Assembly (NCBI GenBank): GCA_016190505.1
Contig: JACPQM010000024.1
Span: 1 to 64,000, forward strand
DNA: 64,000 nucleotides
Direction of reading: 5' to 3'
DNA from: Chloroflexota bacterium
Lineage (GTDB): Bacteria > Chloroflexota > Dehalococcoidia > JACPQK01
Part shown: piece after piece, positions 1-64,000 of the stretch
Layout of the letters: each line of letters opens with the position of its first letter
How positions within the stretch are numbered: the first letter of the stretch is position 1
Program-made: the position numbers and the translations under genes
Notes under the pieces: generated by a model
What the model was told of the DNA's origin: nothing
Databases searched by the model: none
The model's input: the letters and a program-made list of their open reading frames with translations, nothing else

Positions 1-518
1 ACCCTTAGCTGTTCCTTCTGGTTCAATGTAACTATCTCCTTCATAGGGTGACATTTTCACTGAACCAAACACTGGTGTCATGATCACAGAACTACCACAC
101 CCGGGTGGACCAATAACTTGAAAACCTCACCCTTCAGGGTGGGTCATATCCTTGAACACTGACATGATGGGCAGCACTCCCGAGGCGTTCTTCACTCGAT
201 TCGAGGAGTTCAGCCTATGGCGATTGTGGTCCCCGGGCCGGCGCTGGCACCACCCCAGATTCTTCGTCCCGACCACCCCACATCCTCTGGCCCCCCGTCG
301 GGACTCCAGAATGACACGGAGGCTTGGTTCATTGAAAGTTCCACAGGTCCCGAAGGGTCGGGACCTGTAAGACTTTCAATGACGGTTGGCACGCGGTGGG
401 TCCAGGCTTCGCCCCTTCGCTCTGCTCAGGGCAAGCTCTGGAGGGCTCAAGCCCGAAGGGTTCGCGAAACCTGAAGCCGCAGAGGGGCAAGATGGCCGTG
501 AGATGCCTGGGGGAGAAG
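1..518. other. gene-free leading region with possible insertion-sequence remnant
   Basis: No convincing coding region is visible here; the short open frames are composition-driven and overlap each other. The first 150 bases are clearly less GC-rich than the rest of the window. Around 47-66 the motif GTGACATTTTCACTGAACC occurs, with an inverted partner GGTTCA at 21-26; this resembles short repeats I associate with ends of integrase-type insertion sequences, but no transposase is present, so this is only a weak suggestion. A strong hairpin at 331-380 is listed separately. Confidence 0.4.
331..380. repeat. long imperfect inverted repeat (hairpin), GTCCCGA family
   Basis: Two nested arm pairs are seen: ATTGAAAGT (331-339) with ACTTTCAAT (372-380), and ACAGGTCCC (343-351) with GGGACCTGT (360-368), separated by a 3-base internal bulge and an 8-base loop. 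There is no T-run, so it is not a typical terminator. The inner core GGTCCCGA/TCGGGACC recurs at 26730-26753 and, slightly changed, inside lysS at 7421-7443, suggesting a dispersed palindromic element. Confidence 0.7.
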
Positions 519-1178
519 TCAGGGGCCCGGGGGGTGCCTGGAATGGCGAGCAGCGTAGGCTATGGCTTCCGCTTTGTTCTTCAAGTGAAGCTTCTGCAGG
601 AGGCGATATACGTGAGTGCTGACTGTGCCCTGGCTAACAAACAGCCGACGAGCGATCTCCAAGTTGGTGAGACCCTGGCCCAGCAACTCCAGCACCTCTT
701 GCTCTCGGGCAGACAACGCGGGCTCCTGTCGTCCCTCTCGAAGCTCCTTCACGACTCTCGCCACCATGGGGGGCGATAGGACAGCCTCGCCGGCGGCAAC
801 GCTCCTCACCGCTTTGATAATATCATCGAGATGGCTCTTTTTCAGAAGGTAGCCGTCGGCCCCAAACCGAATGGCCTAGAAGAGGTCGTCCTCCTCTTCT
901 GAGATGGTCAGGAGCAAGACCTTGACGCTCGCGAGCTGCTGCTTTATGGCCACCATTGACGTCAGACCATCTCGATGCGGCATCCGGATGTCCATGATGA
1001 TCACATCCGGCCTGACGAGTAGTGCCTGATGCTCCGCTTCCAGGCCATCGCTAGCTTCTCCAGCAACGCTCATATCAGGCTCGTTAGCCACGGCATAGCG
1101 TAGCCCGTTGCGCACCACTGCGTGGTCGTCGGCGATGAGGACTGCTATTCTCTTGCTATTGCTGGCCAGCGTGGGCAT
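519..1178 (-). pseudogene. NarL/LuxR-family response regulator interrupted by an in-frame amber codon
   Basis: Read through the TAG at 876-878, this is one 219-residue frame with the full NarL layout: receiver domain with the DD pair near residues 17-18, phospho-acceptor Asp63 in IIMDIRMP, then, after the stop, the end of the receiver (GADGYLLKK) and a LuxR-type helix-turn-helix with LSAREQEVLELL and the SQGTVSTHV recognition helix. The amber codon sits at residue 101, exactly 23 codons and in frame before the next Met at 809. The start overlaps the upstream histidine kinase by 34 bases, so kinase and regulator form an operon. Either the gene is a recent nonsense pseudogene yielding a receiver-only stub, or the downstream part is made by readthrough or reinitiation. 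The two halves are otherwise intact, arguing for a recent event or a sequencing error. Confidence 0.8.
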
Positions 1179-2314
1179 TTCCGGGGGACCTCCAAGCGGA
1201 TCTCGGTGCCCATTCCAGGAATGCTTAGCGCCTGTAAGTGGCCACCAAGGGATTCGGCCCGCTGTTTCATGACCATCAAGCCGTGGCCCTGCACAAAACT
1301 GGGACTGGCCAGACCTTTTCCGTCGTCGGCGATGTCCACCAGCAGATGGCCATCAGGGGCGCCCACCGTCACCCAGACACAATGTGCCGCGGAATGCTTG
1401 CCTACATTCCTCAAGGCTTCCTCACAAACGTGCAGCGTTTCGAGCTTGACCAGAGGATCGAGCCTTGGTTCTCGGGGCGGCGCCTCGAGATGCCACTGCA
1501 TGCCATAGTCGCGTTCCAGCCGGCCCAAATGCTCTTGTATTTGAGCCAGGAAGCCTTGGTCGGTCTTGAAGGAGCTCAGCGTTTCAATTGAGCCTCGGGC
1601 ATCCTTCTCGGCCTCGTCCAAAAGCCTGTCGAGTTTCCCCAGTTTCTCCGCCAGGCCCTTGTCATGCGCCAGCATCTGGGTCTCCCAGCGCAGGCCGTAG
1701 ATGGTCTGGCACAGGCCATCGTGGATTTCGCGCGCCAGCCGGAGCCGCTCCTCATGAACGGCGTGGGACTGTAATCTCCGCTTGCTGGCGGTATTGACGG
1801 TGTAGGGCAGCGCGGCAGTGAGGGCAAGCGCGGTCAGATAGGTCCCCAGGTGACTGGACAGGTGTTCCATTGCCAGGGCCGACGGGAAGCTGAAATAGAC
1901 CAACGTGTAATAGGTCGCGGTGATGATGGCGACAACCACGGTAGTGCCGGCGCCCAGCAGGAGTGCCGAGGTGAGCACCGGGGCCAGGGTGTAAGCTGCG
2001 AAAGGAGCGTGGATCCTTCCTGGTATCAACGCCAGAGCCAGACACACCGCCACATCGAATGCGGTCAAGACCACGGCGGCCCGCCTCGACTGGTACCAGT
2101 GGAGAGGCTGGACTATCTTGGCGCACGTATAAAGTGCAGCCCCAATGACAGGTACCAGCGGGGACACGGAAACATACTCATCGGGAGAGAACGTCAGCTC
2201 GATAGCTGCAACGGAAAGCGCCCCCACGCGGAACACGGAAGATAGCAGGGGCTTCCGTTTGGCGGCCCTTGGCCATTTGAGGACCATGACTACCACGCTC
2301 CCTTGCTGTTTCAC
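1145..2314 (-). CDS. membrane sensor histidine kinase (NarX/DegS-like, HisKA_3)
   Basis: This 389-residue protein has several hydrophobic segments in the first 175 residues (about 30-65, 78-97, 105-145 and 155-172) and then a HisKA_3 dimerisation/phosphorylation domain with the acceptor His198 in LAREIHDGL. The C-terminal ATPase domain shows the N-box (ALRNVGKHS), G1 (DDGKG) and G2 (GHGLMVMKQRA) motifs. Family knowledge: such kinases autophosphorylate and pass the phosphate to a NarL-type regulator, here the overlapping gene downstream. No extracytoplasmic ligand domain is visible, so the signal may be sensed in or near the membrane. The first Met was chosen because a promoter-like element lies about 110 bases upstream. 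If the partner regulator is really truncated, this kinase has lost its output. Confidence 0.9.
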   Translation of the reverse strand: MKQQGSVVVMVLKWPRAAKRKPLLSSVFRVGALSVAAIELTFSPDEYVSVSPLVPVIGAALYTCAKIVQPLHWYQSRRAAVVLTAFDVAVCLALALIPGRIHAPFAAYTLAPVLTSALLLGAGTTVVVAIITATYYTLVYFSFPSALAMEHLSSHLGTYLTALALTAALPYTVNTASKRRLQSHAVHEERLRLAREIHDGLCQTIYGLRWETQMLAHDKGLAEKLGKLDRLLDEAEKDARGSIETLSSFKTDQGFLAQIQEHLGRLERDYGMQWHLEAPPREPRLDPLVKLETLHVCEEALRNVGKHSAAHCVWVTVGAPDGHLLVDIADDGKGLASPSFVQGHGLMVMKQRAESLGGHLQALSIPGMGTEIRLEVPRKCPRWPAIARE

Positions 2315-2423
2315 CCCAAGGTTGCCTCCCCTCCAGAAACCCGAGCGCCATGGGCCTTCGGGGCCTGCCCGGAGCCTTGAAACTCAACTGGAGTCTAACT
2401 AGAGGCGAAACGGCACGGAAAAT

Positions 2424-2453
2424 ATTATGGGAGGCGTAGCCTTTCGGAAACAA
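2424..2453 (-). promoter_or_regulatory. candidate promoter for the two-component operon
   Basis: On the minus strand TTGTTT (2453-2448) is followed after 18 bases by CATAAT (2429-2424), in the 185-base gap between serS and the kinase gene. An alternative -10, TAATAT, overlaps it. Assigned by eye, without transcript evidence. Confidence 0.35.
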
Positions 2454-2499
2454 GAGAGGTTTGTAAGAAAACGGTTAGAAAACGTGAAGATGGGAAATG

Positions 2500-3777
2500 C
2501 TACCGCGCGCCGGTGGGGGTGATGGCCTCGAAGCCGGTGTAGCGGCGGAGGACCTCTGGGATAACCACGCTGCCGTCGGCCTGCTGGCAGTTCTCCAGCA
2601 GGGCGGCGAAGGTCCGGCCCACAGCCAGGCCAGAGCCGTTGAGGGTGTGGACGAACTCGGGGCGGGCGCCCGGGGCCGGGCGGTAGCGGATGTTGGCCCG
2701 GCGGGCCTGGAACGACTCGAAGTTGGAGCAGGACGAGATCTCCACGTACCGGGCCTGGCCGGGGAACCAGGCCTCGGGATCGTATTTCTTGGCGGCGGCG
2801 AAGCCCAGGTCGCCCGTGCCCATGAGCTTGAGCTGGTAGGGTATGCCCAGGCGGCGCAGGATGTCGCAGGCGTTGTCGGTGAGCTTCTCCAGCTCGTCGT
2901 AGGACGTCTCGGGCGCCACGAACTTCACCATCTCTACCTTGTTGAACTGGTGGACGCGGACCACGCCCTTGGTGTCTTTGCCCGCGCTGCCCGCCTCGCG
3001 GCGGAAGCAGGCGGTGTAGCATACGTAGTAGAGGGGGAGACGACCCGCCTCGATAATCTCTTCCCGGTGCAGGTTGGTGACAGGCACCTCGGCGGTGGGA
3101 ATAAGGAAAAGGTCGTCCGCGTCACAGCGGTACATGTCCTCTTCGAACTTGGGAAGCTGGCCGGTGCCCACCATGGCCTCCCGCTTCACCAGATAAGGAG
3201 CGGCCACCTCGACGTAGCCGTGCTCCCGGGTGTGGACGTCAATCATCCAGTCTGTGAGGGCGCGCTCCAGCTTGGCGCCGGCGCCCTTGAGCACGTAGAA
3301 GCGGGCGCCGCTGAGCTTGACGCCGCGCTCGAAGTCAATGATGTCCAGGCGGGTGCCGATGTCCCAGTGGGGCAGGGGTGTGAATGGGAACTCGGGGATG
3401 TCGCCCCAGGTGCGGACGACCACGTTGGCCGACTCGTCCTGGCCCACCGGTACGGACTCGTGGGGGATATTGGGGATGCGGAGGAGCAGGTCGTTGAGCC
3501 GGGCCTCGATCTCCGCCTGGCTCGCTTCGGCGGCCTTGATCCGGTCGCCGGCCTGGCGCATCTCCTCGATGAGGGCGAGCGGCTTGTCCCTGGTCTTGCC
3601 CAGGATGCGGCTCACCTCGTTGCGGCGGGCGCGCAGGGACTCGGCCTCGGCGATGAGCTTGCGGCGCTCCTCGTCCAGCCCCAGGACGGTGTCCAGGGTA
3701 ACCGAATCGTCGAAGCGCTTGGCCAGGGCCTGGCGCACCAGGTCCGGGTTGCGGCGGATAAGCTCCGGGCTAAGCAT
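2500..3777 (-). CDS. serS: seryl-tRNA synthetase
   Basis: This cytoplasmic class II synthetase charges tRNA-Ser, and tRNA-Sec where present, with serine. The 425-residue length is normal for bacterial SerRS. An N-terminal coiled-coil arm (about residues 30-100) precedes the catalytic core with TAEVPVTN (228-235), motif 2 [10 protein letters not shown] (257-266) and motif 3 [15 protein letters not shown] near 380-395. The start is the ATG at 3777, because the preceding promoter-like -10 lies only 17 bases upstream. Its first 20 codons, start codon and -10 box are repeated almost exactly at 4595-4684, beyond the HEPN/MNT genes, so the 5' end of this gene seems to have been duplicated when that cassette arrived. 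Confidence 0.97.
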
Positions 3778-3805
3778 AGGGTGGCTTCACCGAGATTATA
3801 TCCTC
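3716..3805. repeat. direct repeat copy 1 (serS 5' end and -10 box)
   Basis: These 90 bases, covering serS codons 1-20, the start codon and the TATAAT box, match 4595-4684 with three mismatches by direct comparison; the offset is 879 bases. The HEPN and MNT genes lie between the copies. The match ends about five bases upstream of the -10, so the -35 regions of the two copies differ. Confidence 0.92.
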
Positions 3806-3823
3806 TGGCCCTTGTTGGGGCAA
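3795..3823 (-). promoter_or_regulatory. serS promoter (TTGCCC-17-TATAAT)
   Basis: On the minus strand TATAAT (3800-3795) is preceded by TTGCCC (3823-3818) with a 17-base spacer. The -35 box lies inside the palindrome at 3814-3841, so a mobile palindromic repeat seems to have supplied it. The second copy of the repeat has its own TTGGAA-17-TATAAT (4702-4674), which may be the ancestral arrangement. Confidence 0.6.
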
Positions 3824-3841
3824 TTCACGAATTGCCCCAAC
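3814..3841. repeat. REP-like palindrome variant (CAATTC..GAATTG core)
   Basis: Arms GTTGGGGCAATTC (3814-3826) and GAATTGCCCCAAC (3829-3841) flank a 2-base loop. The core CAATTC/GAATTG is shared with the three 30-bp palindromes near the transposase remnant, but the outer arm differs. Confidence 0.85.
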
Positions 3842-3930
3842 AGGTTGCATCCTGGCGCCAATGCGTGCAAAATCAGAGTAAAAGGGGTCTTCTTCTGGGT
3901 ATCGGCCCAAGACACGAGGGAGTCGTGGGA

Positions 3931-4236
3931 ATGAAGATCGTGGCACAGCGCCTCGACGACATTGTGGACACGCTGCGTGGCCACATGCCTCAACTGAAGG
4001 AACGCTACGAGGTGCGGTCCCTGGCGGTGTTCGGCTCCTACGTCAAGGGCCGCCAGCGCAAAGGCAGCGACCTGGACATCCTTGTGGAGTTTGAGCGCCC
4101 GCCTACATTGTTCACCTTCATGGACCTAGAAGATGAGCTGTCCAGCTTGCTCGGCGTGAGGGTAGACCTGGTCTCCCGCAAGGCCCTCAAGGGCGACATC
4201 GGCAGCCGCATCCTGGCGGAGGCCGTGCTCCTGTGA
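3931..4236 (+). CDS. MNT-type nucleotidyltransferase antitoxin (MntA-like)
   Basis: This 101-residue minimal nucleotidyltransferase has the GS-X10-DXD signature (GSY..GSDLDILVEF, about residues 34-48) and a third acidic residue in VDLVS near residue 72. Family knowledge: MntA antitoxins paired with HEPN toxins AMPylate the toxin next to its RX4-6H active site and silence it. The gene starts at the ATG at 3931 and overlaps the HEPN gene by 4 bases (GTGA), so the two are translationally coupled. The pair is bracketed by the duplicated serS 5' end. The open frame extends far upstream antisense to serS, but those residues are not homologous to anything and were left out. Confidence 0.88.
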   Translation: MKIVAQRLDDIVDTLRGHMPQLKERYEVRSLAVFGSYVKGRQRKGSDLDILVEFERPPTLFTFMDLEDELSSLLGVRVDLVSRKALKGDIGSRILAEAVLL

Positions 4237-4589
4237 GGTCGCCAAGGGAATCGCTGGACTACCTGCGCGACATCCTGGAGATGATGGATAAGGTGACGCA
4301 GTTCATCGGCGACATGTGTCTCAATGATTTTGCCGGCGATGACAAGACGAGCTTTGCCGTGTTCCGGGCCCTGGAGGTCATCGGCGAGGCGGCGAAACAG
4401 GTGCCTGCTCCAGTTAGACGGCGGCATCCGGACGTGCCGTGGCGAAGGATGGCCGGAATGCGCGACAGGCTGATTCACGGCTACTTCGGCGTGGACACCG
4501 AAATCGTATGGGAAACGGCCACGCAACTGGTCCCGGAGCTCAGGCCCCGGCTGGCCCAGGTCTTGGAAGAGGAAACCAAGCGCGCTTGA
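4233..4589 (+). CDS. HEPN-domain RNase toxin (DUF86/HepT-like)
   Basis: A 118-residue helical protein of the HepT/DUF86 type. The catalytic RNase motif RX4HXY is intact near residues 78-85 (RDRLIHGY), and the preceding ALEVIGEAAKQV helix is typical. Family knowledge: HEPN toxins cleave RNA, often tRNA, and are neutralised by MNT partners. The GTG start overlaps the antitoxin stop by 4 bases. With both motifs intact the module looks functional. It lies inside an 879-base unit flanked by serS-derived direct repeats, which suggests recent acquisition. Confidence 0.88.
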   Translation: MRSPRESLDYLRDILEMMDKVTQFIGDMCLNDFAGDDKTSFAVFRALEVIGEAAKQVPAPVRRRHPDVPWRRMAGMRDRLIHGYFGVDTEIVWETATQLVPELRPRLAQVLEEETKRA

Positions 4590-4594
4590 AGGTT

Positions 4595-4684
4595 CGCTTG
4601 GCCAGGGCCTGGCGCACCAGGTCCGGGTTGCGGCGGATAAGCTCCAGGCTAGGCATAGGGTGGCTTCACCGAGATTATATCTTC
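4595..4684. repeat. direct repeat copy 2 (displaced serS 5' end)
   Basis: Second copy of the 90-base serS segment. Read on the minus strand it encodes ATG followed by 19 serS-like codons (MPSLELIRRN...), then runs into unrelated sequence, so it is a dead 5' fragment. It keeps TATAAT (4679-4674) and a TTGGAA -35 at 4702-4697 with a 17-base spacer. Confidence 0.9.
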
Positions 4685-4808
4685 CGTAGGGGCGGGTTCC
4701 AAACCGGCCTCGCTGGGACATTCGGACCTGTGGCCGTTTCTCCTGTAAGGAGGGCCTGCTTGCGCGTCGGCTCCAAAACGGGGAGAATCAACCCTGTCAA
4801 GAGGCCAA

Positions 4809-4838
4809 CGTAGCGGCAATTCATGAATTGCCGCTACG
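4809..4838. repeat. 30-bp perfect palindrome (REP-like), copy A
   Basis: CGTAGCGGCAATTC followed by AT and GAATTGCCGCTACG: a perfect palindrome. It lies immediately before the transposase remnant, inside a 43-base block identical to the one at 5126-5168, so the same extended unit flanks the remnant on both sides. Confidence 0.93.
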
Positions 4839-4851
4839 CGGGGAGTGCACC

Positions 4852-5190
4852 ATGGCTGAATACGACAAGCCTGGGCGCGGCCGACCGTCATTGCGTCTGC
4901 CCAGCTACGACTATTCGTGGCCTGGTGCGTACTTCATTACGACGGATACACAAGGCCGAGAAGCCCTCTTCGGGGATGCGCGGAACGGCGAGGTGCGTTT
5001 GAACGCACTGGGACAGGTCGTAGCCGACTGCTGGAGCGCGTTGCCCAGCCGCTATCCAGGCATCGAGTTGGATACATTCGCCGTCATGCCGGACCATGTA
5101 CACGGTATCATTATCGTTGTTGCGGAGGCCAACGTAGCGGCAATTCATGAATTGCCGCTACGCGGGGCCGGCACAGGAGGGGTGAAGTGA
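4852..5190 (+). pseudogene. truncated REP-associated tyrosine transposase (RAYT, Y1_Tnp)
   Basis: The N-terminal half of a TnpA_REP protein is clear: RLPSYDYSWPGAYFIT, RLNALGQVV and the HUH metal-binding motif MPDHVHGIII near residues 80-89. Family knowledge: the catalytic Tyr lies in a helix after the HUH motif, and complete proteins have roughly 150-230 residues. Here homology ends at about 5120, where a palindrome copy begins; the remaining frame (NVAAIHELPLR...) is translated repeat and the Tyr is missing. The ATG at 4852 was chosen over an upstream in-frame Met because RAYT homology starts there. The stop overlaps the idi start. The remnant is flanked by identical palindromes, as expected for a RAYT and its REP substrates. 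Confidence 0.85.
5133..5162. repeat. 30-bp perfect palindrome (REP-like), copy B
   Basis: Identical to copies A and C. It truncates the transposase frame and ends about 13 bases before the idi ribosome-binding site AGGAGG (5175-5180). Confidence 0.93.
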
Positions 5191-5738
5191 CCCAGGACCG
5201 CGTGGTGCTGGTGGACGAACACGGGTGCGAACTGCTGACCCGTGCCGGGCGCGTCCGCACCATGTCGAAGGAGCAGGCCCATAGCCGGGGCGTGCGGCAC
5301 CGGGCCGTGTCGGTTTTTGTGTTCAACCGGAAGGGGGAGCTACTTCTGCAACGAAGGGCGGAGGATAAGTACCATTCAGGCGGTCTGTGGAGCAACACCT
5401 GTTGTACCCACCCGCAGCCGGGCGAGGCTCCCCTGCACGCGGCGCGTCGCCGCCTGGCGGAAGAGATGGGCATCGAGTGCCAGCTTCGGGAGCTGCTCAG
5501 GTTCTCCTACACTGCTGACGTGGGCAATGGGCTGACCGAAAACGAGTACGACCACGCCTTTGTGGGTATGTCCGACGCCACCCCCAGGCTGAACGGTGAG
5601 GAGGCCTCCGACTGGCGGTGGGAGGACCCCGCTCAGCTCGAAGCCGACCTGGCCGCCTGCCCGGAGTCGTTTTCGGTATGGCTGCGCGAGTGCTTTCTCA
5701 AGGTGATGAAGGAGCGACACCGTAGCGGCAATTCATGA
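5187..5738 (+). CDS. idi: isopentenyl-diphosphate delta-isomerase, type 1
   Basis: This enzyme interconverts isopentenyl and dimethylallyl diphosphate in isoprenoid synthesis. The 183-residue Nudix-fold protein has the catalytic Cys in SNTCCTHP (72-73), the Nudix helix GEAPLHAARRRLAEEMG (79-95) and the metal/acid Glu residues in LTENEYDH (117-124). The GTG start at 5187 has a strong AGGAGG seven bases upstream. The last codons (RSGNS) and the stop come from palindrome copy C, so the native C-terminus was replaced by repeat sequence; the final helix is otherwise complete. The gene overlaps the convergent Gfo/Idh gene by 6 bases inside that palindrome. Confidence 0.96.
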   Translation: MTQDRVVLVDEHGCELLTRAGRVRTMSKEQAHSRGVRHRAVSVFVFNRKGELLLQRRAEDKYHSGGLWSNTCCTHPQPGEAPLHAARRRLAEEMGIECQLRELLRFSYTADVGNGLTENEYDHAFVGMSDATPRLNGEEASDWRWEDPAQLEADLAACPESFSVWLRECFLKVMKERHRSGNS

Positions 5739-5750
5739 ATTGCCGCTACG
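5721..5750. repeat. 30-bp perfect palindrome (REP-like), copy C, carrying both convergent stops
   Basis: Same perfect palindrome as A and B. The idi stop (TGA, 5736-5738) and the opposing oxidoreductase stop (complement of 5733-5735) both fall in its centre, and both proteins end with the same residues, RSGNS. Confidence 0.93.
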
Positions 5751-6779
5751 AAGGCCCAAACGGATGGCCCTCCCCTCGCGGTGAGAGCGGAGGATAGCCT
5801 GGGTAATCTCCACAGTGCGCAGGCCGTCCAGGCCGGAGGCGTCAGGCTCGGTATCGCTGGCCATGCCGACGAGTTGGGACTGGAAAGCCTCGATCTGGGC
5901 CTGGTACAGGTCGCCCTTGGGGTAGCCGGTCCGGGTTGTGCCATCGCGTAGCACCAACTCCAGCTCGCCCGCGAAGCGCTGGGTGGGGGTGCCCAGACCA
6001 TAGAGGCTGCCGAGCGGGCCGTGGACCTCGACCACGCTGCGGGCCAGGGGCGCCCGGCGGCTGCTGGCCAACAGGCCCATGGCGCCGCCCTCGAAGCGGA
6101 ACAGCGCCGTCACCTGGTCGTCCAGGCGTTCGCCAGTGGCATCGGTGAAGGCGGAGACCTCAACTACCTCCTGTCCCACCAGGTAGCGGAGCAGGTCAAC
6201 GCAGTGCACGCCATATCCCGCCAGTACGCCGGCCGCAGCCAGGGCAGGGTCAGCCTTCCACGTCCGCAGGCCGGTGTACGTCCCACCGCCGGGCGAGTGC
6301 CACTGGGCGCAGGCCAGGCTGACCGGCCCTAGCTTGCCCTCCCGGATGAGTCCCCTGGCCTGGATATGGGCCGGGTGGTGGCGCAGGTGGAAGCCGAGTC
6401 CCAGCTTGACTCCGGCCTGGGCGCAGGCCGCAATCATGGCCTGGGCGTCAGACACGGTGGTGGCCATGGGCTTCTCACACAGGACGTGCTTGCCCGCCCG
6501 GGCGGCGGCGATGGTCTGCGGCGCGTGCAGGGCGTCCGGGGAGGCGACGTAGACCGCCTGGACAGCGGGGTCGGCGAGCAGGGCATCCAGCGAGGTGTAG
6601 CCCCGACACCCCGGGGCGCCGTGCTTGCGGGCGAAGGCGTCGGCGCGCGACTGGTCGCGGCTGTAGACGGCGACCAAAGTCGCTCCCACCGCCTTGCCGA
6701 GGGCCGGGGCGATGTACCTATCGGCGTGGGCGCCGATGCCCGCGATGGCCCAACCCATTTGAGGGGTCATCAACCTCAC
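5733..6779 (-). CDS. Gfo/Idh/MocA-family NAD(P)-dependent oxidoreductase
   Basis: A 348-residue protein with an N-terminal Rossmann fold (GIGAHADRYIAPAL, about 14-27) and the family EKP motif in LCEKPMATT near 100, where the Lys contacts substrate and cofactor, followed by the usual C-terminal alpha/beta domain. Members oxidise or reduce sugars and cyclitols; the substrate here cannot be told. It lies 42 bases downstream of lysS in the same direction, separated by a palindrome. Its C-terminus (RSGNS) is encoded by another palindrome, as for idi. Confidence 0.88.
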   Translation of the reverse strand: MRLMTPQMGWAIAGIGAHADRYIAPALGKAVGATLVAVYSRDQSRADAFARKHGAPGCRGYTSLDALLADPAVQAVYVASPDALHAPQTIAAARAGKHVLCEKPMATTVSDAQAMIAACAQAGVKLGLGFHLRHHPAHIQARGLIREGKLGPVSLACAQWHSPGGGTYTGLRTWKADPALAAAGVLAGYGVHCVDLLRYLVGQEVVEVSAFTDATGERLDDQVTALFRFEGGAMGLLASSRRAPLARSVVEVHGPLGSLYGLGTPTQRFAGELELVLRDGTTRTGYPKGDLYQAQIEAFQSQLVGMASDTEPDASGLDGLRTVEITQAILRSHREGRAIRLGLRSGNS

Positions 6780-6795
6780 CCCCTTTGACTGGCGC

Positions 6796-6821
6796 GGGCG
6801 CCCCGATACATCGGGGCGCCC
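6796..6821. repeat. palindrome between lysS and the Gfo/Idh gene
   Basis: GGGCGCCCCGAT (6796-6807) pairs with ATCGGGGCGCCC (6810-6821) around a 2-base loop. It directly abuts the lysS stop (6822-6824). No U-run follows on the minus strand, so termination is uncertain; it looks like another dispersed palindrome placed at a gene end. Confidence 0.8.
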
Positions 6822-8333
6822 CTACATCTTGGCTTTAAGCTGGGGGAAGAGGATGACCTCACGGATGGAGGGGTTGTTGGTGAGCAGCATCACCAGGCGG
6901 TCTACGCCCACCCCCAGGCCGCCGGCGGGCGGCATGCCGTGCTCCATGGCCAGCAGGAAGTCGTAGTCCGTCCGCTCCGCGGCTTCCTCCCCCAGGGCAG
7001 CACGCAGCGCCTCCTGTTGCTCGAAGCGCTGGCGCTGGTCCAGCGGGTCGTTGAGCTCGGAGAAGGCGTTGGCGATCTCCATGCCCCCGGCGAAGGCCTC
7101 GAAGCGCTCCACCAGCCCCGGCTCGTCGGGCTTGTGCTTGGCCAGGGGCGAGACCTCCACCGGGTAGTCCAGCAGGAAGGTGGGCTGGACCAGGGTGGGC
7201 TCGACGAAGGCGGAAACCAGCTTGTCCAGGAGTTGCCCCCAGCTCAGGCGCCCTTCCATGGACACGCCCAGCCCGACCATCCGGGATCGCAGCGCCTCCA
7301 CGTCCCGGAAACGCTCGAAGTCCGTGTCGCAGGCCTTGATCAGGGCCTCCCGCAAGGGGACTCGGGGCCAGGGCGGAGTGAAATCGAGGATGTGCGCCTG
7401 ATACGGGACCTTGGTGGTGCCCAGTCCCGATTCTCGGGACTGGCACACCGTGGACACCATCTCCTCCAGCATGTTCATGACATCGTGGTAGTCGGCGTAG
7501 GCCTCGTAGGTCTCCAGGGTGGTGAACTCGGGGTTGTGGCGAGTGTCCACGCCCTCGTTGCGGAAGACACGGCCCAGCTCATAGACCTTGTCGAAGCCCC
7601 CGACCAGCAATCGCTTGAGGGGCAACTCGGTGGCGATGCGCAGGTACAGGTCCTTGTGCAGCGCTTCCAGGTGCGTGCCGAATGGGTTAGCCAGGGCGCC
7701 GGCGGCCACCTCTTGGAGGATTGGGGTCTCTACTTCGAGGAAGCCTCGCCCGTCCAGGAAGCGGCGGATGGAGGAGACCACCTGACTGCGTACCCGGAAC
7801 GTGTGGCGCGCCTCTGGGTTGGCCACTAGGTCCAGATAGCGCTGGCGGTACCTTTTCTCCACGTCGGCCAGGCCATGCCATTTCTCGGGAGGAGGTTGCA
7901 AGGCCTTGGACAAAAAGGTGTAGCCGGCTGCCTCCACAGTAATCTCGCTGGTGCGGGTGCGAAACAGCGGCCCCGCGACACCCAGGAAGTCGCCCAGGTC
8001 CAGCTCTTTGAGCACCTCGTACCGCTCCGCAAGTCGGTCCTGGCGGAGCAGGGCCTGGAGCTGCCCGCTGCCATCGAGCAGGTCAACGAAAGTGGCCTTG
8101 CCCATGCGGCGGAGGGCGGTCACCCGCCCGGCGACCTGCACCTCGGGCGCTCCATCCCCGGCCGCCTTGGCTTCGTAGGCCCGGAACAGGGCTGCTGCCT
8201 CGGCGTTGGTGTGCGACCGGTGAAAATGGGCCGGATAGGGGTCTATGCCCAGCGCCCGCAATCTCTGGAGCTTGGCTAGCCTCTGTTGGCGGAGTTCCAC
8301 CTGAAGGGCGGAGGCATCCGGGACCTGGGGCAT
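6822..8333 (-). CDS. lysS: lysyl-tRNA synthetase, class II
   Basis: Charges tRNA-Lys. The 503-residue protein has the N-terminal OB-fold anticodon-binding domain (about 50-150), motif 2 with VYELGRVFRNEGVDTRHNPEFT near 245-265, and motif 3 GGLGVGVDRLVMLLTN near the C-terminus. It follows greA with a 3-base gap, so the two form an operon. Odd point: the segment after STVCQ reads SRESGLGTT, where family members usually have a shorter QEVLGTT; those extra residues are encoded by a perfect 23-base palindrome (7421-7443), suggesting in-frame insertion of a mobile palindrome that left the enzyme usable. Confidence 0.96.
   Translation of the reverse strand: MPQVPDASALQVELRQQRLAKLQRLRALGIDPYPAHFHRSHTNAEAAALFRAYEAKAAGDGAPEVQVAGRVTALRRMGKATFVDLLDGSGQLQALLRQDRLAERYEVLKELDLGDFLGVAGPLFRTRTSEITVEAAGYTFLSKALQPPPEKWHGLADVEKRYRQRYLDLVANPEARHTFRVRSQVVSSIRRFLDGRGFLEVETPILQEVAAGALANPFGTHLEALHKDLYLRIATELPLKRLLVGGFDKVYELGRVFRNEGVDTRHNPEFTTLETYEAYADYHDVMNMLEEMVSTVCQSRESGLGTTKVPYQAHILDFTPPWPRVPLREALIKACDTDFERFRDVEALRSRMVGLGVSMEGRLSWGQLLDKLVSAFVEPTLVQPTFLLDYPVEVSPLAKHKPDEPGLVERFEAFAGGMEIANAFSELNDPLDQRQRFEQQEALRAALGEEAAERTDYDFLLAMEHGMPPAGGLGVGVDRLVMLLTNNPSIREVILFPQLKAKM
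7421..7443. repeat. palindrome inside the lysS coding sequence
   Basis: CCAGTCCCGA (7421-7430) pairs perfectly with TCGGGACTGG (7434-7443) around a 3-base loop. It encodes QSRESGLG in the lysS frame, at a place where homologous enzymes, from memory, are about three residues shorter. Confidence 0.8.
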
Positions 8334-8336
8334 CGG

Positions 8337-8807
8337 CTAGCGTATCTCCAGGATGCGCATTTTGATGGTGCCCGCGGGCACGGCCACCGAGACCTGATCG
8401 CCCACCTTCTTGCCCAACAATGCCCTGCCTACGGGGGACTCGTTGGAGATCTTGCCCTGCGCGGGGTTGGCCTCGGCCCGGCCCACGATGGTGTACTTCT
8501 CAGACTGGGAGTCCTGGGTGCGCACCGTCACGGTGCAGCCCACGTTCACCGTGCCGCCATGCTGGTGTTCGGCGGGGATGACGGTGGCCTGCTTCAACAT
8601 GCTCTCCAGGGTGAGAATGCGGCCCTCTACGAAGGCCTGCTCGTCCTTGGCGTCGTCGTACTCGGCGTTGTTCTCGGTGCCGCCCATCTCCTTGGCGCGC
8701 TGGATACGTTCGGCCACCTCCTGGCGGCGCGCCGTGCGCAGGTCGTCGAGCTCAGCCTCGAGCTTCGCCAGCCCTTCGGGGGTGACCATGAACTCTTTCT
8801 GAAGCAT
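8337..8807 (-). CDS. greA: transcription elongation factor GreA
   Basis: GreA enters the RNA polymerase secondary channel and stimulates cleavage of backtracked transcripts. The 156-residue length is typical. The N-terminal coiled coil carries the acidic tip (NNAEYDDAKDEQAF, about 50-63), and the C-terminal FKBP-like domain has GKISNESPVGRALLGKKVGD. The ATG at 8807 has GGAGGTGGGG just upstream. It heads the greA-lysS operon from a near-consensus promoter, with a terminator-like hairpin in its leader. Confidence 0.96.
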   Translation of the reverse strand: MLQKEFMVTPEGLAKLEAELDDLRTARRQEVAERIQRAKEMGGTENNAEYDDAKDEQAFVEGRILTLESMLKQATVIPAEHQHGGTVNVGCTVTVRTQDSQSEKYTIVGRAEANPAQGKISNESPVGRALLGKKVGDQVSVAVPAGTIKMRILEIR

Positions 8808-8821
8808 ATCCCCACCTCCAC

Positions 8822-8850
8822 AAAAAAACTGAGAGTTCGACAGCTCTCAG
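8822..8850 (-). terminator. intrinsic terminator/attenuator in the greA leader
   Basis: On the minus strand a CTGAGAG/CTCTCAG stem (8850-8844 with 8835-8829) is followed directly by seven U residues (8828-8822), then the greA ribosome-binding site. It lies downstream of the promoter at 8875-8903 and no gene sits between, so it acts on the greA transcript itself. The E. coli greA leader is known to have an attenuator releasing the small RNA GraL; the resemblance is in layout only. Confidence 0.75.
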
Positions 8851-8874
8851 CGGCGTGCCTGGGGTTGGGAAGTT

Positions 8875-8903
8875 ATTATACCCAACGGGGTGTAGGCTGT
8901 AAA
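8875..8903 (-). promoter_or_regulatory. greA-lysS promoter (TTTACA-17-TATAAT)
   Basis: TTTACA (8903-8898), a 17-base spacer and TATAAT (8880-8875) on the minus strand give a near-perfect housekeeping-type promoter. The predicted start near 8868 leaves a leader of about 60 bases containing the terminator-like hairpin. Confidence 0.75.
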
Positions 8904-8995
8904 GCCCAATGCGGACCTACGAACCTAACCCAGGCCCCATCCTTTCGCCTCAATGCCCCTCACTGCAGGCCGGCGCACAATCCTGTAGCGCCTAG

Positions 8996-9001
8996 TATAA
9001 T
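8996..9001 (+). promoter_or_regulatory. -10 box upstream of the DegT aminotransferase gene
   Basis: TATAAT lies 30 bases before the start codon at 9031. No convincing -35 is present at the proper distance, so this may need an activator or an extended contact. Confidence 0.4.
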
Positions 9002-9030
9002 GTGACTTATCTTAGCCTTGAGGGGATGTC

Positions 9031-10236
9031 ATGACAATTCCTTTGACCAGGCCGCTGATGGAAGCGGACGAAGAGCAAGAGGTGCTGGATGTCCTCCGGT
9101 CTGGTGCCATTGGAACGGGTCCCAAGACCGTTCAATTCGAGCGAGAGTTCGCCTCGTACATCGGCAGGAAACATGCCGTGGGTACGGACTCCTGCACTAA
9201 TGCCTTGCACCTGGCCTTGCGGGCGGTCGGCGTGGGAGAAGGGGACGAGGTGATAACAACCCCCATGACTTTCGTTGCCACGGCCAACTCCATCGTTTAC
9301 ACGGGCGCCAAGCCCATCTTCGTGGACGTGGAGCCGGACACGCTGAACATAGACCCGGCAAGGATCGCCGCAGCCGTAACCGAACGTACCAGGGCCATCG
9401 TTCTGGTCCATCTCTACGGGCATCCTTGCGAGATGGACCAGATACTGGACATCGCCAAGCGCTATGGCCTGAAGGTGGTAAGCGACTGTGCCCATGCCAT
9501 CGAGGCAGAGTATCGTGGTATGAAGGCGGGGGCACTGGGTGACGTTAGCTGCTATTCCTTCTACGCAACCAAAAACCTGGCCACCGGCAACGGCGGGATG
9601 CTGGTAACCGACGACGACCAGGTGGCCGAGCTGGTCACTGTCCTTCGGGATCATGGGATGAGCGCGGGAGCGTGGAACCGCTACCAGACCGGAGAGTCCA
9701 AGCACTACGCCATGACGCATCTGGGCTACAAATGCATCATGTGGGACCTTCAGGCCGCTCTGGGCCTGGCCCAACTCAAGAAGATCGAGGCCAGGCACGC
9801 CCGCAGGGTCAAGCTAGCGGCGCTATACCATTCTTTGCTTGCCCCTCTGGAACCTTACGTGGAACCGCTCCACCCGAGGAGTCACGTGAAGCACGCCCAC
9901 CACTTATTCCCCGTAATGCTCCATGGTATGGACCGTGATTGGGTGGCGGCCCAATCTGAAGCCAGTGGCATCGGGGTAGGTGTGCATTACCGCCCGGTGC
10001 ACTTGGAGCCTTTCTACAGAAAGGAATACGGACACTCTCCGGGGGAGTTCCCGGTGGCAGAGGGCGCCGGCGAGGGCCTCCTATCTTTGCCCTTCTGGCC
10101 CGAGATGGAGGAGTCGCACGTGGTGAGGGTGGCCAAGACCCTCCAGGAAGTCCTCGATGGCCACCGAAAGGAGAACGGGGCGTCACAAGGCAACTGGACG
10201 GGTCAAGCGATGCTACCTGAGGCAAGCGCCCCGTAG
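9031..10236 (+). CDS. DegT/DnrJ/EryC1-family PLP aminotransferase
   Basis: A 401-residue sugar aminotransferase. The PLP-binding Lys lies in SFYATKNLATGNGGM (about residues 175-190), preceded by the conserved DCAHAIEAEYRG segment, and the N-terminal GTGPKTVQFEREFA is typical of the family. Members transfer an amino group from glutamate to a keto-sugar nucleotide in surface-polysaccharide or secondary-metabolite synthesis. It is the first gene of a three-gene plus-strand block with a glycosyltransferase and a Gfo/Idh dehydrogenase, a combination seen in pathways making amino-sugar nucleotides (WbpB/WbpE-like). The start has GAGGGG upstream. The exact sugar cannot be deduced. Confidence 0.92.
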   Translation: MTIPLTRPLMEADEEQEVLDVLRSGAIGTGPKTVQFEREFASYIGRKHAVGTDSCTNALHLALRAVGVGEGDEVITTPMTFVATANSIVYTGAKPIFVDVEPDTLNIDPARIAAAVTERTRAIVLVHLYGHPCEMDQILDIAKRYGLKVVSDCAHAIEAEYRGMKAGALGDVSCYSFYATKNLATGNGGMLVTDDDQVAELVTVLRDHGMSAGAWNRYQTGESKHYAMTHLGYKCIMWDLQAALGLAQLKKIEARHARRVKLAALYHSLLAPLEPYVEPLHPRSHVKHAHHLFPVMLHGMDRDWVAAQSEASGIGVGVHYRPVHLEPFYRKEYGHSPGEFPVAEGAGEGLLSLPFWPEMEESHVVRVAKTLQEVLDGHRKENGASQGNWTGQAMLPEASAP

Positions 10237-10243
10237 GCTGGTG

Positions 10244-11284
10244 ATGACAGTCTTCATCTGCACCACAGAGGGATCAGGAGTTGACAGGTACAGCCAGGAA
10301 CTTGCCCGGCTGCTGCCGGTGAATGTGGTACACACCTCCAGGTATGGGTTGGGGCTGCGGGCGTTCCACCTGGTCAGGACGCTGCGCCGGGTCCACGAGC
10401 CGGTCCATTTCACCAATCAGCACCTGGGACGCTTTGCCCTTTTCTGTGGACTTCCCTTTGTCATGACGGTCCACGATCTGGAGAGGCTCAGCTTTTCTTT
10501 TGCTGACCACGGCCTGCTGGAGAAGGCGGGTTTGAAGCTCGACTCTTTGGCCGTAAGGAGGGCTGCGCACATCATCGCTGTCTCCGAGAACACCAAGAGA
10601 GACCTGATCAAGCACCAGGGAATCCCTGAGGGTAAGGTAACCGTGGTCTACAATGGGGTAAACCATGGCATATTCAAGCCTAATGGGGGCGCGCACCTGG
10701 GTTTCCCCTACATTCTCTATGTAGGCTCAGAGAGGCCTCGGAAGAACCTCGGGCGCCTTCTCGCTGCGTTTGCAGAGATCAAGCGGTCCAGCGGATTCCC
10801 CGACTTGAAACTCGTCAAGGTGGGCAACGCTGGCAGGTACGAGTCCTTTCGTAGGGACACGCTCCTGACCGTCAAGAAGCTTGGCCTGGAGGGTGAGGTG
10901 GTCTTTGCCGGGCGTCTCACCGATCGTGAGCTTGCTGCCTATTACTCTTCCGCAGTGGCGCTGATATACCCCTCAACGTACGAAGGATTCGGATTGCCGG
11001 TCATAGAGGCTATGGCCTGCGGGTGTCCAGTGTTGACTTCCAATGTATCTGCTCTCCCTGAAGTGGCTGGGGAGGCAGCCCTCCTGGTGGACCCCCAGGA
11101 CGTGGGTCAGTTGTACCAGGGCATGGTTAGCATTCTGGCCGATGCCTCCTTGAGACGCCGGATGACAGCAGATGGCCGGCAGCATTCGCTCCGCTTCTCC
11201 TGGCAGGCAGCCGCTGAAGCTACAACAGCGATCTACCAACGTGTGGAGGCGTCCCAGCGGCCCGGCGCCGGAAGGGCCTGCTAG
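10244..11284 (+). CDS. GT4-type glycosyltransferase
   Basis: This protein transfers a sugar from a nucleotide donor, probably to a surface glycan or lipid carrier. Its 346 residues form two Rossmann-like halves: [11 protein letters not shown] near the start, the hinge region with [15 protein letters not shown] (about 160-174), and the retaining-enzyme EX7E motif in [14 protein letters not shown]. The frame is open from 10157, but that would overlap the aminotransferase by 80 bases, so the ATG at 10244 (or GTG at 10241), just after its stop, is preferred. The close spacing implies joint transcription. Confidence 0.9.
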
Positions 11285-11350
11285 GCAAAAATAGAGGCCT
11301 GATAGTGCGTGGGCATGTGCCTGGCACGGCTCCAGGGGGGCAATGGGCTG

Positions 11351-12361
11351 ATGACAGTTTCCGGGGTGCAACAGGGTCTTCGTATTGGTGTGGCCGGCTG
11401 CGGGCAGATGGGGCACAAGCATGCCATCAACTGCTCTCGAATCGCAGACGTGCTGGTGTGCGCCGTAGCCGATGAGGATATGGAACGGGCCAGCACTCTG
11501 GCCCAAAGGACAGGTGCGCGGCCCTATCAGAGCTCCGAGATGATGATTGCGGAAGGGGCTCTTGACGCCGTTGTCGTGGCTACGCCGCCGGGGGCCCGCC
11601 GCGACATTGTTATGGCGGCCACGGCCGCTGGTGCGGCGGTGCTGGCTGAGAAGCCCATTGCGCTGGACATGGCCACCGCAGAGGCCCTGTGCGCCGCCGC
11701 TGAGAAGGCGGCCGTGGTCAACGCCGTAGGCTTTCATCTCCGCTATTCACCGTTGACGCAACGCGCCCGCGCCCTCATATCGGGCAGGCACCTCACCTTG
11801 GTGCGTACCCTTACCACAACCGGTTACTACTTGAAGATGGACATGCCCCACTGGTTCCTTCAACGAAGACATAGCGGTGGGCCGCTGCTAGAGCAGTCTC
11901 TTCACATGATAGACGCGGCCCGCTATCTGGCTGGTGAGATAACCCACGTCTTTGGCCAGGGTGACCGGCTGGTATGCCCGGAGGCGCGCCAGTTCGACTC
12001 CGAGGACACCCTTGTCCTCGCCTACCGGTTCGCCAGCGGCGCCCTGGGCACCCACACCGATAGCTGTGCCACGCTGGAGTTCAACTGGGAGATAGAGCTG
12101 TTCGGACCGGACTGGAGGCTACTGGTGGACTACGCACGGCACCGTCTTCGAGGTTACGTCGGAAAGGAAGCGATAGACGAGGTGGAGGGGGCGGACCTGG
12201 ACTTGCACATGCTGGAGGTCCAGGCTTTCGCCAGTGCGGTGCGGCAGGGCGATGGGAAGCTCATTCGCTGCGACTTCGCCGATAGCACCAGGACGCTGGC
12301 AGTCCTGCTGGCGGGAGACAGGTCTTTGAGGACTGGCATGTGGGAGCCAACTGGGCAGTAA
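11351..12361 (+). CDS. Gfo/Idh/MocA-family oxidoreductase (sugar-nucleotide dehydrogenase-like)
   Basis: The Rossmann motif IGVAGCGQMGHKHA is near the N-terminus, and the EKP motif (LAEKPIALD, near residue 100) and a GFHLRYSP motif follow. In the company of a DegT aminotransferase this could create the 3-keto sugar nucleotide that is then aminated, as WbpB does for WbpE; that role is inference. I chose the Met at 11351 over 11309 because a G-rich stretch lies upstream and because homology begins right after it. It shares architecture with the gene at 5733-6779 but is clearly divergent from it. Confidence 0.88.
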   Translation: MTVSGVQQGLRIGVAGCGQMGHKHAINCSRIADVLVCAVADEDMERASTLAQRTGARPYQSSEMMIAEGALDAVVVATPPGARRDIVMAATAAGAAVLAEKPIALDMATAEALCAAAEKAAVVNAVGFHLRYSPLTQRARALISGRHLTLVRTLTTTGYYLKMDMPHWFLQRRHSGGPLLEQSLHMIDAARYLAGEITHVFGQGDRLVCPEARQFDSEDTLVLAYRFASGALGTHTDSCATLEFNWEIELFGPDWRLLVDYARHRLRGYVGKEAIDEVEGADLDLHMLEVQAFASAVRQGDGKLIRCDFADSTRTLAVLLAGDRSLRTGMWEPTGQ

Positions 12362-12514
12362 CTGGTGTCGGGACGAGGCAATGTCTTGCCTTGTCCGCTG
12401 CCGTCAATGCGGGTCCAGCAGGTCGGCGGTGTATACTTGACCTTTGGAAAATGCTTACCGAGGCCTGAGCTGCTAGAGACCTTGCGGACCCACGCCAGAA
12501 AGACCTGTGGGAAA

Positions 12515-13768
12515 ATGACGAGAGAACAGGGCAATACGCTGTCACAAGAAATCCACGACTTCTTCGAGCGCCCGTCCAATCCGGTCGCCTGGACAGTCCA
12601 GGCCGTGATCTATGCCCTCATCCTGTTTTCGGTAGCCAGCGCGGCCATCGAATACCTGTACACGGGGATGTTCGACCGGTACAGGGTGTTCTTCACGCGC
12701 GCCGAACACGTAGTGCTGGGCGTTTTCACCATCGAATACGTGGCGAAGCTGGCCACGGCCCCGAGTAGGCGGAAGTTCGCGGTCAAGCCGCTGAGCATCA
12801 TTGATTTTCTGGCCATTTTCCCGGGCTATCTGGCAATACTGCTACCGTTCGTGGTCAACACGTCTGAAGTGCGGGCACTCCGGCTACTACGGTTGCTCCG
12901 GTTCAGCCGGGTGCTTCGTATCCTGAAGCTGCTACGCATGGAGTTCTTTGGCAAGCTCTTCCGCTTCAACAACACCATCCTCCAGGCGGTCCTTCCCGTT
13001 ATCGTTCTATTCATCGTCTTGAAGGGCATCGTCTGGACCCTGGAATATCACGGCTTCTGGGTCCGAGACCTTAACCTGGGCGAGCTGTTTGCCATCATCG
13101 GCTTCGCCCTCGGTATCGCCCTGGCCCAAAAGGTGGCCACCACTTATGAGAAGTTTCTGGGAATAGAGGAGTCCGTGGTGCGCCTGGCCGCCTCTCTGTC
13201 GTCCCTTAGAGAGATCATTGACTACGTCAGACCGGGAGAGGGCACGTGCGTGACCCACGCATGGGGCAGCGCGTTCCTGCGTGCCCTGCAAGACCGCGAG
13301 GCGACGAGTAGCGCTATGGTGTTGCCGAACCGGCAGCTCTATCAGGCCGTGGGGACCCTTGAGCAGCAGCCAGCCGAGATGGCTGTAACCTATGCGCAGT
13401 TGGTGGAGACGGCGACCTATTGCCTGAACCGCAAGATGCGCCTCACGCCCAGGCCGTACGATTCCATGTTGCAGCAGGCCACGGTGCTGTACCTGGCCAT
13501 GCTGGCCCTGTTCCTGCCGGGGTGGGCTGGCATGCTGTCCGTGTTGCTAGGGACCTATGTGCTCTATGGCCTGTACCACCTGACCCAGGACCTGGACTCC
13601 ATTGTGGGTGGCGAGTTCCGGCTGATCAGTATTGACCTGTCCGAGCTGGAGCGCTTCGTTCAGAGAGATGAGGTGCCTGGTGTGGGCCTGGCGGCAGAGC
13701 CACGGCCTTCTGGTCAAGCTTCAGGTCTGTCTCCCGAGGGCTCAGGGAGTCTCCAGGGAAGCCACTGA
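12515..13768 (+). CDS. voltage-sensor domain fused to a bestrophin-like (DUF4239-type) channel domain
   Basis: Residues 23-141 form a textbook voltage sensor: S1 (about 23-48), S2 with Glu74 in FTIEYVAKL, S3 with Asp97 in IIDFLAIFPGYL, and an S4 with eight positive residues at every third position (R120, R123, R126, R129, R132, R135, K138, R141). What follows is not a potassium-channel pore: no TVGYG filter or pore helix is present. Instead there are transmembrane segments at about 157-177 and 188-206, then LAQKVATTYEKFLGIEESVVRLAASLS, and a late hydrophobic pair (about 328-360) ending in LTQDLDSIVGGEFRLISIDLSELE, a pattern that resembles bestrophin/DUF4239 anion-channel-like proteins. The bestrophin-like call is by pattern and is less secure than the voltage sensor. 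The start is the Met at 12515 rather than the open frame's earlier codons. Confidence 0.75.
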   Translation: MTREQGNTLSQEIHDFFERPSNPVAWTVQAVIYALILFSVASAAIEYLYTGMFDRYRVFFTRAEHVVLGVFTIEYVAKLATAPSRRKFAVKPLSIIDFLAIFPGYLAILLPFVVNTSEVRALRLLRLLRFSRVLRILKLLRMEFFGKLFRFNNTILQAVLPVIVLFIVLKGIVWTLEYHGFWVRDLNLGELFAIIGFALGIALAQKVATTYEKFLGIEESVVRLAASLSSLREIIDYVRPGEGTCVTHAWGSAFLRALQDREATSSAMVLPNRQLYQAVGTLEQQPAEMAVTYAQLVETATYCLNRKMRLTPRPYDSMLQQATVLYLAMLALFLPGWAGMLSVLLGTYVLYGLYHLTQDLDSIVGGEFRLISIDLSELERFVQRDEVPGVGLAAEPRPSGQASGLSPEGSGSLQGSH

Positions 13769-13846
13769 TTGGCAAGAGGTAACGGCGTTACTTGACGCCA
13801 CATCAACTGGGGGATGTAAGATGATGGGGCTTCGGGTGACAATCTG

Positions 13847-14143
13847 ATGCGGTGGGCCATTCATGTCATGGCTGACGTGCTCACCTATCTGACCGAGCAT
13901 CCCCGGTTGACCAGAAGCCAGGTCCGTAGCATTGTTGGCCTGAACTACTACCAGGCAGGAGATTACATTGGCTTTCTTATTGATGGAGGGTTCATAGCGG
14001 TGGACGATTCTCGCAAGAGGGGAGACACGTACCGGATTACCCCCAAGGGGAGGGAGTTGCTGGCCAAGGTCAATGAGCTTACTGAGCTCATGGGAATCGA
14101 AGACAAAGCGGAACCACCACCGAGAGCACGTAATGCCACATAG
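13847..14143 (+). CDS. small winged-helix (HTH_45-like) protein
   Basis: A 98-residue, or 91-residue if started at the Met at 13868, single winged helix: helices over DVLTYLTEHPRLTRSQVRSIVGLNYYQAGDYIGFLIDGGFI, then a wing with GDTYRITPKGRELLAKV. This matches short archaeal-type winged-helix regulators, in which the LT.SQ helix and the RITPKG wing are recurrent. No partner gene is obvious. The nearest neighbour upstream is the channel-like protein, 78 bases away. Role as DNA-binding regulator is inferred from fold only. Confidence 0.65.
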   Translation: MRWAIHVMADVLTYLTEHPRLTRSQVRSIVGLNYYQAGDYIGFLIDGGFIAVDDSRKRGDTYRITPKGRELLAKVNELTELMGIEDKAEPPPRARNAT

Positions 14144-14268
14144 CAGAACTGGAGCGGGGATCGCACCAGGGCGGCACCGACGCGATTGGTTCGTGGGACG
14201 ACATCCTACGGTCTTGAGGCCATCAAGGGGCCAGGAATAGTGGGGTTTCTCAGTAAGGAGGCGGAATC

Positions 14269-15219
14269 ATGGCATTGAACGAGCGAGAGGTCATGGCAGC
14301 TCTGCGTGTCCTCGTAGGCGTGGCCAAGGCGGACGGGGTGATTCACGAGGCGGAGAGGGCGGCACTCGAGGCCGCTCTGGCTGGCGTACAGTTGCCTGAA
14401 GGGATGTCGCTAGACAAGCTCCTTCAGGAGACTGTGGACGTCGGAGCGCAGCTTGCGCTGTTGGAGTCAGCCGAAGCCAAAGGGAAGGTCTACGAGGCGG
14501 CCGTGAGCTTGGCATACGCTGAACGAGAGGGATCAACGGAAGAGAAGAAGCTCCTCGAGCAAATCCGTTCGGGGCTTGGTATTGCAGAAGAAGAGGCCAC
14601 GCTCGCGACCAGGCTTGCCAGGGAGATCGGCGAGACACTGGTCCCTGGCGCGGTAGAGCCCGTGACCGATCCGGAACAGCGGGAGAAAGCGGTAGACTCC
14701 GACATCCGAAAGTACTCCGTTATTGCCGCTGCCCTGGGCGCGTTTCCCATCCCTGTAGCGGACCTCGTGGTGAACCTCGGTGTGGTGGGCCTGCATACCA
14801 AGATGTTCCACGATATCGGGCGGTCCTACGGCTTCACGACGACCAAAGAGCAGGTGAAAAACCTTATCGGTGGTGTCGGCGTGGGCACCGGGGCACGTGT
14901 GGCCGTGGTGAGTCTGGCAAAGTTCATACCGGGATGGGGGAGCGTGGTCGGCGCCACGACCAACTTTGTAGCCACCTATGCCTTGGGCAAGGTTGCCAAG
15001 AGGTACTATACCAGCCAGGGCCAGGCTGACCTCAAGGACCTGAAGGACCTGTTCGCCTCCGCACAAAAAGAGGGCCGCGTGGTTTACGACCAGAACCGGG
15101 CGGAGATTGAAAGCAAGGCGAATGCCAGCAAGGCCAGGCTCGAGGCCCTTGCCACCCAGCTCAGGCAGGGCAGCATCACGCCGGAGGAATATCAGAGGCA
15201 AGTTGCCGATCTCGGCTGA
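14269..15219 (+). CDS. TerB-like / DUF697-like membrane-associated protein with SHOCT tail
   Basis: A 316-residue three-part protein. Residues about 1-125 form an acidic all-helical TerB-like domain (LRVLVGVAKADGVIHEAER; AYAEREGSTEEKKLLEQI). Residues about 145-245 are hydrophobic and glycine-rich (AALGAFPIPVADLVVN; GWGSVVGATTNFVATYALG) like DUF697. The last 30 residues (LATQLRQGSITPEEYQRQVADLG) are a SHOCT-type motif. The start is fixed by a strong AAGGAGG. TerB-type domains are linked to metal or stress response, but no specific function can be assigned. The zinc-ribbon gene 62 bases downstream may be co-expressed. Confidence 0.7.
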   Translation: MALNEREVMAALRVLVGVAKADGVIHEAERAALEAALAGVQLPEGMSLDKLLQETVDVGAQLALLESAEAKGKVYEAAVSLAYAEREGSTEEKKLLEQIRSGLGIAEEEATLATRLAREIGETLVPGAVEPVTDPEQREKAVDSDIRKYSVIAAALGAFPIPVADLVVNLGVVGLHTKMFHDIGRSYGFTTTKEQVKNLIGGVGVGTGARVAVVSLAKFIPGWGSVVGATTNFVATYALGKVAKRYYTSQGQADLKDLKDLFASAQKEGRVVYDQNRAEIESKANASKARLEALATQLRQGSITPEEYQRQVADLG

Positions 15220-15281
15220 TAGGGGGGGGCCAGGCGGGGTTGACTGTGGCACCTGTCAGCGGACCGTCTGAGGGAGAGACC

Positions 15282-15719
15282 ATGAATTGTCCCCGGTGTG
15301 ATGTTGAGTTGGCGGTGGAGCAACTTCGCGGCATAGAGGTTGACCGGTGCCCCAAGTGCCAGGGCATGTGGCTGGACTACCAGGAGCTTGACCTCGTCGA
15401 GGACACCGTGCTGGACCAGGACGAAGCCAAAGGGACAATGGTGTTTCGTTCGTGGCAGGGGGAGCTTCACTGTCCCCACTGTCGCGGACCGCTCCAGATG
15501 TTCTACTACCGCGGCTATGACCTGGAACTGGACTTCTGTCCGCAGCAGCACGGTTTCTGGCTGGACAAAGGTGAGGAAGAGCGAGTCCGTCAACTGATGG
15601 CGCAACGCGTCAAGGACTTGAAGAGGTCCGGCGCCGCCGAGGTGGAGTGGGCTGGCTTGCTGGGGCGCATCAAGTCCAGGTCCTTCGGCCAACGGATGAA
15701 GGACCTGTTCAAGCGTTGA
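15282..15719 (+). CDS. zf-TFIIB-type double zinc-ribbon protein
   Basis: This 145-residue protein carries two zinc ribbons of the zf-TFIIB type. The first is CPRC...CPKCQGMWLDYQEL near residues 3-35; the second is CPHC...FCPQQHGFWLDKGEEERV (about 65-105), in which the last ligand pair is CxxxH-like rather than CxxC. A basic tail ends in RMKDLFKR. Such proteins are common and mostly uncharacterised. The start at 15282 has AGGGAG upstream and begins directly with the ribbon. Confidence 0.8.
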   Translation: MNCPRCDVELAVEQLRGIEVDRCPKCQGMWLDYQELDLVEDTVLDQDEAKGTMVFRSWQGELHCPHCRGPLQMFYYRGYDLELDFCPQQHGFWLDKGEEERVRQLMAQRVKDLKRSGAAEVEWAGLLGRIKSRSFGQRMKDLFKR

Positions 15720-15753
15720 GGTGGGATGTGAATTGTGCAGGGCGGCGCTGGGG

Positions 15754-16845
15754 CTAGCGCACGTCGTGCTTTGCCAGCGCCTCCTCATCCAGCTCGAACC
15801 CCAGGCCGGGCTTCTGGGGTAAGGGGAGGAACCCGTTCTCTATCTGGGGCAGCTCCTTCAGTAGCCCAAAGGACCAGGGCATATACTCCACAGTCAGGCC
15901 GTTGGCCAGGGGTGCGAAGGCATGGCAGAGGACCTCAGGCGCCACGTGCGTAGCTACAGGGATATTCCAGGCCCCGAGCATGGCGGCCACCTTGGTCCAT
16001 TCGGTGATGCCGCCGGCCCGCTGCAAGTCCACAATGGCGATGTCTATCGCTTTGCCCTCGAGCAACCGGCGGAAACCCGGCCGGGCGAACTCGCGCTCGC
16101 CGGCAGCAATAGGTATGTCCAAAGCGGCGGCCACCCGGGCGCAGCCATCTATGTCCTCCGCCGCCACCGGGTCCTCAAGCCAGTAGATGTCCAGGGGCTC
16201 CAGCTTCCTGCCGGTGATCACCGCCTGGCTGGGCGACCACGCCTGGTTGGCATCCAGCATCAACGCGATGTCACGGCCGATGGCTTCCCTCACCACCCTC
16301 ACCCTCTCCACTTCTTTCTCCGGGTTGCTCTCTCCGCCCACCCGCATCTTCATGGCCTTAAAGCCCTGCTCCACGAGGGCGGCAGCGGCACCCGCCAGCT
16401 CATTCAAGCCCGACGTCCTCCACAGGTCATGGCTGGCATAGGTGGGGACCCTGTCCCGGTTGCTACCCAGCAACCGGTGGACCGGCAAGCCGGCAGCCTT
16501 GCCCCGGAGGTCCCACAACGCGGTATCTATGGCGGCCACGGCGTAAGTGGCCAGTCCGCCAGGGCCTGTGGCTCTACTGTGGGCCCACAGCTTCTGCCAG
16601 ATTGCCTCGGTGTCAATGGGGTCATCACCGATAATTAACCCCTTGAGCTCATCAACGACGGCCTTGATTCCCATAATGTGGCGGCCGTTGATGGTGAAGG
16701 CATAGCCTATGCCCTCAAGTCCGCTGTCAGTCCGTACCTGCACCAGGACATGGCCCATGCTGCTCACCGTCCCCTGGGCACTGGAGCCCCACGACCGGGC
16801 CATAGGTAGGGAGAGGACACGGGAAGTGACATCTACGATGCGCAA
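15754..16845 (-). CDS. mandelate racemase/muconate lactonizing enzyme family protein
   Basis: A 363-residue enolase-superfamily enzyme that abstracts the alpha-proton of a carboxylate. Metal ligands are visible as Asp198 (MLDANQAW), Glu224 (YWLEDP) and Glu250 (AAGERE), and the mandelate-racemase-type base pair as Asp273 and His300 (VATHVAPE). The usual KXK on the other face reads KMR (Lys166, Arg168), so the first Lys is kept and the second is Arg. Substrate is probably a hydroxy- or sugar-acid. It is the last gene of the minus-strand catabolic block with a CaiB CoA-transferase 66 bases upstream. Confidence 0.9.
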   Translation of the reverse strand: MRIVDVTSRVLSLPMARSWGSSAQGTVSSMGHVLVQVRTDSGLEGIGYAFTINGRHIMGIKAVVDELKGLIIGDDPIDTEAIWQKLWAHSRATGPGGLATYAVAAIDTALWDLRGKAAGLPVHRLLGSNRDRVPTYASHDLWRTSGLNELAGAAAALVEQGFKAMKMRVGGESNPEKEVERVRVVREAIGRDIALMLDANQAWSPSQAVITGRKLEPLDIYWLEDPVAAEDIDGCARVAAALDIPIAAGEREFARPGFRRLLEGKAIDIAIVDLQRAGGITEWTKVAAMLGAWNIPVATHVAPEVLCHAFAPLANGLTVEYMPWSFGLLKELPQIENGFLPLPQKPGLGFELDEEALAKHDVR

Positions 16846-16911
16846 GGCGGCAACCTCCTGTCGTTAAGCGCTCTCGGTGACCCCCCGCCCGCCGCTGGGG
16901 ACCCAGCAGGG

Positions 16912-18114
16912 CTACAAAGCGATGTTGGCCTCTTTGAACCCGATGATGTCATCCCAACTGTAGCCCAGGCTGAGCAGGACCTCCTCGTTGTTTTGCCCCA
17001 ACTGAGCGTAACCCGCCTTCACCTGGACAGGGGTTTTGCTGTAGTGGATGGGAAAACCGAAGGTCTTGTAGGTCCCCATGTCTGGATGGGGCACCTCAAC
17101 GATGTAGCCGTTGGCCCAGGCCTGGGGGTCTTTGGCCACGGCGCCGTAGGTACAGGCCCGAGACCAGTAGACCTCCTTACCCTGGCAGGCCCTGTCCCAT
17201 TCATCTACGGTTATGGTGGCGAAGATGCTGTCCAGGAGGTCCACCAACTCCTGGCAGTGTTGTGCCCGGGCGGCGGTGTTCTCGAACCTGGCGTCGTGCT
17301 CGACGTCAGCACGGCCCAACGCCTGGCAGAAGTCGCGCCAGGTGTGGTCCGGCTGCTTCATCGAGAGTTGGAACCACTCCCCGTTCTTGTCCCGATATGA
17401 GTTGCACAGCGGGTTGCCCGCGGCCCGGCGGCTCTTGCGCGGCACCGGCTCGCCCGTGGCCAGGGTGGACTGCAAGCTGAAGGAACCGGCATCCAGCAGA
17501 CTGCTGTACAGAGATACGTGCAGCGATTGGCCCTGGCCGGTGCGCTCCCGGTGGTAGAGAGCGTAGCCGATGGCGGAGAACAACTGGAAGCCACCGATGT
17601 GGTCCCCCATGGCGGGCTGGCACTGCACCAACGGCGTGCCCTCCTCGCCGAAGGACGCCATCATGCCGCTGCGGGCGAAGGCCCCGTAGTCGAACCCGCC
17701 TTTGTCCTTGTCAGGCCCGTGGGGCCCCCAGGCGCTGCCCTGGGCATAGATAAGGCGGGGGTTCACCGCGGATAGCGTGTCGTAGTCCATCCGCAGCCGC
17801 TTCAAGGCGGGCGCGCGGAAGTTGGTGATGAAGACGTCGGTCTCTTTGATGAGACGATGGGCGATCTCCTGGCCCTTTTCAGTCCTGATATCCAGGGCCA
17901 GGCTCTTCTTGCCCCGGTTGTGCAGGTCAAAGACCCAGTTGTAGTCGCCGAAGGGAAGGTGGTGGGTGCCAGCATGGTAGTTGCGCAGCGGGTCTCCGCC
18001 AGCCGGGCTTTCGAGCTTGATCACGTCCGCCCCCAGGTCAGCCAGGTGAGCGGCCGCATAGGGGACGAAGATGTAGTAGGCCATCTCCACGACTTTGACG
18101 CCCTTCAGGATCAT
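16912..18114 (-). CDS. CaiB/BaiF-family (class III) CoA-transferase
   Basis: This 400-residue protein moves CoA between carboxylates through an enzyme-bound anhydride. The N-terminus MILKGVKVVEMAYYIFVPYAAAHLADLGADVIKLE is a family hallmark, and the nucleophilic Asp is in KGGFDYGAFARSG (Asp142). The C-terminal swapped domain is complete. It sits between an enolase-superfamily enzyme and a molybdenum hydroxylase subunit on the same strand, so it probably activates the substrate of this pathway to its CoA ester; the substrate is unknown. Confidence 0.93.
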   Translation of the reverse strand: MILKGVKVVEMAYYIFVPYAAAHLADLGADVIKLESPAGGDPLRNYHAGTHHLPFGDYNWVFDLHNRGKKSLALDIRTEKGQEIAHRLIKETDVFITNFRAPALKRLRMDYDTLSAVNPRLIYAQGSAWGPHGPDKDKGGFDYGAFARSGMMASFGEEGTPLVQCQPAMGDHIGGFQLFSAIGYALYHRERTGQGQSLHVSLYSSLLDAGSFSLQSTLATGEPVPRKSRRAAGNPLCNSYRDKNGEWFQLSMKQPDHTWRDFCQALGRADVEHDARFENTAARAQHCQELVDLLDSIFATITVDEWDRACQGKEVYWSRACTYGAVAKDPQAWANGYIVEVPHPDMGTYKTFGFPIHYSKTPVQVKAGYAQLGQNNEEVLLSLGYSWDDIIGFKEANIAL

Positions 18115-18138
18115 GCTTACCTCCTAGGGCCCGCAATT

Positions 18139-18168
18139 CGTAGGGGCGTATTGCTATACGCCCCTACG
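18139..18168. repeat. palindrome at the end of the orphan molybdenum hydroxylase gene
   Basis: CGTAGGGGCGTAT (18139-18151) pairs with ATACGCCCCTACG (18156-18168) around a 4-base loop. The stop of the upstream gene (complement of 18164-18166, TAG) lies in the right arm. The arms GTAGGGGCG..CGCCCCTAC are partly echoed near 4686 and 40466. Confidence 0.85.
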
Positions 18169-20437
18169 TTGCCTGTTTCTCGTTCAGCGCCTTGAGTATC
18201 TTCTGTGGGGTCAGGGGCAGGTCGGGGATGCGCACACCGATGGCGTCCGTCACCGCGTTAGCGATGGCAGCCAGGGCGGAGCTGCTGACCGACTCCCCAC
18301 CGCCCTTGGCCCCAAAGGGGCCGTGCGGGTTCGGAGTGATGACCGGTTGGCTCTCGAAGTGCGGTGCATCCAGGGCAGTAGGCATCTTGTAGTCGAAGAA
18401 GTCGGGATTGATGGGCCGGCCGTGCTCGTCGGCGAGGCACTCCTCGAAGATGCCTTGCCCCATGTGCGCCATGGTGCCGCCTTGAATCTGCCCGGCCAGC
18501 AGGGCCGGGTTGATGGGCTGGCCATTGTCGTGGGCGGCCCACAGCTTCAGGATCTTTACCTTGCCAGTCTCGGGGTTAACTTCCACCTCCACCGCCATGG
18601 CCATGGAGCCGCGGCCGGGGGTGAAATGCTCCGCGGCAGCTCCCCAGTCCATGTGCCCTGAGTGCATGCCCCAGGACCCGCGGCCATATACCGGGTGGCC
18701 CTGTTCATAATAGGCCTTACGCACCACCTCGTTGAAGGTGATGCTGCGCTTGGGGTCACTGCGCACGGTGACATTGCCCAGGCGGAACTCGACGTCCTGG
18801 GGGTCCGCCTCCAGCAGGGTGCCGGCGACCTCGGCCAACTGGCGGCGGGCATCCTCGGCGGCAACCTTCACCGCATTACCTGCCCAAACTGTGGTCCGGC
18901 TGGAGTAGATGCCCTGCTCCAGGACGCTGGCATCGGTGTCCTCCGTAGCTACGGTGACTTCCTCGTAAGGGACTCCCAGCGCCTCGGCACAGATCTGGGA
19001 AAGCACAGTGTCCGAGCCCTGGCCCAGCTCGGTGGCGCCCTGAATAAGGTTGACGCCGCCGTCCTCGGTGATCTTGACCACCGCCGCCGAGGCCCAGTGT
19101 CCCCGGACCCGGGCGCCAGAGCCATAGCCATCCCCGGCGAAGCCGATGCCGTGGAAGGGCCTCTTCTGCGCTTTCTTCGCTGGCCACTCCAGCATCTCAC
19201 CCAGCCTGTCCACGCAGTCCACGAAGTAGAAGTCCTCCATAGGCACACCGGCGGTGCTAGTGTCGCCCTTACGGAGGGAGTTCTTGCGCCTGATCTCGAG
19301 TTGGTCCATGCCCAGGTCATTGGCCAGGTCGGTGATGGCCGCCTCAATCAAGTAGCGCCCGACGACTCGGGCCTGTCCCCGGACCGCCCCGCACGGTGGC
19401 CGGTTGGTGTACACCCGTATGCCTTCGTAGCGGGCGTTGGCGATGGCGTAGGGCATGATGAGGGTCCAACCCAGTGCGGTCAGGTTGATGGGCGCCGAGC
19501 ACACGTAGGCGCCGCCCTCAAAGTAGACCTGGCAGTCCATGGCCAGGAGTGTCCCGTCCTTCCTGGCCCCCAGCTTGATCCAGCCATCCTTGGCGTGTCG
19601 CTGCCGCTCCGCCGCCAGGATCTCGTCCTGGGTGAGCTCTACGCGCACTGGCCGGCCTGTCACCAGCGCTAGCTTGGTAGCGGCAAAGTCCACGTCGAAG
19701 GGGTCGTGTTTACCCGAGTAGCCCCCGCCCACGTAGGGGTTGAGCATGCGTACTTTGCTCAGCGGCAAGTCCATGGCCCGGCACAGGTGTCGCCAGGTGA
19801 TGTATGGGCTTTGCTTGGTGCCCTGGAGCACCACGCGGTCCCCGTCCACGCTGGCCAGCATGCAATGCGGCTCGATGAAGCCGTGGCTGATGCGCTGGCT
19901 GCTCAGCCGCTCTTCTCTGACGTAATCACACTCGTCGAAGGCCCGGTCAACGTTCCCGTAGTTGTATCTGGCGGTGAAGCCGATGTTGCCCGGCTTGTCG
20001 TCGTGGACGAGCGGTGCGCCGGGACGTATGGCATCCTGTATGGTGAAGACCGCGGGAAGCTCGTCGTATTCGACTTTGATTAGGTCCCGCGCCTCCTCGG
20101 CGGTGTCCTCGTCGCTGGCGGCTACCGCGGCTACCGCCTCCCCGTAGTAGCGGGCCTTGTCCATGGCAAAGGCGAGCTGGTCCCTGGTGATGGGCAGGAA
20201 ACCGTACTTGATGCCCGGGAAGTCCTGGCCAGTGATGACGGCCCGTACCCCGGGCACCCGCAATGCCCGGCTGGCGTCAACGCTCACGATACGAGCGTGG
20301 GCATGAGGGCTGCGCAGGACCTTGCCATGGAGCATGCCCGGCAGCACCAGGTCACCGCCGTACTGGGCCTGGCCGGTGACCTTCACCCGGCCGTCCTTCC
20401 GGGGGACAGACTTTCCGACTATGGCGTAATCCGGCAT
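18164..20437 (-). CDS. xanthine dehydrogenase-family molybdopterin-binding subunit (orphan)
   Basis: A 757-residue large subunit binding the molybdopterin cofactor: the N-terminal a/b-hammerhead (VTGQAQYGGDLVLPGMLHGKVLRSPHAHARI), a substrate-loop region PPCGAVRGQARVVG (about 350), and the late GPFGAKGGGESVSSSALAAIANAV with the catalytic Glu. Family members hydroxylate N-heterocycles, aldehydes or aromatic acyl-CoAs. No FAD or 2Fe-2S subunit gene is adjacent, unlike the set at 58.5-64 kb, so it must borrow them or work with another electron acceptor. It is not a CO dehydrogenase, as the CSFR loop is absent. The stop codon is provided by a palindromic repeat. Confidence 0.93.
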   Translation of the reverse strand: MPDYAIVGKSVPRKDGRVKVTGQAQYGGDLVLPGMLHGKVLRSPHAHARIVSVDASRALRVPGVRAVITGQDFPGIKYGFLPITRDQLAFAMDKARYYGEAVAAVAASDEDTAEEARDLIKVEYDELPAVFTIQDAIRPGAPLVHDDKPGNIGFTARYNYGNVDRAFDECDYVREERLSSQRISHGFIEPHCMLASVDGDRVVLQGTKQSPYITWRHLCRAMDLPLSKVRMLNPYVGGGYSGKHDPFDVDFAATKLALVTGRPVRVELTQDEILAAERQRHAKDGWIKLGARKDGTLLAMDCQVYFEGGAYVCSAPINLTALGWTLIMPYAIANARYEGIRVYTNRPPCGAVRGQARVVGRYLIEAAITDLANDLGMDQLEIRRKNSLRKGDTSTAGVPMEDFYFVDCVDRLGEMLEWPAKKAQKRPFHGIGFAGDGYGSGARVRGHWASAAVVKITEDGGVNLIQGATELGQGSDTVLSQICAEALGVPYEEVTVATEDTDASVLEQGIYSSRTTVWAGNAVKVAAEDARRQLAEVAGTLLEADPQDVEFRLGNVTVRSDPKRSITFNEVVRKAYYEQGHPVYGRGSWGMHSGHMDWGAAAEHFTPGRGSMAMAVEVEVNPETGKVKILKLWAAHDNGQPINPALLAGQIQGGTMAHMGQGIFEECLADEHGRPINPDFFDYKMPTALDAPHFESQPVITPNPHGPFGAKGGGESVSSSALAAIANAVTDAIGVRIPDLPLTPQKILKALNEKQAT

Positions 20438-20586
20438 TATGTTCCTCCTTGCCGCGGGGAGAACCCGCTGGCCGCCCTTCGTTCCAGGGCACCCGCTACG
20501 TCGGGCATATTACGCGCTCACAACTGTCGGCGGACGCTGAAATGACATCCATGTGGTCTCCTCCTATTCCAGCGCTATTGGTCCTA

Positions 20587-22455
20587 CTACGGCCACAGGT
20601 CCCGAGCTACCGGCGCTAGCCCAAGCAGGGCTAGCGTTTCCGGCAAAGGCTTGCCGGTAATCCGGTCCCAACCCATAAGCTCGTAGTAGTTTGCCAGCAT
20701 CTCCTCCCACGCCGGGCCAGTAGCCTTGCCGCGGGCAGGGCCGTCTGTGGGTGCAGAACCATAGCGCGACGAAGGCCGGTCCACGTGCGGCCCAGCCACC
20801 CCACAGCGCACATCGAAGGCCCGCAGCAGGTTCACCGTCCGGCGTCCCACTTGCATGGCCTCGTCCCAGGTGAAGTCCCAGCCGGTGGCAGCGTTCAGCA
20901 TGGCGACGATCAGGTCAGGGACCTCCTTGTTGGGCATGCGGCATATCCCCAGCGAGTCAATCACCTGGAAGTACCCCTTGGAGCGGGCCACCGCGGAGCT
21001 AATTTGAGGTGCAGAGAAAGGATCGGTGATGGGTGGCAGCCCCAGGGCCTCCACCCGCACGTTGGTCTCCGCCTCGATGGTGCCGGTGCTGGATACACAC
21101 GTGTCGAACTGCTCCCGCCAGGCGGCCCGGTGGTCATGGCTGCGGGGAGTGGCACCCTTCATGGTGTAGATAGCCATGTCCTGAGCGCCGAGCTGCTCCG
21201 CGGCACGTTTTGCCCCTTCCGCCAGGGAAGCACCAAGGCCCTGGCGGCTGGCGATATTCTTGAGCAGGTCCAGGACGGCATCGGTATTCCCCCACACGAG
21301 CTCAAGGCCATCTGTCTGTGCCCTGGTCAGCAGCCCCCTGTCGTACATCTCCATGGCCATGGCCACCACCCAGCCCGCCTCGTTGGTGTCCATACCCAGG
21401 CGGTCCACCTCGTTGCTCAGCACGGTGGCGGTGATGGGGTCCGTGTTCCCGATGAGCGGGCCCCAGGACGTGTAGCCCTCGAACTCGGGCTCCTCCCCCT
21501 CATAGCCCTGGTACTTGCCTTCCGGGATGGTGATGAGGTGGCAATGGTGGGCGGAGCAAGCCCAGCAGGGGTGGGGTCTGGCCTTGAGGTACTCGCGCAG
21601 GTACTGCGGGCCGAAGCGGCGCAGCGTTTCCTCGTCCAGCCCCAGGGCGTTGGTGGTGTAGTTCTTTACGGGGATGAAGCCAGTGGGGGCAAAGGCCCCC
21701 ATGAGCCATAACGTGCCCAGGTTGTAGGTGTTGCCCCACATAGGGTCCTGGTTTACCCGGGCCACCATAGCTTCGGCTGCCTGGCCCAGAGCCTGGGTGT
21801 CGTGTACGGCCACCGGCGTCTTGCCTCGGGCTACGGCGATGGCCTTGAGGCGCTTGGCCCCCAGCACTGCTCCGGGGCCGTTGTGGCCGGCCACGTGGCC
21901 CCGGTCGCCCACCACTGCGGCGAACCGCACCAGGTGCTCACCCGCCGGGCCGATGCCGAAGACGCTCATCTGGTGCTCGGAGTAACCGAGCTCCGCTTTG
22001 ATGCTATCCTCCAGCTCCCAGGTGTTCTTCCCCGCCAAGTGGCGGGCATCGCGAAGCTCGGCGCCGCCGTCATGGATGTAAAGGTACGTGAGGTGGGGGG
22101 CCTGGCCCTGGATGATGAGCCCATCGTAGCCGCAGAACTTGAGGTAGGCCCCCATGAAGCCGTTGGCCTGGGTGGAGGTGGCCCCGTTGGTCATGGCGCC
22201 TTTGGTGACGATGGAGAAGGTGCCTGAGCCTTTGGCCCGCGTGCCCGCCAGCGGGCCGGTGGCCAGAATGAGCCGGTTGTCCGGGTGGTCCCAACCGGTG
22301 GCCGGGTTGAGCTCGTGATAGAGGATGCGCGCCCCGAGCCCGGTGCCGCCCAGGTACTGGCGCACGGTATGCTCATCGAGGACCACATTGGAGGTCATCC
22401 GTTGGGACAGGTCTACCCTGAGCAACTGGCCAGCATAGCCACCCGTGGTGGGCAT
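20587..22455 (-). CDS. aldehyde ferredoxin oxidoreductase family protein (tungsto/molybdo-bispterin)
   Basis: A 622-residue AOR-type enzyme that oxidises aldehydes to acids or reduces acids or aromatics with ferredoxin. The N-terminal GGYAGQLLRVDLS and GGTGLGARILYHE segments are characteristic. The 4Fe-4S ligands are C297, C300 and C305, an unusual CX2CX4C spacing (PCWACSAHHC) where the family norm is CX2CX3C; a later Cys in DSLGICRMP supplies the fourth ligand. The Met at 22455 is preferred to an earlier one at 22605 because a promoter lies between them and homology starts at 22455. It heads the minus-strand block leading to the orphan molybdenum hydroxylase. Confidence 0.93.
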   Translation of the reverse strand: MPTTGGYAGQLLRVDLSQRMTSNVVLDEHTVRQYLGGTGLGARILYHELNPATGWDHPDNRLILATGPLAGTRAKGSGTFSIVTKGAMTNGATSTQANGFMGAYLKFCGYDGLIIQGQAPHLTYLYIHDGGAELRDARHLAGKNTWELEDSIKAELGYSEHQMSVFGIGPAGEHLVRFAAVVGDRGHVAGHNGPGAVLGAKRLKAIAVARGKTPVAVHDTQALGQAAEAMVARVNQDPMWGNTYNLGTLWLMGAFAPTGFIPVKNYTTNALGLDEETLRRFGPQYLREYLKARPHPCWACSAHHCHLITIPEGKYQGYEGEEPEFEGYTSWGPLIGNTDPITATVLSNEVDRLGMDTNEAGWVVAMAMEMYDRGLLTRAQTDGLELVWGNTDAVLDLLKNIASRQGLGASLAEGAKRAAEQLGAQDMAIYTMKGATPRSHDHRAAWREQFDTCVSSTGTIEAETNVRVEALGLPPITDPFSAPQISSAVARSKGYFQVIDSLGICRMPNKEVPDLIVAMLNAATGWDFTWDEAMQVGRRTVNLLRAFDVRCGVAGPHVDRPSSRYGSAPTDGPARGKATGPAWEEMLANYYELMGWDRITGKPLPETLALLGLAPVARDLWP

Positions 22456-22550
22456 GAACGCACCGTCCTTCCTGCCGAACCGCGGCCAACTGGCCACCGT
22501 TGGCACATCTCTGACCGGCCGTCTTCTCGCAGATTGGAGCGATGCCCCAC

Positions 22551-22578
22551 ATTCTAGCCGCGCTCCCTGAAAAGTCAA
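22551..22578 (-). promoter_or_regulatory. promoter of the AOR-led catabolic block (TTGACT-16-TAGAAT)
   Basis: TTGACT (22578-22573) and TAGAAT (22556-22551) on the minus strand are separated by 16 bases. The expected start near 22544 precedes the chosen AOR start by about 90 bases and rules out the longer frame beginning at 22605. Confidence 0.55.
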
Positions 22579-22681
22579 GGGCACGAGCTTGCCCGCCTCA
22601 GGCAAAGCTAGCGTCGTAAGTGTCGCTACGGTGTGACTTTTGTCCTTGGCAGCCTTCGCACACCTGGACTAGCCTACGAAT

Positions 22682-23185
22682 ATGCTGGCCCTGAGGGTCG
22701 GCCTGAAAGGGGCGGTCGGCATGTTCGACAAGAGTTGTGCAGAAGGGAGAAGTCAGCAGAAAGATGGCTCCTTCAAGACCCTGCCCGGCGGCTTCACTTA
22801 CGCGCGCTTCCTGGAGCAAATCGCCCAGACCAATAACTATGCTGCCTACAACCTCGACGACGCCGGGCTTGTCGGCTTCCTCATGTACGATATGGACGTG
22901 TTCCCCCGGCTCAAGGAGTCGTGGGAGGAACTGGTGCCCAAGCTCTGGGCCAAGCGCGACCAGGTGCAGGCGCTCATCAGTGCCCTAGGCCAACTGGGCG
23001 TGCAGCCCGACCAGGTCCTCGTCGAGTTCCCCACCGTCGGCTACCACATCGTCCTGCCCTTTGCAGAGCCGCTCCCTGTACGCGAGGCCAAGGCCTTTGG
23101 GCGGCTGGCGCGGGACCGGGCCGGCCTGCGCCACGAGACCCCCTTCTATCCCCACGAGGTCTCCGGCTACGGCGACATGAGGTAA
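22682..23185 (+). CDS. hypothetical protein preceding a CoA-dehydratase activase
   Basis: I do not recognise this 167-residue protein. It is soluble, with a mixed composition, Gly-Phe-Thr-Tyr motif near residue 42, a helical middle (ESWEELVPKLWAKRDQVQALISALGQLG, about 80-107) and a more hydrophobic segment VLVEFPTVGYHIVLPFAEPLP (about 113-133). A second possible start is the Met at residue 14. Coding status is supported by the 3-base gap to the activase gene and the absence of any better frame on either strand. No catalytic motif is visible. Confidence 0.6.
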   Translation: MLALRVGLKGAVGMFDKSCAEGRSQQKDGSFKTLPGGFTYARFLEQIAQTNNYAAYNLDDAGLVGFLMYDMDVFPRLKESWEELVPKLWAKRDQVQALISALGQLGVQPDQVLVEFPTVGYHIVLPFAEPLPVREAKAFGRLARDRAGLRHETPFYPHEVSGYGDMR

Positions 23186-23188
23186 GCA

Positions 23189-24199
23189 GTGAATGTCTTC
23201 CTCGGTATTGATGTCGGTTCGGTAACCACCAAGTGTGCCGTCCTCGACGAAAAGGATAACCTTCTTTTCAGTCTCTATTCGCGCACCAGGGGCCAACCTA
23301 TCACCCAGGTCCAGCAGGGCCTTAGACAGGTGATGGAACATCTTCCCTCAGACGCCCACGTTGCAGGGGTGGGCACGACGGGCAGCGCCCGCTACCTGGC
23401 GGGCGTTATCGCCGGCGCCGATGTGGTAAAGAACGAGATAACGGCCCACGCCGTGGCTGCGCTACACTACGTGCCTGACGTGCAGACCATCATGGAGATT
23501 GGAGGTCAGGATAGCAAGATTATCATTATCCGGGATGGCGTGGTGACGGACTTCGGCATGAACACAGTATGCGCCGCGGGCACAGGCAGTTTCCTCGACC
23601 AACAAGCGTCCCGCCTGGCAATGGCCATAGAGGACTTTGGCCCGCGCGCTCTCCAGAGCCAGACACCCGTGCGTATTGCCGGGCGCTGTACCGTCTTCGC
23701 CGAGTCGGACATGATCCACAAACAGCAAATGGGCCACAGGGTCGAGGATATCCTGTACGGCCTGTGCGAGGCGCTGGTCAGGAACTACCTGAATAACATT
23801 GCTCTGGGCAAAGAGATCTTGCCCCCGGTGATCTTCCAGGGAGGTGTGGCCTTTAACAAGGCAATCGTCCGCGCCTTCGAGGAGACGCTCAAGACCGGGG
23901 TCATCGTACCTCAGCATCACGCGGTCATGGGAGCCATTGGGGCCGCTCTGCTCGCCAAGGAGGACGCCCAGCGCCGGTCTGGTCCTGGCCAGTTCAAGGG
24001 CTTCGGAGTAGCAGACGTCAACTTCAAGACGTCATCCTTCGAGTGTAAGTCCTGCGCTAACGTGTGTGAAATAGCACAGATCTTTGTAGACGGGAAAGTA
24101 GTGGCACGCTGGGGCGGTCGTTGTGACATGTGGGAACGTACGTCGGCTGCCGCCCGCCATCCAGACTCAGGAAGCGTCGGGAGTACAGCCAACACCTGA
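23189..24199 (+). CDS. BcrA/BadF/HgdC-type acyl-CoA dehydratase/reductase activase
   Basis: An ASKHA-fold ATPase of 336 residues. Phosphate 1 motif FLGIDVGSVTTKCAVLD (4-20), the GGQDSKIIII adenosine-side motif near 111-120, and the two Cys that, in the dimer, hold a single 4Fe-4S (VCAAGTGSF and AGRCTVF) are all present. Family knowledge: these proteins hydrolyse ATP to push an electron into 2-hydroxyacyl-CoA dehydratases or benzoyl-CoA reductases. No dehydratase subunits are next to it, which is unusual. A C-terminal tail with CKSCANVCE and GGRCDMW forms a second Cys-rich site. GTG start, 3 bases after the upstream gene. Confidence 0.9.
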   Translation: MNVFLGIDVGSVTTKCAVLDEKDNLLFSLYSRTRGQPITQVQQGLRQVMEHLPSDAHVAGVGTTGSARYLAGVIAGADVVKNEITAHAVAALHYVPDVQTIMEIGGQDSKIIIIRDGVVTDFGMNTVCAAGTGSFLDQQASRLAMAIEDFGPRALQSQTPVRIAGRCTVFAESDMIHKQQMGHRVEDILYGLCEALVRNYLNNIALGKEILPPVIFQGGVAFNKAIVRAFEETLKTGVIVPQHHAVMGAIGAALLAKEDAQRRSGPGQFKGFGVADVNFKTSSFECKSCANVCEIAQIFVDGKVVARWGGRCDMWERTSAAARHPDSGSVGSTANT

Positions 24200-24664
24200 G
24201 GGAAACTCTGTTGAGGGCATCTTCCTCGGAGCAAGGAGTCGTAGAACCCCGTAATACCAGTCTGTCGTCAGCGCTCAGGTCGAGCGGGGCAGCAGACGTG
24301 AATCTTCAGCTTCGTTGTAGGATGGAGGCCGAACTTCCCTGGTGTCCAATTGAGGTGGAAGCTACTACCAATCGTCGTGCTAGCGCCTAACACTGCTGTG
24401 ACAAAAGTCATATCTCTGGGCGGGTAGGGAGGCTATTAAGGAGAGTGTCGTCCCCGTTGTAGTGGGTGTTCTTGTTCGCGTTTTCGCTTCTTCGGGGCGC
24501 CAGCTCTGTTCGGGACCGAGTCGGCTGCAGTCGGCCTGCTTATTGGCCCAGGACCTTAATGGCACGCAGGAGGCATGGGGCGTGGAACTGCGTAGGAAGC
24601 GAAAGGCACCCTTACCAGGGTCCAAGGCGTCTGGACCTATCTCAAGCTCTTGTGGAGGCACGAC
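24200..24664. other. intergenic stretch without recognisable gene
   Basis: About 465 bases between the activase and the nitroreductase. Short open frames exist but none shows a plausible start, composition or homology. I see no tRNA, strong hairpin or consensus promoter here. Confidence 0.5.
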
Positions 24665-25210
24665 ATGGATTTGATAGAGGGCCTTCGTACACGTCGCAGC
24701 ACAAAGGGCTTTTCGCAGGCGCCGGTGGCGCGGGAGGCTTTGCTCGAGCTGGTGGACATCGCCCGGCATTCGCCTTCTGGGGGTAACAAGAACGCCTGGC
24801 GCTTTGTGATCACCACTGACCGAGCCAAGCTGGACAGGCTGAGCACCGCTCACCCGCACTGCCGGTGGCTGGCTACCGCACCCGCGGGGGTTGCTGTAGT
24901 GGTGGACCCTGCAGCCACCCAATACTGGCTCGAGGACTCCTGTGTAGCGGCCTACTCCGTTTGGCTGGCAGCGGTGGGTCGGGGGCTGGGTGTGGCCTGG
25001 GCGGCTATGTACCAGAGTTGGGACCCCGTGGAGAGTCAGCGCCGACAGGCTTTCGTCCGGGAGGTGTTTTCCATCCCCGACAACTTTAATGCCCCCATGG
25101 TGTTAGGGGTGGGTTATCCTCAGGCGGTGCCCCCTACCCGAAAGCGCCCGTCGCTGGAGGAGGTCGTCGCCTGGGAGTGTTATGCTGATGGTGCCCGGCC
25201 GCAGGCCTGA
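24665..25210 (+). CDS. nitroreductase-family FMN protein
   Basis: A 181-residue flavin oxidoreductase. The N-terminal RTRRSTKGF and the following ARHSPSGGNKNAWRFV are the FMN-phosphate and isoalloxazine contact segments typical of the family, and the C-terminal region APMVLGVGYPQ is also usual. Such enzymes use NAD(P)H or ferredoxin-derived electrons to reduce nitro groups, quinones or other acceptors; physiological substrate unknown. The Met at 24665 is preferred over 24650 because GTGGAGG lies six bases before it. The neighbours on the same strand are redox proteins (activase, HdrB-like), but spacing is too large to claim an operon. Confidence 0.88.
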   Translation: MDLIEGLRTRRSTKGFSQAPVAREALLELVDIARHSPSGGNKNAWRFVITTDRAKLDRLSTAHPHCRWLATAPAGVAVVVDPAATQYWLEDSCVAAYSVWLAAVGRGLGVAWAAMYQSWDPVESQRRQAFVREVFSIPDNFNAPMVLGVGYPQAVPPTRKRPSLEEVVAWECYADGARPQA

Positions 25211-25384
25211 GGCCCGCGCATGTCACCGACGGGGGACCATGGGCTTTAGGGAGGCGATAGGCACCGGATGTCCCCACGATTGTGGCGGCAGTTGTCCCTT
25301 GAAGGCATAGATCGAGGCCATCGCCGTCCTGGGATGACATCCAGGGCATTGCCGCAGCAGGTGAACCAGTTGGGAGGTCGAAAC

Positions 25385-26365
25385 TTGTCTGAATCTACCC
25401 AGAACAACGAAAACCGGCGACAAATCGGGGAATACTTCAAGGAGTTGCGGTTGACCAACGACTTTCTCATGCTCCCGGAGGAAAGGACGTGGTTGGCGCG
25501 GCAGCCTCAGGACCCCGAGCCCAGGAAGGTGGTCCTCTACCTGGGCTGCAATGTGCTGCGCACGCCTCACATGGTCCAGACAGTCGCTGACATCTTCCAG
25601 AGGCTGGGCGTGGACTTTGTGGCTGTGGGAGGCCCCACCTACTGCTGCGGAGCGCCCTTCCGTCAGGACTTCCCGGAGGAGGCTCTGACCCTTGGAGAGC
25701 GCAGCGTGAAGTACTTCAACGAGTTTCGCCCCGAGCGGGTAGTAATGTGGTGCCCAGGGTGCCTGGCATACTACACAGAGATGCTGTCCTCTCGGTTTGC
25801 CTGCCCCGTGCAGCACGTGTCCGAGTTCCTTGCGGAAAACCTGGACAGGTTCCCTCGGATGAGTAGAGTGCCAAAGAGGGTTGCGCTGCATTATCATAGC
25901 CGAGAGCCTGCCTCCGAACGACAGGCTGCGTCTGCCCAGCGTCTGCTTCAGGCAGTGCCAGGACTCGAGTTGGTGGACGTGGGCACTGACCCCAGGCTGG
26001 GCCGGCAATGTACTCTGGGTGCTCGCCAGACTCTGGGCGGCGACGTGTATGACGGGATTCTCGAATCCCAGATAGAGCGAGCCATGCAGCTAAAGGCAGA
26101 GGTCTTCGCCACCTTGTATCATGGCTGCCACCGGGTGCTGGTGCACTACCAGGGGCGCTATCCTCTGGGGGTTGAGCACTACCTGTCGCTGCTGGGTGAG
26201 GCCCTGGGCATCGCCCACGAGGACCGCTACCGCAAGTATGCGATGTTGGCTGACACCAGCCGCATCATAGAGGCGGCCACGCCTTTCTTGACGGCCAACC
26301 AGATAGACCCCGAGACAGCCAGACTCGTGGTCCAGAGGATCTTCGTGGACAGAAAAGGCCCCTGA
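25385..26365 (+). CDS. HdrB/CCG-domain (heterodisulfide reductase B-like) protein with degenerate second CCG motif
   Basis: The first cysteine-rich CCG unit is complete: LGCNVLRTPH, YCCGAPFR and WCPGCLAYY, the ligand set for a 4Fe-4S or noncubane cluster. In the second half the equivalent positions read HYHSRE, RQCTLG and YHGCHRV, so most Cys are lost. Family knowledge: HdrB-type subunits handle disulfide or electron-bifurcating electron transfer. Here one cluster site is likely functional. I prefer the TTG at 25385, which has GGGAGGT six bases upstream; in-frame ATGs at 25268 and 25334 would add up to 39 poorly conserved residues. No HdrA or HdrC is adjacent. Confidence 0.8.
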   Translation: MSESTQNNENRRQIGEYFKELRLTNDFLMLPEERTWLARQPQDPEPRKVVLYLGCNVLRTPHMVQTVADIFQRLGVDFVAVGGPTYCCGAPFRQDFPEEALTLGERSVKYFNEFRPERVVMWCPGCLAYYTEMLSSRFACPVQHVSEFLAENLDRFPRMSRVPKRVALHYHSREPASERQAASAQRLLQAVPGLELVDVGTDPRLGRQCTLGARQTLGGDVYDGILESQIERAMQLKAEVFATLYHGCHRVLVHYQGRYPLGVEHYLSLLGEALGIAHEDRYRKYAMLADTSRIIEAATPFLTANQIDPETARLVVQRIFVDRKGP

Positions 26366-26729
26366 AGGCAACGGCGCCATGTGCCTCGCCGACCAATACC
26401 TCTGGGACACAGGCACAGCGAGGGCAATGGTCGGCCCGGTCAGGCGGCGCCCGATTTCGTTTCCCACGGTGACTGGTCGCATCGCGCCATTAGGAACATA
26501 GCCCGGCTTGCCTATTGATTGGAAGGCGCCCCCGGGGTGCCATAGAATGGGTGCAGTTGCACTGCGGCTCACCCGCGATTCTGGTAGAGATAGACAGAGG
26601 CAGAGACAGAGGACATGGCCAGCTTAGCTAGGCACCCGCAACCTCGCCATCTGGAGGCAGGGCATCGAGGTACGACGCCCTGCCTCTTCTGCTATCTGAC
26701 TCATATCCTCGCTATGCCCTGATCCAGCG
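26366..26729. other. intergenic stretch
   Basis: About 360 bases with no credible gene. It contains a hairpin (listed at 26654-26686) and a purine-rich tract around 26585-26615. Nothing else recognised. Confidence 0.5.
26654..26686 (+). terminator. possible stem-loop terminator downstream of the HdrB-like gene
   Basis: GAGGCAGGGC (26654-26663) pairs perfectly with GCCCTGCCTC (26677-26686) around a 13-base loop, followed by TTCTGCT. The U-tract is poor and the hairpin is 290 bases beyond the stop codon, so it may be a repeat rather than a terminator. Confidence 0.4.
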
Positions 26730-26753
26730 CCGGTCCCGATGCTTCGGGACCGG
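26730..26753. repeat. palindrome abutting the truncated PIN gene, GTCCCGA family
   Basis: CCGGTCCCGA (26730-26739) and TCGGGACCGG (26744-26753) flank a TGCT loop. Same core as the hairpins at 343-368 and 7421-7443. It lies four bases beyond the premature end of the PIN toxin frame. Confidence 0.85.
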
Positions 26754-26756
26754 GGA

Positions 26757-26984
26757 TTATGGCCTAGTATGTGAATTGCAGTCCCGGTTCAGCAGGAAAC
26801 GAAGGGCGGTGTCAAGGCCCAGCCGGCGCTGGAGCAAAGCTGCGGCCTCCCCCAGGACGTAGCTGTGGACCAGCACCTCCTCATCTGTCTCCAAGACCTT
26901 GCGGAAGTACTCAGCCGCGCGGCTGTGATTGGGGTCTGACTTGTCTGCCAGGGCGTAGATGGCGGACGTGTCCAGGAATATCAC
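26757..26984 (-). pseudogene. truncated PIN-domain (VapC-like) toxin
   Basis: Starting at the GTG at 26984, whose GTGA overlaps the antitoxin stop, the frame begins MIFLDTSAIYALADKSDPNHSRA, the classical PIN N-terminus with the first catalytic Asp, and continues through HSYVLGEAAALLQRRLG with the second acidic residue. It stops after 75 residues, whereas complete PIN toxins have about 130, so the C-terminal acidic residues are missing. The last residues (NRDCNSHTRP) look like junction sequence, and a palindrome follows at once. Probably inactive as an RNase. Confidence 0.8.
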
Positions 26985-27229
26985 TGAGAGGAGTCCTCCG
27001 CCAGGGCTTCGTCGTGGCACTCGGAAACCGGCGCCAGGTCCCCCTGTTCGCTACGGCCGGAGCCAATGAACTGGAACTGCTGGATGCGACGTAGCTTGGT
27101 TACCCTCAAGCCCAGGTACTCGTGCAGGGCGTCGCGCACCAGCCCAGCCATCGAGATGCCCCGGTCGAAAGCCTTTCTCCGTAGCATCTCAAATGTGGCA
27201 TCGTCGAGTTGGACTTGTGTGCGCTTCAT
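26981..27229 (-). CDS. ribbon-helix-helix antitoxin (VapB/CopG-like)
   Basis: An 82-residue protein with an N-terminal ribbon-helix-helix: MKRTQVQLDDATFEMLRRKAFDRGISMAGLVRDALHEYLG. The beta-strand KRTQVQLDD contacts DNA and the protein should dimerise. The C-terminal tail (about 45-82) is the toxin-binding part. It overlaps the truncated PIN gene by 4 bases, the usual antitoxin-first arrangement. The Met at 27229 was chosen because the domain begins there and the direct-repeat operator lies just upstream. Confidence 0.85.
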   Translation of the reverse strand: MKRTQVQLDDATFEMLRRKAFDRGISMAGLVRDALHEYLGLRVTKLRRIQQFQFIGSGRSEQGDLAPVSECHDEALAEDSSQ

Positions 27230-27259
27230 GGCTCTGTGCCTCCGCTGCCGTGCATCATC

Positions 27260-27288
27260 AATATACAGCATGTTATCATTACAGCATG
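27260..27288 (-). promoter_or_regulatory. candidate antitoxin operator/promoter
   Basis: On the minus strand CATGCTGTA occurs twice with a 16-base period (27288-27280 and 27272-27264), overlapping a TATATT -10 candidate (27265-27260), 31 bases before the antitoxin start. Tandem sites of this kind suit a ribbon-helix-helix repressor. A separate 16-bp perfect palindrome lies at 27329-27344. Confidence 0.5.
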
Positions 27289-27340
27289 ATGTTCCTGGCT
27301 TGGGGTTTCGGGCTTCTCGTCTAGCGCCGCATGATGCATC

Positions 27341-27609
27341 ATGCCTGAGGCCCCGGAGCTGGCCATCGTCCGCGAGGTGCTGGAGAGGCGCCTGGCCGGG
27401 GCCTCGGTCGTTGGGGCGCGTGTGCTCCACCCCTTTGTGCTGCGCTCCCTGGCCACGGAGGACTTTCCCGGGGATGTCGCCAGTCATGCCCCCGCTGCGG
27501 CGCCCGCATCAGCCAGCTTACCGCCAACCAGCGGATCACCAGTTTCTGCCGTCACTGCCAGCCCGGTCTTCTGGTCAACCGAGGGGGCCGCAGGCTCTTG
27601 TCAGGGTAG
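27341..27609 (+). pseudogene. formamidopyrimidine-DNA glycosylase remnant (internal deletion)
   Basis: The first 45 residues (MPEAPELAIVREVLERRLAG..., to about 27475) match the Fpg N-terminus, including the catalytic Pro2-Glu3 pair. Shortly after, in a different frame from 27487, the sequence encodes CPRCGARISQLTANQR and CRHCQPGLLVN, the C-terminal zinc finger of Fpg, ending at TAG 27607-27609. The whole central part, roughly 180 residues, is missing and the junction shifts the frame. So an fpg gene was gutted by an internal deletion. Its 3' end overlaps the convergent AOR gene. Confidence 0.85.
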
Positions 27610-29436
27610 CTGGGTAGCCAGGCCCTCCAGGCCCAGGCGGGCCAGCGTCTGGGGCAGGGGCCGGCCGGTGTCGGGGTCCCAACCCATGTGCCGGTAGTAT
27701 TCCATCACCGCGTCCCTGAGGTAAGGCGCGATGGTATGGCCTTTGGCGGGGCCCTCTGGGGGTGGCTCCTGCATGCGCGGCGAGATGTCCAGGTCGTCGG
27801 CGATAGTGAGGCCATGGGCCATGTTGAACATGCGCTGCATGTTGGCCACACGGGAGCCCACCGCTAGCATTTCATCCTCGGTGAGGCTCTCCCAGCCGGT
27901 GACGGCGGCCAGGGCCCTGGTCTCAGTGGCCACACTGGCACCCCCCGCCCACATGAACATGCAGACGCCCACGCAGTCCTTGAACAGCTTGGACCGCTGG
28001 GTCTTGGCCACTGCCTCGGCGGCACCCTCGATCTTGGATGGGGTGGGGCTGAAGCCGTCGGGGGCCATGCTCTCGTGCCGGGGGCCGGCCCCGGCCACGG
28101 TCTGCTCCAGGACCTTGGCATAGCGCCCCCGCCAGTCGTGCAGGTTGAAGCCAGCGCCCTTCATGTGGACGGCGTACTTGGGGGCATCGCCCCCGATGGC
28201 CTGTGCCGCCTTCTTGGTGCCTTGGGCCAGCACCCTGCCGAAACCCTCGCGGGCGACCACCTTCTTCACCAGGGCCGCGGCCGCTTCGGCGTTACCCCAG
28301 CGCAGCTCCAGCCCGTCGGTGTCTTCCCGGGTAATGAGGCCGCGCTCGTAGCACTCGAAGGCGAGCGCTACCGCCGAACCCACCGAGGCGGCGTTCATGC
28401 CCATGCGGTCGTACAGGTCGGTAAGCCAGACGATGTCCGCCGGCTCGGTGACTGCCACCATGGCCGCGGAACCCTCCATGTTCTCGCCGCCACCGCCCAT
28501 GGTAGCCACGAATCCCTGCCGGGGGCCGGCGGTGACGGTGGCCTTGTAGGAGCAGGCGATGGGGCAGGTCAGACAGGGCTTAGGCACGATCTTGATGTAG
28601 CTCCGGCAAGCTGCCGCGTAGTTGCGCCCGATCTCCTTGCCCAGGGCCGGCGATAGCAGGTTCTTGGCGGCGAGCACACCGATGTCGCCAAAGTAGGCCC
28701 AGCGCTGGGTGATGCGGGCGGGGGTGTTGTCCCGAGCCGCGGCGGCGGCTGGCCGCCAGGCAGCAGCGATGTCCAGTAGCTCTTTGGGGCGGGCCACGGG
28801 CACGGCGCCACGGCCGTAGGCGGCCACTGCTTTGAGCTTCTTGGAGCCCATGACTGCCCCTACGCCGCCGGCGGCGGCCACGTGGTGTTTTTCATTCTCG
28901 ACGCAGGCCCCGCCCAGCATGTTTTCACCAGCGGGTCCGATGCAGGCAACGCTGGCCCGCGGCTGCCCCACCTCAGCCTTGACGGCGTCCTCGGTCTCGT
29001 GGGTGTCCTTGCCCCACAGCTTGCCCGCGTCCCTTATCTCCACCCGGCCGTCGTGCAGCCAGAGATACACCGGTTTGGGAGAGACCCCCTGGACGACGAT
29101 GCCATCGAAGCCGGCGTACTTGAGCTGCGGGCCAAAATGCCCATGGGTATGGGCGGTGCCCATGGTGAATCCCGTCTCGGCATTCATGGTTACGACGCAG
29201 CAGTTGTTGCCTCCGGGCACTGGCGTGCCGGTGAGCGGACCGGTCATGAAAACCAGAGGATTGGCCGCGTCCAGGGGGCCTATGTCTTTGGGCGTCTCCT
29301 CACTGATAATCTTGACCCCCAGGCCCGCGCAGCCGATGTACCTTCGCAGCACGTCTTCTCCCGGCAGTGCCTCTTCTCGCACCAACCCCGTGCTCAGGTC
29401 CACCCGCAACAGCCGTCCAACATATCCCCCAGCCAT
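27601..29436 (-). CDS. aldehyde ferredoxin oxidoreductase family protein
   Basis: A 611-residue AOR. The cluster ligands follow the canonical CX2CX3C spacing (C288, C291, C295 in PCLTCPIACSY), with the fourth Cys in FKDCVGVC. The N-terminal GGYVGRLLRVDLSTG and GCAGLGVKIISEE are family hallmarks, and the pterin-binding VGSAVALAFECYERGL region is present. It lies 86 bases downstream of livF on the same strand, so it may be transcribed with the transporter and act on the imported compound or a product of it. It is only distantly similar to the AOR at 20587-22455. Confidence 0.94.
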   Translation of the reverse strand: MAGGYVGRLLRVDLSTGLVREEALPGEDVLRRYIGCAGLGVKIISEETPKDIGPLDAANPLVFMTGPLTGTPVPGGNNCCVVTMNAETGFTMGTAHTHGHFGPQLKYAGFDGIVVQGVSPKPVYLWLHDGRVEIRDAGKLWGKDTHETEDAVKAEVGQPRASVACIGPAGENMLGGACVENEKHHVAAAGGVGAVMGSKKLKAVAAYGRGAVPVARPKELLDIAAAWRPAAAAARDNTPARITQRWAYFGDIGVLAAKNLLSPALGKEIGRNYAAACRSYIKIVPKPCLTCPIACSYKATVTAGPRQGFVATMGGGGENMEGSAAMVAVTEPADIVWLTDLYDRMGMNAASVGSAVALAFECYERGLITREDTDGLELRWGNAEAAAALVKKVVAREGFGRVLAQGTKKAAQAIGGDAPKYAVHMKGAGFNLHDWRGRYAKVLEQTVAGAGPRHESMAPDGFSPTPSKIEGAAEAVAKTQRSKLFKDCVGVCMFMWAGGASVATETRALAAVTGWESLTEDEMLAVGSRVANMQRMFNMAHGLTIADDLDISPRMQEPPPEGPAKGHTIAPYLRDAVMEYYRHMGWDPDTGRPLPQTLARLGLEGLATQLP

Positions 29437-29522
29437 GCTGAACCTCCTCCTTCAGGCTTCGGACTTCGGGCTTCGAACCTCAGGATGCCAAAGCCGGTAT
29501 CTCCAGTCTCCAGTCCCCAGCC

Positions 29523-30221
29523 TCACACGCCCAGATAGGTGTGTTTCACTTCCTCGTTGTGCCGCAACTCGTCCGGCGTCGCCTCGTGGACGATTCTGCC
29601 GTGAGACATGACATATATGTGGTCGGCCACGGCCAGGGCAAACCCAAACCTCTGCTCTGCCAGCAGGATGGTGACGCCCTGCTCCTTGAGCCGCAGTATG
29701 AGGTGTTCCAGCTCCCGCACCAGCAGCGGCGCCAGCCCCTCGGAGGGCTCATCCATGAGCAGGAGCATCGGGTTGGTCAACAGGCCACGGCCACAGGCCA
29801 GCATCTGCTGCTCGCCACCGCTGAGCTTGGTGCCCCAGTGCTTCTCACGCTCCCTGAGCCTGGGGAAGAAGTCCATGACCCGGCCAATGGTCCAGCCCTG
29901 TTGCCCACCATTGCCCCGCTGGGCGACGGAGAGGTTTTCCCTCACGGTGAGGGAGCCGAAGATCCTCCGGCCCTGGGGCACCAGACCGATGCCCAACCTG
30001 GCTATGCGGTATGGGGCCATCGAGGTTACGTCAGCACCGCGGAAGAAGATGCGGCCCCGGCGCGGGGGTGTAAAGCCGATGATGGAGCGGAGCAAAGTGG
30101 TCTTGCCCACGCCATTCCGCCCCAGCAGAGCGGCGACCTTCCCCTCGCCTACTTCGAGGGATACGCCCTGCAAGACGTAGCTGTTGCCGTAATAGGTGTG
30201 GATGTCCTGTACTTCAAGCAT
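29523..30221 (-). CDS. livF: branched-chain amino acid-type ABC transporter ATP-binding protein LivF
   Basis: A 232-residue ATPase with Walker A LLGRNGVGKTTLLRS (about 33-47), signature LSGGEQQMLACGRGL, Walker B LLLMDEP and the switch His in a divergent LLAEQRF, which is typical of LivF (AEQ instead of SHD). It couples ATP hydrolysis to import through LivH/LivM. It overlaps livG by 8 bases. Substrate class is set by the binding protein, not visible here. Confidence 0.94.
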   Translation of the reverse strand: MLEVQDIHTYYGNSYVLQGVSLEVGEGKVAALLGRNGVGKTTLLRSIIGFTPPRRGRIFFRGADVTSMAPYRIARLGIGLVPQGRRIFGSLTVRENLSVAQRGNGGQQGWTIGRVMDFFPRLREREKHWGTKLSGGEQQMLACGRGLLTNPMLLLMDEPSEGLAPLLVRELEHLILRLKEQGVTILLAEQRFGFALAVADHIYVMSHGRIVHEATPDELRHNEEVKHTYLGV

Positions 30222-30972
30222 GGGCCGACTCGCTTTCGTCGCCCAGGTAGATTTGGCTCACCCGCGCGTCTTGCCTCACCGCCGCCGGCGTACCCTCGGT
30301 CAGTAGCTCACCCATGTGGAGGACGCTAATGCCGTCAGCCACGGCGAAGGCTACGTCTATGTCGTGGGAGACCAGGACTATGGTTACCTTCCCTCGCAAG
30401 TCGCGGAAGAGGGATGTCATGGTGCCTCGCTCCGCCTCGGAGAGGCCAGCGGTGGGCTCGTCCAGGAGGAGCACCTTGGGCTGGCCTGCCAGCGCCAGCA
30501 TAACCTCGAGCTGTCTCTGCTCACCGTAGGACAGGTAGCGGACCGGCACATTGCGCTTGTTCCACAACCCGCCCTCTTCCAGCACCTGTTGCACTCTGTC
30601 CATCGTCTGCTGGGAAGAGGTGGCTGGCCGGTGCATGACGAACTTGCTGCCATGGACGGCCTGGACGGCCAGGATAACGTTTTGCATGGTAGTGAGGCTG
30701 GGAAACAGGCTGGTGATCTGGAACGTACGGGCCAGCCCCTTCATCGCCCGAACATGGCAGGGGGAGCGAGTGATGTCCTCGCCCTGGAACAGTATTGTCC
30801 CGGAGGATGTAGGCAAGGTCCCGCTCAACAAATGGAAGAGGGTGGTCTTGCCTGCGCCATTGGGCCCGATAATGGCCCGGCACTCGCCGGCCTCGATTTC
30901 CAAGTCCACGGAGCGGAGCGCCTGAAGCCCGCCAAAGCTCTTGCTCAGCTTGTCGGCGGAGAGCACTTTCAT
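30214..30972 (-). CDS. livG: branched-chain amino acid-type ABC transporter ATP-binding protein LivG
   Basis: A 252-residue ATPase: Walker A IIGPNGAGKTTLFHL (about 35-49), ABC signature-type YLSYGEQRQLEVMLAL, Walker B VLLLDEPTAGLS and H-loop VLVSHDIDVAF. The long insert between Walker A and the signature (about 90-135) is normal for LivG. It overlaps livM by 4 bases. Confidence 0.94.
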   Translation of the reverse strand: MKVLSADKLSKSFGGLQALRSVDLEIEAGECRAIIGPNGAGKTTLFHLLSGTLPTSSGTILFQGEDITRSPCHVRAMKGLARTFQITSLFPSLTTMQNVILAVQAVHGSKFVMHRPATSSQQTMDRVQQVLEEGGLWNKRNVPVRYLSYGEQRQLEVMLALAGQPKVLLLDEPTAGLSEAERGTMTSLFRDLRGKVTIVLVSHDIDVAFAVADGISVLHMGELLTEGTPAAVRQDARVSQIYLGDESESAHA

Positions 30973-31919
30973 GCCGTCTGTCTCCGGGGCATCAGCCGTT
31001 TCAACCGGCCCACTATGCCGTCAGGGGCGAACAATATGACCACAATGTAGGTGGCGCCCAGCACCATCATCCAGCGCTGGGTGAAGATGTTGGCGACCTC
31101 GGATACCGAGATGATCATGCCTGCCCCAACCAGGGGGCCCACGACGGTCCCCGGCCCGCCAATGATGACCATGAGCAGGGCCTCCGCCGAAGGGGTCACC
31201 CCAGCCCACCCTGGGGCGATGGCGCCCACGTGGAAGGCGTAGAGGACGCCTGCCAGTCCCGCAAAGAGCGCAGCAATGATGAAGGCCACATATTGGAGCA
31301 TCCAGGTGTTGTAGCCCAGGGAGCGCATGCGCAACTCGTTGTCCCGGGTCCCCTGGAGGGCCAGGCCGTATGGTGAGCGTACTATGGTGTAGAATACCGC
31401 CACAGCCAATACCAGGAAGACGAGCACGAAGTAATAGAACACCCTGGTATCGGTCAAGGACCAGGGCAGGAACCCGAGGTCGGGGCGGCCCACGGAGGGG
31501 AAGCCATCATCGCCCCCGGTGAGCGACCGCCAGGTGAAGGCTATGGCCCACACCGCTTGGGTCAGGGCCAGAGTTATCATCAGGAAGCTGGCGCCCCGTG
31601 CCCGCAGGGCGATGAGGCCAAAGGCGGCCGCCAGAAGCCCCGCCATTCCCACCCCAGCCACCGAGGCTGGGAGGAAGCCGATGCCGACTTTCTTCACCAG
31701 AATGCCTACGGTGTAAGCCCCCGTCGCCAGGTACGCCGCCTGCCCCAGGGAAGGTAGACCGGTGTAGCCCATAATCAGGTTCAGGCCCATGGCGAAGATG
31801 GCGAATATCAGCACGCGAGTCAGAATCCCGACAAAATAGGGTTCTAGCAGGCCGGGCGCCACCAGGGCTAGCGCCAGCGCCGCCAGGATACCCAGGAGCG
31901 ACCAACGCCCGCGCATCAT
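30969..31919 (-). CDS. livM: branched-chain amino acid-type ABC transporter permease LivM
   Basis: A 316-residue membrane protein with eight to ten hydrophobic segments. FAMGLNLIMGYTGLPSLGQAAY near residues 40-62 and the cytoplasmic ATPase-contact loop (GYNTWMLQYVAFIIAALFAGLAGVLYA) are LivM hallmarks. It overlaps livH by 4 bases at its start and livG at its end, so subunits are translationally coupled. Confidence 0.93.
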   Translation of the reverse strand: MMRGRWSLLGILAALALALVAPGLLEPYFVGILTRVLIFAIFAMGLNLIMGYTGLPSLGQAAYLATGAYTVGILVKKVGIGFLPASVAGVGMAGLLAAAFGLIALRARGASFLMITLALTQAVWAIAFTWRSLTGGDDGFPSVGRPDLGFLPWSLTDTRVFYYFVLVFLVLAVAVFYTIVRSPYGLALQGTRDNELRMRSLGYNTWMLQYVAFIIAALFAGLAGVLYAFHVGAIAPGWAGVTPSAEALLMVIIGGPGTVVGPLVGAGMIISVSEVANIFTQRWMMVLGATYIVVILFAPDGIVGRLKRLMPRRQTA

Positions 31920-32773
31920 TTTCTTCCCAATAGCCCCTGGGGCCGGAAGGCCAGGATAATGGCCATGGGGGCGTAAAGGCTGAACCAGGCCAGGTTGGGG
32001 AAATAGGTCTTGGTCGCGGTATCCACCGAGGCAACCAGAAGAGCGCCCACAAAAGCGCCTTCAATGCTGCCTACTCCTCCCACGATTACCACGATGAAGG
32101 CCAGCACCAGGGCCTCGAAGTCCAGGCCGGGATAGATGCCCAGGTAGGGGGCGCCCAGAGCGCCGGCAAGACCCGCCAGCAAGGAGCCCAGGGCAAACAC
32201 CGCGAGAAACAGCAGGGGCATGTTTATTCCCAGGCCCTTGGCCATCTCTGGGTCATCAACCCCGGCCCGTACCATGGCCCCCAGCCGGGTCCGGGCCACA
32301 AACAGCCACAGGGTCACGGCGATGGCCAGGCCGGCCCCGATGAGGAAGAACCGGTACTTGGGATAGGTCAAGGCGCCGAGGTGCACGGAGCCCCGCAGGA
32401 AACTGGCCGGCGGCTGCGTTTCGACGTTGCCGCCCCAGGTGATCAGGGCGCCGTCGGCGATCACCAGGAGGGCGCCAAAGGTAAGCAGCACCTGGGCCAT
32501 CTCCTCAAGCTGGGAGAAGCGCCGGAGGAACACGCGATAAAGGACCATCCCGGCGACGGCCGTGGCCAGTGCTCCGGCCAACAAGGCGACCCAGAAATTG
32601 TGCGTCAGCTTCCAGGCCGCAAGCCCGAAATAGGCCCCCAGGAGGAAAAACGAACCGTGAGTCATGTTGAGGATGCGCATGAGCCCAAAGGTAATGGTGA
32701 GGCCCGCCCCTAACACAAAGAGGAGCATGGCAAAGGACAGCGAGTTGAGCCCGAGCAGGGCTACAGTGGTCAC
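31916..32773 (-). CDS. livH: branched-chain amino acid-type ABC transporter permease LivH
   Basis: A 285-residue permease with about eight membrane segments and typical LivH motifs: LGAGLTITFGLMRILNMTHGSFFLLGAY near the N-terminus and GSIEGAFVGALLVASVDT near the C-terminus. It is the first membrane subunit gene after livK, separated from it by 128 bases containing a stem-loop. Confidence 0.93.
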   Translation of the reverse strand: MTTVALLGLNSLSFAMLLFVLGAGLTITFGLMRILNMTHGSFFLLGAYFGLAAWKLTHNFWVALLAGALATAVAGMVLYRVFLRRFSQLEEMAQVLLTFGALLVIADGALITWGGNVETQPPASFLRGSVHLGALTYPKYRFFLIGAGLAIAVTLWLFVARTRLGAMVRAGVDDPEMAKGLGINMPLLFLAVFALGSLLAGLAGALGAPYLGIYPGLDFEALVLAFIVVIVGGVGSIEGAFVGALLVASVDTATKTYFPNLAWFSLYAPMAIILAFRPQGLLGRK

Positions 32774-32840
32774 TAACAGCCTTCTCTTGTCTCGATCGGA
32801 GGCACGTTTCGCGTCACCAGATGTTGGGACGTGAGACGGG

Positions 32841-32873
32841 GGCCAGGCAGGTTGCTGTACGACCCGCCTGGCC
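32841..32873 (-). terminator. stem-loop between livK and livH
   Basis: GGCCAGGC (32841-32848) pairs with GCCTGGCC (32866-32873). No U-run follows on the minus strand. Such structures between a binding-protein gene and its permease genes often stabilise the upstream message or cause partial termination, giving excess binding protein. Confidence 0.5.
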
Positions 32874-32901
32874 CTCGCCCTTTACCCTGTTGGCTATGGC
32901 C

Positions 32902-34140
32902 TCACTTCCATTCCGGCGGCTGAGGGCACGGGATGGAGGCGTTGGGGAAGTCCTTGACGAAGCTCGTCTGGGCCTTGCCGTCTGGGGTTACAAGCACCTT
33001 CTTCAGGAAGAGCGACATTATCCCGTTTCCACAGGCGTCGAAGGTGAGAGTGCCTACGGGCGTATTCAGCGGCTGGCGGAGGGCCTTGATCAGGGCATCC
33101 CTGTCCTCCACGTTACCCTTGACCGCCTCGATGGCCTGCTTTAGCTGTAAGTAGGTTACGTAGCCCTTCCAGGCGTAACCGGGGGACAGGTTAAACTTGG
33201 CCCTGAAGTCAGTCACGAACTTCTGCCACTGGGGGTTGGGAAAATCGGGCGGCGGCATCTCGTTGTAGTTGAAAATACCTTCGGCGTCCTTGCCCAGAGG
33301 CGCCAGTCCGATGTCATCCACGGCGAAGCTGGCGGGGAAGGCGATTATCTTGACCTTGTCCTTAATGCCAAACTCCGTGGCCTGCTTCATGAAGCGGACG
33401 GAGTCGGCACCCCAGAGGGCGCCGGTGATCATCACATCCTGGCCGGTCGGTATCTTGGACAGGATAGGCCCGAAGTCCGCGGTGCCGATGGGCGTCCAGA
33501 ACTGCTGGACCAACTGGATGTTACCCCCTGGGAGCACCTTCTCCGTCTCGCCCTTCACATAGTCCCGGCCCGCAGCGTAGTCCAGGCCGATGGTAACTGC
33601 CTTCTTGATCCCGTAGGTCTCGGCCAGATACTTGCCGATGTCCGGTTGAGCGCTGTGCCAGGAGGTCGCCACAGACCGCACCGCGTTCGGTCCGGGGTAG
33701 AACTGTACCGTGCCCACCTCCGGGATCACCCACACTGTTGGCTGCTGGGCAATCCAGTCTCGGGCGGTGGCGGCGATGCCGCTGTGGATGGGCCCCACGA
33801 CAAGCTGTACCTTGTCTATCTCCAGGATCCGCTGCGTCTTGCTCTGGAACACGTCCACCTTGCCCTCGTCATCTACTTTGATGAACTCGAGGGGCCTCCC
33901 AGCCACTTTGTTGCCATCCTGTTGGAACATCCACTCCAGGGTGTCGTAGAGCATCTTCTGGACAGCCGCGAAAGGTCCTGTGAACTCTCCCATCAGGGCT
34001 ATTTTGATGGGCGTGGTGGGCCTGGGTGTGGCTGTAGCGGCGGCCGGTACGGGCGTAGCGGTGGCCGCCGGGCCGCAGGCCGCGAGCAGCAGGGCCAGAA
34101 TGCCTAGCCAGGGTACCAGGGAGCTTCGCAGTGCCTTCAT
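32902..34140 (-). CDS. livK: ABC transporter substrate-binding lipoprotein (LivK-like)
   Basis: A 412-residue periplasmic-type binding protein. It begins with a lipoprotein signal (LGILALLLAACG, Cys at about 22), then a Pro/Thr/Ala-rich linker and the Peripla_BP_6 fold (PIKIALMGEFTGPFAAVQK; VVGPIHSGIAATARDW). The Met at 34140 has AGGAGG upstream and starts the signal peptide; the frame is open further but those residues are not signal-like. It should capture the substrate for LivHMGF. With an AOR at the operon end, an aromatic or short carboxylate is as likely as an amino acid. Confidence 0.92.
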   Translation of the reverse strand: MKALRSSLVPWLGILALLLAACGPAATATPVPAAATATPRPTTPIKIALMGEFTGPFAAVQKMLYDTLEWMFQQDGNKVAGRPLEFIKVDDEGKVDVFQSKTQRILEIDKVQLVVGPIHSGIAATARDWIAQQPTVWVIPEVGTVQFYPGPNAVRSVATSWHSAQPDIGKYLAETYGIKKAVTIGLDYAAGRDYVKGETEKVLPGGNIQLVQQFWTPIGTADFGPILSKIPTGQDVMITGALWGADSVRFMKQATEFGIKDKVKIIAFPASFAVDDIGLAPLGKDAEGIFNYNEMPPPDFPNPQWQKFVTDFRAKFNLSPGYAWKGYVTYLQLKQAIEAVKGNVEDRDALIKALRQPLNTPVGTLTFDACGNGIMSLFLKKVLVTPDGKAQTSFVKDFPNASIPCPQPPEWK

Positions 34141-34292
34141 AGACCTTTGCCCTCCTAGGATGACCTGCAACGTTGTGCCTCTCCGACCCAAGTGCGCCCG
34201 GCTTTGCGCCGGATTGCGCACCTAATAACGGATACCAACGGACGCCAGTCTACCGGGCGGGCCAACCCGCAGCCTCGGCTCGGATTGGCGGC

Positions 34293-34322
34293 ATTATATT
34301 CCTGGGGCTACGCCTCTGTCAA
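34293..34322 (-). promoter_or_regulatory. livK operon promoter (TTGACA-18-TATAAT)
   Basis: Consensus TTGACA (34322-34317) and TATAAT (34298-34293) on the minus strand with an 18-base spacer. The start near 34286 leaves a leader of about 145 bases before livK. Confidence 0.7.
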
Positions 34323-34396
34323 GTCGCCGTATTCTCTTCCCCTTTACCTTCAACTAGCCGACACTGACATGGCTCTGGCCGTAGGACTCAGCAGGG

Positions 34397-34425
34397 TTGA
34401 CGAGCATCTCCCAACGGTGTATCCT
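34397..34425 (+). promoter_or_regulatory. promoter for the tandem decarboxylase-like genes (TTGACG-17-TATCCT)
   Basis: TTGACG (34397-34402), 17 bases, TATCCT (34420-34425). It lies 77 bases before the ATG at 34502 and is divergent from the livK promoter. Confidence 0.5.
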
Positions 34426-34501
34426 GCCGCCATTGGGTCTGGGCTGTGCGGGAGACCCGAGGACCATCCAGAATCTGAACTCAAGTTGGAGGGAGCAAGC
34501 C

Positions 34502-35230
34502 ATGTACGGACATCGCGCGCGCATCGGGTATACGTCGCCCCCGGTGGTTACGGAGGTGTTCCCCTACGAGTTCTACCGGATCGCGCCCGAAGGGGTGACC
34601 CTGGCCGTGAGCACCCTGGTGATGAACAACATTACCTCTGAGGAGCTGCAAGCGAGCTATGACCTCAGCGTCCGGGTAGCCACGGAGATGGGGAAGGCCG
34701 GGGTTGACCTCGTGGTGCTGGGGGGTGTCCCCATCAACCTCTGCCGGGGGGTGGACAAGGTTGACGACCTCATCAAGACCGTAGAGCAGAGCGCGGGTGT
34801 CCCGGTGACCACCAGCGTCACCGCTCAGCTCAACGCCCTCCGCCGCCTGGGTGCCCGAAAGCTGGGCGTGGTCAACCTGTCCAGGGCTTCTGCCCTGGAG
34901 TACGACTACCTCTTGAAGGCCGGGTACGAGATTGTGGCCAGCGACAGCGTCCCCGAGATCCCGCCCTTGAACCATCTGGGCAAGGCCAACTCCAGGATGA
35001 GCTTCGACGTGGCACGGGAGCTGAAGCGCGCCCACCCGGAGCTTGATACCCTCTACTTTCCGTGCCCTCACCGGCCTACCGTGGACGCGATCCAGGACGT
35101 CGAGGGAGAGCTGAATGTGAACGTGGTCACGGCCAGCCAGGCCATCATCTGGGAGGCGCTGCGCCGGTGCGCTATCCGTGACCCCATCCCCGGCTACGGT
35201 CGCCTGTTCACGAATCTGGAGCCGGACTAG
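34502..35230 (+). CDS. arylmalonate decarboxylase/maleate isomerase-like protein (Asp/Glu racemase superfamily), copy 1
   Basis: This 242-residue protein aligns end to end, from memory, with bacterial arylmalonate decarboxylase: Gly74 in LVVLGGVP replaces the first racemase Cys, a single catalytic-type Cys188 lies in YFPCPHRPTVDAI, and the C-terminus has the shared GYGRLF. Family knowledge: such enzymes use one Cys for decarboxylation or isomerisation of malonates or maleates. A further Cys81 sits just after the first site (INLCRG). GGAGGG precedes the ATG at 34502. The gene is followed 11 bases later by a paralogue. Confidence 0.82.
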   Translation: MYGHRARIGYTSPPVVTEVFPYEFYRIAPEGVTLAVSTLVMNNITSEELQASYDLSVRVATEMGKAGVDLVVLGGVPINLCRGVDKVDDLIKTVEQSAGVPVTTSVTAQLNALRRLGARKLGVVNLSRASALEYDYLLKAGYEIVASDSVPEIPPLNHLGKANSRMSFDVARELKRAHPELDTLYFPCPHRPTVDAIQDVEGELNVNVVTASQAIIWEALRRCAIRDPIPGYGRLFTNLEPD

Positions 35231-35241
35231 AGGAGAAGCCC

Positions 35242-36006
35242 ATGGGACTGCAAAAAGGGGTGTACGGGTACAGGGCGCGAATCGGGTACACGTGCCCGCC
35301 GGTCATTGCCGAGGTATTCCCCTACGAGTTCTACCGGGTGGTCCCGGAAGGAGTGACGCTGGCTATCACCACCCTGGCGGTAGTCAACGCCACCTCCGAT
35401 GAGCTGCGGAGTAGCTATGACATCGCCTTGCGCGCGGCCCGAGAGATGGGGGCAGCCGGGGTTGACCTGGTGGTCCTGGGTGGCGCCCCCGTGAACATGG
35501 CCCACGGGTACGACGGCGTGGAGGAGCTCATCAAACGCGCTGAGGCTGAGGCAGGGGTCCCGGTGACCACCAGCCTCACAGCCAAGAACAACGCCCTGCG
35601 CCATCTCGGCTCGCGGCGGGTGGCCGTGGTGGGCACGTCGGGCGAAGCGGCTGTTTCTTCGGCCTCCGAGTACCTCGACCGGGCCGGATGTGAGGTAGTC
35701 GCCACCGCTCCCTTGCCCGGTGCGCCACCCCTCAACCACCTGGGCCGCTTCCCTTCAGAGGCATCCGCCACCGCAGGCCGGGAGCTGGTGCGCCAACACC
35801 CCGAGGCAGATACCCTCTATTTTCCCTGTGCCCACCGGGCCACCATTGATCAGATTGAGCCCCTGGAGCGAGAGCTGGGGGTCAGCGTGGTGAGCGCCAG
35901 CTCGGCCATCATCTGGGAGGCGCTGCGCCGCTGCCACGTTCGCCAGCCCATTCTCGGGTTCGGCCGCCTGTTCCGGGATCTGGGGGTAGACTATCGCCCG
36001 GAGTAG
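35242..36006 (+). CDS. arylmalonate decarboxylase/maleate isomerase-like protein, copy 2
   Basis: A 254-residue tandem paralogue of the upstream gene, sharing YRARIGYT.PPV..EVFPYEFYR, the active Cys in YFPCAHRATID and the C-terminal GFGRLFRDLG. The first-site region reads VVLGGAPVNMAHG, so it lacks the extra Cys seen in copy 1. Two related subunits could form a heteromer or have diverged in substrate. It converges with the MBL-fold gene, overlapping by 16 bases. Confidence 0.82.
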   Translation: MGLQKGVYGYRARIGYTCPPVIAEVFPYEFYRVVPEGVTLAITTLAVVNATSDELRSSYDIALRAAREMGAAGVDLVVLGGAPVNMAHGYDGVEELIKRAEAEAGVPVTTSLTAKNNALRHLGSRRVAVVGTSGEAAVSSASEYLDRAGCEVVATAPLPGAPPLNHLGRFPSEASATAGRELVRQHPEADTLYFPCAHRATIDQIEPLERELGVSVVSASSAIIWEALRRCHVRQPILGFGRLFRDLGVDYRPE

Positions 36007-36815
36007 AGGCTGTACAGCCGGTTGACGCTCATCCGCCGGATCTCCCGGGCGCGGTCCTCTCCCCCAGACTCAGGGCTGTAAGGGTCCAGAAGAGGGAGGC
36101 GCTCGAAGGTCTCGTCCCGGCTCCACCCCCGAGCCACCGACTCCTTGATAGTGGCGATCCACTGCCGGACCAACTGGGCCTGCTGGTCCAAATAGGCCCT
36201 GTCGCTGAAGGGCTGGCCGTGGCCGGGGACGTACCAGTCCGCTTCCATTCGCTTCATGGCTTCTAGCGAAACGAGCCACTGCTCAGGCACTGCCTCGTGG
36301 AGGAAGGTGTGTACCCGGTGGAAGACGTTGTCGTTGGTGAACAGCACCCGTTCCTGAGGCAAGTAGATTGCGGTCTGCCAGGGGGTATGCCCCGGCAAGT
36401 TGATGAGCTCGATGGTATGCTCGCCCAGGTACAAGGTAAGGCGACTTTCGTAGACGATGCTGGGCAGCCGGACGTGGTAGCCGTCGAGCATGGCCATCCC
36501 CTCGGGATCGAGCTCACTGATGCGCTTGCAGAAAGCCTCCACGGTGTGATTGGTCATGGCCTGGCGGGTGCCCTGGTGGGCTACCACGATTGCTTCGGGG
36601 AAGAGTGAGTCACACATCACGTGGTCGGCGTGAGGCTCGGTGTTGACCAGATAGCGGGGCTGCCCGTGAGTGAAAATAATCTGTCGCCACTGCCGGGCGT
36701 CGGTCGGCCTCTGGGGACAATCTATCATGACGACGCCTTCCCGGGTGACCAGGAAGCCGCAGTTGCAGCCCCGGAAACCGTGCTCCGCCCAGACGTTAGC
36801 TGTGAGCTGCTGCAT
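35991..36815 (-). CDS. MBL-fold metallo-hydrolase
   Basis: A 274-residue metallo-beta-lactamase-fold protein. The metal motif reads EPHADH (Glu60, His62, Asp64, His65) where the family norm is HXHXDH, so the first His is Glu. The later ligands are seen in INLPGHTPWQ (His) and TNDNVFH (Asp), with GHGQPF near the end. It probably hydrolyses a thioester, lactone or similar bond; the altered first ligand may change metal content. It is 28 bases downstream of the cupin gene on the same strand, so these two are likely co-transcribed. Confidence 0.85.
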   Translation of the reverse strand: MQQLTANVWAEHGFRGCNCGFLVTREGVVMIDCPQRPTDARQWRQIIFTHGQPRYLVNTEPHADHVMCDSLFPEAIVVAHQGTRQAMTNHTVEAFCKRISELDPEGMAMLDGYHVRLPSIVYESRLTLYLGEHTIELINLPGHTPWQTAIYLPQERVLFTNDNVFHRVHTFLHEAVPEQWLVSLEAMKRMEADWYVPGHGQPFSDRAYLDQQAQLVRQWIATIKESVARGWSRDETFERLPLLDPYSPESGGEDRAREIRRMSVNRLYSLYSGR

Positions 36816-36843
36816 GTTTCTCCTTTCTCTTCTCTGCTGGGAT

Positions 36844-37179
36844 TCAGGCCAGGGATATGTACATGGACACCCGGGGCTGGCTGCTCACGTCCCGGGCAGT
36901 GTGGCCCTTACCAGTGAGGTCTTCCGCCAGCAGCACGTCTCCGGCGCCCAGGCGGCGCACGGAACCATCTCCCACCCCGTATTCCACCTCACCAGCGAGA
37001 ATGATAACGAACTGACGGCGAGGGGCATTGTGCCAGTCCATGGACCAGCCCAGCGGATGTTGGTGAAACGAGATGCCTGTCGCTGCCTGCCATGGCGACC
37101 GGCCTTCTGGCCCCGTGGGCAGGTCAAGGTCTTCGAATTGGGACTGTCCGTCCTCCCCGGAGTAAAGCCTGACCATCAA
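36844..37179 (-). CDS. small single-domain cupin protein
   Basis: A 111-residue cupin. The beta-barrel pattern is visible in RRQFVIILAGEVEYGVGDGSVRRLGAGDVLLAEDLTGKGHTARD. Only parts of the metal ligands are present: His in FHQHPLGW and in GKGHTARD. Function is unknown; cupins of this size may be isomerases, dioxygenases or binding proteins. It probably shares a transcript with the MBL-fold gene. Confidence 0.8.
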   Translation of the reverse strand: MMVRLYSGEDGQSQFEDLDLPTGPEGRSPWQAATGISFHQHPLGWSMDWHNAPRRQFVIILAGEVEYGVGDGSVRRLGAGDVLLAEDLTGKGHTARDVSSQPRVSMYISLA

Positions 37180-37225
37180 CTTTGGTGCCCCCTTTCTGGA
37201 CAGGACCGAAACACCGGATGGGGAT

Positions 37226-37254
37226 AAGCTAGCACGCCGTTAGTGATGTGGCAA
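37226..37254 (-). promoter_or_regulatory. promoter for the cupin-MBL genes (TTGCCA-17-TAGCTT)
   Basis: TTGCCA (37254-37249) and TAGCTT (37231-37226) on the minus strand with a 17-base spacer, 47 bases before the cupin start. Confidence 0.45.
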
Positions 37255-37357
37255 TACCCCCCTTGGGAACCACCAGTGACAACAGCGCTCCTACCTCGCA
37301 AGACCTTCATCTTGGCGCCATCCTGTTGCCGGAGTCAGGAGCCAGACCCACGCTGGC

Positions 37358-37558
37358 TCACCTTCGTGACCGGCGGGCCCTCAAAGCGCCCAGGAACGGA
37401 GAGCCGGCGCCGACCAAGAACCCGAAATCATACCAGTTCCCGCCTCTTGACGCGTTGTAGAGCGGGTGCGCCTCCCAGCCGCCGAAGACGTGGACGATGA
37501 GGACGATCCAGGCCGTAAGGCCGTTCCAGAATCCCCAGAGCATGTCTTGCCACCACAT
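37358..37558 (-). CDS. small membrane protein (about 66 residues)
   Basis: From the Met at 37558, preceded by GGGAGGACC, the frame encodes a Trp-rich membrane segment (MWWQDMLWGFWNGLTAWIVLIVHVFGGW) followed by NASRGGNWYDFGFLVGAGSPFLG, with a second weakly hydrophobic stretch and an Arg-rich end. Similar short proteins of unknown function occur in other high-GC bacteria as far as I recall. It does not clearly belong to an operon. Confidence 0.65.
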   Translation of the reverse strand: MWWQDMLWGFWNGLTAWIVLIVHVFGGWEAHPLYNASRGGNWYDFGFLVGAGSPFLGALRARRSRR

Positions 37559-37774
37559 GACGGTCCTCCCCTTCTTTCGAGGTGCCGGCAGGTGGCGCTT
37601 GGGCCGCCCACCGTAGTTGAAAGGGGCGACCAGCCCGGAGAATATCACCATGGCACGAGAGACGCGAGCACAAAGCGAGACCTATCGTCCCTGCCGTAGA
37701 TGGTATGGACATCAGGACGCTGGCAAGAATTCCCACGTACGCCGCTACCTTGCTGAAGACGTCCCTACGGCAAG

Positions 37775-37850
37775 TGGTGGAGCTGAGGGGACTCGAACCC
37801 CTGACCTCCCTGATTGCATCGGGGCGCTCTCCCTATTGACCAACAGCCGC
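37775..37850 (-). tRNA. degenerate tRNA (Ala-like body, anticodon position reads GCA)
   Basis: On the minus strand 76 bases fold as a tRNA ending in encoded CCA. The T arm (AGGGG TTCGAGT CCCCT) and the 3' acceptor half (CAGCTCC, A73) are perfect. Mismatches occur at 2-71, 11-24 and 30-40, and the 7-base anticodon loop ATGCAAT would give GCA (Cys). The body closely resembles bacterial tRNA-Ala(TGC); one base lost before and one gained after the anticodon would explain the shifted register. A73 does not fit tRNA-Cys, which needs U73. It is most likely a decayed tRNA-Ala or a remnant attachment site. Confidence 0.65.
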
Positions 37851-37944
37851 CACGTCGTTTATACCATACCTGGTCCGGGGCGACAACGGCGGCAGCGCTC
37901 CACCGCACCATCAGGATTCTTGTCCCCACCGGAGGTAGCTGACC

Positions 37945-39321
37945 ATGTGTGAAGACGCCCTGGGTTCTCCAGAACCATCATCCGTGGCTGCGGCACAGCC
38001 GGGGCAGCGCGGTCTCAGGGCGTTGGACATCGGCGACCTCTTGCCCAACGCCAGGGCACTGGCCCAGTGGCCCGAAACCAGGACCAGCCATGTCGGCTTC
38101 GTCGGCTATGGCGCCACCGTCTCGGGACACAAAGTGCTCATTGCGGTGGACCGGGAATACGACCCCCTGGTCCCTGAGGCCATCGCCCGAGCGCTCCGGG
38201 AGAAGGGCGCCCACGTGGACATCATCACCGTAGACATGGGAGACCCCGAAAAGGAGTTCGACCATCTGGATGAGGTGCGGGTGTCCATGAGGCGGGGGCC
38301 CTGGGACAACGACCCTCGCCGGTGGGAAGGCATGCCCTGGATCGAGGCCTTCGCCGGCCGGCGGGGCTACGACCTGCTCATCCACGGCAAGGGCGGGCCG
38401 GTGCCTCAGACCCCGTACCGCTACGAGCAGTTCCCCTGGCTGCGTTGTGAGCATTTCATGAGCCGGGCCACCGTCTACCCCCTGGACCTGCACTACCTGA
38501 TAAACCAGAAGGCCTGGGCCATCGTCTGGGAAAAGGGCAAGGGAGGAAGGGCGAGGCTTACCGATCCCGAGGGGACCGACCTGTCCTGGACCTACTGGGA
38601 CGAGTACTACGGGCTGTACCCGTATGGCTTTGCGGCGACTCCCCGGCACGGCCACCTGCTGGCCCATCCGCCGACTCCGTTGATCGCCAAGGGGGACGCT
38701 GCCGGCGTTGTCGCCGGCACCACCAGCAACTTCTCCCGACCCTTCCCCAGGGTACGGGTTGAAGTGGAAGCCGGTCAGATCGCCCGGATAGCCGGCGGAG
38801 GGGGCTACGGCGATGCCTGGCGCGGTCTCCTGGAGGAGAGCCAGCACACGCAATACCCCTGCTTCCCGCGTCCCGGGCTGTTCTATCTGTGGGAGGTCGC
38901 CATCGGGACTAACCCCAACATTGCCCGGCCCAGCCGCATAGACCGTTACTCCTCCGGCGGCACCGAGTGGGAGAGGCGGCGCTCAGGCATCATCCACGTG
39001 GGCTTCGGTACTCTGTGGCGCGCGCCCGAGGAGAAGTGGGCTGCGGACAGGGGTATCCTCTACGGCCACCTTCACGTCCATCTCCTGATGGCGACACTGG
39101 TCGTCACCGCCAAGGACGGCACGGAGCACACCGTGATACGGAACGGCCGCCTCATCGCCCTGGACGACCCCGAGGTGAGGGCTCTAGCCTCGAAGTACGG
39201 CGACCCGGACCAGCTTCTCAGCGAAGACTGGGTGCCCCAGATTCCAGGCATCTCCTGTCCCGGCTCGTACCAGGAATATGTGCAGGACCCCGCCGCCTGG
39301 ATCTACACGACCCGGCCCTGA
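37945..39321 (+). CDS. M29 aminopeptidase/NicX-like fold protein of unknown function
   Basis: A 458-residue protein. The N-terminal GHKVLIAVDREYDPLVPEAIARALREKGAHVDIITV resembles the nucleotide-like fold that opens M29 aminopeptidases and 2,5-dihydroxypyridine dioxygenase (NicX), and the C-terminal EVAIGTNPNIARPSRIDR..SGIIHVGFG resembles their metal-site region. Long inserts rich in Trp and Tyr (about 115-235) set it apart. The family call is by pattern only, and a hydrolase or ring-opening dioxygenase are both possible. It directly precedes a broken molybdenum oxidoreductase gene set. Confidence 0.6.
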   Translation: MCEDALGSPEPSSVAAAQPGQRGLRALDIGDLLPNARALAQWPETRTSHVGFVGYGATVSGHKVLIAVDREYDPLVPEAIARALREKGAHVDIITVDMGDPEKEFDHLDEVRVSMRRGPWDNDPRRWEGMPWIEAFAGRRGYDLLIHGKGGPVPQTPYRYEQFPWLRCEHFMSRATVYPLDLHYLINQKAWAIVWEKGKGGRARLTDPEGTDLSWTYWDEYYGLYPYGFAATPRHGHLLAHPPTPLIAKGDAAGVVAGTTSNFSRPFPRVRVEVEAGQIARIAGGGGYGDAWRGLLEESQHTQYPCFPRPGLFYLWEVAIGTNPNIARPSRIDRYSSGGTEWERRRSGIIHVGFGTLWRAPEEKWAADRGILYGHLHVHLLMATLVVTAKDGTEHTVIRNGRLIALDDPEVRALASKYGDPDQLLSEDWVPQIPGISCPGSYQEYVQDPAAWIYTTRP

Positions 39322-39424
39322 AGCCAGGGGCTTGACAGGCCCCAGAGCAAAATGTTTAATAGCTGCATCATCGCGTGCGATATTGGGCCTCAATGTGTCC
39401 ATGCGGAAAAGGACATTGTGACGG

Positions 39425-39781
39425 TTGCTACAGACGATAAGCGGTGCGGTCGGCCCCGCTGCCACCCGCCATGTCGTCGGGACCCATGGCCGGTCCGCCA
39501 ACAACCCCTGGATCGTGGAGCAGATGGAGAAGGACCCCTTCGCCCTCAAGCTCTGGGTCAACCGGGCAACTGCTCACAAGAAGGGCATCAGGGACGGTTA
39601 CGCCATCTGGGTGGAGTCCCCCGTGGGCAAGGTGAAGGGGACCGCCGCCCTGGCGGAGAGCATCCATCCCGAGTGCATCGGGTTTGGCAGAGGCTCCCTG
39701 GGCCTGGAGTCCATTGACCTGGTATCTGGGGCCATTCAGAGCGCCGCCACCCGAGTTAAGATGTACAAGGTTGGGGGGTAA
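39425..39781 (+). pseudogene. C-terminal molybdopterin-dinucleotide-binding domain of a DMSO reductase-family catalytic subunit (remnant)
   Basis: The 118-residue frame from a TTG at 39425 matches only the last domain of DMSO reductase-type catalytic subunits: THGRSANNPWIVEQM, LKLWVNRATAHKKGIRDGYAIWVESPVGKVKG and IHPECIGFG. Complete subunits have 700-1000 residues, and the upstream 100 bases hold no trace of the rest. The stop is 3 bases before the FeS subunit gene. So either the catalytic gene suffered a large 5' deletion, or this domain persists alone. Normal spacing to the intact downstream genes favours deletion in an ancestral operon. Confidence 0.8.
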
Positions 39782-39784
39782 AGA

Positions 39785-40387
39785 ATGCGCTATGGAATGG
39801 TAATTGACCTGAAGCGGTGCATCGGCTGCCGGGCCTGCGTGGTGGCCTGCAAGGCCGAGAACGGCACCCCGCCCGGCATGTTCTGGCGGGAGGTCTACCA
39901 GTGGGAGTACGGGAAGTACCCCAGGGTAGGCCGTACCTACCTGCCCCGCCCGTGCATGCACTGCAAAGAGCCGGCCTGTCTGAACGTTTGCCCCTCGGGC
40001 GCCACGCAGAAGCGGGCCGACGGCATCGTGTGGGTTGACCACGACAAGTGCATCGGCTGTCGCTACTGCATCAACGCTTGCCCGTACGACGCCCGCTACT
40101 TCCTGGCCAAGATCAGGCCCTACTACCCTCAGGGGTTTACTCCCTACGAGGAAGTGATGTACCAACGGTTCCGCACGGGCGTGGTGTACAAGTGCGACTT
40201 CTGCAAGGACCGGCTGGACCAGGGGCTCAACCCTGCCTGTGTGGACACCTGCCTGGCCAAGGCCTGCAATATCGGTGACCTGGACGACCCCGATAGCGAG
40301 GTCTCCCGGCTCATAGCCTCCAGGCACGGCTTCCAGCTCAGCCCAGAGGCGGGCACGGAGCCTTCGGTTTACTATTTGCCTCCGTAG
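39785..40387 (+). CDS. 4Fe-4S ferredoxin subunit of a DMSO/polysulfide reductase-type complex
   Basis: A 200-residue electron-transfer subunit with four Cys clusters: RCIGCRACVVACKAE, PCMHCKEPACLNVCPSGA, KCIGCRYCINACPYDAR and KCDFCKDRLDQGLNPACVDTC, as in DmsB/PsrB/NrfC. It would carry electrons between a quinone-interacting NrfD subunit and the molybdenum subunit. There is no Tat or Sec signal on this subunit, as expected, because it travels with the catalytic partner. That partner is reduced to a remnant next door. Confidence 0.93.
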   Translation: MRYGMVIDLKRCIGCRACVVACKAENGTPPGMFWREVYQWEYGKYPRVGRTYLPRPCMHCKEPACLNVCPSGATQKRADGIVWVDHDKCIGCRYCINACPYDARYFLAKIRPYYPQGFTPYEEVMYQRFRTGVVYKCDFCKDRLDQGLNPACVDTCLAKACNIGDLDDPDSEVSRLIASRHGFQLSPEAGTEPSVYYLPP

Positions 40388-40415
40388 GATATTGGTAGGG
40401 TGGGTGTAGCGCAGT

Positions 40416-40446
40416 GGAACCCACCAGAGGTTGGAAGGTGGGTTCC
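40416..40446. repeat. inverted repeat between FeS and NrfD subunit genes
   Basis: GGAACCCACC (40416-40425) pairs with GGTGGGTTCC (40437-40446) around an 11-base loop, followed by a second imperfect pair, GCAGGGGC with GCCCCTAC, up to about 40472. The 134-base gap that separates otherwise contiguous operon genes consists largely of this repeat material. Confidence 0.75.
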
Positions 40447-40521
40447 GCCGCAGGGGCACGGATTGCTTCGCCCCTACAACAAATTGTGAGACAGTAAGAA
40501 CGCAAATGGTGGGAGAAGAGC

Positions 40522-41424
40522 ATGAGCGCTAGGCTTGGTGGCCAGACTGCTTGGGGATGGAAAGTAGCCGCCTATCTCTTTCTGGCGGGGGTAGGCGCCG
40601 GCGCCTATCTCGACGCCCAGCTTTTGGACTGGCTAAACGAGGGGCTTCCCCTGGCCTCCAGCATCGGGGTGGCCTTGAGCTGGCCCCTGGTAGCCGTGGG
40701 CACGCTGTTCCTGGTCTGGGACCTGGGCATGCCGCTTCGCTTCTGGAGGGCGGGCACCGTCCCCAGCCGTTCCTGGATCAGCCGGGGCGTAATCATCCTT
40801 ATGGTCTTCTTGGGCCTGGCCTTCCTGCAATCGGTGGCCTCGGCCTGGCCGTGGACTATCCTGGAGCGGGCCGAGGGCGCCCGAATGGCACTGGCTGCCC
40901 TGGGCGGGCTGTTCGCGCTGCTCACGCTGGCCTACACCGGCCTGCTGCTGGGGGCGGTGCGCCCCATCCCCTTCTGGACCATGCCCGCGCTGCCCCTGCT
41001 GTTCATCGCCTCCGGGATGAGCACTGGCGGCATGGCCATCCACCTGGCTCTGCCCTTCTACGGGACGGGGGAGCAGGCGGCCCAGGTCGCCTCTTTCGAT
41101 GCCTGGGTTATCGCCATCGAGATGCTCGTACTGGTGGTCTATCTAATGGGGACCTACGGCACAACCGGGAGGCCGTCGGTACTGGTGCTGGTCACCGGCC
41201 CGCTGTCCGCCACCTTTTGGTTTGGGCTGGTGCTGTTAGGGCTGGCCCTCCCCCTGGGAGCGGCCCTGGTGGAGTCGGTGGGTGGAGTGGAGGGCGCTGC
41301 CCTGGCGGTGATCGGGGCTGTGCCTGGCCTGGCCGGGGGCTATATCCTCCGCTACCTGGTGATCGCGGCTGGGGTCAAGGCGCCGCTGAGCGTGAGCAGC
41401 GTGCTCATGCCGCAGCGGACGTAG
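40522..41424 (+). CDS. NrfD/PsrC-type quinone-interacting membrane subunit
   Basis: A 300-residue membrane protein with about eight hydrophobic segments; the opening AYLFLAGVGAGAYLDAQLL and later LFLVWDLGMPLRFWR are typical of NrfD/PsrC. It anchors the FeS subunit and exchanges electrons with quinone. With the catalytic subunit gone locally, the pair may serve a partner encoded elsewhere or be non-functional. GGGAGAAGAG precedes the start. Confidence 0.9.
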   Translation: MSARLGGQTAWGWKVAAYLFLAGVGAGAYLDAQLLDWLNEGLPLASSIGVALSWPLVAVGTLFLVWDLGMPLRFWRAGTVPSRSWISRGVIILMVFLGLAFLQSVASAWPWTILERAEGARMALAALGGLFALLTLAYTGLLLGAVRPIPFWTMPALPLLFIASGMSTGGMAIHLALPFYGTGEQAAQVASFDAWVIAIEMLVLVVYLMGTYGTTGRPSVLVLVTGPLSATFWFGLVLLGLALPLGAALVESVGGVEGAALAVIGAVPGLAGGYILRYLVIAAGVKAPLSVSSVLMPQRT

Positions 41425-41472
41425 ACCCGTGGTGTATACTAGCGCCATGCTCACCGCCCCCAACGGCTCCAA

Positions 41473-42687
41473 TTGGCCGACTCAAGCGTAGCTAGCACCG
41501 GACACATCGCTGTGGCGGGGCAGACCCGCAGGGGCGTACTGCCCCTTTTCTCCTACGCGCATTTCGCCGAGCACCTGTCCACCGCCCTCCTGGTCCCCCT
41601 GCTGCCCTTCATCCGCGACGCGTTCGGCCTGAGCTACTTCCAGGCCGGTCTGGTGCTATCGGCCCATTCCATTACCTCGGGATTGACCAACCTGCCCGCG
41701 GGCTGGCTGGCCGACCGGGTGAGCCTCCGCTGGATGATGGGGACCACCATGGCCGGCGTATCGCTGGCCACCCTGGCCATCGGGGCCGTCGTGGGCTTCT
41801 GGCCCCTGCTATTCGTAGTGGTGATTAGCTCCTTCTTCAGCGGGACCTACCACCCGGTGGCCACTTCCTTCATCAGCAGCTACTTCCGAGCGAGACAGCG
41901 GGGCCAGGCCCTGGGCATCCACATGATTGGGGGGACCCTGGGCGCCACCATTGCGCCTATCGTAGGGGGACTTATCGCGCAGGCGCTGGGGTGGCGCTAC
42001 GCCTTCATCTTCCTGGCCATCCCTTGCCTGGCCTCTGTCCCCTTCTACCTCCGTTTGCACCTGGACCGGGGGGAGCTACCCGAGGAGGCCGCGGGCGCGG
42101 CGCCCGCCCCGTCCGGCCCTCCGCCGGGCCTGGCCCGCTCCCTGCGGCCCATTCTTCTTGTCTACGCCCTGTCCATAGGCATGCAGCTCATCACTGTGGG
42201 CGCCACCTCGCTGTTGCCCATCTTCATGGTGGACCGCCGCCTGGTGGCTCCGGCCTATGCCGCCATGATGCTGGCCCTGATCAGGGGAGGCGGCTTGCTG
42301 GGGGCCCCTGCCGGTGGCTGGGTCTCCGACCACCTGGGCCGCAAGCAGTCGGTGATCATGTCTCTGGCAGTGGTGGGACCGCTGCTGCTTTCGGTCGTGC
42401 TACTACCGGTGGGGCCGGCGCTGATAATTGCCATGCTGGCTCTGGGACTGGCCCAGCAGTTCAAGCAGCCTGGCATGCAGTCCCTGGTGGTGGAGTCGGT
42501 GCCGAGGGGGCGGCGCTCTACCGCGTTGGGCATCTACTTCTTCTTCTCCGCGGAGGTCCGGAGCATGATGGTGCCCTTCATTGGCCTGTCCATGGACCTG
42601 TTAGGGGTCGGCCCCACCTTCACCGGGCTGGGCATAGCCGCGGTCGTGGTCTCGGTGCTAGCCCTGGCTGTGCGAGGCCGGGTGTAA
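41473..42687 (+). CDS. MFS transporter
   Basis: A 404-residue major-facilitator protein with twelve predicted segments in two halves separated by a Pro/Ala-rich central loop (about 195-220). The motif A-like loop NLPAGWLADRVSLRWMM between segments 2 and 3 is present, and its second-half equivalent reads GGWVSDHLGRKQ. It starts at a TTG at 41473 without a good ribosome site; a later start is possible. Substrate unknown. Neighbouring genes suggest a carboxylate or drug-like molecule, but this is a guess. Confidence 0.88.
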   Translation: MADSSVASTGHIAVAGQTRRGVLPLFSYAHFAEHLSTALLVPLLPFIRDAFGLSYFQAGLVLSAHSITSGLTNLPAGWLADRVSLRWMMGTTMAGVSLATLAIGAVVGFWPLLFVVVISSFFSGTYHPVATSFISSYFRARQRGQALGIHMIGGTLGATIAPIVGGLIAQALGWRYAFIFLAIPCLASVPFYLRLHLDRGELPEEAAGAAPAPSGPPPGLARSLRPILLVYALSIGMQLITVGATSLLPIFMVDRRLVAPAYAAMMLALIRGGGLLGAPAGGWVSDHLGRKQSVIMSLAVVGPLLLSVVLLPVGPALIIAMLALGLAQQFKQPGMQSLVVESVPRGRRSTALGIYFFFSAEVRSMMVPFIGLSMDLLGVGPTFTGLGIAAVVVSVLALAVRGRV

Positions 42688-42718
42688 GCTATCCGCCGGG
42701 AGAGGGATACCGGCAACT

Positions 42719-42969
42719 ATGAGCGAAGAAGCCACCCGCCGGGCAATCGAAATCTACCGTCAGCGTTTCCCCTCAAGCGGCGCATGCGTTACCTGAGGGA
42801 GTTCGTACAGGGCAACGAGGCGGCGGTAGAGTGGCAAGTGGACCATCTGGGGGATGACGGCCAGTGGCGTCTCTATCGCCTGGGCGTCAACATCTACGAG
42901 GTAGTGGATGGCAAGATCCGGGACCTCCGGCTGTATGGCTTCCCGGCGGGGCGGTCGGCCCGCGGCTAG
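42719..42969 (+). pseudogene. SnoaL-like protein remnant with internal deletion
   Basis: From an ATG at 42719 the frame MSEEATRRAIEIYRQRFP matches the start of SnoaL/NTF2-like proteins; at about 42775 the frame shifts and continues, from 42784, as RYLREFVQGNEAAVEWQVDH..GVNIYEVVDGKIRDLRLYG, the C-terminal half of the same fold. The middle (about 40 residues) is missing. Complete relatives have about 130 residues. Confidence 0.65.
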
Positions 42970-43025
42970 CGCCTTTGGCCAAACGTTGACGGCGCGAGGC
43001 CGCCCAAGGGTCTAGAGCGGCGTCA

Positions 43026-44309
43026 TTGGGGACCGTAGCGCGGGCGCTCCGGCTCGCCAGGTGGAGCCGCATTCCCTATGGATGGAGAATGCTGCTGGGA
43101 GCAGCGGCTCTCCGCTCCCTGGCCGGCGGCCTGCATATCTACGGCTTTAGCATCTTCTTCCTGCCCCTCACCCGGGACCTGGGCCTGTCCCGGGCTGCCA
43201 CCTCCCTGATCTTCTCAATGTCCCGGGCACAGGGCGCTGTTGGCGCGCCGGTGTCCGGCTACCTGATAGACCGCTTTGGGCCCCGCGCCGTAATGGTCGG
43301 TGGAAGCATCATGGTGGGCATCGGCTACCTCCTGTTCGCTCAGTCGCGGAGCTACCTGGTCGTGCTCCTGGTCTACGTGTTGCTGATCACCAATGGCTTT
43401 GGAGCCGGCGTTATGGATGCCACCATGGCGCTGGCCAACAACTGGTTCGCCCGGCGCCGCGCTCTGGCCATGGGGGCCATAGGGGTCGGCATCTCCGCGG
43501 GAGGGGCGCTGCTCACGCCGGGTCTGGCCTGGGTGGTACTCAACTACGGTTGGCGGTGGGCCTCCGCCCTGGTGGGCCTCATCTTTCTGGTGGCGGGCCT
43601 GCCGCTGGCACGGATGGTGCACAATACGCCGGAGAGCGTGGGCTTGCTACCTGATAGCGGCCCGCACGACGCCCCGGCGCAGCGGGGCGGCCACGCCGCT
43701 CCAACTTCCCGTGACTATTCGGTACGTGCAGCCCTGCGCACCAGGGCTATCTGGATACTGGTTGTCGCCAACATCCTGAGGGTGGCGGGCTTCAGTGCGC
43801 TCACCGTACACTTTGTGCCCATCCTGGTATGGAAAGGGGTGAGCGAGCCCACCGCCGCCCTCTACCTCGGCGCCACCGCCTTCCTGGGCATTCCCGGGCA
43901 CCTGGTCATAGGCTGGCTGGCGGACCGCTGGTCCAAGCCCCTGGTCCTCTCCCTGAGCATGGCGCTGGGGGCAGCCGGGGTGGCAGTCCTCCTCTACGGA
44001 GGTGTCAGCCTGGTCTGGCTATTCCTGCCTGCCCTGGTACTGGTGGAGGTAATCTTCCCGGTAACCTGGGCCTATGTGGGGGACACCTTCGGGCGTCGCC
44101 GTTTCGCCACCCTGCGAGGCGTGGTTACTTCTCTGGTGATGGTGGGGCCAGTTATCGGCCCGGTGTGGGCCGGCCGGGTATGGGATACCAGGCAAAGCTA
44201 CACCCTGGTCCTCCAGGTGTTTCTGGTGCTGTTCATCGTCTCTTCCGCGATCTTCTGCGTGCTTCCCCGACCGGGAAGGGGCGCCCCAGCGCCGCCGGCC
44301 CGCACCTGA
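43026..44309 (+). CDS. MFS transporter (monocarboxylate/oxalate-formate-like)
   Basis: A 427-residue twelve-segment MFS protein. The motif GYLIDRFGPRAVMVGG after segment 2, and the segment-4 motif GAGVMDATMALANNWFARRRALAMGAIGVGISAGG, are typical of the monocarboxylate/oxalate-formate group. The second half repeats the pattern with GWLADRWSKP. It starts with a TTG; an in-frame Met lies about 22 codons later. It is distinct from the MFS gene 340 bases upstream. Confidence 0.88.
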   Translation: MGTVARALRLARWSRIPYGWRMLLGAAALRSLAGGLHIYGFSIFFLPLTRDLGLSRAATSLIFSMSRAQGAVGAPVSGYLIDRFGPRAVMVGGSIMVGIGYLLFAQSRSYLVVLLVYVLLITNGFGAGVMDATMALANNWFARRRALAMGAIGVGISAGGALLTPGLAWVVLNYGWRWASALVGLIFLVAGLPLARMVHNTPESVGLLPDSGPHDAPAQRGGHAAPTSRDYSVRAALRTRAIWILVVANILRVAGFSALTVHFVPILVWKGVSEPTAALYLGATAFLGIPGHLVIGWLADRWSKPLVLSLSMALGAAGVAVLLYGGVSLVWLFLPALVLVEVIFPVTWAYVGDTFGRRRFATLRGVVTSLVMVGPVIGPVWAGRVWDTRQSYTLVLQVFLVLFIVSSAIFCVLPRPGRGAPAPPART

Positions 44310-44473
44310 GGGGTTTCCTGGTTGGCGGCCATGCCCGACCCTGAAGGGCGGGGCCAGGAACCACGTGGGCCCCGCGTGCGAGGGCCCTGGCCCATCTCCA
44401 GTCCCCTGCAATTGCTGTACTTGGACCGGCCCCCGCCCAGTCACCCTGAGAAGGCACTCCCACGAGCCGTTGG

Positions 44474-44938
44474 TTGCGTGTGGGTCTGCGCGATGCCTGG
44501 CTACTCCCGCAGAAACTGCCCGCTCTGTCCCTTGCCGTGGCACCAGCAGTCCTATATGATGAAGGGCAGTTTGTTCGGCCCTCCGAATGGGACTTGCCCA
44601 GCCTTCCGGAGCCGGGTGCAAGTAGTCTCGCTGGGGCGCAGATCCAGATGTACCGTCAAGCTATCCTTGCCAGGCCACCGGATAGACCGATATCCGACAA
44701 GTTGGTCATGCTCAGGGACTTGCTTGAAGGTGGGCTGGAGTTCCACGGCGAAGATTCCCGCTACTCGACGCACGACCTCCACGCCTTCGCTGCGAAGTTC
44801 CCGCCGCAATTGCCCTCGCTATTCATACGCAACCTGACGGAACCTGGCGAGACCGTTCTCGACCCTATGATGGGCTCGGGAACGGCCGTTGTTGAGGCTG
44901 CGCTCAGCGGGCGGCGGGTGATAGGGCCGTTGCATTGA
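44474..44938 (+). pseudogene. N-terminal fragment of a DNA methyltransferase
   Basis: The last 60 residues read STHDLHAFAAKFPPQLP and LDPMMGSGTAVVEAALSGRRVIG, the target-segment and AdoMet-binding motif I of N4/N6 DNA methyltransferases of the DNA-methylase type. Immediately after RRVIG, where an acidic residue and the catalytic region should follow, the frame ends (GPLH stop). The catalytic (D/N/S)PP(Y/F) motif is absent, so this is inactive. The start is uncertain; real homology may begin near residue 58. It overlaps the region before an XRE regulator and a modification-reader nuclease. Confidence 0.75.
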
Positions 44939-44955
44939 AGGGGTCGGAGGATCAC

Positions 44956-45342
44956 ATGCCCACAATCAGCGTACCTGGTAAGAACCCTCAGGCCTGGGAG
45001 TTGTGGGAAGTCGCACCAGCTTTGTCCGGCGACATACAAGTGACCATGGCCCGCAGAAGTGGCCGTGAGCAGGAGCGCATCGTGCTACAGTTCGCCCCTG
45101 ATGAGTGGCGGCGCGTCACCGCCGTTCAGAGTGTACCCACGGGAAAGGCCGTGTTTACCCCTGGGGACATCATCCGCGAACTAAGAGAGAGGCTCAGCCT
45201 GTCCCAGTGGCAATTGGCCCGCAAGCTGGGGACCAACCGGGTCACCGTTTCACAGTGGGAGCGCGGCGCCAAGCAGCCCCCACCTTGGCTGGCTATAGAA
45301 CTCCTGGAGTGGCTAGGAACAGCCGTGCAAGCGGCCGAGTAG
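44956..45342 (+). CDS. XRE-family helix-turn-helix regulator with N-terminal extension
   Basis: A 128-residue protein. Its C-terminal half is a clear XRE HTH: IRELRERLSLSQWQLARKLGTNRVTVSQWERGAKQPP (about 75-112). The N-terminal 70 residues form a small beta-rich domain (WELWEVAP; RIVLQFAPDEWRRV) I do not recognise. GGAGG lies eight bases before the ATG at 44956. Its position between a methyltransferase remnant and a nuclease gene suits a restriction-modification controller, but direct evidence is lacking. Confidence 0.82.
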   Translation: MPTISVPGKNPQAWELWEVAPALSGDIQVTMARRSGREQERIVLQFAPDEWRRVTAVQSVPTGKAVFTPGDIIRELRERLSLSQWQLARKLGTNRVTVSQWERGAKQPPPWLAIELLEWLGTAVQAAE

Positions 45343-45608
45343 GAGGGAGACGAACAACATGTCCCAAACGCCGGACCTTTGCCCACCCGGCTGCCAAAGC
45401 CGCGCACCAGCCGGGGGCATACTACCGGCCCCGAGTCGCTTGCCTCAGCGGGTCAACATGGCAAGAAGAGCGGCAGCGAACACCGGCGCCGGGCACCTTG
45501 AGCGAGATCTCGGCGCTGCGACGGTTTGGCCCACGGTCAACAGCCGTGACAACGGTATGGACTTAGCCTGAATGTTAACCACAGAAGTACCCCTGAACTG
45601 ACGAAAGC

Positions 45609-46586
45609 ATGGGTTACCACATCCTGCTTGCCAGGCAAGACAACTTCGAAGTCTGTGCACGCAGAGGGGTGTACGGAGGCATTCACTCCACCGGGTCCCC
45701 GAGGTCTGCGCAAATGAATTCGGAGGTCATTGCGGGTTTTGCCGGCATCAAGCGTGGTGACTTCGTCTTCTTCTATGTCAAGAACGTGGGCTTTTATGGT
45801 TTGTGGAAGGTCACATCTGCGCCGTTCCTTGACGCTGCGCCAGTATGGTCTGATCCGGAGCAGATGTTTCCGTATCGGGTTCTCTTTGAGCCAGTAGTGC
45901 GGCAGTTTGCCAAGCCTGTTGCCTTAAGCGACGTTCTAGACCTGAGGGACAAGGGTAGGATCTGGACCTTCGACTTGGCGACGTTCACCAGGAAAAGCCA
46001 TCACCCTATCACAGAGGATGAGGGCAAGGAACTCATCAGGCTATTGCTTAGGAACAACCCTATTTACGTACCCGTATGCCCTGTCGCCGACCCCTACGTG
46101 CCTTCCCAACCAAGGGCATTGCCCCTGAGCCTTGACTGCGACAGCAGAGGTCGGTTTCGCTACGAGGGTTACCTATGCGCGTGGTTCATGCATGCCTTCG
46201 CCCACGGTGAACTCAAGGACATAGTCGGGGATTATGCGGATTTCATAAACCTCGTACCCACCTCCTTCAACAAGGTGATGGACATCTTCCTAACTCACCG
46301 AACCGCTATCGACGGTGTAGACATACTGCACAAATTCACCTGTATCGAATTGAAGACGGCCACCGTGACGGAGTTAGACCTGAATCAAATAATAATGTAT
46401 GAGAATTGGCTCGTACGCAAGCTCGCCCAAGGAGACTCCGAGATGGTGCAAAGTATCCTCGTTGGCTTTGACTTTGAGGAAGGTGTCTTGACCTACAGAG
46501 ACAAGAGGCGTGCGATAGAAGAGAAGTCAGTGAGATTGCTGCGGTACGCCGTCCGGGAGGGCACTCTATTGCTAGAGGAGGTGTGA
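45609..46586 (+). CDS. EVE-domain plus PD-(D/E)XK nuclease fusion (putative modification-dependent restriction enzyme)
   Basis: Residues about 1-95 look like an EVE/PUA-like modified-base reader: HILLARQDNFEVC, IKRGDFVFFYVKNVGFYGLWKV and the closing PYRVLFEP. Residues about 180-325 carry a PD-(D/E)XK-type active site: Asp238 in GVDIL, Glu247-X-Lys249 in CIELKT, and Gln260 with Tyr264 in LNQIIMYENW. Family knowledge: EVE domains bind modified cytosines, and fusions to nucleases are thought to cut modified phage DNA. GC content is visibly lower than in neighbouring genes, suggesting transfer. Intact beside a truncated methyltransferase. The fold assignment is by motif, without a search. Confidence 0.75.
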   Translation: MGYHILLARQDNFEVCARRGVYGGIHSTGSPRSAQMNSEVIAGFAGIKRGDFVFFYVKNVGFYGLWKVTSAPFLDAAPVWSDPEQMFPYRVLFEPVVRQFAKPVALSDVLDLRDKGRIWTFDLATFTRKSHHPITEDEGKELIRLLLRNNPIYVPVCPVADPYVPSQPRALPLSLDCDSRGRFRYEGYLCAWFMHAFAHGELKDIVGDYADFINLVPTSFNKVMDIFLTHRTAIDGVDILHKFTCIELKTATVTELDLNQIIMYENWLVRKLAQGDSEMVQSILVGFDFEEGVLTYRDKRRAIEEKSVRLLRYAVREGTLLLEEV

Positions 46587-46614
46587 GCGGACGGCGCACG
46601 TTGCCCCCAGACGA

Positions 46615-47220
46615 CTACGGCGCTTGCCAGTGGCTACCCCCTGCGCCCCCCAGCCACAGCAGAATGAGGCAGCTATCTTCAAGGGCGGTGGTCCACTGGA
46701 GGGCTTCTTCCAGTGAGTTGCCCACGGCGAAGCTGCCGTGACCCCTCAGCATGGCGATGGGGTGCGAGGCCAGCGCCTCGGCCAGCCCCTCCTTGGCCAC
46801 TTCCCCAGGCTCAACGACAGGGACCTGCCGTAGCAGGTAGGCCCCTTCCACATCCCGGGGCACGATCTCCTTTTCGAGCAGCGATAGCGCCACCGCATGG
46901 GGCGGATGAGCATGGACGATGGCCTCCGCGCCGGTCGCCCGGTAGATTGCCCGGTGCCGGGGCAACTCCATGGAGGGCGCCGGGGTGGATGGGGGCGCGT
47001 TTGGGTCTTCCTCCAGGCCCACGGTCACCAGGTCGGCCTGGCCCACGTGGCCAAGCTGCGAGCCGTGGCGGGTGATGGTGATGGATCCACCACGCAGTAC
47101 GCTGAGGTTGCCGCTGTGGGAGGAGACGAGGCCCCGCAGGAAGAGGTCGCGGCCGACTGTCCGGAAACCCGACAGGTCGGGGCTAGACGCCGGCCAGCTC
47201 GATGATCCGCTCCGAGGCAT
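46615..47220 (-). CDS. class II aldolase/adducin-family protein
   Basis: A zinc-dependent aldolase-type fold of about 200 residues: GRDLFLRGLVSSHSGNLSV at the N-terminus, zinc-binding HAHPPH, a further His in LRGHGSFAVG and Glu in SMELPRH. Members cleave sugar phosphates such as fuculose-1-phosphate or decarboxylate related acids. The start is uncertain: the Met at 47220 overlaps the upstream ZIP gene by 38 bases; no standard start codon exists between that gene's stop and the conserved GRDLF. The frame continues further upstream but within the ZIP coding sequence. Confidence 0.85.
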   Translation of the reverse strand: MPRSGSSSWPASSPDLSGFRTVGRDLFLRGLVSSHSGNLSVLRGGSITITRHGSQLGHVGQADLVTVGLEEDPNAPPSTPAPSMELPRHRAIYRATGAEAIVHAHPPHAVALSLLEKEIVPRDVEGAYLLRQVPVVEPGEVAKEGLAEALASHPIAMLRGHGSFAVGNSLEEALQWTTALEDSCLILLWLGGAGGSHWQAP

Positions 47221-47965
47221 AGAACAGGGCCACTCCCAGCAACACGAAGAACACGACCAGGCGCGACGGGCTGCGCCCGGCCGCGGGGAGGAGGTCGCTG
47301 GCACCCACATGGAGGAAAGTGCCCGTGGCCAGGCCCAGCAAGATGCCTGTAACCGTGGCGCTCATCTCCCCGACCACGAACACGAAGACGGTGCCCACAA
47401 CGGTGACCATGCCGATGGCAACGGCTGAGGCCAGGGCCAGCCCGCGCCCAAACCCGGCGGCCCGGCTGACCGCGGCGATGGAGAAACCGGCGGTGACCTC
47501 GTGCGTGATCACCGCCAGGAACATGAGCACGCCCAGGCTGGGGCTGGTAATAAAGCCGACGCCGATGGCCACCCCGTCAAAGAAATCGTGGATGTTGAGG
47601 CCCAGGATAGTCGCCAGCCCTACGCCCGGGTGGAGGATGACCTCTTGTTCTTCATGGTGGATGGCCGCCTCCTCGTCGTGTGTGTGACCGTGGAGCTGGG
47701 TGGCCGGGGCTGAGGAGTTGGCCGGGTGCGAGGCGCGGTTGCGCTGGTTGCGTTGCTCGAGGTAGTGCTCCAGCAGGTGCTCGCTGATGAAGATGATAAG
47801 GAAGCCGACGACTATGTAGGTGGCAAACTCGGTGCCCATCTCGAGGACTTCGGGCACCAGCTCGAAGAGGGCGGCGGCCAGGATGAAGCCCCCACCCAGC
47901 CCCAGGAAGTTGCCCATGGTGTTGCGCGAGAGGTTGCGCTGGAACACCGCCATCCAGCCGCCCAC
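47183..47965 (-). CDS. ZIP-family metal transporter
   Basis: A 260-residue membrane protein importing divalent metals such as zinc. Segment 4 reads NIHDFFDGVAIGVGF and segment 5 ITHEVTAGF, the metal-conducting His/Asp/Glu pair, and a His-rich cytoplasmic loop (LHGHTHDEEAAIHH, about 91-104) separates the two bundles. The GTG at 47965 starts in the middle of what should be the first membrane segment; the same frame upstream to about 48016 encodes LWLVAVLLSLVTAVANI without a standard start codon. So either a CTG start is used or the 5' end is lost. Confidence 0.88.
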   Translation of the reverse strand: MGGWMAVFQRNLSRNTMGNFLGLGGGFILAAALFELVPEVLEMGTEFATYIVVGFLIIFISEHLLEHYLEQRNQRNRASHPANSSAPATQLHGHTHDEEAAIHHEEQEVILHPGVGLATILGLNIHDFFDGVAIGVGFITSPSLGVLMFLAVITHEVTAGFSIAAVSRAAGFGRGLALASAVAIGMVTVVGTVFVFVVGEMSATVTGILLGLATGTFLHVGASDLLPAAGRSPSRLVVFFVLLGVALFYASERIIELAGV

Positions 47966-48165
47966 GATGTTGGCTACGGCGGTGACCAGGCTAAGGAGTA
48001 CGGCAACCAGCCAGAGGGGCGTGCTACGCCTCCCGCGAGGGGGACCCCGTCATATGCCCGCCCGGCAGACCTTTAGAATTAGAAAGGGACAGCACCGCCC
48101 GAATGGAGCGGGGCGACAGAGCCATGCCCGGCGTCCAGCCTTTTCCCATGCTGCTACAATAATAG

Positions 48166-48804
48166 CTAACCCACGCGCCGGTGAACAGCCAAGACCCTGC
48201 CCTGTACTTCCACATTGTCCGCCCGGGTGAAGACAGGTTGCATGGTGGGATTGGCGGGCTGTAGGCGGACCCGTCCTGCCTCGCGATAGAAGCGCTTCAG
48301 AGTGACCTCGCCCTCCTGCTTGAGCCAGACGGCCACCATCTCGCCATCATTGGCGGTGGCCACTGGCTGCATCAGGACAACATCCCCGTCGTTGATCAGG
48401 GCGTCCACCATAGAGTGGCCCTTGACTCGAAGGGCGAAAACGTCGGCGCGGTCGCCCAGCAACCCGGAGTCCACCTGAATGGTCTCCCCCGTCCAGGGCC
48501 CGCTCCAACTGTCCGAATGGGGGACCGGGATGGGCTGGCCGGCGGCGATGGTGCCTACGATGGGCACCGGCACTGACCGCTTCCTCGCCCCGTCCAGCAG
48601 CTCGACGCCGCGGGACACGTCAGGGTCCCGGCGGATCTGGCCCTGGCGCTCCAGGGCGCGGAGGTGGTACTCGACGACAGACGTCGAGCTCAACTGACAG
48701 GCGCCCTGAATGTCGCGAATGCTGGGGGGATAGCCCTTGTCCTCCAGGAAGCGCTGGAGGTACTCCATTATACGCCGCTGTTTGTCGGGCAACTTGTCCG
48801 CCAT
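48166..48804 (-). CDS. lexA: LexA repressor
   Basis: A 212-residue SOS repressor. The N-terminal winged helix (QRRIMEYLQRFLEDKGYPPSIRDI..STSVVEYHLRALE) is followed by the self-cleavage site Ala88-Gly89 in TIAAGQP, catalytic Ser131 (KGHSM) and Lys170 (VTLKRF). RecA-triggered autocleavage lifts repression. A GAAC-N4-GTTC operator lies 16 bases upstream of its start, so it should repress itself. It follows rpsT in the same direction. Confidence 0.97.
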   Translation of the reverse strand: MADKLPDKQRRIMEYLQRFLEDKGYPPSIRDIQGACQLSSTSVVEYHLRALERQGQIRRDPDVSRGVELLDGARKRSVPVPIVGTIAAGQPIPVPHSDSWSGPWTGETIQVDSGLLGDRADVFALRVKGHSMVDALINDGDVVLMQPVATANDGEMVAVWLKQEGEVTLKRFYREAGRVRLQPANPTMQPVFTRADNVEVQGRVLAVHRRVG

Positions 48805-48820
48805 AGCACAATCCTCAGTT

Positions 48821-48832
48821 GAACTTGCGTTC
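48821..48832 (-). promoter_or_regulatory. LexA operator (SOS box, GAAC-TTGC-GTTC)
   Basis: The palindrome GAACTTGCGTTC matches the GAAC-N4-GTTC consensus known for LexA of Gram-positive-type bacteria. It covers the predicted transcription start of lexA. Confidence 0.8.
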
Positions 48833-48834
48833 TA

Positions 48835-48863
48835 ACGGTAGCACCCTGGGGGACAAACGTCAA
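48835..48863 (-). promoter_or_regulatory. lexA promoter (TTGACG-17-TACCGT)
   Basis: On the minus strand TTGACG (48863-48858) and TACCGT (48840-48835) are 17 bases apart, immediately upstream of the SOS box. The -35 box contains the rpsT stop codon. Confidence 0.5.
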
Positions 48864-49138
48864 GCCTGCGCCGACTTCAAGGCATTGAGCTGCTTCATGA
48901 GCCTGGACTTGCGGCGGGCGGCGCCGTGGCAATGGACCACGCCCTTGCGGGCCCCTTTGTCCAACGCCCGCACCGCGGCGAGCACCGCCTGCTCTGCGGC
49001 CGCCGGGTCCTGCCCTCGAAGGGCGGCCCGGGCCTGGTCCAGGACGGTCTTGGTAGCGGTCTTGGCGGCCCGGTTGCGAACGCGGCGCTTCTCCGAACGA
49101 AGGCCGGCCCTTTCCACGCTGGTGATTTTCTTGGCCAA
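48860..49138 (-). CDS. rpsT: 30S ribosomal protein S20
   Basis: A 92-residue basic helical protein of the small subunit body: AKKITSVERAGLRSEKRRVRNRAAKTATKT at the N-terminus and HCHGAARRKSRLMKQLN at the C-terminus match S20. The start is a TTG at 49138 with AGGAGG six bases upstream; the open frame before it is not S20-like. TTG is a known weak start for rpsT in some bacteria, where autoregulation is exerted on translation. It follows rel with a 16-base gap. Confidence 0.93.
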   Translation of the reverse strand: MAKKITSVERAGLRSEKRRVRNRAAKTATKTVLDQARAALRGQDPAAAEQAVLAAVRALDKGARKGVVHCHGAARRKSRLMKQLNALKSAQA

Positions 49139-49154
49139 GTCTTGCCTCCTGATA

Positions 49155-51383
49155 CTACGTAGCCTGCTGGCTGGCGACGTGAGAGTGGGCCTGCCCGTTT
49201 CGGGCCACATGGATCACGCCCTTCACGCCTTCCAGCTTGGAGAGCAGGCGGCTCAATTGCTCTATGCCAGAGATGTCCACAGTGATGGTGGTAGCGTAAA
49301 CCCCGTCCCGCGGCTCGCCAGAGTTAAGGCTGGCGATGTTGATCTTCTCCGCCGAGATAACCGACGTGATGTCCCGCAACAGGCCGACCCGGTCCCAGGC
49401 CATTATCTCGATGTCCACGGGGTACAGCCGGGCGGTGTGCCCCCAGGCCACCGGGATGATGCGCTGCGGCTCGTCCTCGTGCATGATATTGTGGCAGTTT
49501 CGGCGGTGCACGCTGACGCCCCGGCTGCGCGTGATGAAGCCTACAATGTCGTCCCCGGGCACCGGATGGCAGCATTGGGCCACACGCATCAGCGGGTCCG
49601 AGACGCCCAGGATTTGCACTCCCGAGGCGGGACCGGCCGCTCCCGAGCTGGGAGCAACTCGGGGCCGCTCTTCCTGGGCGGCCAGCTTGGCCACCACCTG
49701 TTGGAGTGTGGTTTCTCCGTACCCTAGGTTCGCCAGGAGGTCATCCAAAGGCATCCCCACCAGGGCGGCCACTTGCTCCAACTCTACGACGATCCCCAGA
49801 CGCTTGAGCTCCTTGACCAGCAGCTCCCTCCCGCGCTGGATGCTCTCGCCCCTCTCTTGCCGGCGGAACCAACCCCGAATGCGCTGGCGGGCCGTCGAAG
49901 TGGCCACGTAGCCCAGGTCGGGGTTGAGCCAGTCACGGCTGGGGCCGCGCTCGACCTTGGTGGCCATGATCTCCACCGTCTCGCCGTTCTGGAGGCGGTA
50001 GTTCAGGGGGACCAGCCGGCCGTTGACCTTGGCCCCGGCGCACCGGTAGCCCAACTCCGTGTGCACCCGGAAGGCGAAGTCAATGGGCGTCGAGCCCGCA
50101 GGCATCTCTTTGATGTCCCCTTTGGGAGTGTACACAAACACCTGGTCGCGGAAGACGTCGGTCTTCACCGATTCCAGGAACTCAGGACCGCTCAGGCTGC
50201 GCTGCCAGTCAATGATCTGGCGTAGCCAGTTCATCTTCTGGTCAAAGCGCAAGTCGGGCTTGGAGCCTTCCTTGTAGCGCCAGTGGGCGGCTACGCCGAA
50301 CTCAGACAGGTGATGCATGGCCCGGGTGCGGATCTGAATCTCCAGAGGCGTGGCATCCAACGCCATCACCGTGGTGTGCAGCGACTGGTAGCCATTGTCC
50401 TTGGAGTTGGCGATGTAGTCGTTGAACTGGCCGGGCAGGGGATGCCACAGGCTATGCACGATGCCCAAGGCCGTATAGCACTCGGCCACGCTGTCCACCA
50501 GCACGCGTACCGCCAGCAGGTCGTATATCTGGCCGAAGTCCTTGCCCTGCTCAGCGTACTTCTGGATCTTCTGACTGACGCTGTAAAGGTGCTTGGGCCG
50601 GCTGGTGATCTCCACCTTCAGCCCTGCCCTCCGGAACTCGTCACCCAGCGCGGCCACGGCCCGCGCCAGGTAGGCCTCCCGCGCCTCGCGTCCGGCCACC
50701 ACCAGCCGGCTGACCTCCCGGTACTTGCCCGGCTCCAGCACGCGAAATGCCAGGTCCTCCAGTTGCCACTTGAACTCCCAGATGCCTAGCCGGTGGGCTA
50801 GAGGGGCGTAGATCTCCAGGGTCTCCAGAGCAAACTGGCGGCGCCGGCCAAGGGGCAGGGCCATTACCGTGCGCATGTTGTGCAGACGGTCGGCCAACTT
50901 GATGAGCACCACGCGGATGTCCTCGGCCATGGCCACCAGCATCTTGCGTAGTGCCTCGGCCTGGGCCTCTATAGGTGTCCTCCTGGGAGGAGGGGGTGTA
51001 GCCTCAGGCGAGTCGAGGGAACCATAGGGCGTGGGTGTGGCCCGCGTCAGTTTGGTCACGCCATCCACCAGGCTGGCTATCTTGGGGCCGAAGCGCTCCG
51101 ACAACTCAGAGAGGGTCACCCCGGCGTCCTCGATGGCATCATGCAGCAAGGCTGCGGCCAGGGTATCGGCGTCCAGCCTCAGCTCGGCCAGGATAAGCGA
51201 GGCCTGAAGCGGGTGCACCACGAAGGGTTCGCCGGACAACCGACTCTGTCCCCGGTGCACCTGCTCGGCGAACTGGTAGGCCCCACCCACCAAGGCGAGC
51301 TTGTCCCGGGGCAGATAGGCTATTGCCTTCTCCAACTCTTCGGGAACGCCAGCGACCTCGGTAACCCTAGCCTGCATCGCCAT
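49155..51383 (-). CDS. rel: bifunctional (p)ppGpp synthetase/hydrolase (RelA/SpoT family)
   Basis: A 742-residue Rel protein controlling the stringent response. The HD hydrolase domain (HPLQASLILAEL; LLHDAIEDAG; RLHNMRT) is intact with an unusual Pro-rich insert (ATPPPPRRTP, about 135). The synthetase domain shows DLLAVRVLVDS and NGYQSLHTTV, then TGS (FVYTPKGDIKEMPAGSTPIDFAF) and a C-terminal ACT domain. Its ATG at 51383 lies only about one base after the start predicted from TTGCCC-18-TATACT (51420-51391), so the message may be leaderless. Confidence 0.95.
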   Translation of the reverse strand: MAMQARVTEVAGVPEELEKAIAYLPRDKLALVGGAYQFAEQVHRGQSRLSGEPFVVHPLQASLILAELRLDADTLAAALLHDAIEDAGVTLSELSERFGPKIASLVDGVTKLTRATPTPYGSLDSPEATPPPPRRTPIEAQAEALRKMLVAMAEDIRVVLIKLADRLHNMRTVMALPLGRRRQFALETLEIYAPLAHRLGIWEFKWQLEDLAFRVLEPGKYREVSRLVVAGREAREAYLARAVAALGDEFRRAGLKVEITSRPKHLYSVSQKIQKYAEQGKDFGQIYDLLAVRVLVDSVAECYTALGIVHSLWHPLPGQFNDYIANSKDNGYQSLHTTVMALDATPLEIQIRTRAMHHLSEFGVAAHWRYKEGSKPDLRFDQKMNWLRQIIDWQRSLSGPEFLESVKTDVFRDQVFVYTPKGDIKEMPAGSTPIDFAFRVHTELGYRCAGAKVNGRLVPLNYRLQNGETVEIMATKVERGPSRDWLNPDLGYVATSTARQRIRGWFRRQERGESIQRGRELLVKELKRLGIVVELEQVAALVGMPLDDLLANLGYGETTLQQVVAKLAAQEERPRVAPSSGAAGPASGVQILGVSDPLMRVAQCCHPVPGDDIVGFITRSRGVSVHRRNCHNIMHEDEPQRIIPVAWGHTARLYPVDIEIMAWDRVGLLRDITSVISAEKINIASLNSGEPRDGVYATTITVDISGIEQLSRLLSKLEGVKGVIHVARNGQAHSHVASQQAT

Positions 51384-51390
51384 CCATAGG

Positions 51391-51420
51391 AGTATACAAT
51401 CGGCTACGATGCGGGGGCAA
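51391..51420 (-). promoter_or_regulatory. rel promoter (TTGCCC-18-TATACT), possibly giving a leaderless mRNA
   Basis: TTGCCC (51420-51415), an 18-base spacer and TATACT (51396-51391) on the minus strand put the transcription start at about 51384, next to the ATG at 51383. No ribosome-binding site is seen before that ATG. Confidence 0.45.
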
Positions 51421-51530
51421 GCCTGAGCATTCTCCAAGCTTGCCCTGACCGCTGGGCGTCTGCTACAATCGTATCTAGTCTCAATCCTTGCCGAAGGTAA
51501 CCTTTCGTCGCCGGCGAGGAGACCCAGGGA

Positions 51531-51558
51531 TTGACACTCCCACGATTGGGGCTATCAT
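51531..51558 (+). promoter_or_regulatory. promoter of the molybdenum hydroxylase operon (TTGACA-16-TATCAT)
   Basis: TTGACA (51531-51536), a 16-base spacer and TATCAT (51553-51558). The expected start near 51565 leaves a leader of about 60 bases before the ATG at 51627. I see no further equally good promoter up to the end of the window, consistent with one long transcription unit. Confidence 0.6.
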
Positions 51559-51626
51559 GTATAAACGTCGGCGGAACGGCTTTGATTCCTTGTTCGAGGG
51601 AAACGCTTGAGGAGGCCGTCAGCATA

Positions 51627-53024
51627 ATGGCACCAAAGCCGAGGACCATCGCAGAGCTGCGACAGCAGCGCTACCAGGTAACCACGGTCAAAGAAGAGCT
51701 CCGGCGAAACTTGATTCGGGGGATACGGGACAAGGCCCCCGTTTTCCCCGGTATCATTGGCTATGAGGAAACGGTTATTCCCAAGCTGGAGAACGCCATA
51801 CTTTCGGGCCAGGATATCATCTTTCTGGGTGAGCGTGGACAGGCCAAGAGCCGGCTGCTGCGCAGCCTAGTCAACCTCCTGGACGAGGAAACCCCCGCTA
51901 TTGCTGGCTGCGAGATCAACGACAGCCCCTATGCCCCCGTGTGCAAGGCGTGTCGAGCCAAGGTTGCCGAGCGTGGCGACGCCACGGAGATCGCCTGGCT
52001 TCCCAAGGAGCGACGCTACGGCGAGAAGCTAGCCACGCCCGACATCACCATGGCCGATGTCATCGGCGAGGTGGACCCAATCAAGGTGGCCGAGGGCCGG
52101 TATCTGGCGGATGAGTTGACCATCCACTACGGGCTTATCCCCCGCACCAACCGGGGGATCTTTTGCATCAACGAGCTCCCCGACCTCTCTGAGCGTATTC
52201 AGGTGGGGCTGTTCAACATCATGGAGGAGCGCGACCTCCAGATCCGTGGCTATGCGGTGCGCCTCCCGCTGGACATATACATCGTGGCCAGCGCCAATCC
52301 AGAGGACTACACCAACCGCGGACGCATCATCACCCCGCTAAAGGACCGCTACGGCGCCGAGATCCGGACGCACTACCCGCGTACGCTGGACGATGAGATC
52401 ACCATCGTGGAGATGGAATGTGCCCGCTTCGACTTCGGGGAGCATTCTGTGTCTGTACCACACTACATGAAGGAGATCGTGGCGGAGTTCACGGCTCTGG
52501 CCCGCGGCAGCCCCGACGTCAACCAGCGCTCGGGGGTAAGCGTGCGTGTGTCCATCGCCAACTACGAGACCATCATGGCCAACGCCCTGCGGCGCGCCAT
52601 TCGCCTGGGGGAGAAGGAGGCCTCCCCGCGCGTTAGCGACCTCCCCTATATGGTGGCTTCCACCACGGGCAAGATCGAACTGGAGACGGCTGAGGAGGGC
52701 AAGGAAGAGAAGCTCATCGAGGGATTCACTCGGCGGGCGGTGACCAACGTCTTTGGCCGCCACTTCAAGGTTGAGACGCTGGAGCCACTAGTCTCTCAGT
52801 TCGAGGAAGGGCTCACCATGGAGACCTCCGAGGACATGCCCGCCCGGGACTACGTGGAGCTGGTTGGCTTCATCCCGCCCTTGCGGGAGGCAGTAAGGGC
52901 CATCAACGGCCAGGAGGACGCGGCCGCCGTGGCTTCCGCGGTGGAGTTTATCCTGGAAGGTCTGCACCTTAACCGGCGCCTGAACAAGGACAAGGTTGCC
53001 GGCAAGGTCCGCTACCGGGGCTAG
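51627..53024 (+). CDS. MoxR/magnesium chelatase-like AAA+ ATPase
   Basis: A 465-residue AAA+ protein: Walker A FLGERGQAKSRLL (about 72-84), a Cys-rich insert SPYAPVCKACRAK (about 112-124), Walker B-type GIFCINELPDLSERIQ, sensor 1 VASANPEDYTNRGRI and sensor 2 region near TLDDEITI. This is the MoxR/ChlI layout. It is followed 5 bases later by a VWA-domain gene, the normal partner. Family knowledge: such pairs, for example CoxD/CoxE in CO dehydrogenase maturation, act as chaperones inserting metals or cofactors. Its position at the head of the molybdenum hydroxylase set supports that role. The ATG at 51627 follows GGAGG. Confidence 0.9.
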   Translation: MAPKPRTIAELRQQRYQVTTVKEELRRNLIRGIRDKAPVFPGIIGYEETVIPKLENAILSGQDIIFLGERGQAKSRLLRSLVNLLDEETPAIAGCEINDSPYAPVCKACRAKVAERGDATEIAWLPKERRYGEKLATPDITMADVIGEVDPIKVAEGRYLADELTIHYGLIPRTNRGIFCINELPDLSERIQVGLFNIMEERDLQIRGYAVRLPLDIYIVASANPEDYTNRGRIITPLKDRYGAEIRTHYPRTLDDEITIVEMECARFDFGEHSVSVPHYMKEIVAEFTALARGSPDVNQRSGVSVRVSIANYETIMANALRRAIRLGEKEASPRVSDLPYMVASTTGKIELETAEEGKEEKLIEGFTRRAVTNVFGRHFKVETLEPLVSQFEEGLTMETSEDMPARDYVELVGFIPPLREAVRAINGQEDAAAVASAVEFILEGLHLNRRLNKDKVAGKVRYRG

Positions 53025-53029
53025 CCGGC

Positions 53030-55075
53030 GTGCGATACCGCTACTCCCAGTGGGACGGCAGCCAGTCCCGATGGTCGGGATTCCAATTGGATGCGGAGGA
53101 CCTGATGGCGGAGCTGTCTCACCATCTGCTCAACCAGGGTGATCTGGCGCGGGCTTTGCGCCTCATGATGCAGCGGGGCATCAAGAGTCCCATGGGCGAG
53201 CACATACCGGGCATACAGGAGTTGCTCCAGAAGCTACGCGCCCGCCGTCAGGAGATGTTAGACCGCTACGACCTGTCCTCGGCCGTGGAGAGCATACACC
53301 AGCGACTCCAGGAAATCGTGGACCTGGAGCGCCAGGGGATCCAGCGGCGCCTGAATGCTGCCCGCGGCCGTTTCCAGGAGGCCGCGGCAACGGCCCCGGG
53401 CGACGGCCTTTCCCCGGAGACCGAGGAGCACTTGCTTCAGGTGCTGGAGAGGATGGCTGCCCGGAACCTGGATACCCTAGACAACCTGCCCCGGGACCTG
53501 GGGAAGGCGCTACGCCAGCTCTCCCAGTACGAATTCATGGAGCCGGAGGCCAAGCGGCAATTCGACGAGCTCATCGAGTCGCTGCGGCAACGGGCGATCG
53601 AGTCCTACGGGCGCGGGTTGTCACAGCAGTTCCGCGGCCTTAGTCCAGAGCAGACAAGCAGCCTGAAGGAGTTCCTGGGCGAGCTCAACCGCTTGCTCCA
53701 AGAGCGCATTGAGGGTGGCGCCCCTGACTACGCCGCCTTCCGCCGGCGCTTTCCCCAGGCCGGGTTGCCCCCCTCGCTGGATGACCTGATCGAGGATCTG
53801 CAGCGCCGCATCGCCCAGACTGAGTCCTTGCTGGACAGCCTCCCCCGGGAGTTGCGTGAAGAGCTGGAGTCAGCCATGCGGGAGATGATGCGCGACCCCG
53901 AGCTTCAGGAGAGGTTCCAGTCCCTGACCCGGAATCTCGACGCCCTGGCCCCCCTGCGCCAATGGCGGGCCGAATACCCCTTCCAGGGCCAGGACGACGT
54001 GTCCTGGGAAGGGGCCATGCAGCTCCTGGACCGGCTTCAGCATATGGACGACCTGGAGAAGGCCCTTCGCCGTGTCCAGATGGGTGCCAGCCCGGACGAA
54101 GTGGACAAGGACATGGTGAAGCAGTTCCTGGGCGAGGATGCTTGCCAGGGCATCGAGGAGCTGCGGAATCTGGCCGAGCGCCTGGAGAAGGCCGGCTACA
54201 TCCGAAAGCGTGGCGGCCGCTACGAGCTCACCCCCAAGGCCATGCGCAAGATCGGTCAACGGGCGCTCCTGGAGGTGTTTGCCTGCCTGAAGCGGGGCCG
54301 CCTGGGCCGCCATCCTCAGCACGTCCAGGGCAGGCTGGGCGAGCTCACGTTGGACAACCGTCCCTACGAGTTCGGCGACCCCTTCCACCTGGACCTGGGG
54401 GGCAGCCTGATGAACGCCGTGCGGCGGGGGGGACCAGGTGTCCCGGTGCGCCTTCAGCCGGAGGACTTGGAGGTCCAAAGGCAGGCAACCCTCACCCATA
54501 CCGCCACCGTGCTCATGATAGACCTCAGTCTGTCTATGGCCATGAGAGGTAATTTCCTGGCCGCCAAGAAGGTGGCCCTGGCTCTGGACAGCCTCATCCG
54601 CGGGCAGTTCCCCCGAGACACTCTGAACATTGTCGGTTTTTCAACGTACGCCCGGGAGCTAAAGCCGGAGCGCCTGCCCTACTTGAACTGGGATGAGGCT
54701 GACCCCTATACCAACCTCCAGCATGGCCTGATGGTCGCCCGCCGGCTGCTGGCAGCCCAGAAAGCCACCAACCGGCAGATAATCATCATCTCAGACGGCG
54801 AGCCTACGGCCCACATGGAAGGGGGCCACCTTTATTTGCAGTATCCGCCCAGCCCTCGTACTATCCAGGAGACGCTGGCCGAGGCCAAGCGGTGCACGCA
54901 GGAGGGCATCGTCATCAACACCTTCATGCTCGATCGCAGCTCCTACCTCATGGAGTTCGTTAACCAGTTGGCCAAGGTCAACCGTGGGCGGGTGTTCTAC
55001 ACCACGGCCGAGAACCTGGGCGAGTACTTGCTGGTGGACTACCTGGCCAGCAAGCGCAAGCGCATCACCGCTTAG
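53030..55075 (+). CDS. VWA-domain protein, partner of the MoxR ATPase
   Basis: A 681-residue protein. Residues 1-440 are largely helical and charged, with many Arg/Glu/Gln stretches, and no known domain is recognised there. The C-terminal von Willebrand A domain has an intact MIDAS: DLSLS (about 494-498), the Thr in DPYTNLQHG and Asp in ISDGEP. It has no signal peptide, so it acts in the cytoplasm. GTG start 5 bases after the ATPase gene. A near-perfect palindrome of the GTCCCGA type (53064-53082) encodes part of the N-terminus (QSRWSGF). Confidence 0.88.
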   Translation: MRYRYSQWDGSQSRWSGFQLDAEDLMAELSHHLLNQGDLARALRLMMQRGIKSPMGEHIPGIQELLQKLRARRQEMLDRYDLSSAVESIHQRLQEIVDLERQGIQRRLNAARGRFQEAAATAPGDGLSPETEEHLLQVLERMAARNLDTLDNLPRDLGKALRQLSQYEFMEPEAKRQFDELIESLRQRAIESYGRGLSQQFRGLSPEQTSSLKEFLGELNRLLQERIEGGAPDYAAFRRRFPQAGLPPSLDDLIEDLQRRIAQTESLLDSLPRELREELESAMREMMRDPELQERFQSLTRNLDALAPLRQWRAEYPFQGQDDVSWEGAMQLLDRLQHMDDLEKALRRVQMGASPDEVDKDMVKQFLGEDACQGIEELRNLAERLEKAGYIRKRGGRYELTPKAMRKIGQRALLEVFACLKRGRLGRHPQHVQGRLGELTLDNRPYEFGDPFHLDLGGSLMNAVRRGGPGVPVRLQPEDLEVQRQATLTHTATVLMIDLSLSMAMRGNFLAAKKVALALDSLIRGQFPRDTLNIVGFSTYARELKPERLPYLNWDEADPYTNLQHGLMVARRLLAAQKATNRQIIIISDGEPTAHMEGGHLYLQYPPSPRTIQETLAEAKRCTQEGIVINTFMLDRSSYLMEFVNQLAKVNRGRVFYTTAENLGEYLLVDYLASKRKRITA

Positions 55076-55082
55076 GGGCCCC

Positions 55083-55886
55083 GTGGAGCTTTACAGAGCA
55101 CTGAGTGTGCTGTTGCCGGGCGAGGTCGTGGCCCTGGTCGGCGGGGGGGGCAAGACCTCCGCCATGTACCGGCTGGCCCGGGAGCTTGCCGCCGCCGGCT
55201 ACCGGGGTGTGGTGACCACCACCACCAAGGTCTGGGCGCCTACGCCCGACCAGGTGCCAGAGCTGGTGGTGGCCGAACGCTGGCCCCTGGCCCTTACGGG
55301 CCTGGGGCCAGCCTTGGCCCGCAGCCCTTTGGTGGCCCTGGGAGCTTCCCGCGGACCTGAGGGCAAGCTCTACGGCGTTGACCCGGACTGGGTAGGCGCC
55401 CTGAGGACCGCATTGGGCGTGGACTTCGTGCTCGTGGAGGCGGACGGGGCCGCGGGCCGCCCCTTGAAAGGCCCGGCCAGCCACGAGCCCGTGATTCCAG
55501 CTTCCACCACACTACTGGTGCCGGTGGCCGGGGCCTCGGCCCTGGGCCGACCTCTGGGCAGCGACATCGCCCACCGGCCCGAGATTGTAGCCCGGCTCAC
55601 TGGCCTCGGCCTGGGCGAGGCGGTCACCCCCGAGGCGGTGGCCCGGCTCTTGCTCCACCCCGAGGGTAACGTCAAGGGGGCGCCTGCCTCTGCCCGCGTC
55701 GTTCCCCTGATAAACCAGGTGGACAGCCCGGAAATAGGGACGCTGGCCCGCGACCTGGCTGCGCACTTGCTCAAACAGGGGCTGGGGCGGGCGGTGCTCG
55801 CCCGGCTCGCCGCGGAGCCTCCGGAAATCGAAGTTGTAGCCGCGTTTGTCAGTAGCCTGGGAGGAATGCCATGGTATCGGCAATAG
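55083..55886 (+). CDS. yqeC: YqeC-like protein of the selenium-dependent molybdenum hydroxylase system
   Basis: A 267-residue P-loop protein: VVALVGGGGKTSAMYRLARELA (about 15-36) as nucleotide site, TTTTKVWAP, and VDFVLVEADGAAGRPLKGPASHEPVIP, all hallmarks of YqeC. Family knowledge: YqeC genes occur with yqeB and molybdenum hydroxylases in genomes using selenium as labile cofactor at the Mo site; the biochemical role is not settled. GTG start 8 bases after the VWA gene, and its end overlaps the next gene by 16 bases. Confidence 0.88.
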   Translation: MELYRALSVLLPGEVVALVGGGGKTSAMYRLARELAAAGYRGVVTTTTKVWAPTPDQVPELVVAERWPLALTGLGPALARSPLVALGASRGPEGKLYGVDPDWVGALRTALGVDFVLVEADGAAGRPLKGPASHEPVIPASTTLLVPVAGASALGRPLGSDIAHRPEIVARLTGLGLGEAVTPEAVARLLLHPEGNVKGAPASARVVPLINQVDSPEIGTLARDLAAHLLKQGLGRAVLARLAAEPPEIEVVAAFVSSLGGMPWYRQ

Positions 55887-56482
55887 TGTTGGCCGCGGGC
55901 GAGTCCCGGCGCATGCGCCGCCTCAAGCTGCTACTCCCCCTGGAAGGCAAAAGCATGCTGGGCCGGGTGGTGGATGCGGCTTTGGGCTCCCAGGCTGGCC
56001 AGGTCATCGTGGTGCTGGGCAAGGGGCAGCGCTGGCTACGCCGCCAGGCCGCCAGGTCCCCCCGGGTGCAGACCATCTTCAACCCTGACTGGCGAGAGGG
56101 CATGGCAACCTCCCTCCACGCCGGCCTTCGTTCCGTCAGCCCGCAGGCCCACGCCGTCATCTTCCTCCTGGCTGACCAGCCTCTGGTGGACTCAGCGCTC
56201 ATTGACAGCATCATTGCCAAATATGAGAAGTCGCACAAGCGCATTGTGCTGCCCATGTACAACGGGCGGCGGGGCAACCCCGTCCTCTTCGACCTGTCCC
56301 TGCGCTCGGAGCTGCTGTGCACCTCGGCAGACGAGGGGGGTCGCTCGGTAATCGAGGCCCATCCCCGTGAAATCAGCACTGTGCACGTAGCCGACCGCCT
56401 CAAGGGTGTTGATGTGGACACCTGGCAGGAGTACCTGAGCTTGCAAGCAAGGCTCACGGGGGCCCAGAATGCCGCGTCCTGA
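55871..56482 (+). CDS. MocA-like molybdenum cofactor nucleotidyltransferase
   Basis: A 203-residue NTP transferase: N-terminal AIVLAAGESRRMRRLKLLLPLEGKSMLGR is the nucleotide-binding signature, VIFLLADQPLVD holds the metal-binding Asp, and RRGNPVLFD the substrate site. MocA makes the cytosine dinucleotide form of molybdopterin required by xanthine dehydrogenase-family enzymes. It overlaps both neighbours, fitting an operon devoted to maturing the hydroxylase. Confidence 0.9.
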   Translation: MVSAIVLAAGESRRMRRLKLLLPLEGKSMLGRVVDAALGSQAGQVIVVLGKGQRWLRRQAARSPRVQTIFNPDWREGMATSLHAGLRSVSPQAHAVIFLLADQPLVDSALIDSIIAKYEKSHKRIVLPMYNGRRGNPVLFDLSLRSELLCTSADEGGRSVIEAHPREISTVHVADRLKGVDVDTWQEYLSLQARLTGAQNAAS

Positions 56483-57266
56483 AAAGATAACCGGAGAGTT
56501 CCTGGAGGCGGTGGAGCGGGGTGAAGAGGTCGCCCTGGCCACCGTGGTGTCCAGCCCGGGACCACCCTTGCCCGCCGTTGGGGAGCGGGTCGTGGTGTGG
56601 TCTCACGGGCGTCGCCTGGCCAGCGCTGGCCTGGGCGGCTGGGAAGAGACGCTGGCTGAGGCAGGGCAACACGCCCTGGCCGAGCGCAGGTCGGGCACCG
56701 TCACCTATACCTCGGAGGCCAATGAGCCCCTCGTGGCTTTCCTGGAGGTGGTGGAGCCGGCCCCTACGGTGGTGGTGATAGGGGCGGGGCACGTGGGGCA
56801 GGCGGTGGCCCGGTTGGCCAAGATGTTCGACTTTCGCGTGGTGGTAGTGGACGACCGCCCCGACTTTGCCAGCCGGGAGCGTTTCCCTACCGCCGACCAG
56901 GTTATCGCCGGAGAGTTCCTCGCCGCGCTGCGTAGCCTACCCATAGGTCCCACCACTTACGTGGTGCTGGTTACCCGGGGCCACCGCCACGACGAAGTCT
57001 GCCTGCGCCAGGCGGCTGTTTCCCCCGCCGCCTACGTGGGCATGATTGGCAGCCGCCGGCGGGTGCGCATCGTGCTCCAGCACCTGGCCGAAGACGGCGT
57101 TCCCGCCGAGGCGCTGGCCCGCGTGCATAGCCCCATCGGCCTGGACATCGGCGCCGAGACCCCCGAGGAGATCGCCCTGAGCATCATGGCCGAGATCGTG
57201 AAGGAGAAGCGGGGTGGCACCGGCGAGTCTATGAAGCTTGCTTCGCCCAAGGGGGCCGAGGCATGA
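56469..57266 (+). CDS. xdhC: XdhC/CoxI-family cofactor-insertion protein
   Basis: A 265-residue protein with the short N-terminal XdhC domain (ALATVVSSPGPP, about 22-33) and a C-terminal Rossmann fold (VVVIGAGHVGQAVARLAKMF, about 100-119; YVVLVTRGHRHDEVCLRQ; YVGMIGSRRRVRIV). Family knowledge: XdhC binds molybdenum cofactor, helps sulfurate it and passes it to the hydroxylase. It overlaps the MocA gene by 14 bases. A shorter XdhC N-domain protein is encoded separately at 58152-58481. Confidence 0.9.
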   Translation: MPRPEKITGEFLEAVERGEEVALATVVSSPGPPLPAVGERVVVWSHGRRLASAGLGGWEETLAEAGQHALAERRSGTVTYTSEANEPLVAFLEVVEPAPTVVVIGAGHVGQAVARLAKMFDFRVVVVDDRPDFASRERFPTADQVIAGEFLAALRSLPIGPTTYVVLVTRGHRHDEVCLRQAAVSPAAYVGMIGSRRRVRIVLQHLAEDGVPAEALARVHSPIGLDIGAETPEEIALSIMAEIVKEKRGGTGESMKLASPKGAEA

Positions 57267-57280
57267 CGGGGGTATTTGGT

Positions 57281-57304
57281 CACCCACGGCTTCAGCCGTG
57301 GGTG
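57281..57304. repeat. hairpin resembling IS200/IS605 end structures
   Basis: CACCCACGGCT (57281-57291) pairs perfectly with AGCCGTGGGTG (57294-57304) around a 2-base loop, in the 79-base gap before yqeB. Hairpins of this sequence type are commonly seen at ends of IS200/IS605 elements, but no transposase is present. Confidence 0.7.
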
Positions 57305-57345
57305 CAGCGATTCTTCGTCGGCTCGCCTAAGAACGGGGGCCTATC

Positions 57346-58155
57346 ATGAACATACGCTTCCTCACCCTGGTCAAAGGCGGGGGCGACCTGGCCACCGGTG
57401 TGGCCCACCGCCTGTTCCGCTGTGGATTCCCCGTGGTGTGCACCGAGCTTGCCCAGCCCACCGTGGTCCGCCGCACCGTGGCCTTCGCCGAGGCTGTCTT
57501 CGCTGGCGAGGTGACCGTGGAGGGCGTCACCGCCCGGCGAGTAGCTTCCTACCGGGAGGTCAGGCCCACCCTGGCCGGAGGCGTGGTGCCGGTGCTGGTG
57601 GACCCCCAAGCCCGGGCCTTGCGCCAGCTACGGCCTCGCGTGATGGTGGACGCCATTATGGCCAAGCGCAACACGGGCACCACGCTGGCTGATGCCACTA
57701 TCGTAGTCGGTATGGGGCCCGGGTTCCAGGCTGGGGTGGACTGCCACGCCGTAGTAGAGACGCTGCGGGGCCACAACCTGGGCCGGGTCATCCTCAACGG
57801 CGCTGCGGCGCCCAACACGGGCACACCCGCCGTGCGTAGCGGCTTTGGCGAGGAGCGCGTGCTCCGGGCATCCGCGGCCGGCGTCATCCAGCCGGTGCGC
57901 CACATCGGGGACCGTGTGGAGAAGGGAGAGGTGGTGGCCCGCGTAGACGGGGCCGAGGTCAAGGCTGGTGTAGCCGGCCTGCTCCGGGGGATGATCAAGG
58001 ACGGGCTTGTCGTCCGCGCCGGATTGAAGGTGGGGGATGTGGACCCGGGTGCTGCTCCCGAGGCCTGCTACACTATCTCCGACCGCGCCCTGGCAGTTGC
58101 AGGAGGCGTGCTGGAGGCTATAATGTATCTCGTTCACCGTCAGGAGGCCACATGA
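57346..58155 (+). CDS. yqeB: YqeB-like protein (EF2563 family) of the selenium-dependent molybdenum hydroxylase system
   Basis: A 269-residue protein: LVKGGGDLATGVAHRLFRCGFPVVCTELAQPTVVRRTVAFAEAVF near the N-terminus, VDAIMAKRNTGTTL and VVGMGPGFQAGVDCHAVVETLRGH in the middle are family hallmarks. A biotinyl-like C-terminal part (GDRVEKGEVVARVDG) is visible. YqeB occurs with YqeC and marks molybdenum hydroxylases thought to carry labile selenium. It overlaps the next gene by 4 bases. Confidence 0.9.
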   Translation: MNIRFLTLVKGGGDLATGVAHRLFRCGFPVVCTELAQPTVVRRTVAFAEAVFAGEVTVEGVTARRVASYREVRPTLAGGVVPVLVDPQARALRQLRPRVMVDAIMAKRNTGTTLADATIVVGMGPGFQAGVDCHAVVETLRGHNLGRVILNGAAAPNTGTPAVRSGFGEERVLRASAAGVIQPVRHIGDRVEKGEVVARVDGAEVKAGVAGLLRGMIKDGLVVRAGLKVGDVDPGAAPEACYTISDRALAVAGGVLEAIMYLVHRQEAT

Positions 58156-58481
58156 GAGAGACCTATTCCGAAATGCATCGCCTCCTGCGCTTGGGGCAGC
58201 GCTTCGCCGTGGCTACGGTTATTGCCAGCCGCGGTTCCACCCCGCGCAAGCCCGGCGCCAAGATGCTGATTATGCCCGATGGCGCTATGGTGGGCACCAT
58301 TGGCGGTGGCTGTGGCGAGGCCGATGTATGGCAGGAGGCCATGGAGGCCCTGAAGAAAGACAGGCCCACTTGCATGATTGTGGACCTAACGGAGGACCCT
58401 GAGGCTGAGGACCGTGTCTGCGGTGGCCAGATGGACGTGTTCATCGAAGTCATGGGCCCACCTGTAGTCCGTAGCCAGTAG
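58152..58481 (+). CDS. stand-alone XdhC/CoxI N-terminal domain protein
   Basis: A 109-residue protein equal to the N-terminal XdhC/CoxI domain: FAVATVIASRGSTPRKPGAKMLIMPDGAMVGTIGGGCGEADVW and VCGGQMDVFIEV. The GGGCGE and CGG motifs carry the conserved Cys thought to bind the cofactor. Together with the Rossmann-bearing XdhC two genes upstream, the operon encodes this function twice in different form. It overlaps yqeB by 4 bases. Confidence 0.88.
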   Translation: MRETYSEMHRLLRLGQRFAVATVIASRGSTPRKPGAKMLIMPDGAMVGTIGGGCGEADVWQEAMEALKKDRPTCMIVDLTEDPEAEDRVCGGQMDVFIEVMGPPVVRSQ

Positions 58482-58505
58482 CCTGTAGCCAGTAAGGAGG
58501 CAGTT

Positions 58506-59375
58506 ATGGTGCGCTTTGAATACCTGGAACCCACTTCTCTAGGGGAGGCGGTATCCCTGGTGGACAGGCACTGGGGACAGGTCAGAGTAATGGCCGGAGG
58601 CACTGACCTCCTCGTCCGGCTCAAGCAGCGGGTAATCCGCCCCCAGTACGTCCTTAACCTCAAGCGCGTCCCCGGCTTGGACGGCCTGACCTATGCAAAG
58701 GGGCAGGGGCTGCGCATCGGTGCTCTGACCACCATTCGGACCATCGAGACTTCACCCGTGGTCAAGGAGCACTACCCGGTCCTGGCCGAGGCGGCCGGCA
58801 TGCTGGGCTCGGTCCAGGTGCGCAACCTGGCCACCGTAGGGGGTAACCTGTGCAACGCCTCGCCATCCGCGGAGATGCCTCCAGGCCTGCTGGCCTATGG
58901 GGCCCAGGCTCGCATCGTGGGACCCAAAGGCGAGCGCACTGTTCCTTTGGACCAGTTCTTCCTCGGGCCTGGTCAGACCTGCCTGCTGCAAGGTGATCTC
59001 CTGGCCGAGGTCCTGGTGCCAGAGTCCGCGCCCAAGACCGCCGGTGTCTACATCAAGCTCAGCCCCCGGGCGGCTATGGACTGCGCCGTAGTCGGGGTGG
59101 CTGCGGTGGTCACCCTGGAAGATGGCAAGTGCAAGGACTGTCGCATCGCCCTGGGCGCCGTGGCCCCCACGCCGTTGCGCCCCCGCAGCGCCGAGGACCT
59201 GCTGCGCGGCAAGCCTTTGGACCCCGGCCTGCGGGAGCGGGCCGGCCAGGCTGCCATGGAGGAGGCCAAGCCTATCACCGACGTGCGCGGCTCCGCCGAG
59301 TACCGCAAGGAGATGGTCAAGGTGCTCACCCGCCGGGCAGTACAGCAGGCCTTCCAGCGGGCCATGGCCAGCTAG
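58506..59375 (+). CDS. FAD-binding subunit of a molybdenum hydroxylase (CoxM/XdhB-like)
   Basis: A 289-residue medium subunit. FAD contacts are visible in VMAGGTDLLVRLKQ (about 30-43) and ATVGGNLCNASPSAEM (about 115-130), and the CO_deh_flav_C domain follows. It passes electrons from the FeS subunit to NAD+ or another acceptor. AAGGAGG precedes the start. Just upstream, GTAGCCAGTA is repeated twice (58471-58480, 58485-58494). Confidence 0.94.
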   Translation: MVRFEYLEPTSLGEAVSLVDRHWGQVRVMAGGTDLLVRLKQRVIRPQYVLNLKRVPGLDGLTYAKGQGLRIGALTTIRTIETSPVVKEHYPVLAEAAGMLGSVQVRNLATVGGNLCNASPSAEMPPGLLAYGAQARIVGPKGERTVPLDQFFLGPGQTCLLQGDLLAEVLVPESAPKTAGVYIKLSPRAAMDCAVVGVAAVVTLEDGKCKDCRIALGAVAPTPLRPRSAEDLLRGKPLDPGLRERAGQAAMEEAKPITDVRGSAEYRKEMVKVLTRRAVQQAFQRAMAS

Positions 59376-59403
59376 CCTGGAGAAGGAGGACGGAGAAGAA
59401 ACC

Positions 59404-59883
59404 ATGAAGCAGCTTATCAGCCTGAAGGTCAACGGCACCACCCACGAGGTCGCTGTGGAGCCCTATTGGACCCTGCTCAACGTCATCCGGGACCATCTGG
59501 GCCTGACCGGCACCAAGCGCGGCTGCGATAGCGGGGACTGCGGCGCCTGCACTGTAATCATGAACGGCAAGCCCGTCAACTCCTGCCTGGTGCTGGCCGT
59601 GGACGCCCGGGACAGGGACATCCTCACTATCGAGGGGCTGGCCCAGGACGGCAAGCTTCATCCCCTGCAGGAGGCCTTTATCGAGAAGGGCGGCATCCAG
59701 TGTGGCTACTGCACTCCGGGCATGATCATGATGGCCAAGGCCCTGCTGGACGAGAACCCTCGCCCCACGGAGGCTCAGGTGCGACAGGCCATCGCCGGCA
59801 ACCTGTGCCGGTGCACCGGCTACGTCAAGATTGTGGAAGCCATTCTGGCGGCCTCCGAAGCGATGACGCCGGCCAAGCCATGA
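59404..59883 (+). CDS. 2Fe-2S subunit of a molybdenum hydroxylase (CoxS/XdhC-type small subunit)
   Basis: A 159-residue protein with the plant-ferredoxin-type cluster CDSGDCGACTV (about 42-52) and the second cluster set CGYCTPG and CRCTGY in the C-terminal helical domain. It links the Mo site to FAD. The ATG at 59404 is preferred, being preceded by an A-rich stretch; the longer open frame is antisense-like and overlaps the FAD subunit. The last bases overlap the next gene as ATGA. Confidence 0.95.
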   Translation: MKQLISLKVNGTTHEVAVEPYWTLLNVIRDHLGLTGTKRGCDSGDCGACTVIMNGKPVNSCLVLAVDARDRDILTIEGLAQDGKLHPLQEAFIEKGGIQCGYCTPGMIMMAKALLDENPRPTEAQVRQAIAGNLCRCTGYVKIVEAILAASEAMTPAKP

Positions 59884-62162
59884 CAGCCACATCCCTCATT
59901 GGGCAGAGCATCGTTAAGCCGGATGCTCGCGACAAGGCCCTGGGGCGTACCCAATACGGCGTTGACCTCAAGCCGCGCGACGCCCTGGTGGCCAAAGTGC
60001 TGCGCAGCCCCCATCCTCACGCTCGCATCTTGCGCATGGACGTCTCCAAGGCGAGGCAACTGCCCGGTGTGGTTGCCGTGGTCACCGCCGAGGATACCCC
60101 TGCGGTGCACTACGGACGCTGGGTGCATGACCGCACTGTCTTCGCCCGGGACAAGGTCCGCCACGTCGGCGAGCCTGTGGCCGCAGTAGCCGCTGTGGAC
60201 GAGGACACAGCAGAGGAGGCCCTCGACCTTATCTCTGTTGAATATGAGCAGATCCCTGAGGTCGTGGATCCCCAAAGCGCCATGGCGCCTGGGGCCCCTC
60301 TGGTCCACGAGGACATGGCCAGCTACGGGCCATCCACGGTCCGCCGTGGTGGCCAGGGGAACATCCTGGACCAGACCGTCATCAGCGCTGGCGACGTGGA
60401 AAAGGCCCTGGCCCAGTGCGACGTCGTGCAGCGGCAGAGCTATCAGGCGCCGGCAACCCACCACGGGACTATCCAGACCCACGAGGCGGTGGCCTCGGTG
60501 GACGCCACGGGCAAAGTGACCTTGTGGAGCGCTACCAAGTCCGCCTTCGCTGTGCGGCAGACCGTTTGCCTGGCCCTGGGCCTGCCCATGAGCCGCCTGC
60601 GGCTTATCGTTACCGCCATGGGTGGGGACTTCGGCGCTCGGGGCACTGCCGTCATCGAGCCCATCGTGGTCCTGCTTGCCCTCAAGACCCACCGCCCGGT
60701 GGCCCTTACCCTAACGCGGCAGGAGGAGTTCACGGGCACCTCCTACCGGGAGCCAGCGTATATGGAGCTCGAGGTCGGGGCAAAAAAGGACGGCACTCTA
60801 CTGGCCGTCCGCGGGAAGTACACCATTGACACCGGCGCCTACCACGATTCCGTAGGACACCTCAGGCCGAACACCGCCATGCTGGTGGGGCCGTACCGGG
60901 TGCCTAACTTCCACTTGGAAGGCTTCGTCGTTTACACCAACAATGTGCCCCGGGGGCACGTCAGAGCGCCCCGGGCACCTTACCCGATCTTCGCCATCGA
61001 GTCCCTGATAGACGCAGTCGCCGACAAGCTGGGGATGGACCCGGTGGAGATGCGCCTGAAGAACGCCGTCCAGAACGGCGATACGGTCCCCATCGGGGCG
61101 GTGGTAGAGCACGTCGGCTTCACCCAGACCCTTCAGGCGGTATCTGCGCATCTCGAGAAGGAGGGCAAACCGCAGGCGCCCAACCAGGCATGGGGTGTGG
61201 CAGCAGGGCAGTGGTCCATACATCCTATCGAGTCAGGGGGGCCCACCTCAGCAGCCTATGTCAAGGTCAACGAGGACGGGACAGCGGTCCTGGTTACCGG
61301 CGTGGCCGATCAGGGGGCAGGCCAGCATGCCCTGATGGCCCAGATCGTGGCTGAAGTACTGAGCATACCCTACGATGCGGTCAGCCTGGTGGCCGCCGAT
61401 ACTGATCTCACCCCTTACGAGCAGGCCACCGGTGGCTCTCGGACCACCTACCGGGCGGGCACCACTGTCCGCCTGGCTGCCGAGGACGCCAGGCGGCAAC
61501 TGATCAGCTTAGCCTCCGAGAGACTCAAGGTGGCTGGGGCCGACCTCGGGATGGAAGGTGGGAAGGTCTTCTCCCGGGAGGCCCCTGAGGTCTCGGTCAC
61601 TCTGGCCGCCCTGGGCGCGGCCTCTCTCGGCTCGAGGGGCGGTCCCATCATGGGGAGCTCCAACGCGGGCCGGGCCGAGCTCATGGAGGCCATGGCCAAG
61701 GCCCACGGCACGGTGGACGGCCCCATCTACTGTTGCCACGCCGCCCAGGTCGAGGTGGACCCGGAGACCGGCCAGGTGAAGGTCCTCAAGTACTTCGTGG
61801 CGCAGGACGTCGGGCGCGCCCTCAACCCGAAGTTGGTAGAGGCCCAGATACAGGGGGGCGTGGTCTTCGGCCTGGGTGGGGCCCTTACCGAGGCCGTGGC
61901 CGAGCAGCAGGGCCACGTCCTCAACGCCAATCTCCTGGACTACCGTCAGCCAGTGGCCACCAGCGTGCCACCCATTGAGATGACGCTTATCGAGGAGCCC
62001 TCGCAGTTCGGCCCGTGGGGGGCCAAGGGCGTGGGCGAGCCTCCCACTGTGCCTGTGGGCGCAGCCATCGCCAACGCCATCTTCCGGGCAGTGGGGGCGC
62101 GGGTCACCACCCTGCCCCTCACCCCGGACCGGGTTGTCCAAGCCCTGAAGAACAGACCTTGA
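59880..62162 (+). CDS. molybdopterin-binding large subunit of a molybdenum hydroxylase, copy 1
   Basis: A 760-residue large subunit: N-terminal hammerhead KALGRTQYGVDLKPRDALVAKVLRSPHPHARIL, Mo-site segment TAMGGDFGARGTA, substrate loop GHVRAPRAPYPIFAIES, and catalytic Glu in GAKGVGEPPTVPVGAAIANA. The loop is neither the CSFR form of CO dehydrogenase nor GAGR of form II, so the substrate differs. With the FAD and 2Fe-2S subunits just upstream this forms a complete enzyme. It is followed by a closely related paralogue. Confidence 0.94.
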   Translation: MTATSLIGQSIVKPDARDKALGRTQYGVDLKPRDALVAKVLRSPHPHARILRMDVSKARQLPGVVAVVTAEDTPAVHYGRWVHDRTVFARDKVRHVGEPVAAVAAVDEDTAEEALDLISVEYEQIPEVVDPQSAMAPGAPLVHEDMASYGPSTVRRGGQGNILDQTVISAGDVEKALAQCDVVQRQSYQAPATHHGTIQTHEAVASVDATGKVTLWSATKSAFAVRQTVCLALGLPMSRLRLIVTAMGGDFGARGTAVIEPIVVLLALKTHRPVALTLTRQEEFTGTSYREPAYMELEVGAKKDGTLLAVRGKYTIDTGAYHDSVGHLRPNTAMLVGPYRVPNFHLEGFVVYTNNVPRGHVRAPRAPYPIFAIESLIDAVADKLGMDPVEMRLKNAVQNGDTVPIGAVVEHVGFTQTLQAVSAHLEKEGKPQAPNQAWGVAAGQWSIHPIESGGPTSAAYVKVNEDGTAVLVTGVADQGAGQHALMAQIVAEVLSIPYDAVSLVAADTDLTPYEQATGGSRTTYRAGTTVRLAAEDARRQLISLASERLKVAGADLGMEGGKVFSREAPEVSVTLAALGAASLGSRGGPIMGSSNAGRAELMEAMAKAHGTVDGPIYCCHAAQVEVDPETGQVKVLKYFVAQDVGRALNPKLVEAQIQGGVVFGLGGALTEAVAEQQGHVLNANLLDYRQPVATSVPPIEMTLIEEPSQFGPWGAKGVGEPPTVPVGAAIANAIFRAVGARVTTLPLTPDRVVQALKNRP

Positions 62163-62202
62163 ACGTTCCCCATGCTGAAGCCTGGGGCTTGGGCGGTCCT
62201 GT

Positions 62203-62241
62203 AACATATCGGTCCGATCCGACGGATCGGACCGATATGTT
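62203..62241. repeat. 39-base perfect hairpin between the two large-subunit genes
   Basis: Eighteen-base arms (62203-62220 and 62224-62241, beginning AACATATCGG and ending CCGATATGTT) surround a 3-base loop. No U-run follows. It could moderate expression of the downstream paralogue, protect message ends, or be a mobile palindrome; it lies 38 bases before the second ATG. Confidence 0.85.
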
Positions 62242-62279
62242 GCGATGTTGTCGCGTGTTCTGCCAAGAAGGGGTGCATC

Positions 62280-64000
62280 ATGGCTGAATTTGTCCTTGGC
62301 CAGAGCGTTATCAAGCCCGATTCTCGCGAAAAAGCGCTAGGCCGCACCCAGTACGGCGTTGACCTCAAGCCCAGGGACGCCCTGGTGGCCAAGGTCCTGC
62401 GCAGCCCTCGCCCTCACGCTCGAATAGTGCGCGTAGACACCTCGCGCGCCCGGCAACTGCCCGGCGTGCTCGATGTGGTTACCGGCCCAGACACCCTGGC
62501 AATGCGCTATGGCAACTGGATCCGGGACCATACCTTCATGGCCCACGACAGAGTGCGCTACGTGGGCGAGCCCGTGGCTGCCGTGGCCGCCGTGGATGAC
62601 GAGACGGCTGAGGAGGCCCTGGAGCTTATCTCCGTGGAGTACGAGGAGCTGCCCGCGGTCTTCGACCCGTTCGAGGCCATGAAGCCGGGCGCACCCCTGG
62701 TCCACGAGGACGTGGCCAACTACGCCTGCGGCCACCCCGAGGCGCACCGCCAGGGCAATGTCCTGGACCGCGTGCGCTATGCCAAGGGCGACGTGGACAA
62801 GGCGCTGGCCCAGGCCGACGTGGTCCACCGCCAGAGCTACAACACTCCCCCTGTACACGCCGGAATCACCCAGCCCCACGAGGCAGTGGCCGCTGTGGAT
62901 GCGTCCGGACGCCTGACCCTGTGGACGGCCCACCAGTCGCCTTTCCGCCTGCGCCAGGTGCTCTCCCAGACCCTGGGCCTGCCCATGGCCCGCGTCCGTG
63001 TTGTCTGTACGGCGGTGGGTGGCTCCTTTGGCGCCCGGGCCACCGCCTCTTTCGAGCCAATTTGCTGCCTGCTCGCCCTACGCACCCGCCGCCCCATCGC
63101 CCTGGCGCTCACCCGGGAGGAGGAGCTACAAGCCACCTTCTACCGTGAGCACGCCTACATCACCCTGGAGCTGGGCGCCAGGCGGGATGGCACGCTGCTC
63201 GCTGTGCGGGGCAGGCTGGTGTTTGACACCGGCGCCCACCATGACCTGCTGGCCACCCTGGGCAACGCCGTCGCTAGCATGGCTGGGCCCTATCGCATCC
63301 CCAACTTCGACCTCGAGGGCTGCGTGGTCTACACCAACAACACGCCCAAGGGCTTCGTCCGGGCGCCCCGCATCCCCAGCGTCATCTTCGCGGTGGAGTC
63401 GCACCTGGATACGATGGCCCACAAGTTGGGCCTGGACCCCGTGGAGATACGCCTCAAGAACGCGGTGGAAAACGGGGACACCTTCGCTGAGGGCCGGGTG
63501 ATGCAGAATGTGGGCTTCAAGAAAGCCCTGACCACCTTCGCCGACCACATGAAAAAGCAACCGCCTCCGGGGCCCAACCAGGCCTGGGGTGTTGCGGCCG
63601 GGATATGGGGCCTGTTCGCCACCACGACCGGCGGCCCGCCTTCGGCGGCGGTGGTCAAGCTCAACGAGGATGGCACCGCTGTGCTGTTGACCGGCATGAG
63701 CGAAATGGGCGGCGGCCAGCACGCGGTCATGGCGCAGGTCGTGGCCGAGGTGCTGGCCCTGCCCTTCGAGGCGGTAAGCGTGGTGGGCGGCGACACCGAC
63801 GCCACCCCCTACGAGCACGGCACTGGCGGCTCCAACACCACGTACCGCGTGGGCACCACCGTCCGGCTAGCCGCCGAGGCCGCCCGGCGCCAGTTGCTCC
63901 AATTGGCCGCTCAGCGGCTCAAGGTCAAGGAGGCGGACCTGGTGCTGGAGCAGGGTAAGGTGTACGCTCGGGAGGCTCCCGAGATATCGGTGCCGGTGGC
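62280..64000 (+). CDS. molybdopterin-binding large subunit of a molybdenum hydroxylase, copy 2 (cut by window end)
   Basis: At least 573 residues, open to the window edge. It is a paralogue of the preceding gene with near-identical opening (KALGRTQYGVDLKPRDALVAKVLRSP) but clear divergence after residue 50. Mo-site segment TAVGGSFGARATA and loop GFVRAPRIPSVIFAVES are present. Lacking its own small subunits here, it may share those of copy 1, giving two enzymes with a common electron-transfer module. The start is ATG at 62280; a GAAGGGG stretch lies nearby. Confidence 0.92.
   Translation, partial: MAEFVLGQSVIKPDSREKALGRTQYGVDLKPRDALVAKVLRSPRPHARIVRVDTSRARQLPGVLDVVTGPDTLAMRYGNWIRDHTFMAHDRVRYVGEPVAAVAAVDDETAEEALELISVEYEELPAVFDPFEAMKPGAPLVHEDVANYACGHPEAHRQGNVLDRVRYAKGDVDKALAQADVVHRQSYNTPPVHAGITQPHEAVAAVDASGRLTLWTAHQSPFRLRQVLSQTLGLPMARVRVVCTAVGGSFGARATASFEPICCLLALRTRRPIALALTREEELQATFYREHAYITLELGARRDGTLLAVRGRLVFDTGAHHDLLATLGNAVASMAGPYRIPNFDLEGCVVYTNNTPKGFVRAPRIPSVIFAVESHLDTMAHKLGLDPVEIRLKNAVENGDTFAEGRVMQNVGFKKALTTFADHMKKQPPPGPNQAWGVAAGIWGLFATTTGGPPSAAVVKLNEDGTAVLLTGMSEMGGGQHAVMAQVVAEVLALPFEAVSVVGGDTDATPYEHGTGGSNTTYRVGTTVRLAAEAARRQLLQLAAQRLKVKEADLVLEQGKVYAREAPEISVPV

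Follow-up and report, generated by a model that had tools for sequence, protein, structure and literature searches.

A predicted S1–S4 voltage sensor fused to a divergent bestrophin-type pore domain in Chloroflexota

The 64,000-nucleotide stretch of Chloroflexota DNA analysed here (the window) encodes a 417-residue protein which, judging from its sequence, very probably joins an S1–S4 voltage-sensor domain to a bestrophin-type tail. The best explanation for this architecture is likely to be a homopentameric, voltage-gated channel of the bestrophin type, a reading which we hold with fair but not high confidence. The fuller proposal, that five S1–S4 sensors gate one pentameric bestrophin-type pore and that the protein represents a family outside the tetrameric pore-loop superfamily, we put at slightly better than even.

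The fusion gene and its voltage-sensor domain

The open reading frame lies on the plus strand, with an ATG at 12515 and a stop codon that ends at 13768. A longer reading frame from a GTG at 12365 is possible, but the start of the homolog described below lies near the ATG. A promoter scan of the gene gave nothing informative. The first 142 residues make up a complete voltage sensor, and the approximately 240 residues that follow contain neither a K+ nor a Na+ channel pore. The predicted features are:

12515–13768, + strand: coding sequence of the voltage-sensor/bestrophin fusion, 417 residues, with a full-length homolog (locus L010) at 49–52% identity
12593–12661, + strand: S1 helix, residues 27–49, placed by the Ion_trans match over 29–169 and hydropathy; mid-S1 without Asp
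12686–12754, + strand: S2 helix, residues 58–80, with E64, F71 and E74 in a charge-transfer-centre pattern (Kv alignment)
12788–12853, + strand: S3 helix, residues 92–113, with D97
12866–12940, + strand: S4 helix, residues 118–142, with eight Arg/Lys at every third position
12941–12976, + strand: junction EFFGKLFRFNNT, residues 143–154, S4–S5-linker-like; start of the bestrophin match, aligned with FxxxGSIL (hmmsearch and hhalign)
12977–13048, + strand: bestrophin-type TM1, residues 155–178
13070–13159, + strand: bestrophin-type pore helix TM2, residues 186–215, extending into the cytosolic part; one long helix in the low-confidence model
13103–13129, + strand: predicted neck F197, I201 and Q205, aligned with KpBest I62, I66 and F70 and identical in the homolog
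13160–13426, + strand: cytosolic helical region, residues 216–304, the least conserved part between the homologs (34%)
13445–13456, + strand: TPRP, residues 311–314, aligned with bestrophin TPxP by MAFFT and shifted by three residues in hhalign
13457–13594, + strand: bestrophin-type TM3 and TM4, residues 315–360, 64% identity with the homolog
13595–13666, + strand: post-TM4 segment, residues 361–384, at the bestrophin EDPFGxxxNDLPL segment, with the Pro-Phe pair lost

A preliminary description of this DNA had claimed a complete S1–S4 domain with Glu in S2, Asp in S3 and eight Arg/Lys at every third position of S4, and all of this held up. The Pfam family Ion_trans matched residues 29–169 with an E-value of 1.1e-12 (48.2 bits vs a cut-off of 25). 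The match covers profile positions 5–136 of 241, which is the sensor half without the pore. In hhalign, residues 9–152 of the two-sequence full-length alignment matched Kv channels with 98.7% probability, and the match ended there. The S4 series comprises R120, R123, R126, R129, R132, R135, K138 and R141; none of 100,000 shuffles of the fusion protein exceeded seven in this register. Since mid-S1 has no acidic residue, an Hv1-like proton pathway through the sensor is not favoured.

The only full-length homolog was found in a second Chloroflexota genome, a groundwater MAG (locus L010, contig JACQOP010000039.1), and thereby the check for the same fusion in related genomes, suggested in the preliminary description, had a positive outcome. 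Identity to the window protein is 52% over residues 8–379 and 49% overall. Because the fusion occurs in two genomes at about 50% identity, an assembly chimera is excluded. By region, the identity is 65% for TM1–TM2, 64% for TM3–TM4, 48% for the sensor and 34% for the cytosolic part. The lower conservation of the sensor (48%, vs 64–65% for the pore helices) would fit a protein in which a bestrophin-type pore works without voltage gating and the sensor domain serves for membrane anchoring, for assembly or for sensing lipids or redox state. Bestrophins do conduct without a sensor, and a fusion alone is no proof of coupling. Still, we regard this reading as unlikely, since a mere anchor needs none of the gating features and both homologs keep all of them: the eight S4 charges, the short junction, and E64/F71/E74 in S2 and D97 in S3, the latter four residues being identical in the L010 protein.

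Affinities of the tail

Residues 145–393 of the two-sequence full-length alignment matched bestrophin positions 10–292 of 305 at 92% in hhalign (E 6.8e-7, 246 columns), and the tail alone reached 91.7% against the bestrophin profile. Since the Kv match extends only over residues 9–152, the boundary between sensor and bestrophin-type part was placed at residues 143–154. A bestrophin HMM was made from 12 sequences, of which 11 came from plasmid records and one was E. coli YneE. It was run with hmmsearch against 1,241 ORFs, drawn from the window, from parts of the same genome and from other loci. Here YneE ranked first (1e-123), followed by the L010 protein (3.5e-6) and the window protein (4e-5), with the next ORF at 1.4. 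The match is collinear over TM1–TM2 (profile positions 9–80) and TM3–TM4 (207–263). With the Pfam family Bestrophin_2 (PF25539) the window protein scored 22.1 bits vs a cut-off of 27 (E 1.3e-4), and the L010 protein exceeded that cut-off both as a whole (27.6 bits) and with its tail (29.9 bits). MAFFT alignments of the tail with bestrophins keep the TPxP motif before TM3; a joint alignment of sensors and bestrophins put the bestrophin N-termini wrongly on the sensor. The bestrophin resemblance proposed in the preliminary description is thus borne out, and the profile search of the tail that it had named as able to refute this idea returned bestrophin over nearly its full length and no match to a Kv or Nav pore. 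Both motifs that it had quoted are present as well; LAQKVATTYEKFLGIEESVVRLA ends the second pore helix and LDSIVGGEFRLISIDLSELE lies after the last helix.

The tail departs from true bestrophins at several positions. Among residues that are invariant in the 12-sequence bestrophin alignment, F70 is replaced by Q205 and R78 by K213, and three more (E81, W86 and G87) are lost. After TM4, SIVGG in the window protein and SLMGG in the homolog take the place of the Pro-Phe pair (EDPFG). The neck of bestrophins is formed at KpBest positions I62, I66 and F70 (PMC8496536). At the aligned positions F197, I201 and Q205, two of the three residues are hydrophobic, vs Ile-Ile-Phe or Ile-Phe-Phe in bestrophins. 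In view of the altered neck, the changes at R78, E81, W86 and G87 and the lost Pro-Phe pair, we regard the tail as a divergent pore domain of the bestrophin superfamily rather than as a standard bestrophin. In the middle of the neck, the Na+-conducting KpBest has Ile and Cl− bestrophins have Phe, and the KpBest mutation I66F favours Cl− (PMC8496536). The anion-channel character given to the tail in the preliminary description finds no support here, as the neck has the Ile of KpBest, not Phe, at its middle position and Gln at its third. Chloride selectivity should therefore not be assumed. A lysine within the hydrophobic TM1 (K170, in VLKGIVW, 12977–13048) is conserved in both homologs.

The altered neck and clasp (Q205 in place of an invariant Phe, loss of the Pro-Phe pair) could also indicate that the sensor controls a bestrophin-fold domain that does not conduct and acts as a scaffold or signalling module, comparable to the non-channel effector of voltage-sensing phosphatases. 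We consider this improbable, as TM2, the putative pore helix, belongs to the best-conserved parts of the protein, which carries no catalytic or signalling domain. More doubtful still is a chance match of hydrophobic helices. In its favour, scores from single sequences are modest and the alignment with the bestrophin profile is poor in the cytosolic part of the tail. Against chance, however, stand the controls: in hhalign, reversed bestrophin gave 1.6%, block-shuffled bestrophin did not exceed 6.8%, none of 90 ORFs of the same sequence set that have TM-like segments surpassed 2.3% with the exception of YneE and the two homologs, and the rest of the 1,241 ORFs scored far lower in hmmsearch. The collinearity across TM1–TM2 and TM3–TM4 argues in the same direction, as does the even higher score of the homolog, which shares 54% identity in the tail. 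A chance hydrophobic match was rejected on the reversed, shuffled and ORF controls.

DUF4239 (PF14023), which the preliminary description had named together with bestrophins, does resemble the tail, yet more weakly (33% in hhalign vs 92%), and it was rejected as the closest family. The resemblance lies at TM2. In Pfam the L010 tail matched DUF4239 with an E-value of 0.36 (10.8 bits vs a cut-off of 32), and the family is not listed among the Pfam matches of the window protein. One DUF4239 protein is among the best matches of the tail profile within the phylum, at 6.6e-4 in a single genome; the family has no sensor domain.

Structure models added little. The full-length AlphaFold2 model, from two sequences, had a mean pLDDT of 37 and was useless; in a fold search it placed Kv and KpBest chains on top at non-significant E-values of 0.14–0.5. 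The model of the tail (mean pLDDT 53) shows the expected helices, with a long second helix of approximately 50 residues. The best 50 PDB matches in its fold search were all KpBest (TM 0.56–0.70, E 3e-3 to 3e-2), a result that is partly circular and was given little weight because the alignment behind the model contained five bestrophins from viral contigs. The tail profile had a sole match among PDB sequences, a Klebsiella bestrophin with an E-value of 1.1, which is non-significant alone.

The absence of a TVGYG filter and pore helix, also claimed in the preliminary description, was confirmed: inspection of the sequence after S4 revealed neither TVGYG nor any other selectivity filter or pore loop. 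TVGYG is carried by several ordinary Kv relatives in the phylum. That such relatives are common there and that the sensor is Kv-like might suggest a degenerate potassium- or sodium-channel pore, but this was rejected and is the least credible reading, since the tail lacks a filter, scores 1.6% against the Kv profile and 0.2% against the Nav profile in hhalign, and follows an Ion_trans match that stops at profile position 136 of 241.

Proposed gating and related proteins

Voltage gating would follow from the architecture of the fusion protein, and the pentameric state, conduction, coupling, gating direction, selectivity and physiological role given here are predictions. S4 of a voltage sensor ends in the cytoplasm and bestrophins begin there, so the two topologies can be joined without strain. 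The divergent bestrophin pore domain follows directly after S4 and consists of TM1 and TM2, a helical region in the cytosol, TM3 and TM4, and a clasp segment behind TM4. The protein would probably assemble from five subunits, with TM2 lining a single central pore and the five voltage sensors arranged about it. Upon depolarisation, outward movement of the S4 arginines would pull residues 143–154, a short amphipathic stretch that may double as S4–S5 linker and as the N-terminal helix of the bestrophin domain. The corresponding region of animal bestrophins is packed on the calcium clasp, which in turn controls the neck. The pull from S4 might widen the neck at F197, I201 and Q205 and let ions pass, chloride alone being less likely than cations or a mixture. 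The channel could act as a voltage-dependent leak or safety valve.

Known users of the S1–S4 domain couple it to other effectors. Kv channels have a tetrameric pore loop, in Hv1 the sensor itself conducts, and voltage-sensing phosphatases carry a phosphatase. They have the voltage-sensor module in common with the fusion protein but differ in effector, and to our knowledge none of them has a bestrophin-type pore. From the side of the tail, the nearest family is that of KpBest and other bacterial bestrophins (PDB 4WD8, 6IV4 and others; PF25539), which share the helix order, the collinear match and the Ile in the middle of the neck. They differ in having no sensor domain, a neck of Ile-Ile-Phe instead of Phe-Ile-Gln, and the Pro-Phe clasp motif that is absent from the fusion protein.

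Two other groups of proteins come closer in concept. Bestrhodopsins of algae are described in PMC12291454, which cites Rozenberg et al. (2022), as pentameric rhodopsin-bestrophin fusions whose pore is surrounded by 5 or 10 rhodopsin modules. On that description they likewise fuse a membrane sensor to a bestrophin channel, but they belong to eukaryotic algae and absorb light through a rhodopsin, whereas the fusion protein is bacterial and has an S1–S4 domain. Pfam gave no rhodopsin match for the fusion protein, whose N-terminal domain is Ion_trans; the 7pl9 chain, named as a rhodopsin with a bestrophin domain, turned up in our search. VCCN1, a chloride channel of plant thylakoids, is a bestrophin homolog for which voltage dependence is described and which needs an N-terminal extension for activity (PMC9076864). 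It has no S1–S4 domain and its charged helix lies outside the membrane (PMC9076864), whereas the fusion protein has a complete four-helix sensor. No natural S1–S4/bestrophin fusion is described in the titles and abstracts of the literature searched, which is weak evidence of novelty as the search missed preprints and most subscription journals.

If the proposal is correct, the fusion would be a voltage-gated channel built unlike the known ones, in which S4 movement couples to an unrelated pore, probably of five-fold symmetry. It would then allow a direct test of what the link between S4 and pore needs. Bestrophins would gain a defined route to voltage gating, whereas the voltage dependence of VCCN1, which has no S1–S4 sensor, is puzzling. 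The fusion might also be a scaffold for engineered voltage-gated channels.

Distribution and other observations

The architecture is rare, with two family members found in the genomes sampled. Further orthologs were not found in samplings of 148, 393, 197, 400 and 392 genomes, which overlap in part, nor in the plasmids or viral contigs searched. PF25539 itself gave no match at an E-value of 0.001 in the 148 relatives from the class, so the class may have no bestrophin-type protein other than this divergent fusion. The gene neighbourhoods in the window genome and the L010 genome are unrelated.

Downstream in the window, positions 14269–15219 encode a 316-residue protein with an unusual combination of a TerB/DUF533-like N-terminus and an EcsC/DUF697-like C-terminus, assigned by weak Pfam matches that are mostly near or below the cut-offs. 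Over 30 IMG/VR contigs classed as viral (within L089–L124) encode Kv-type channels with S1–S4, and some of these contigs may be host sequence. Bestrophin genes occur on a few IMG/VR contigs that are likewise classed as viral (L064, L065, L069 and L128–L130), several of them near a contig end and possibly on host flanks. Lastly, in two plasmid records (L053 from Sphingobium and L052 from Burkholderia) the bestrophin gene directly adjoins cydB of the cytochrome bd oxidase.
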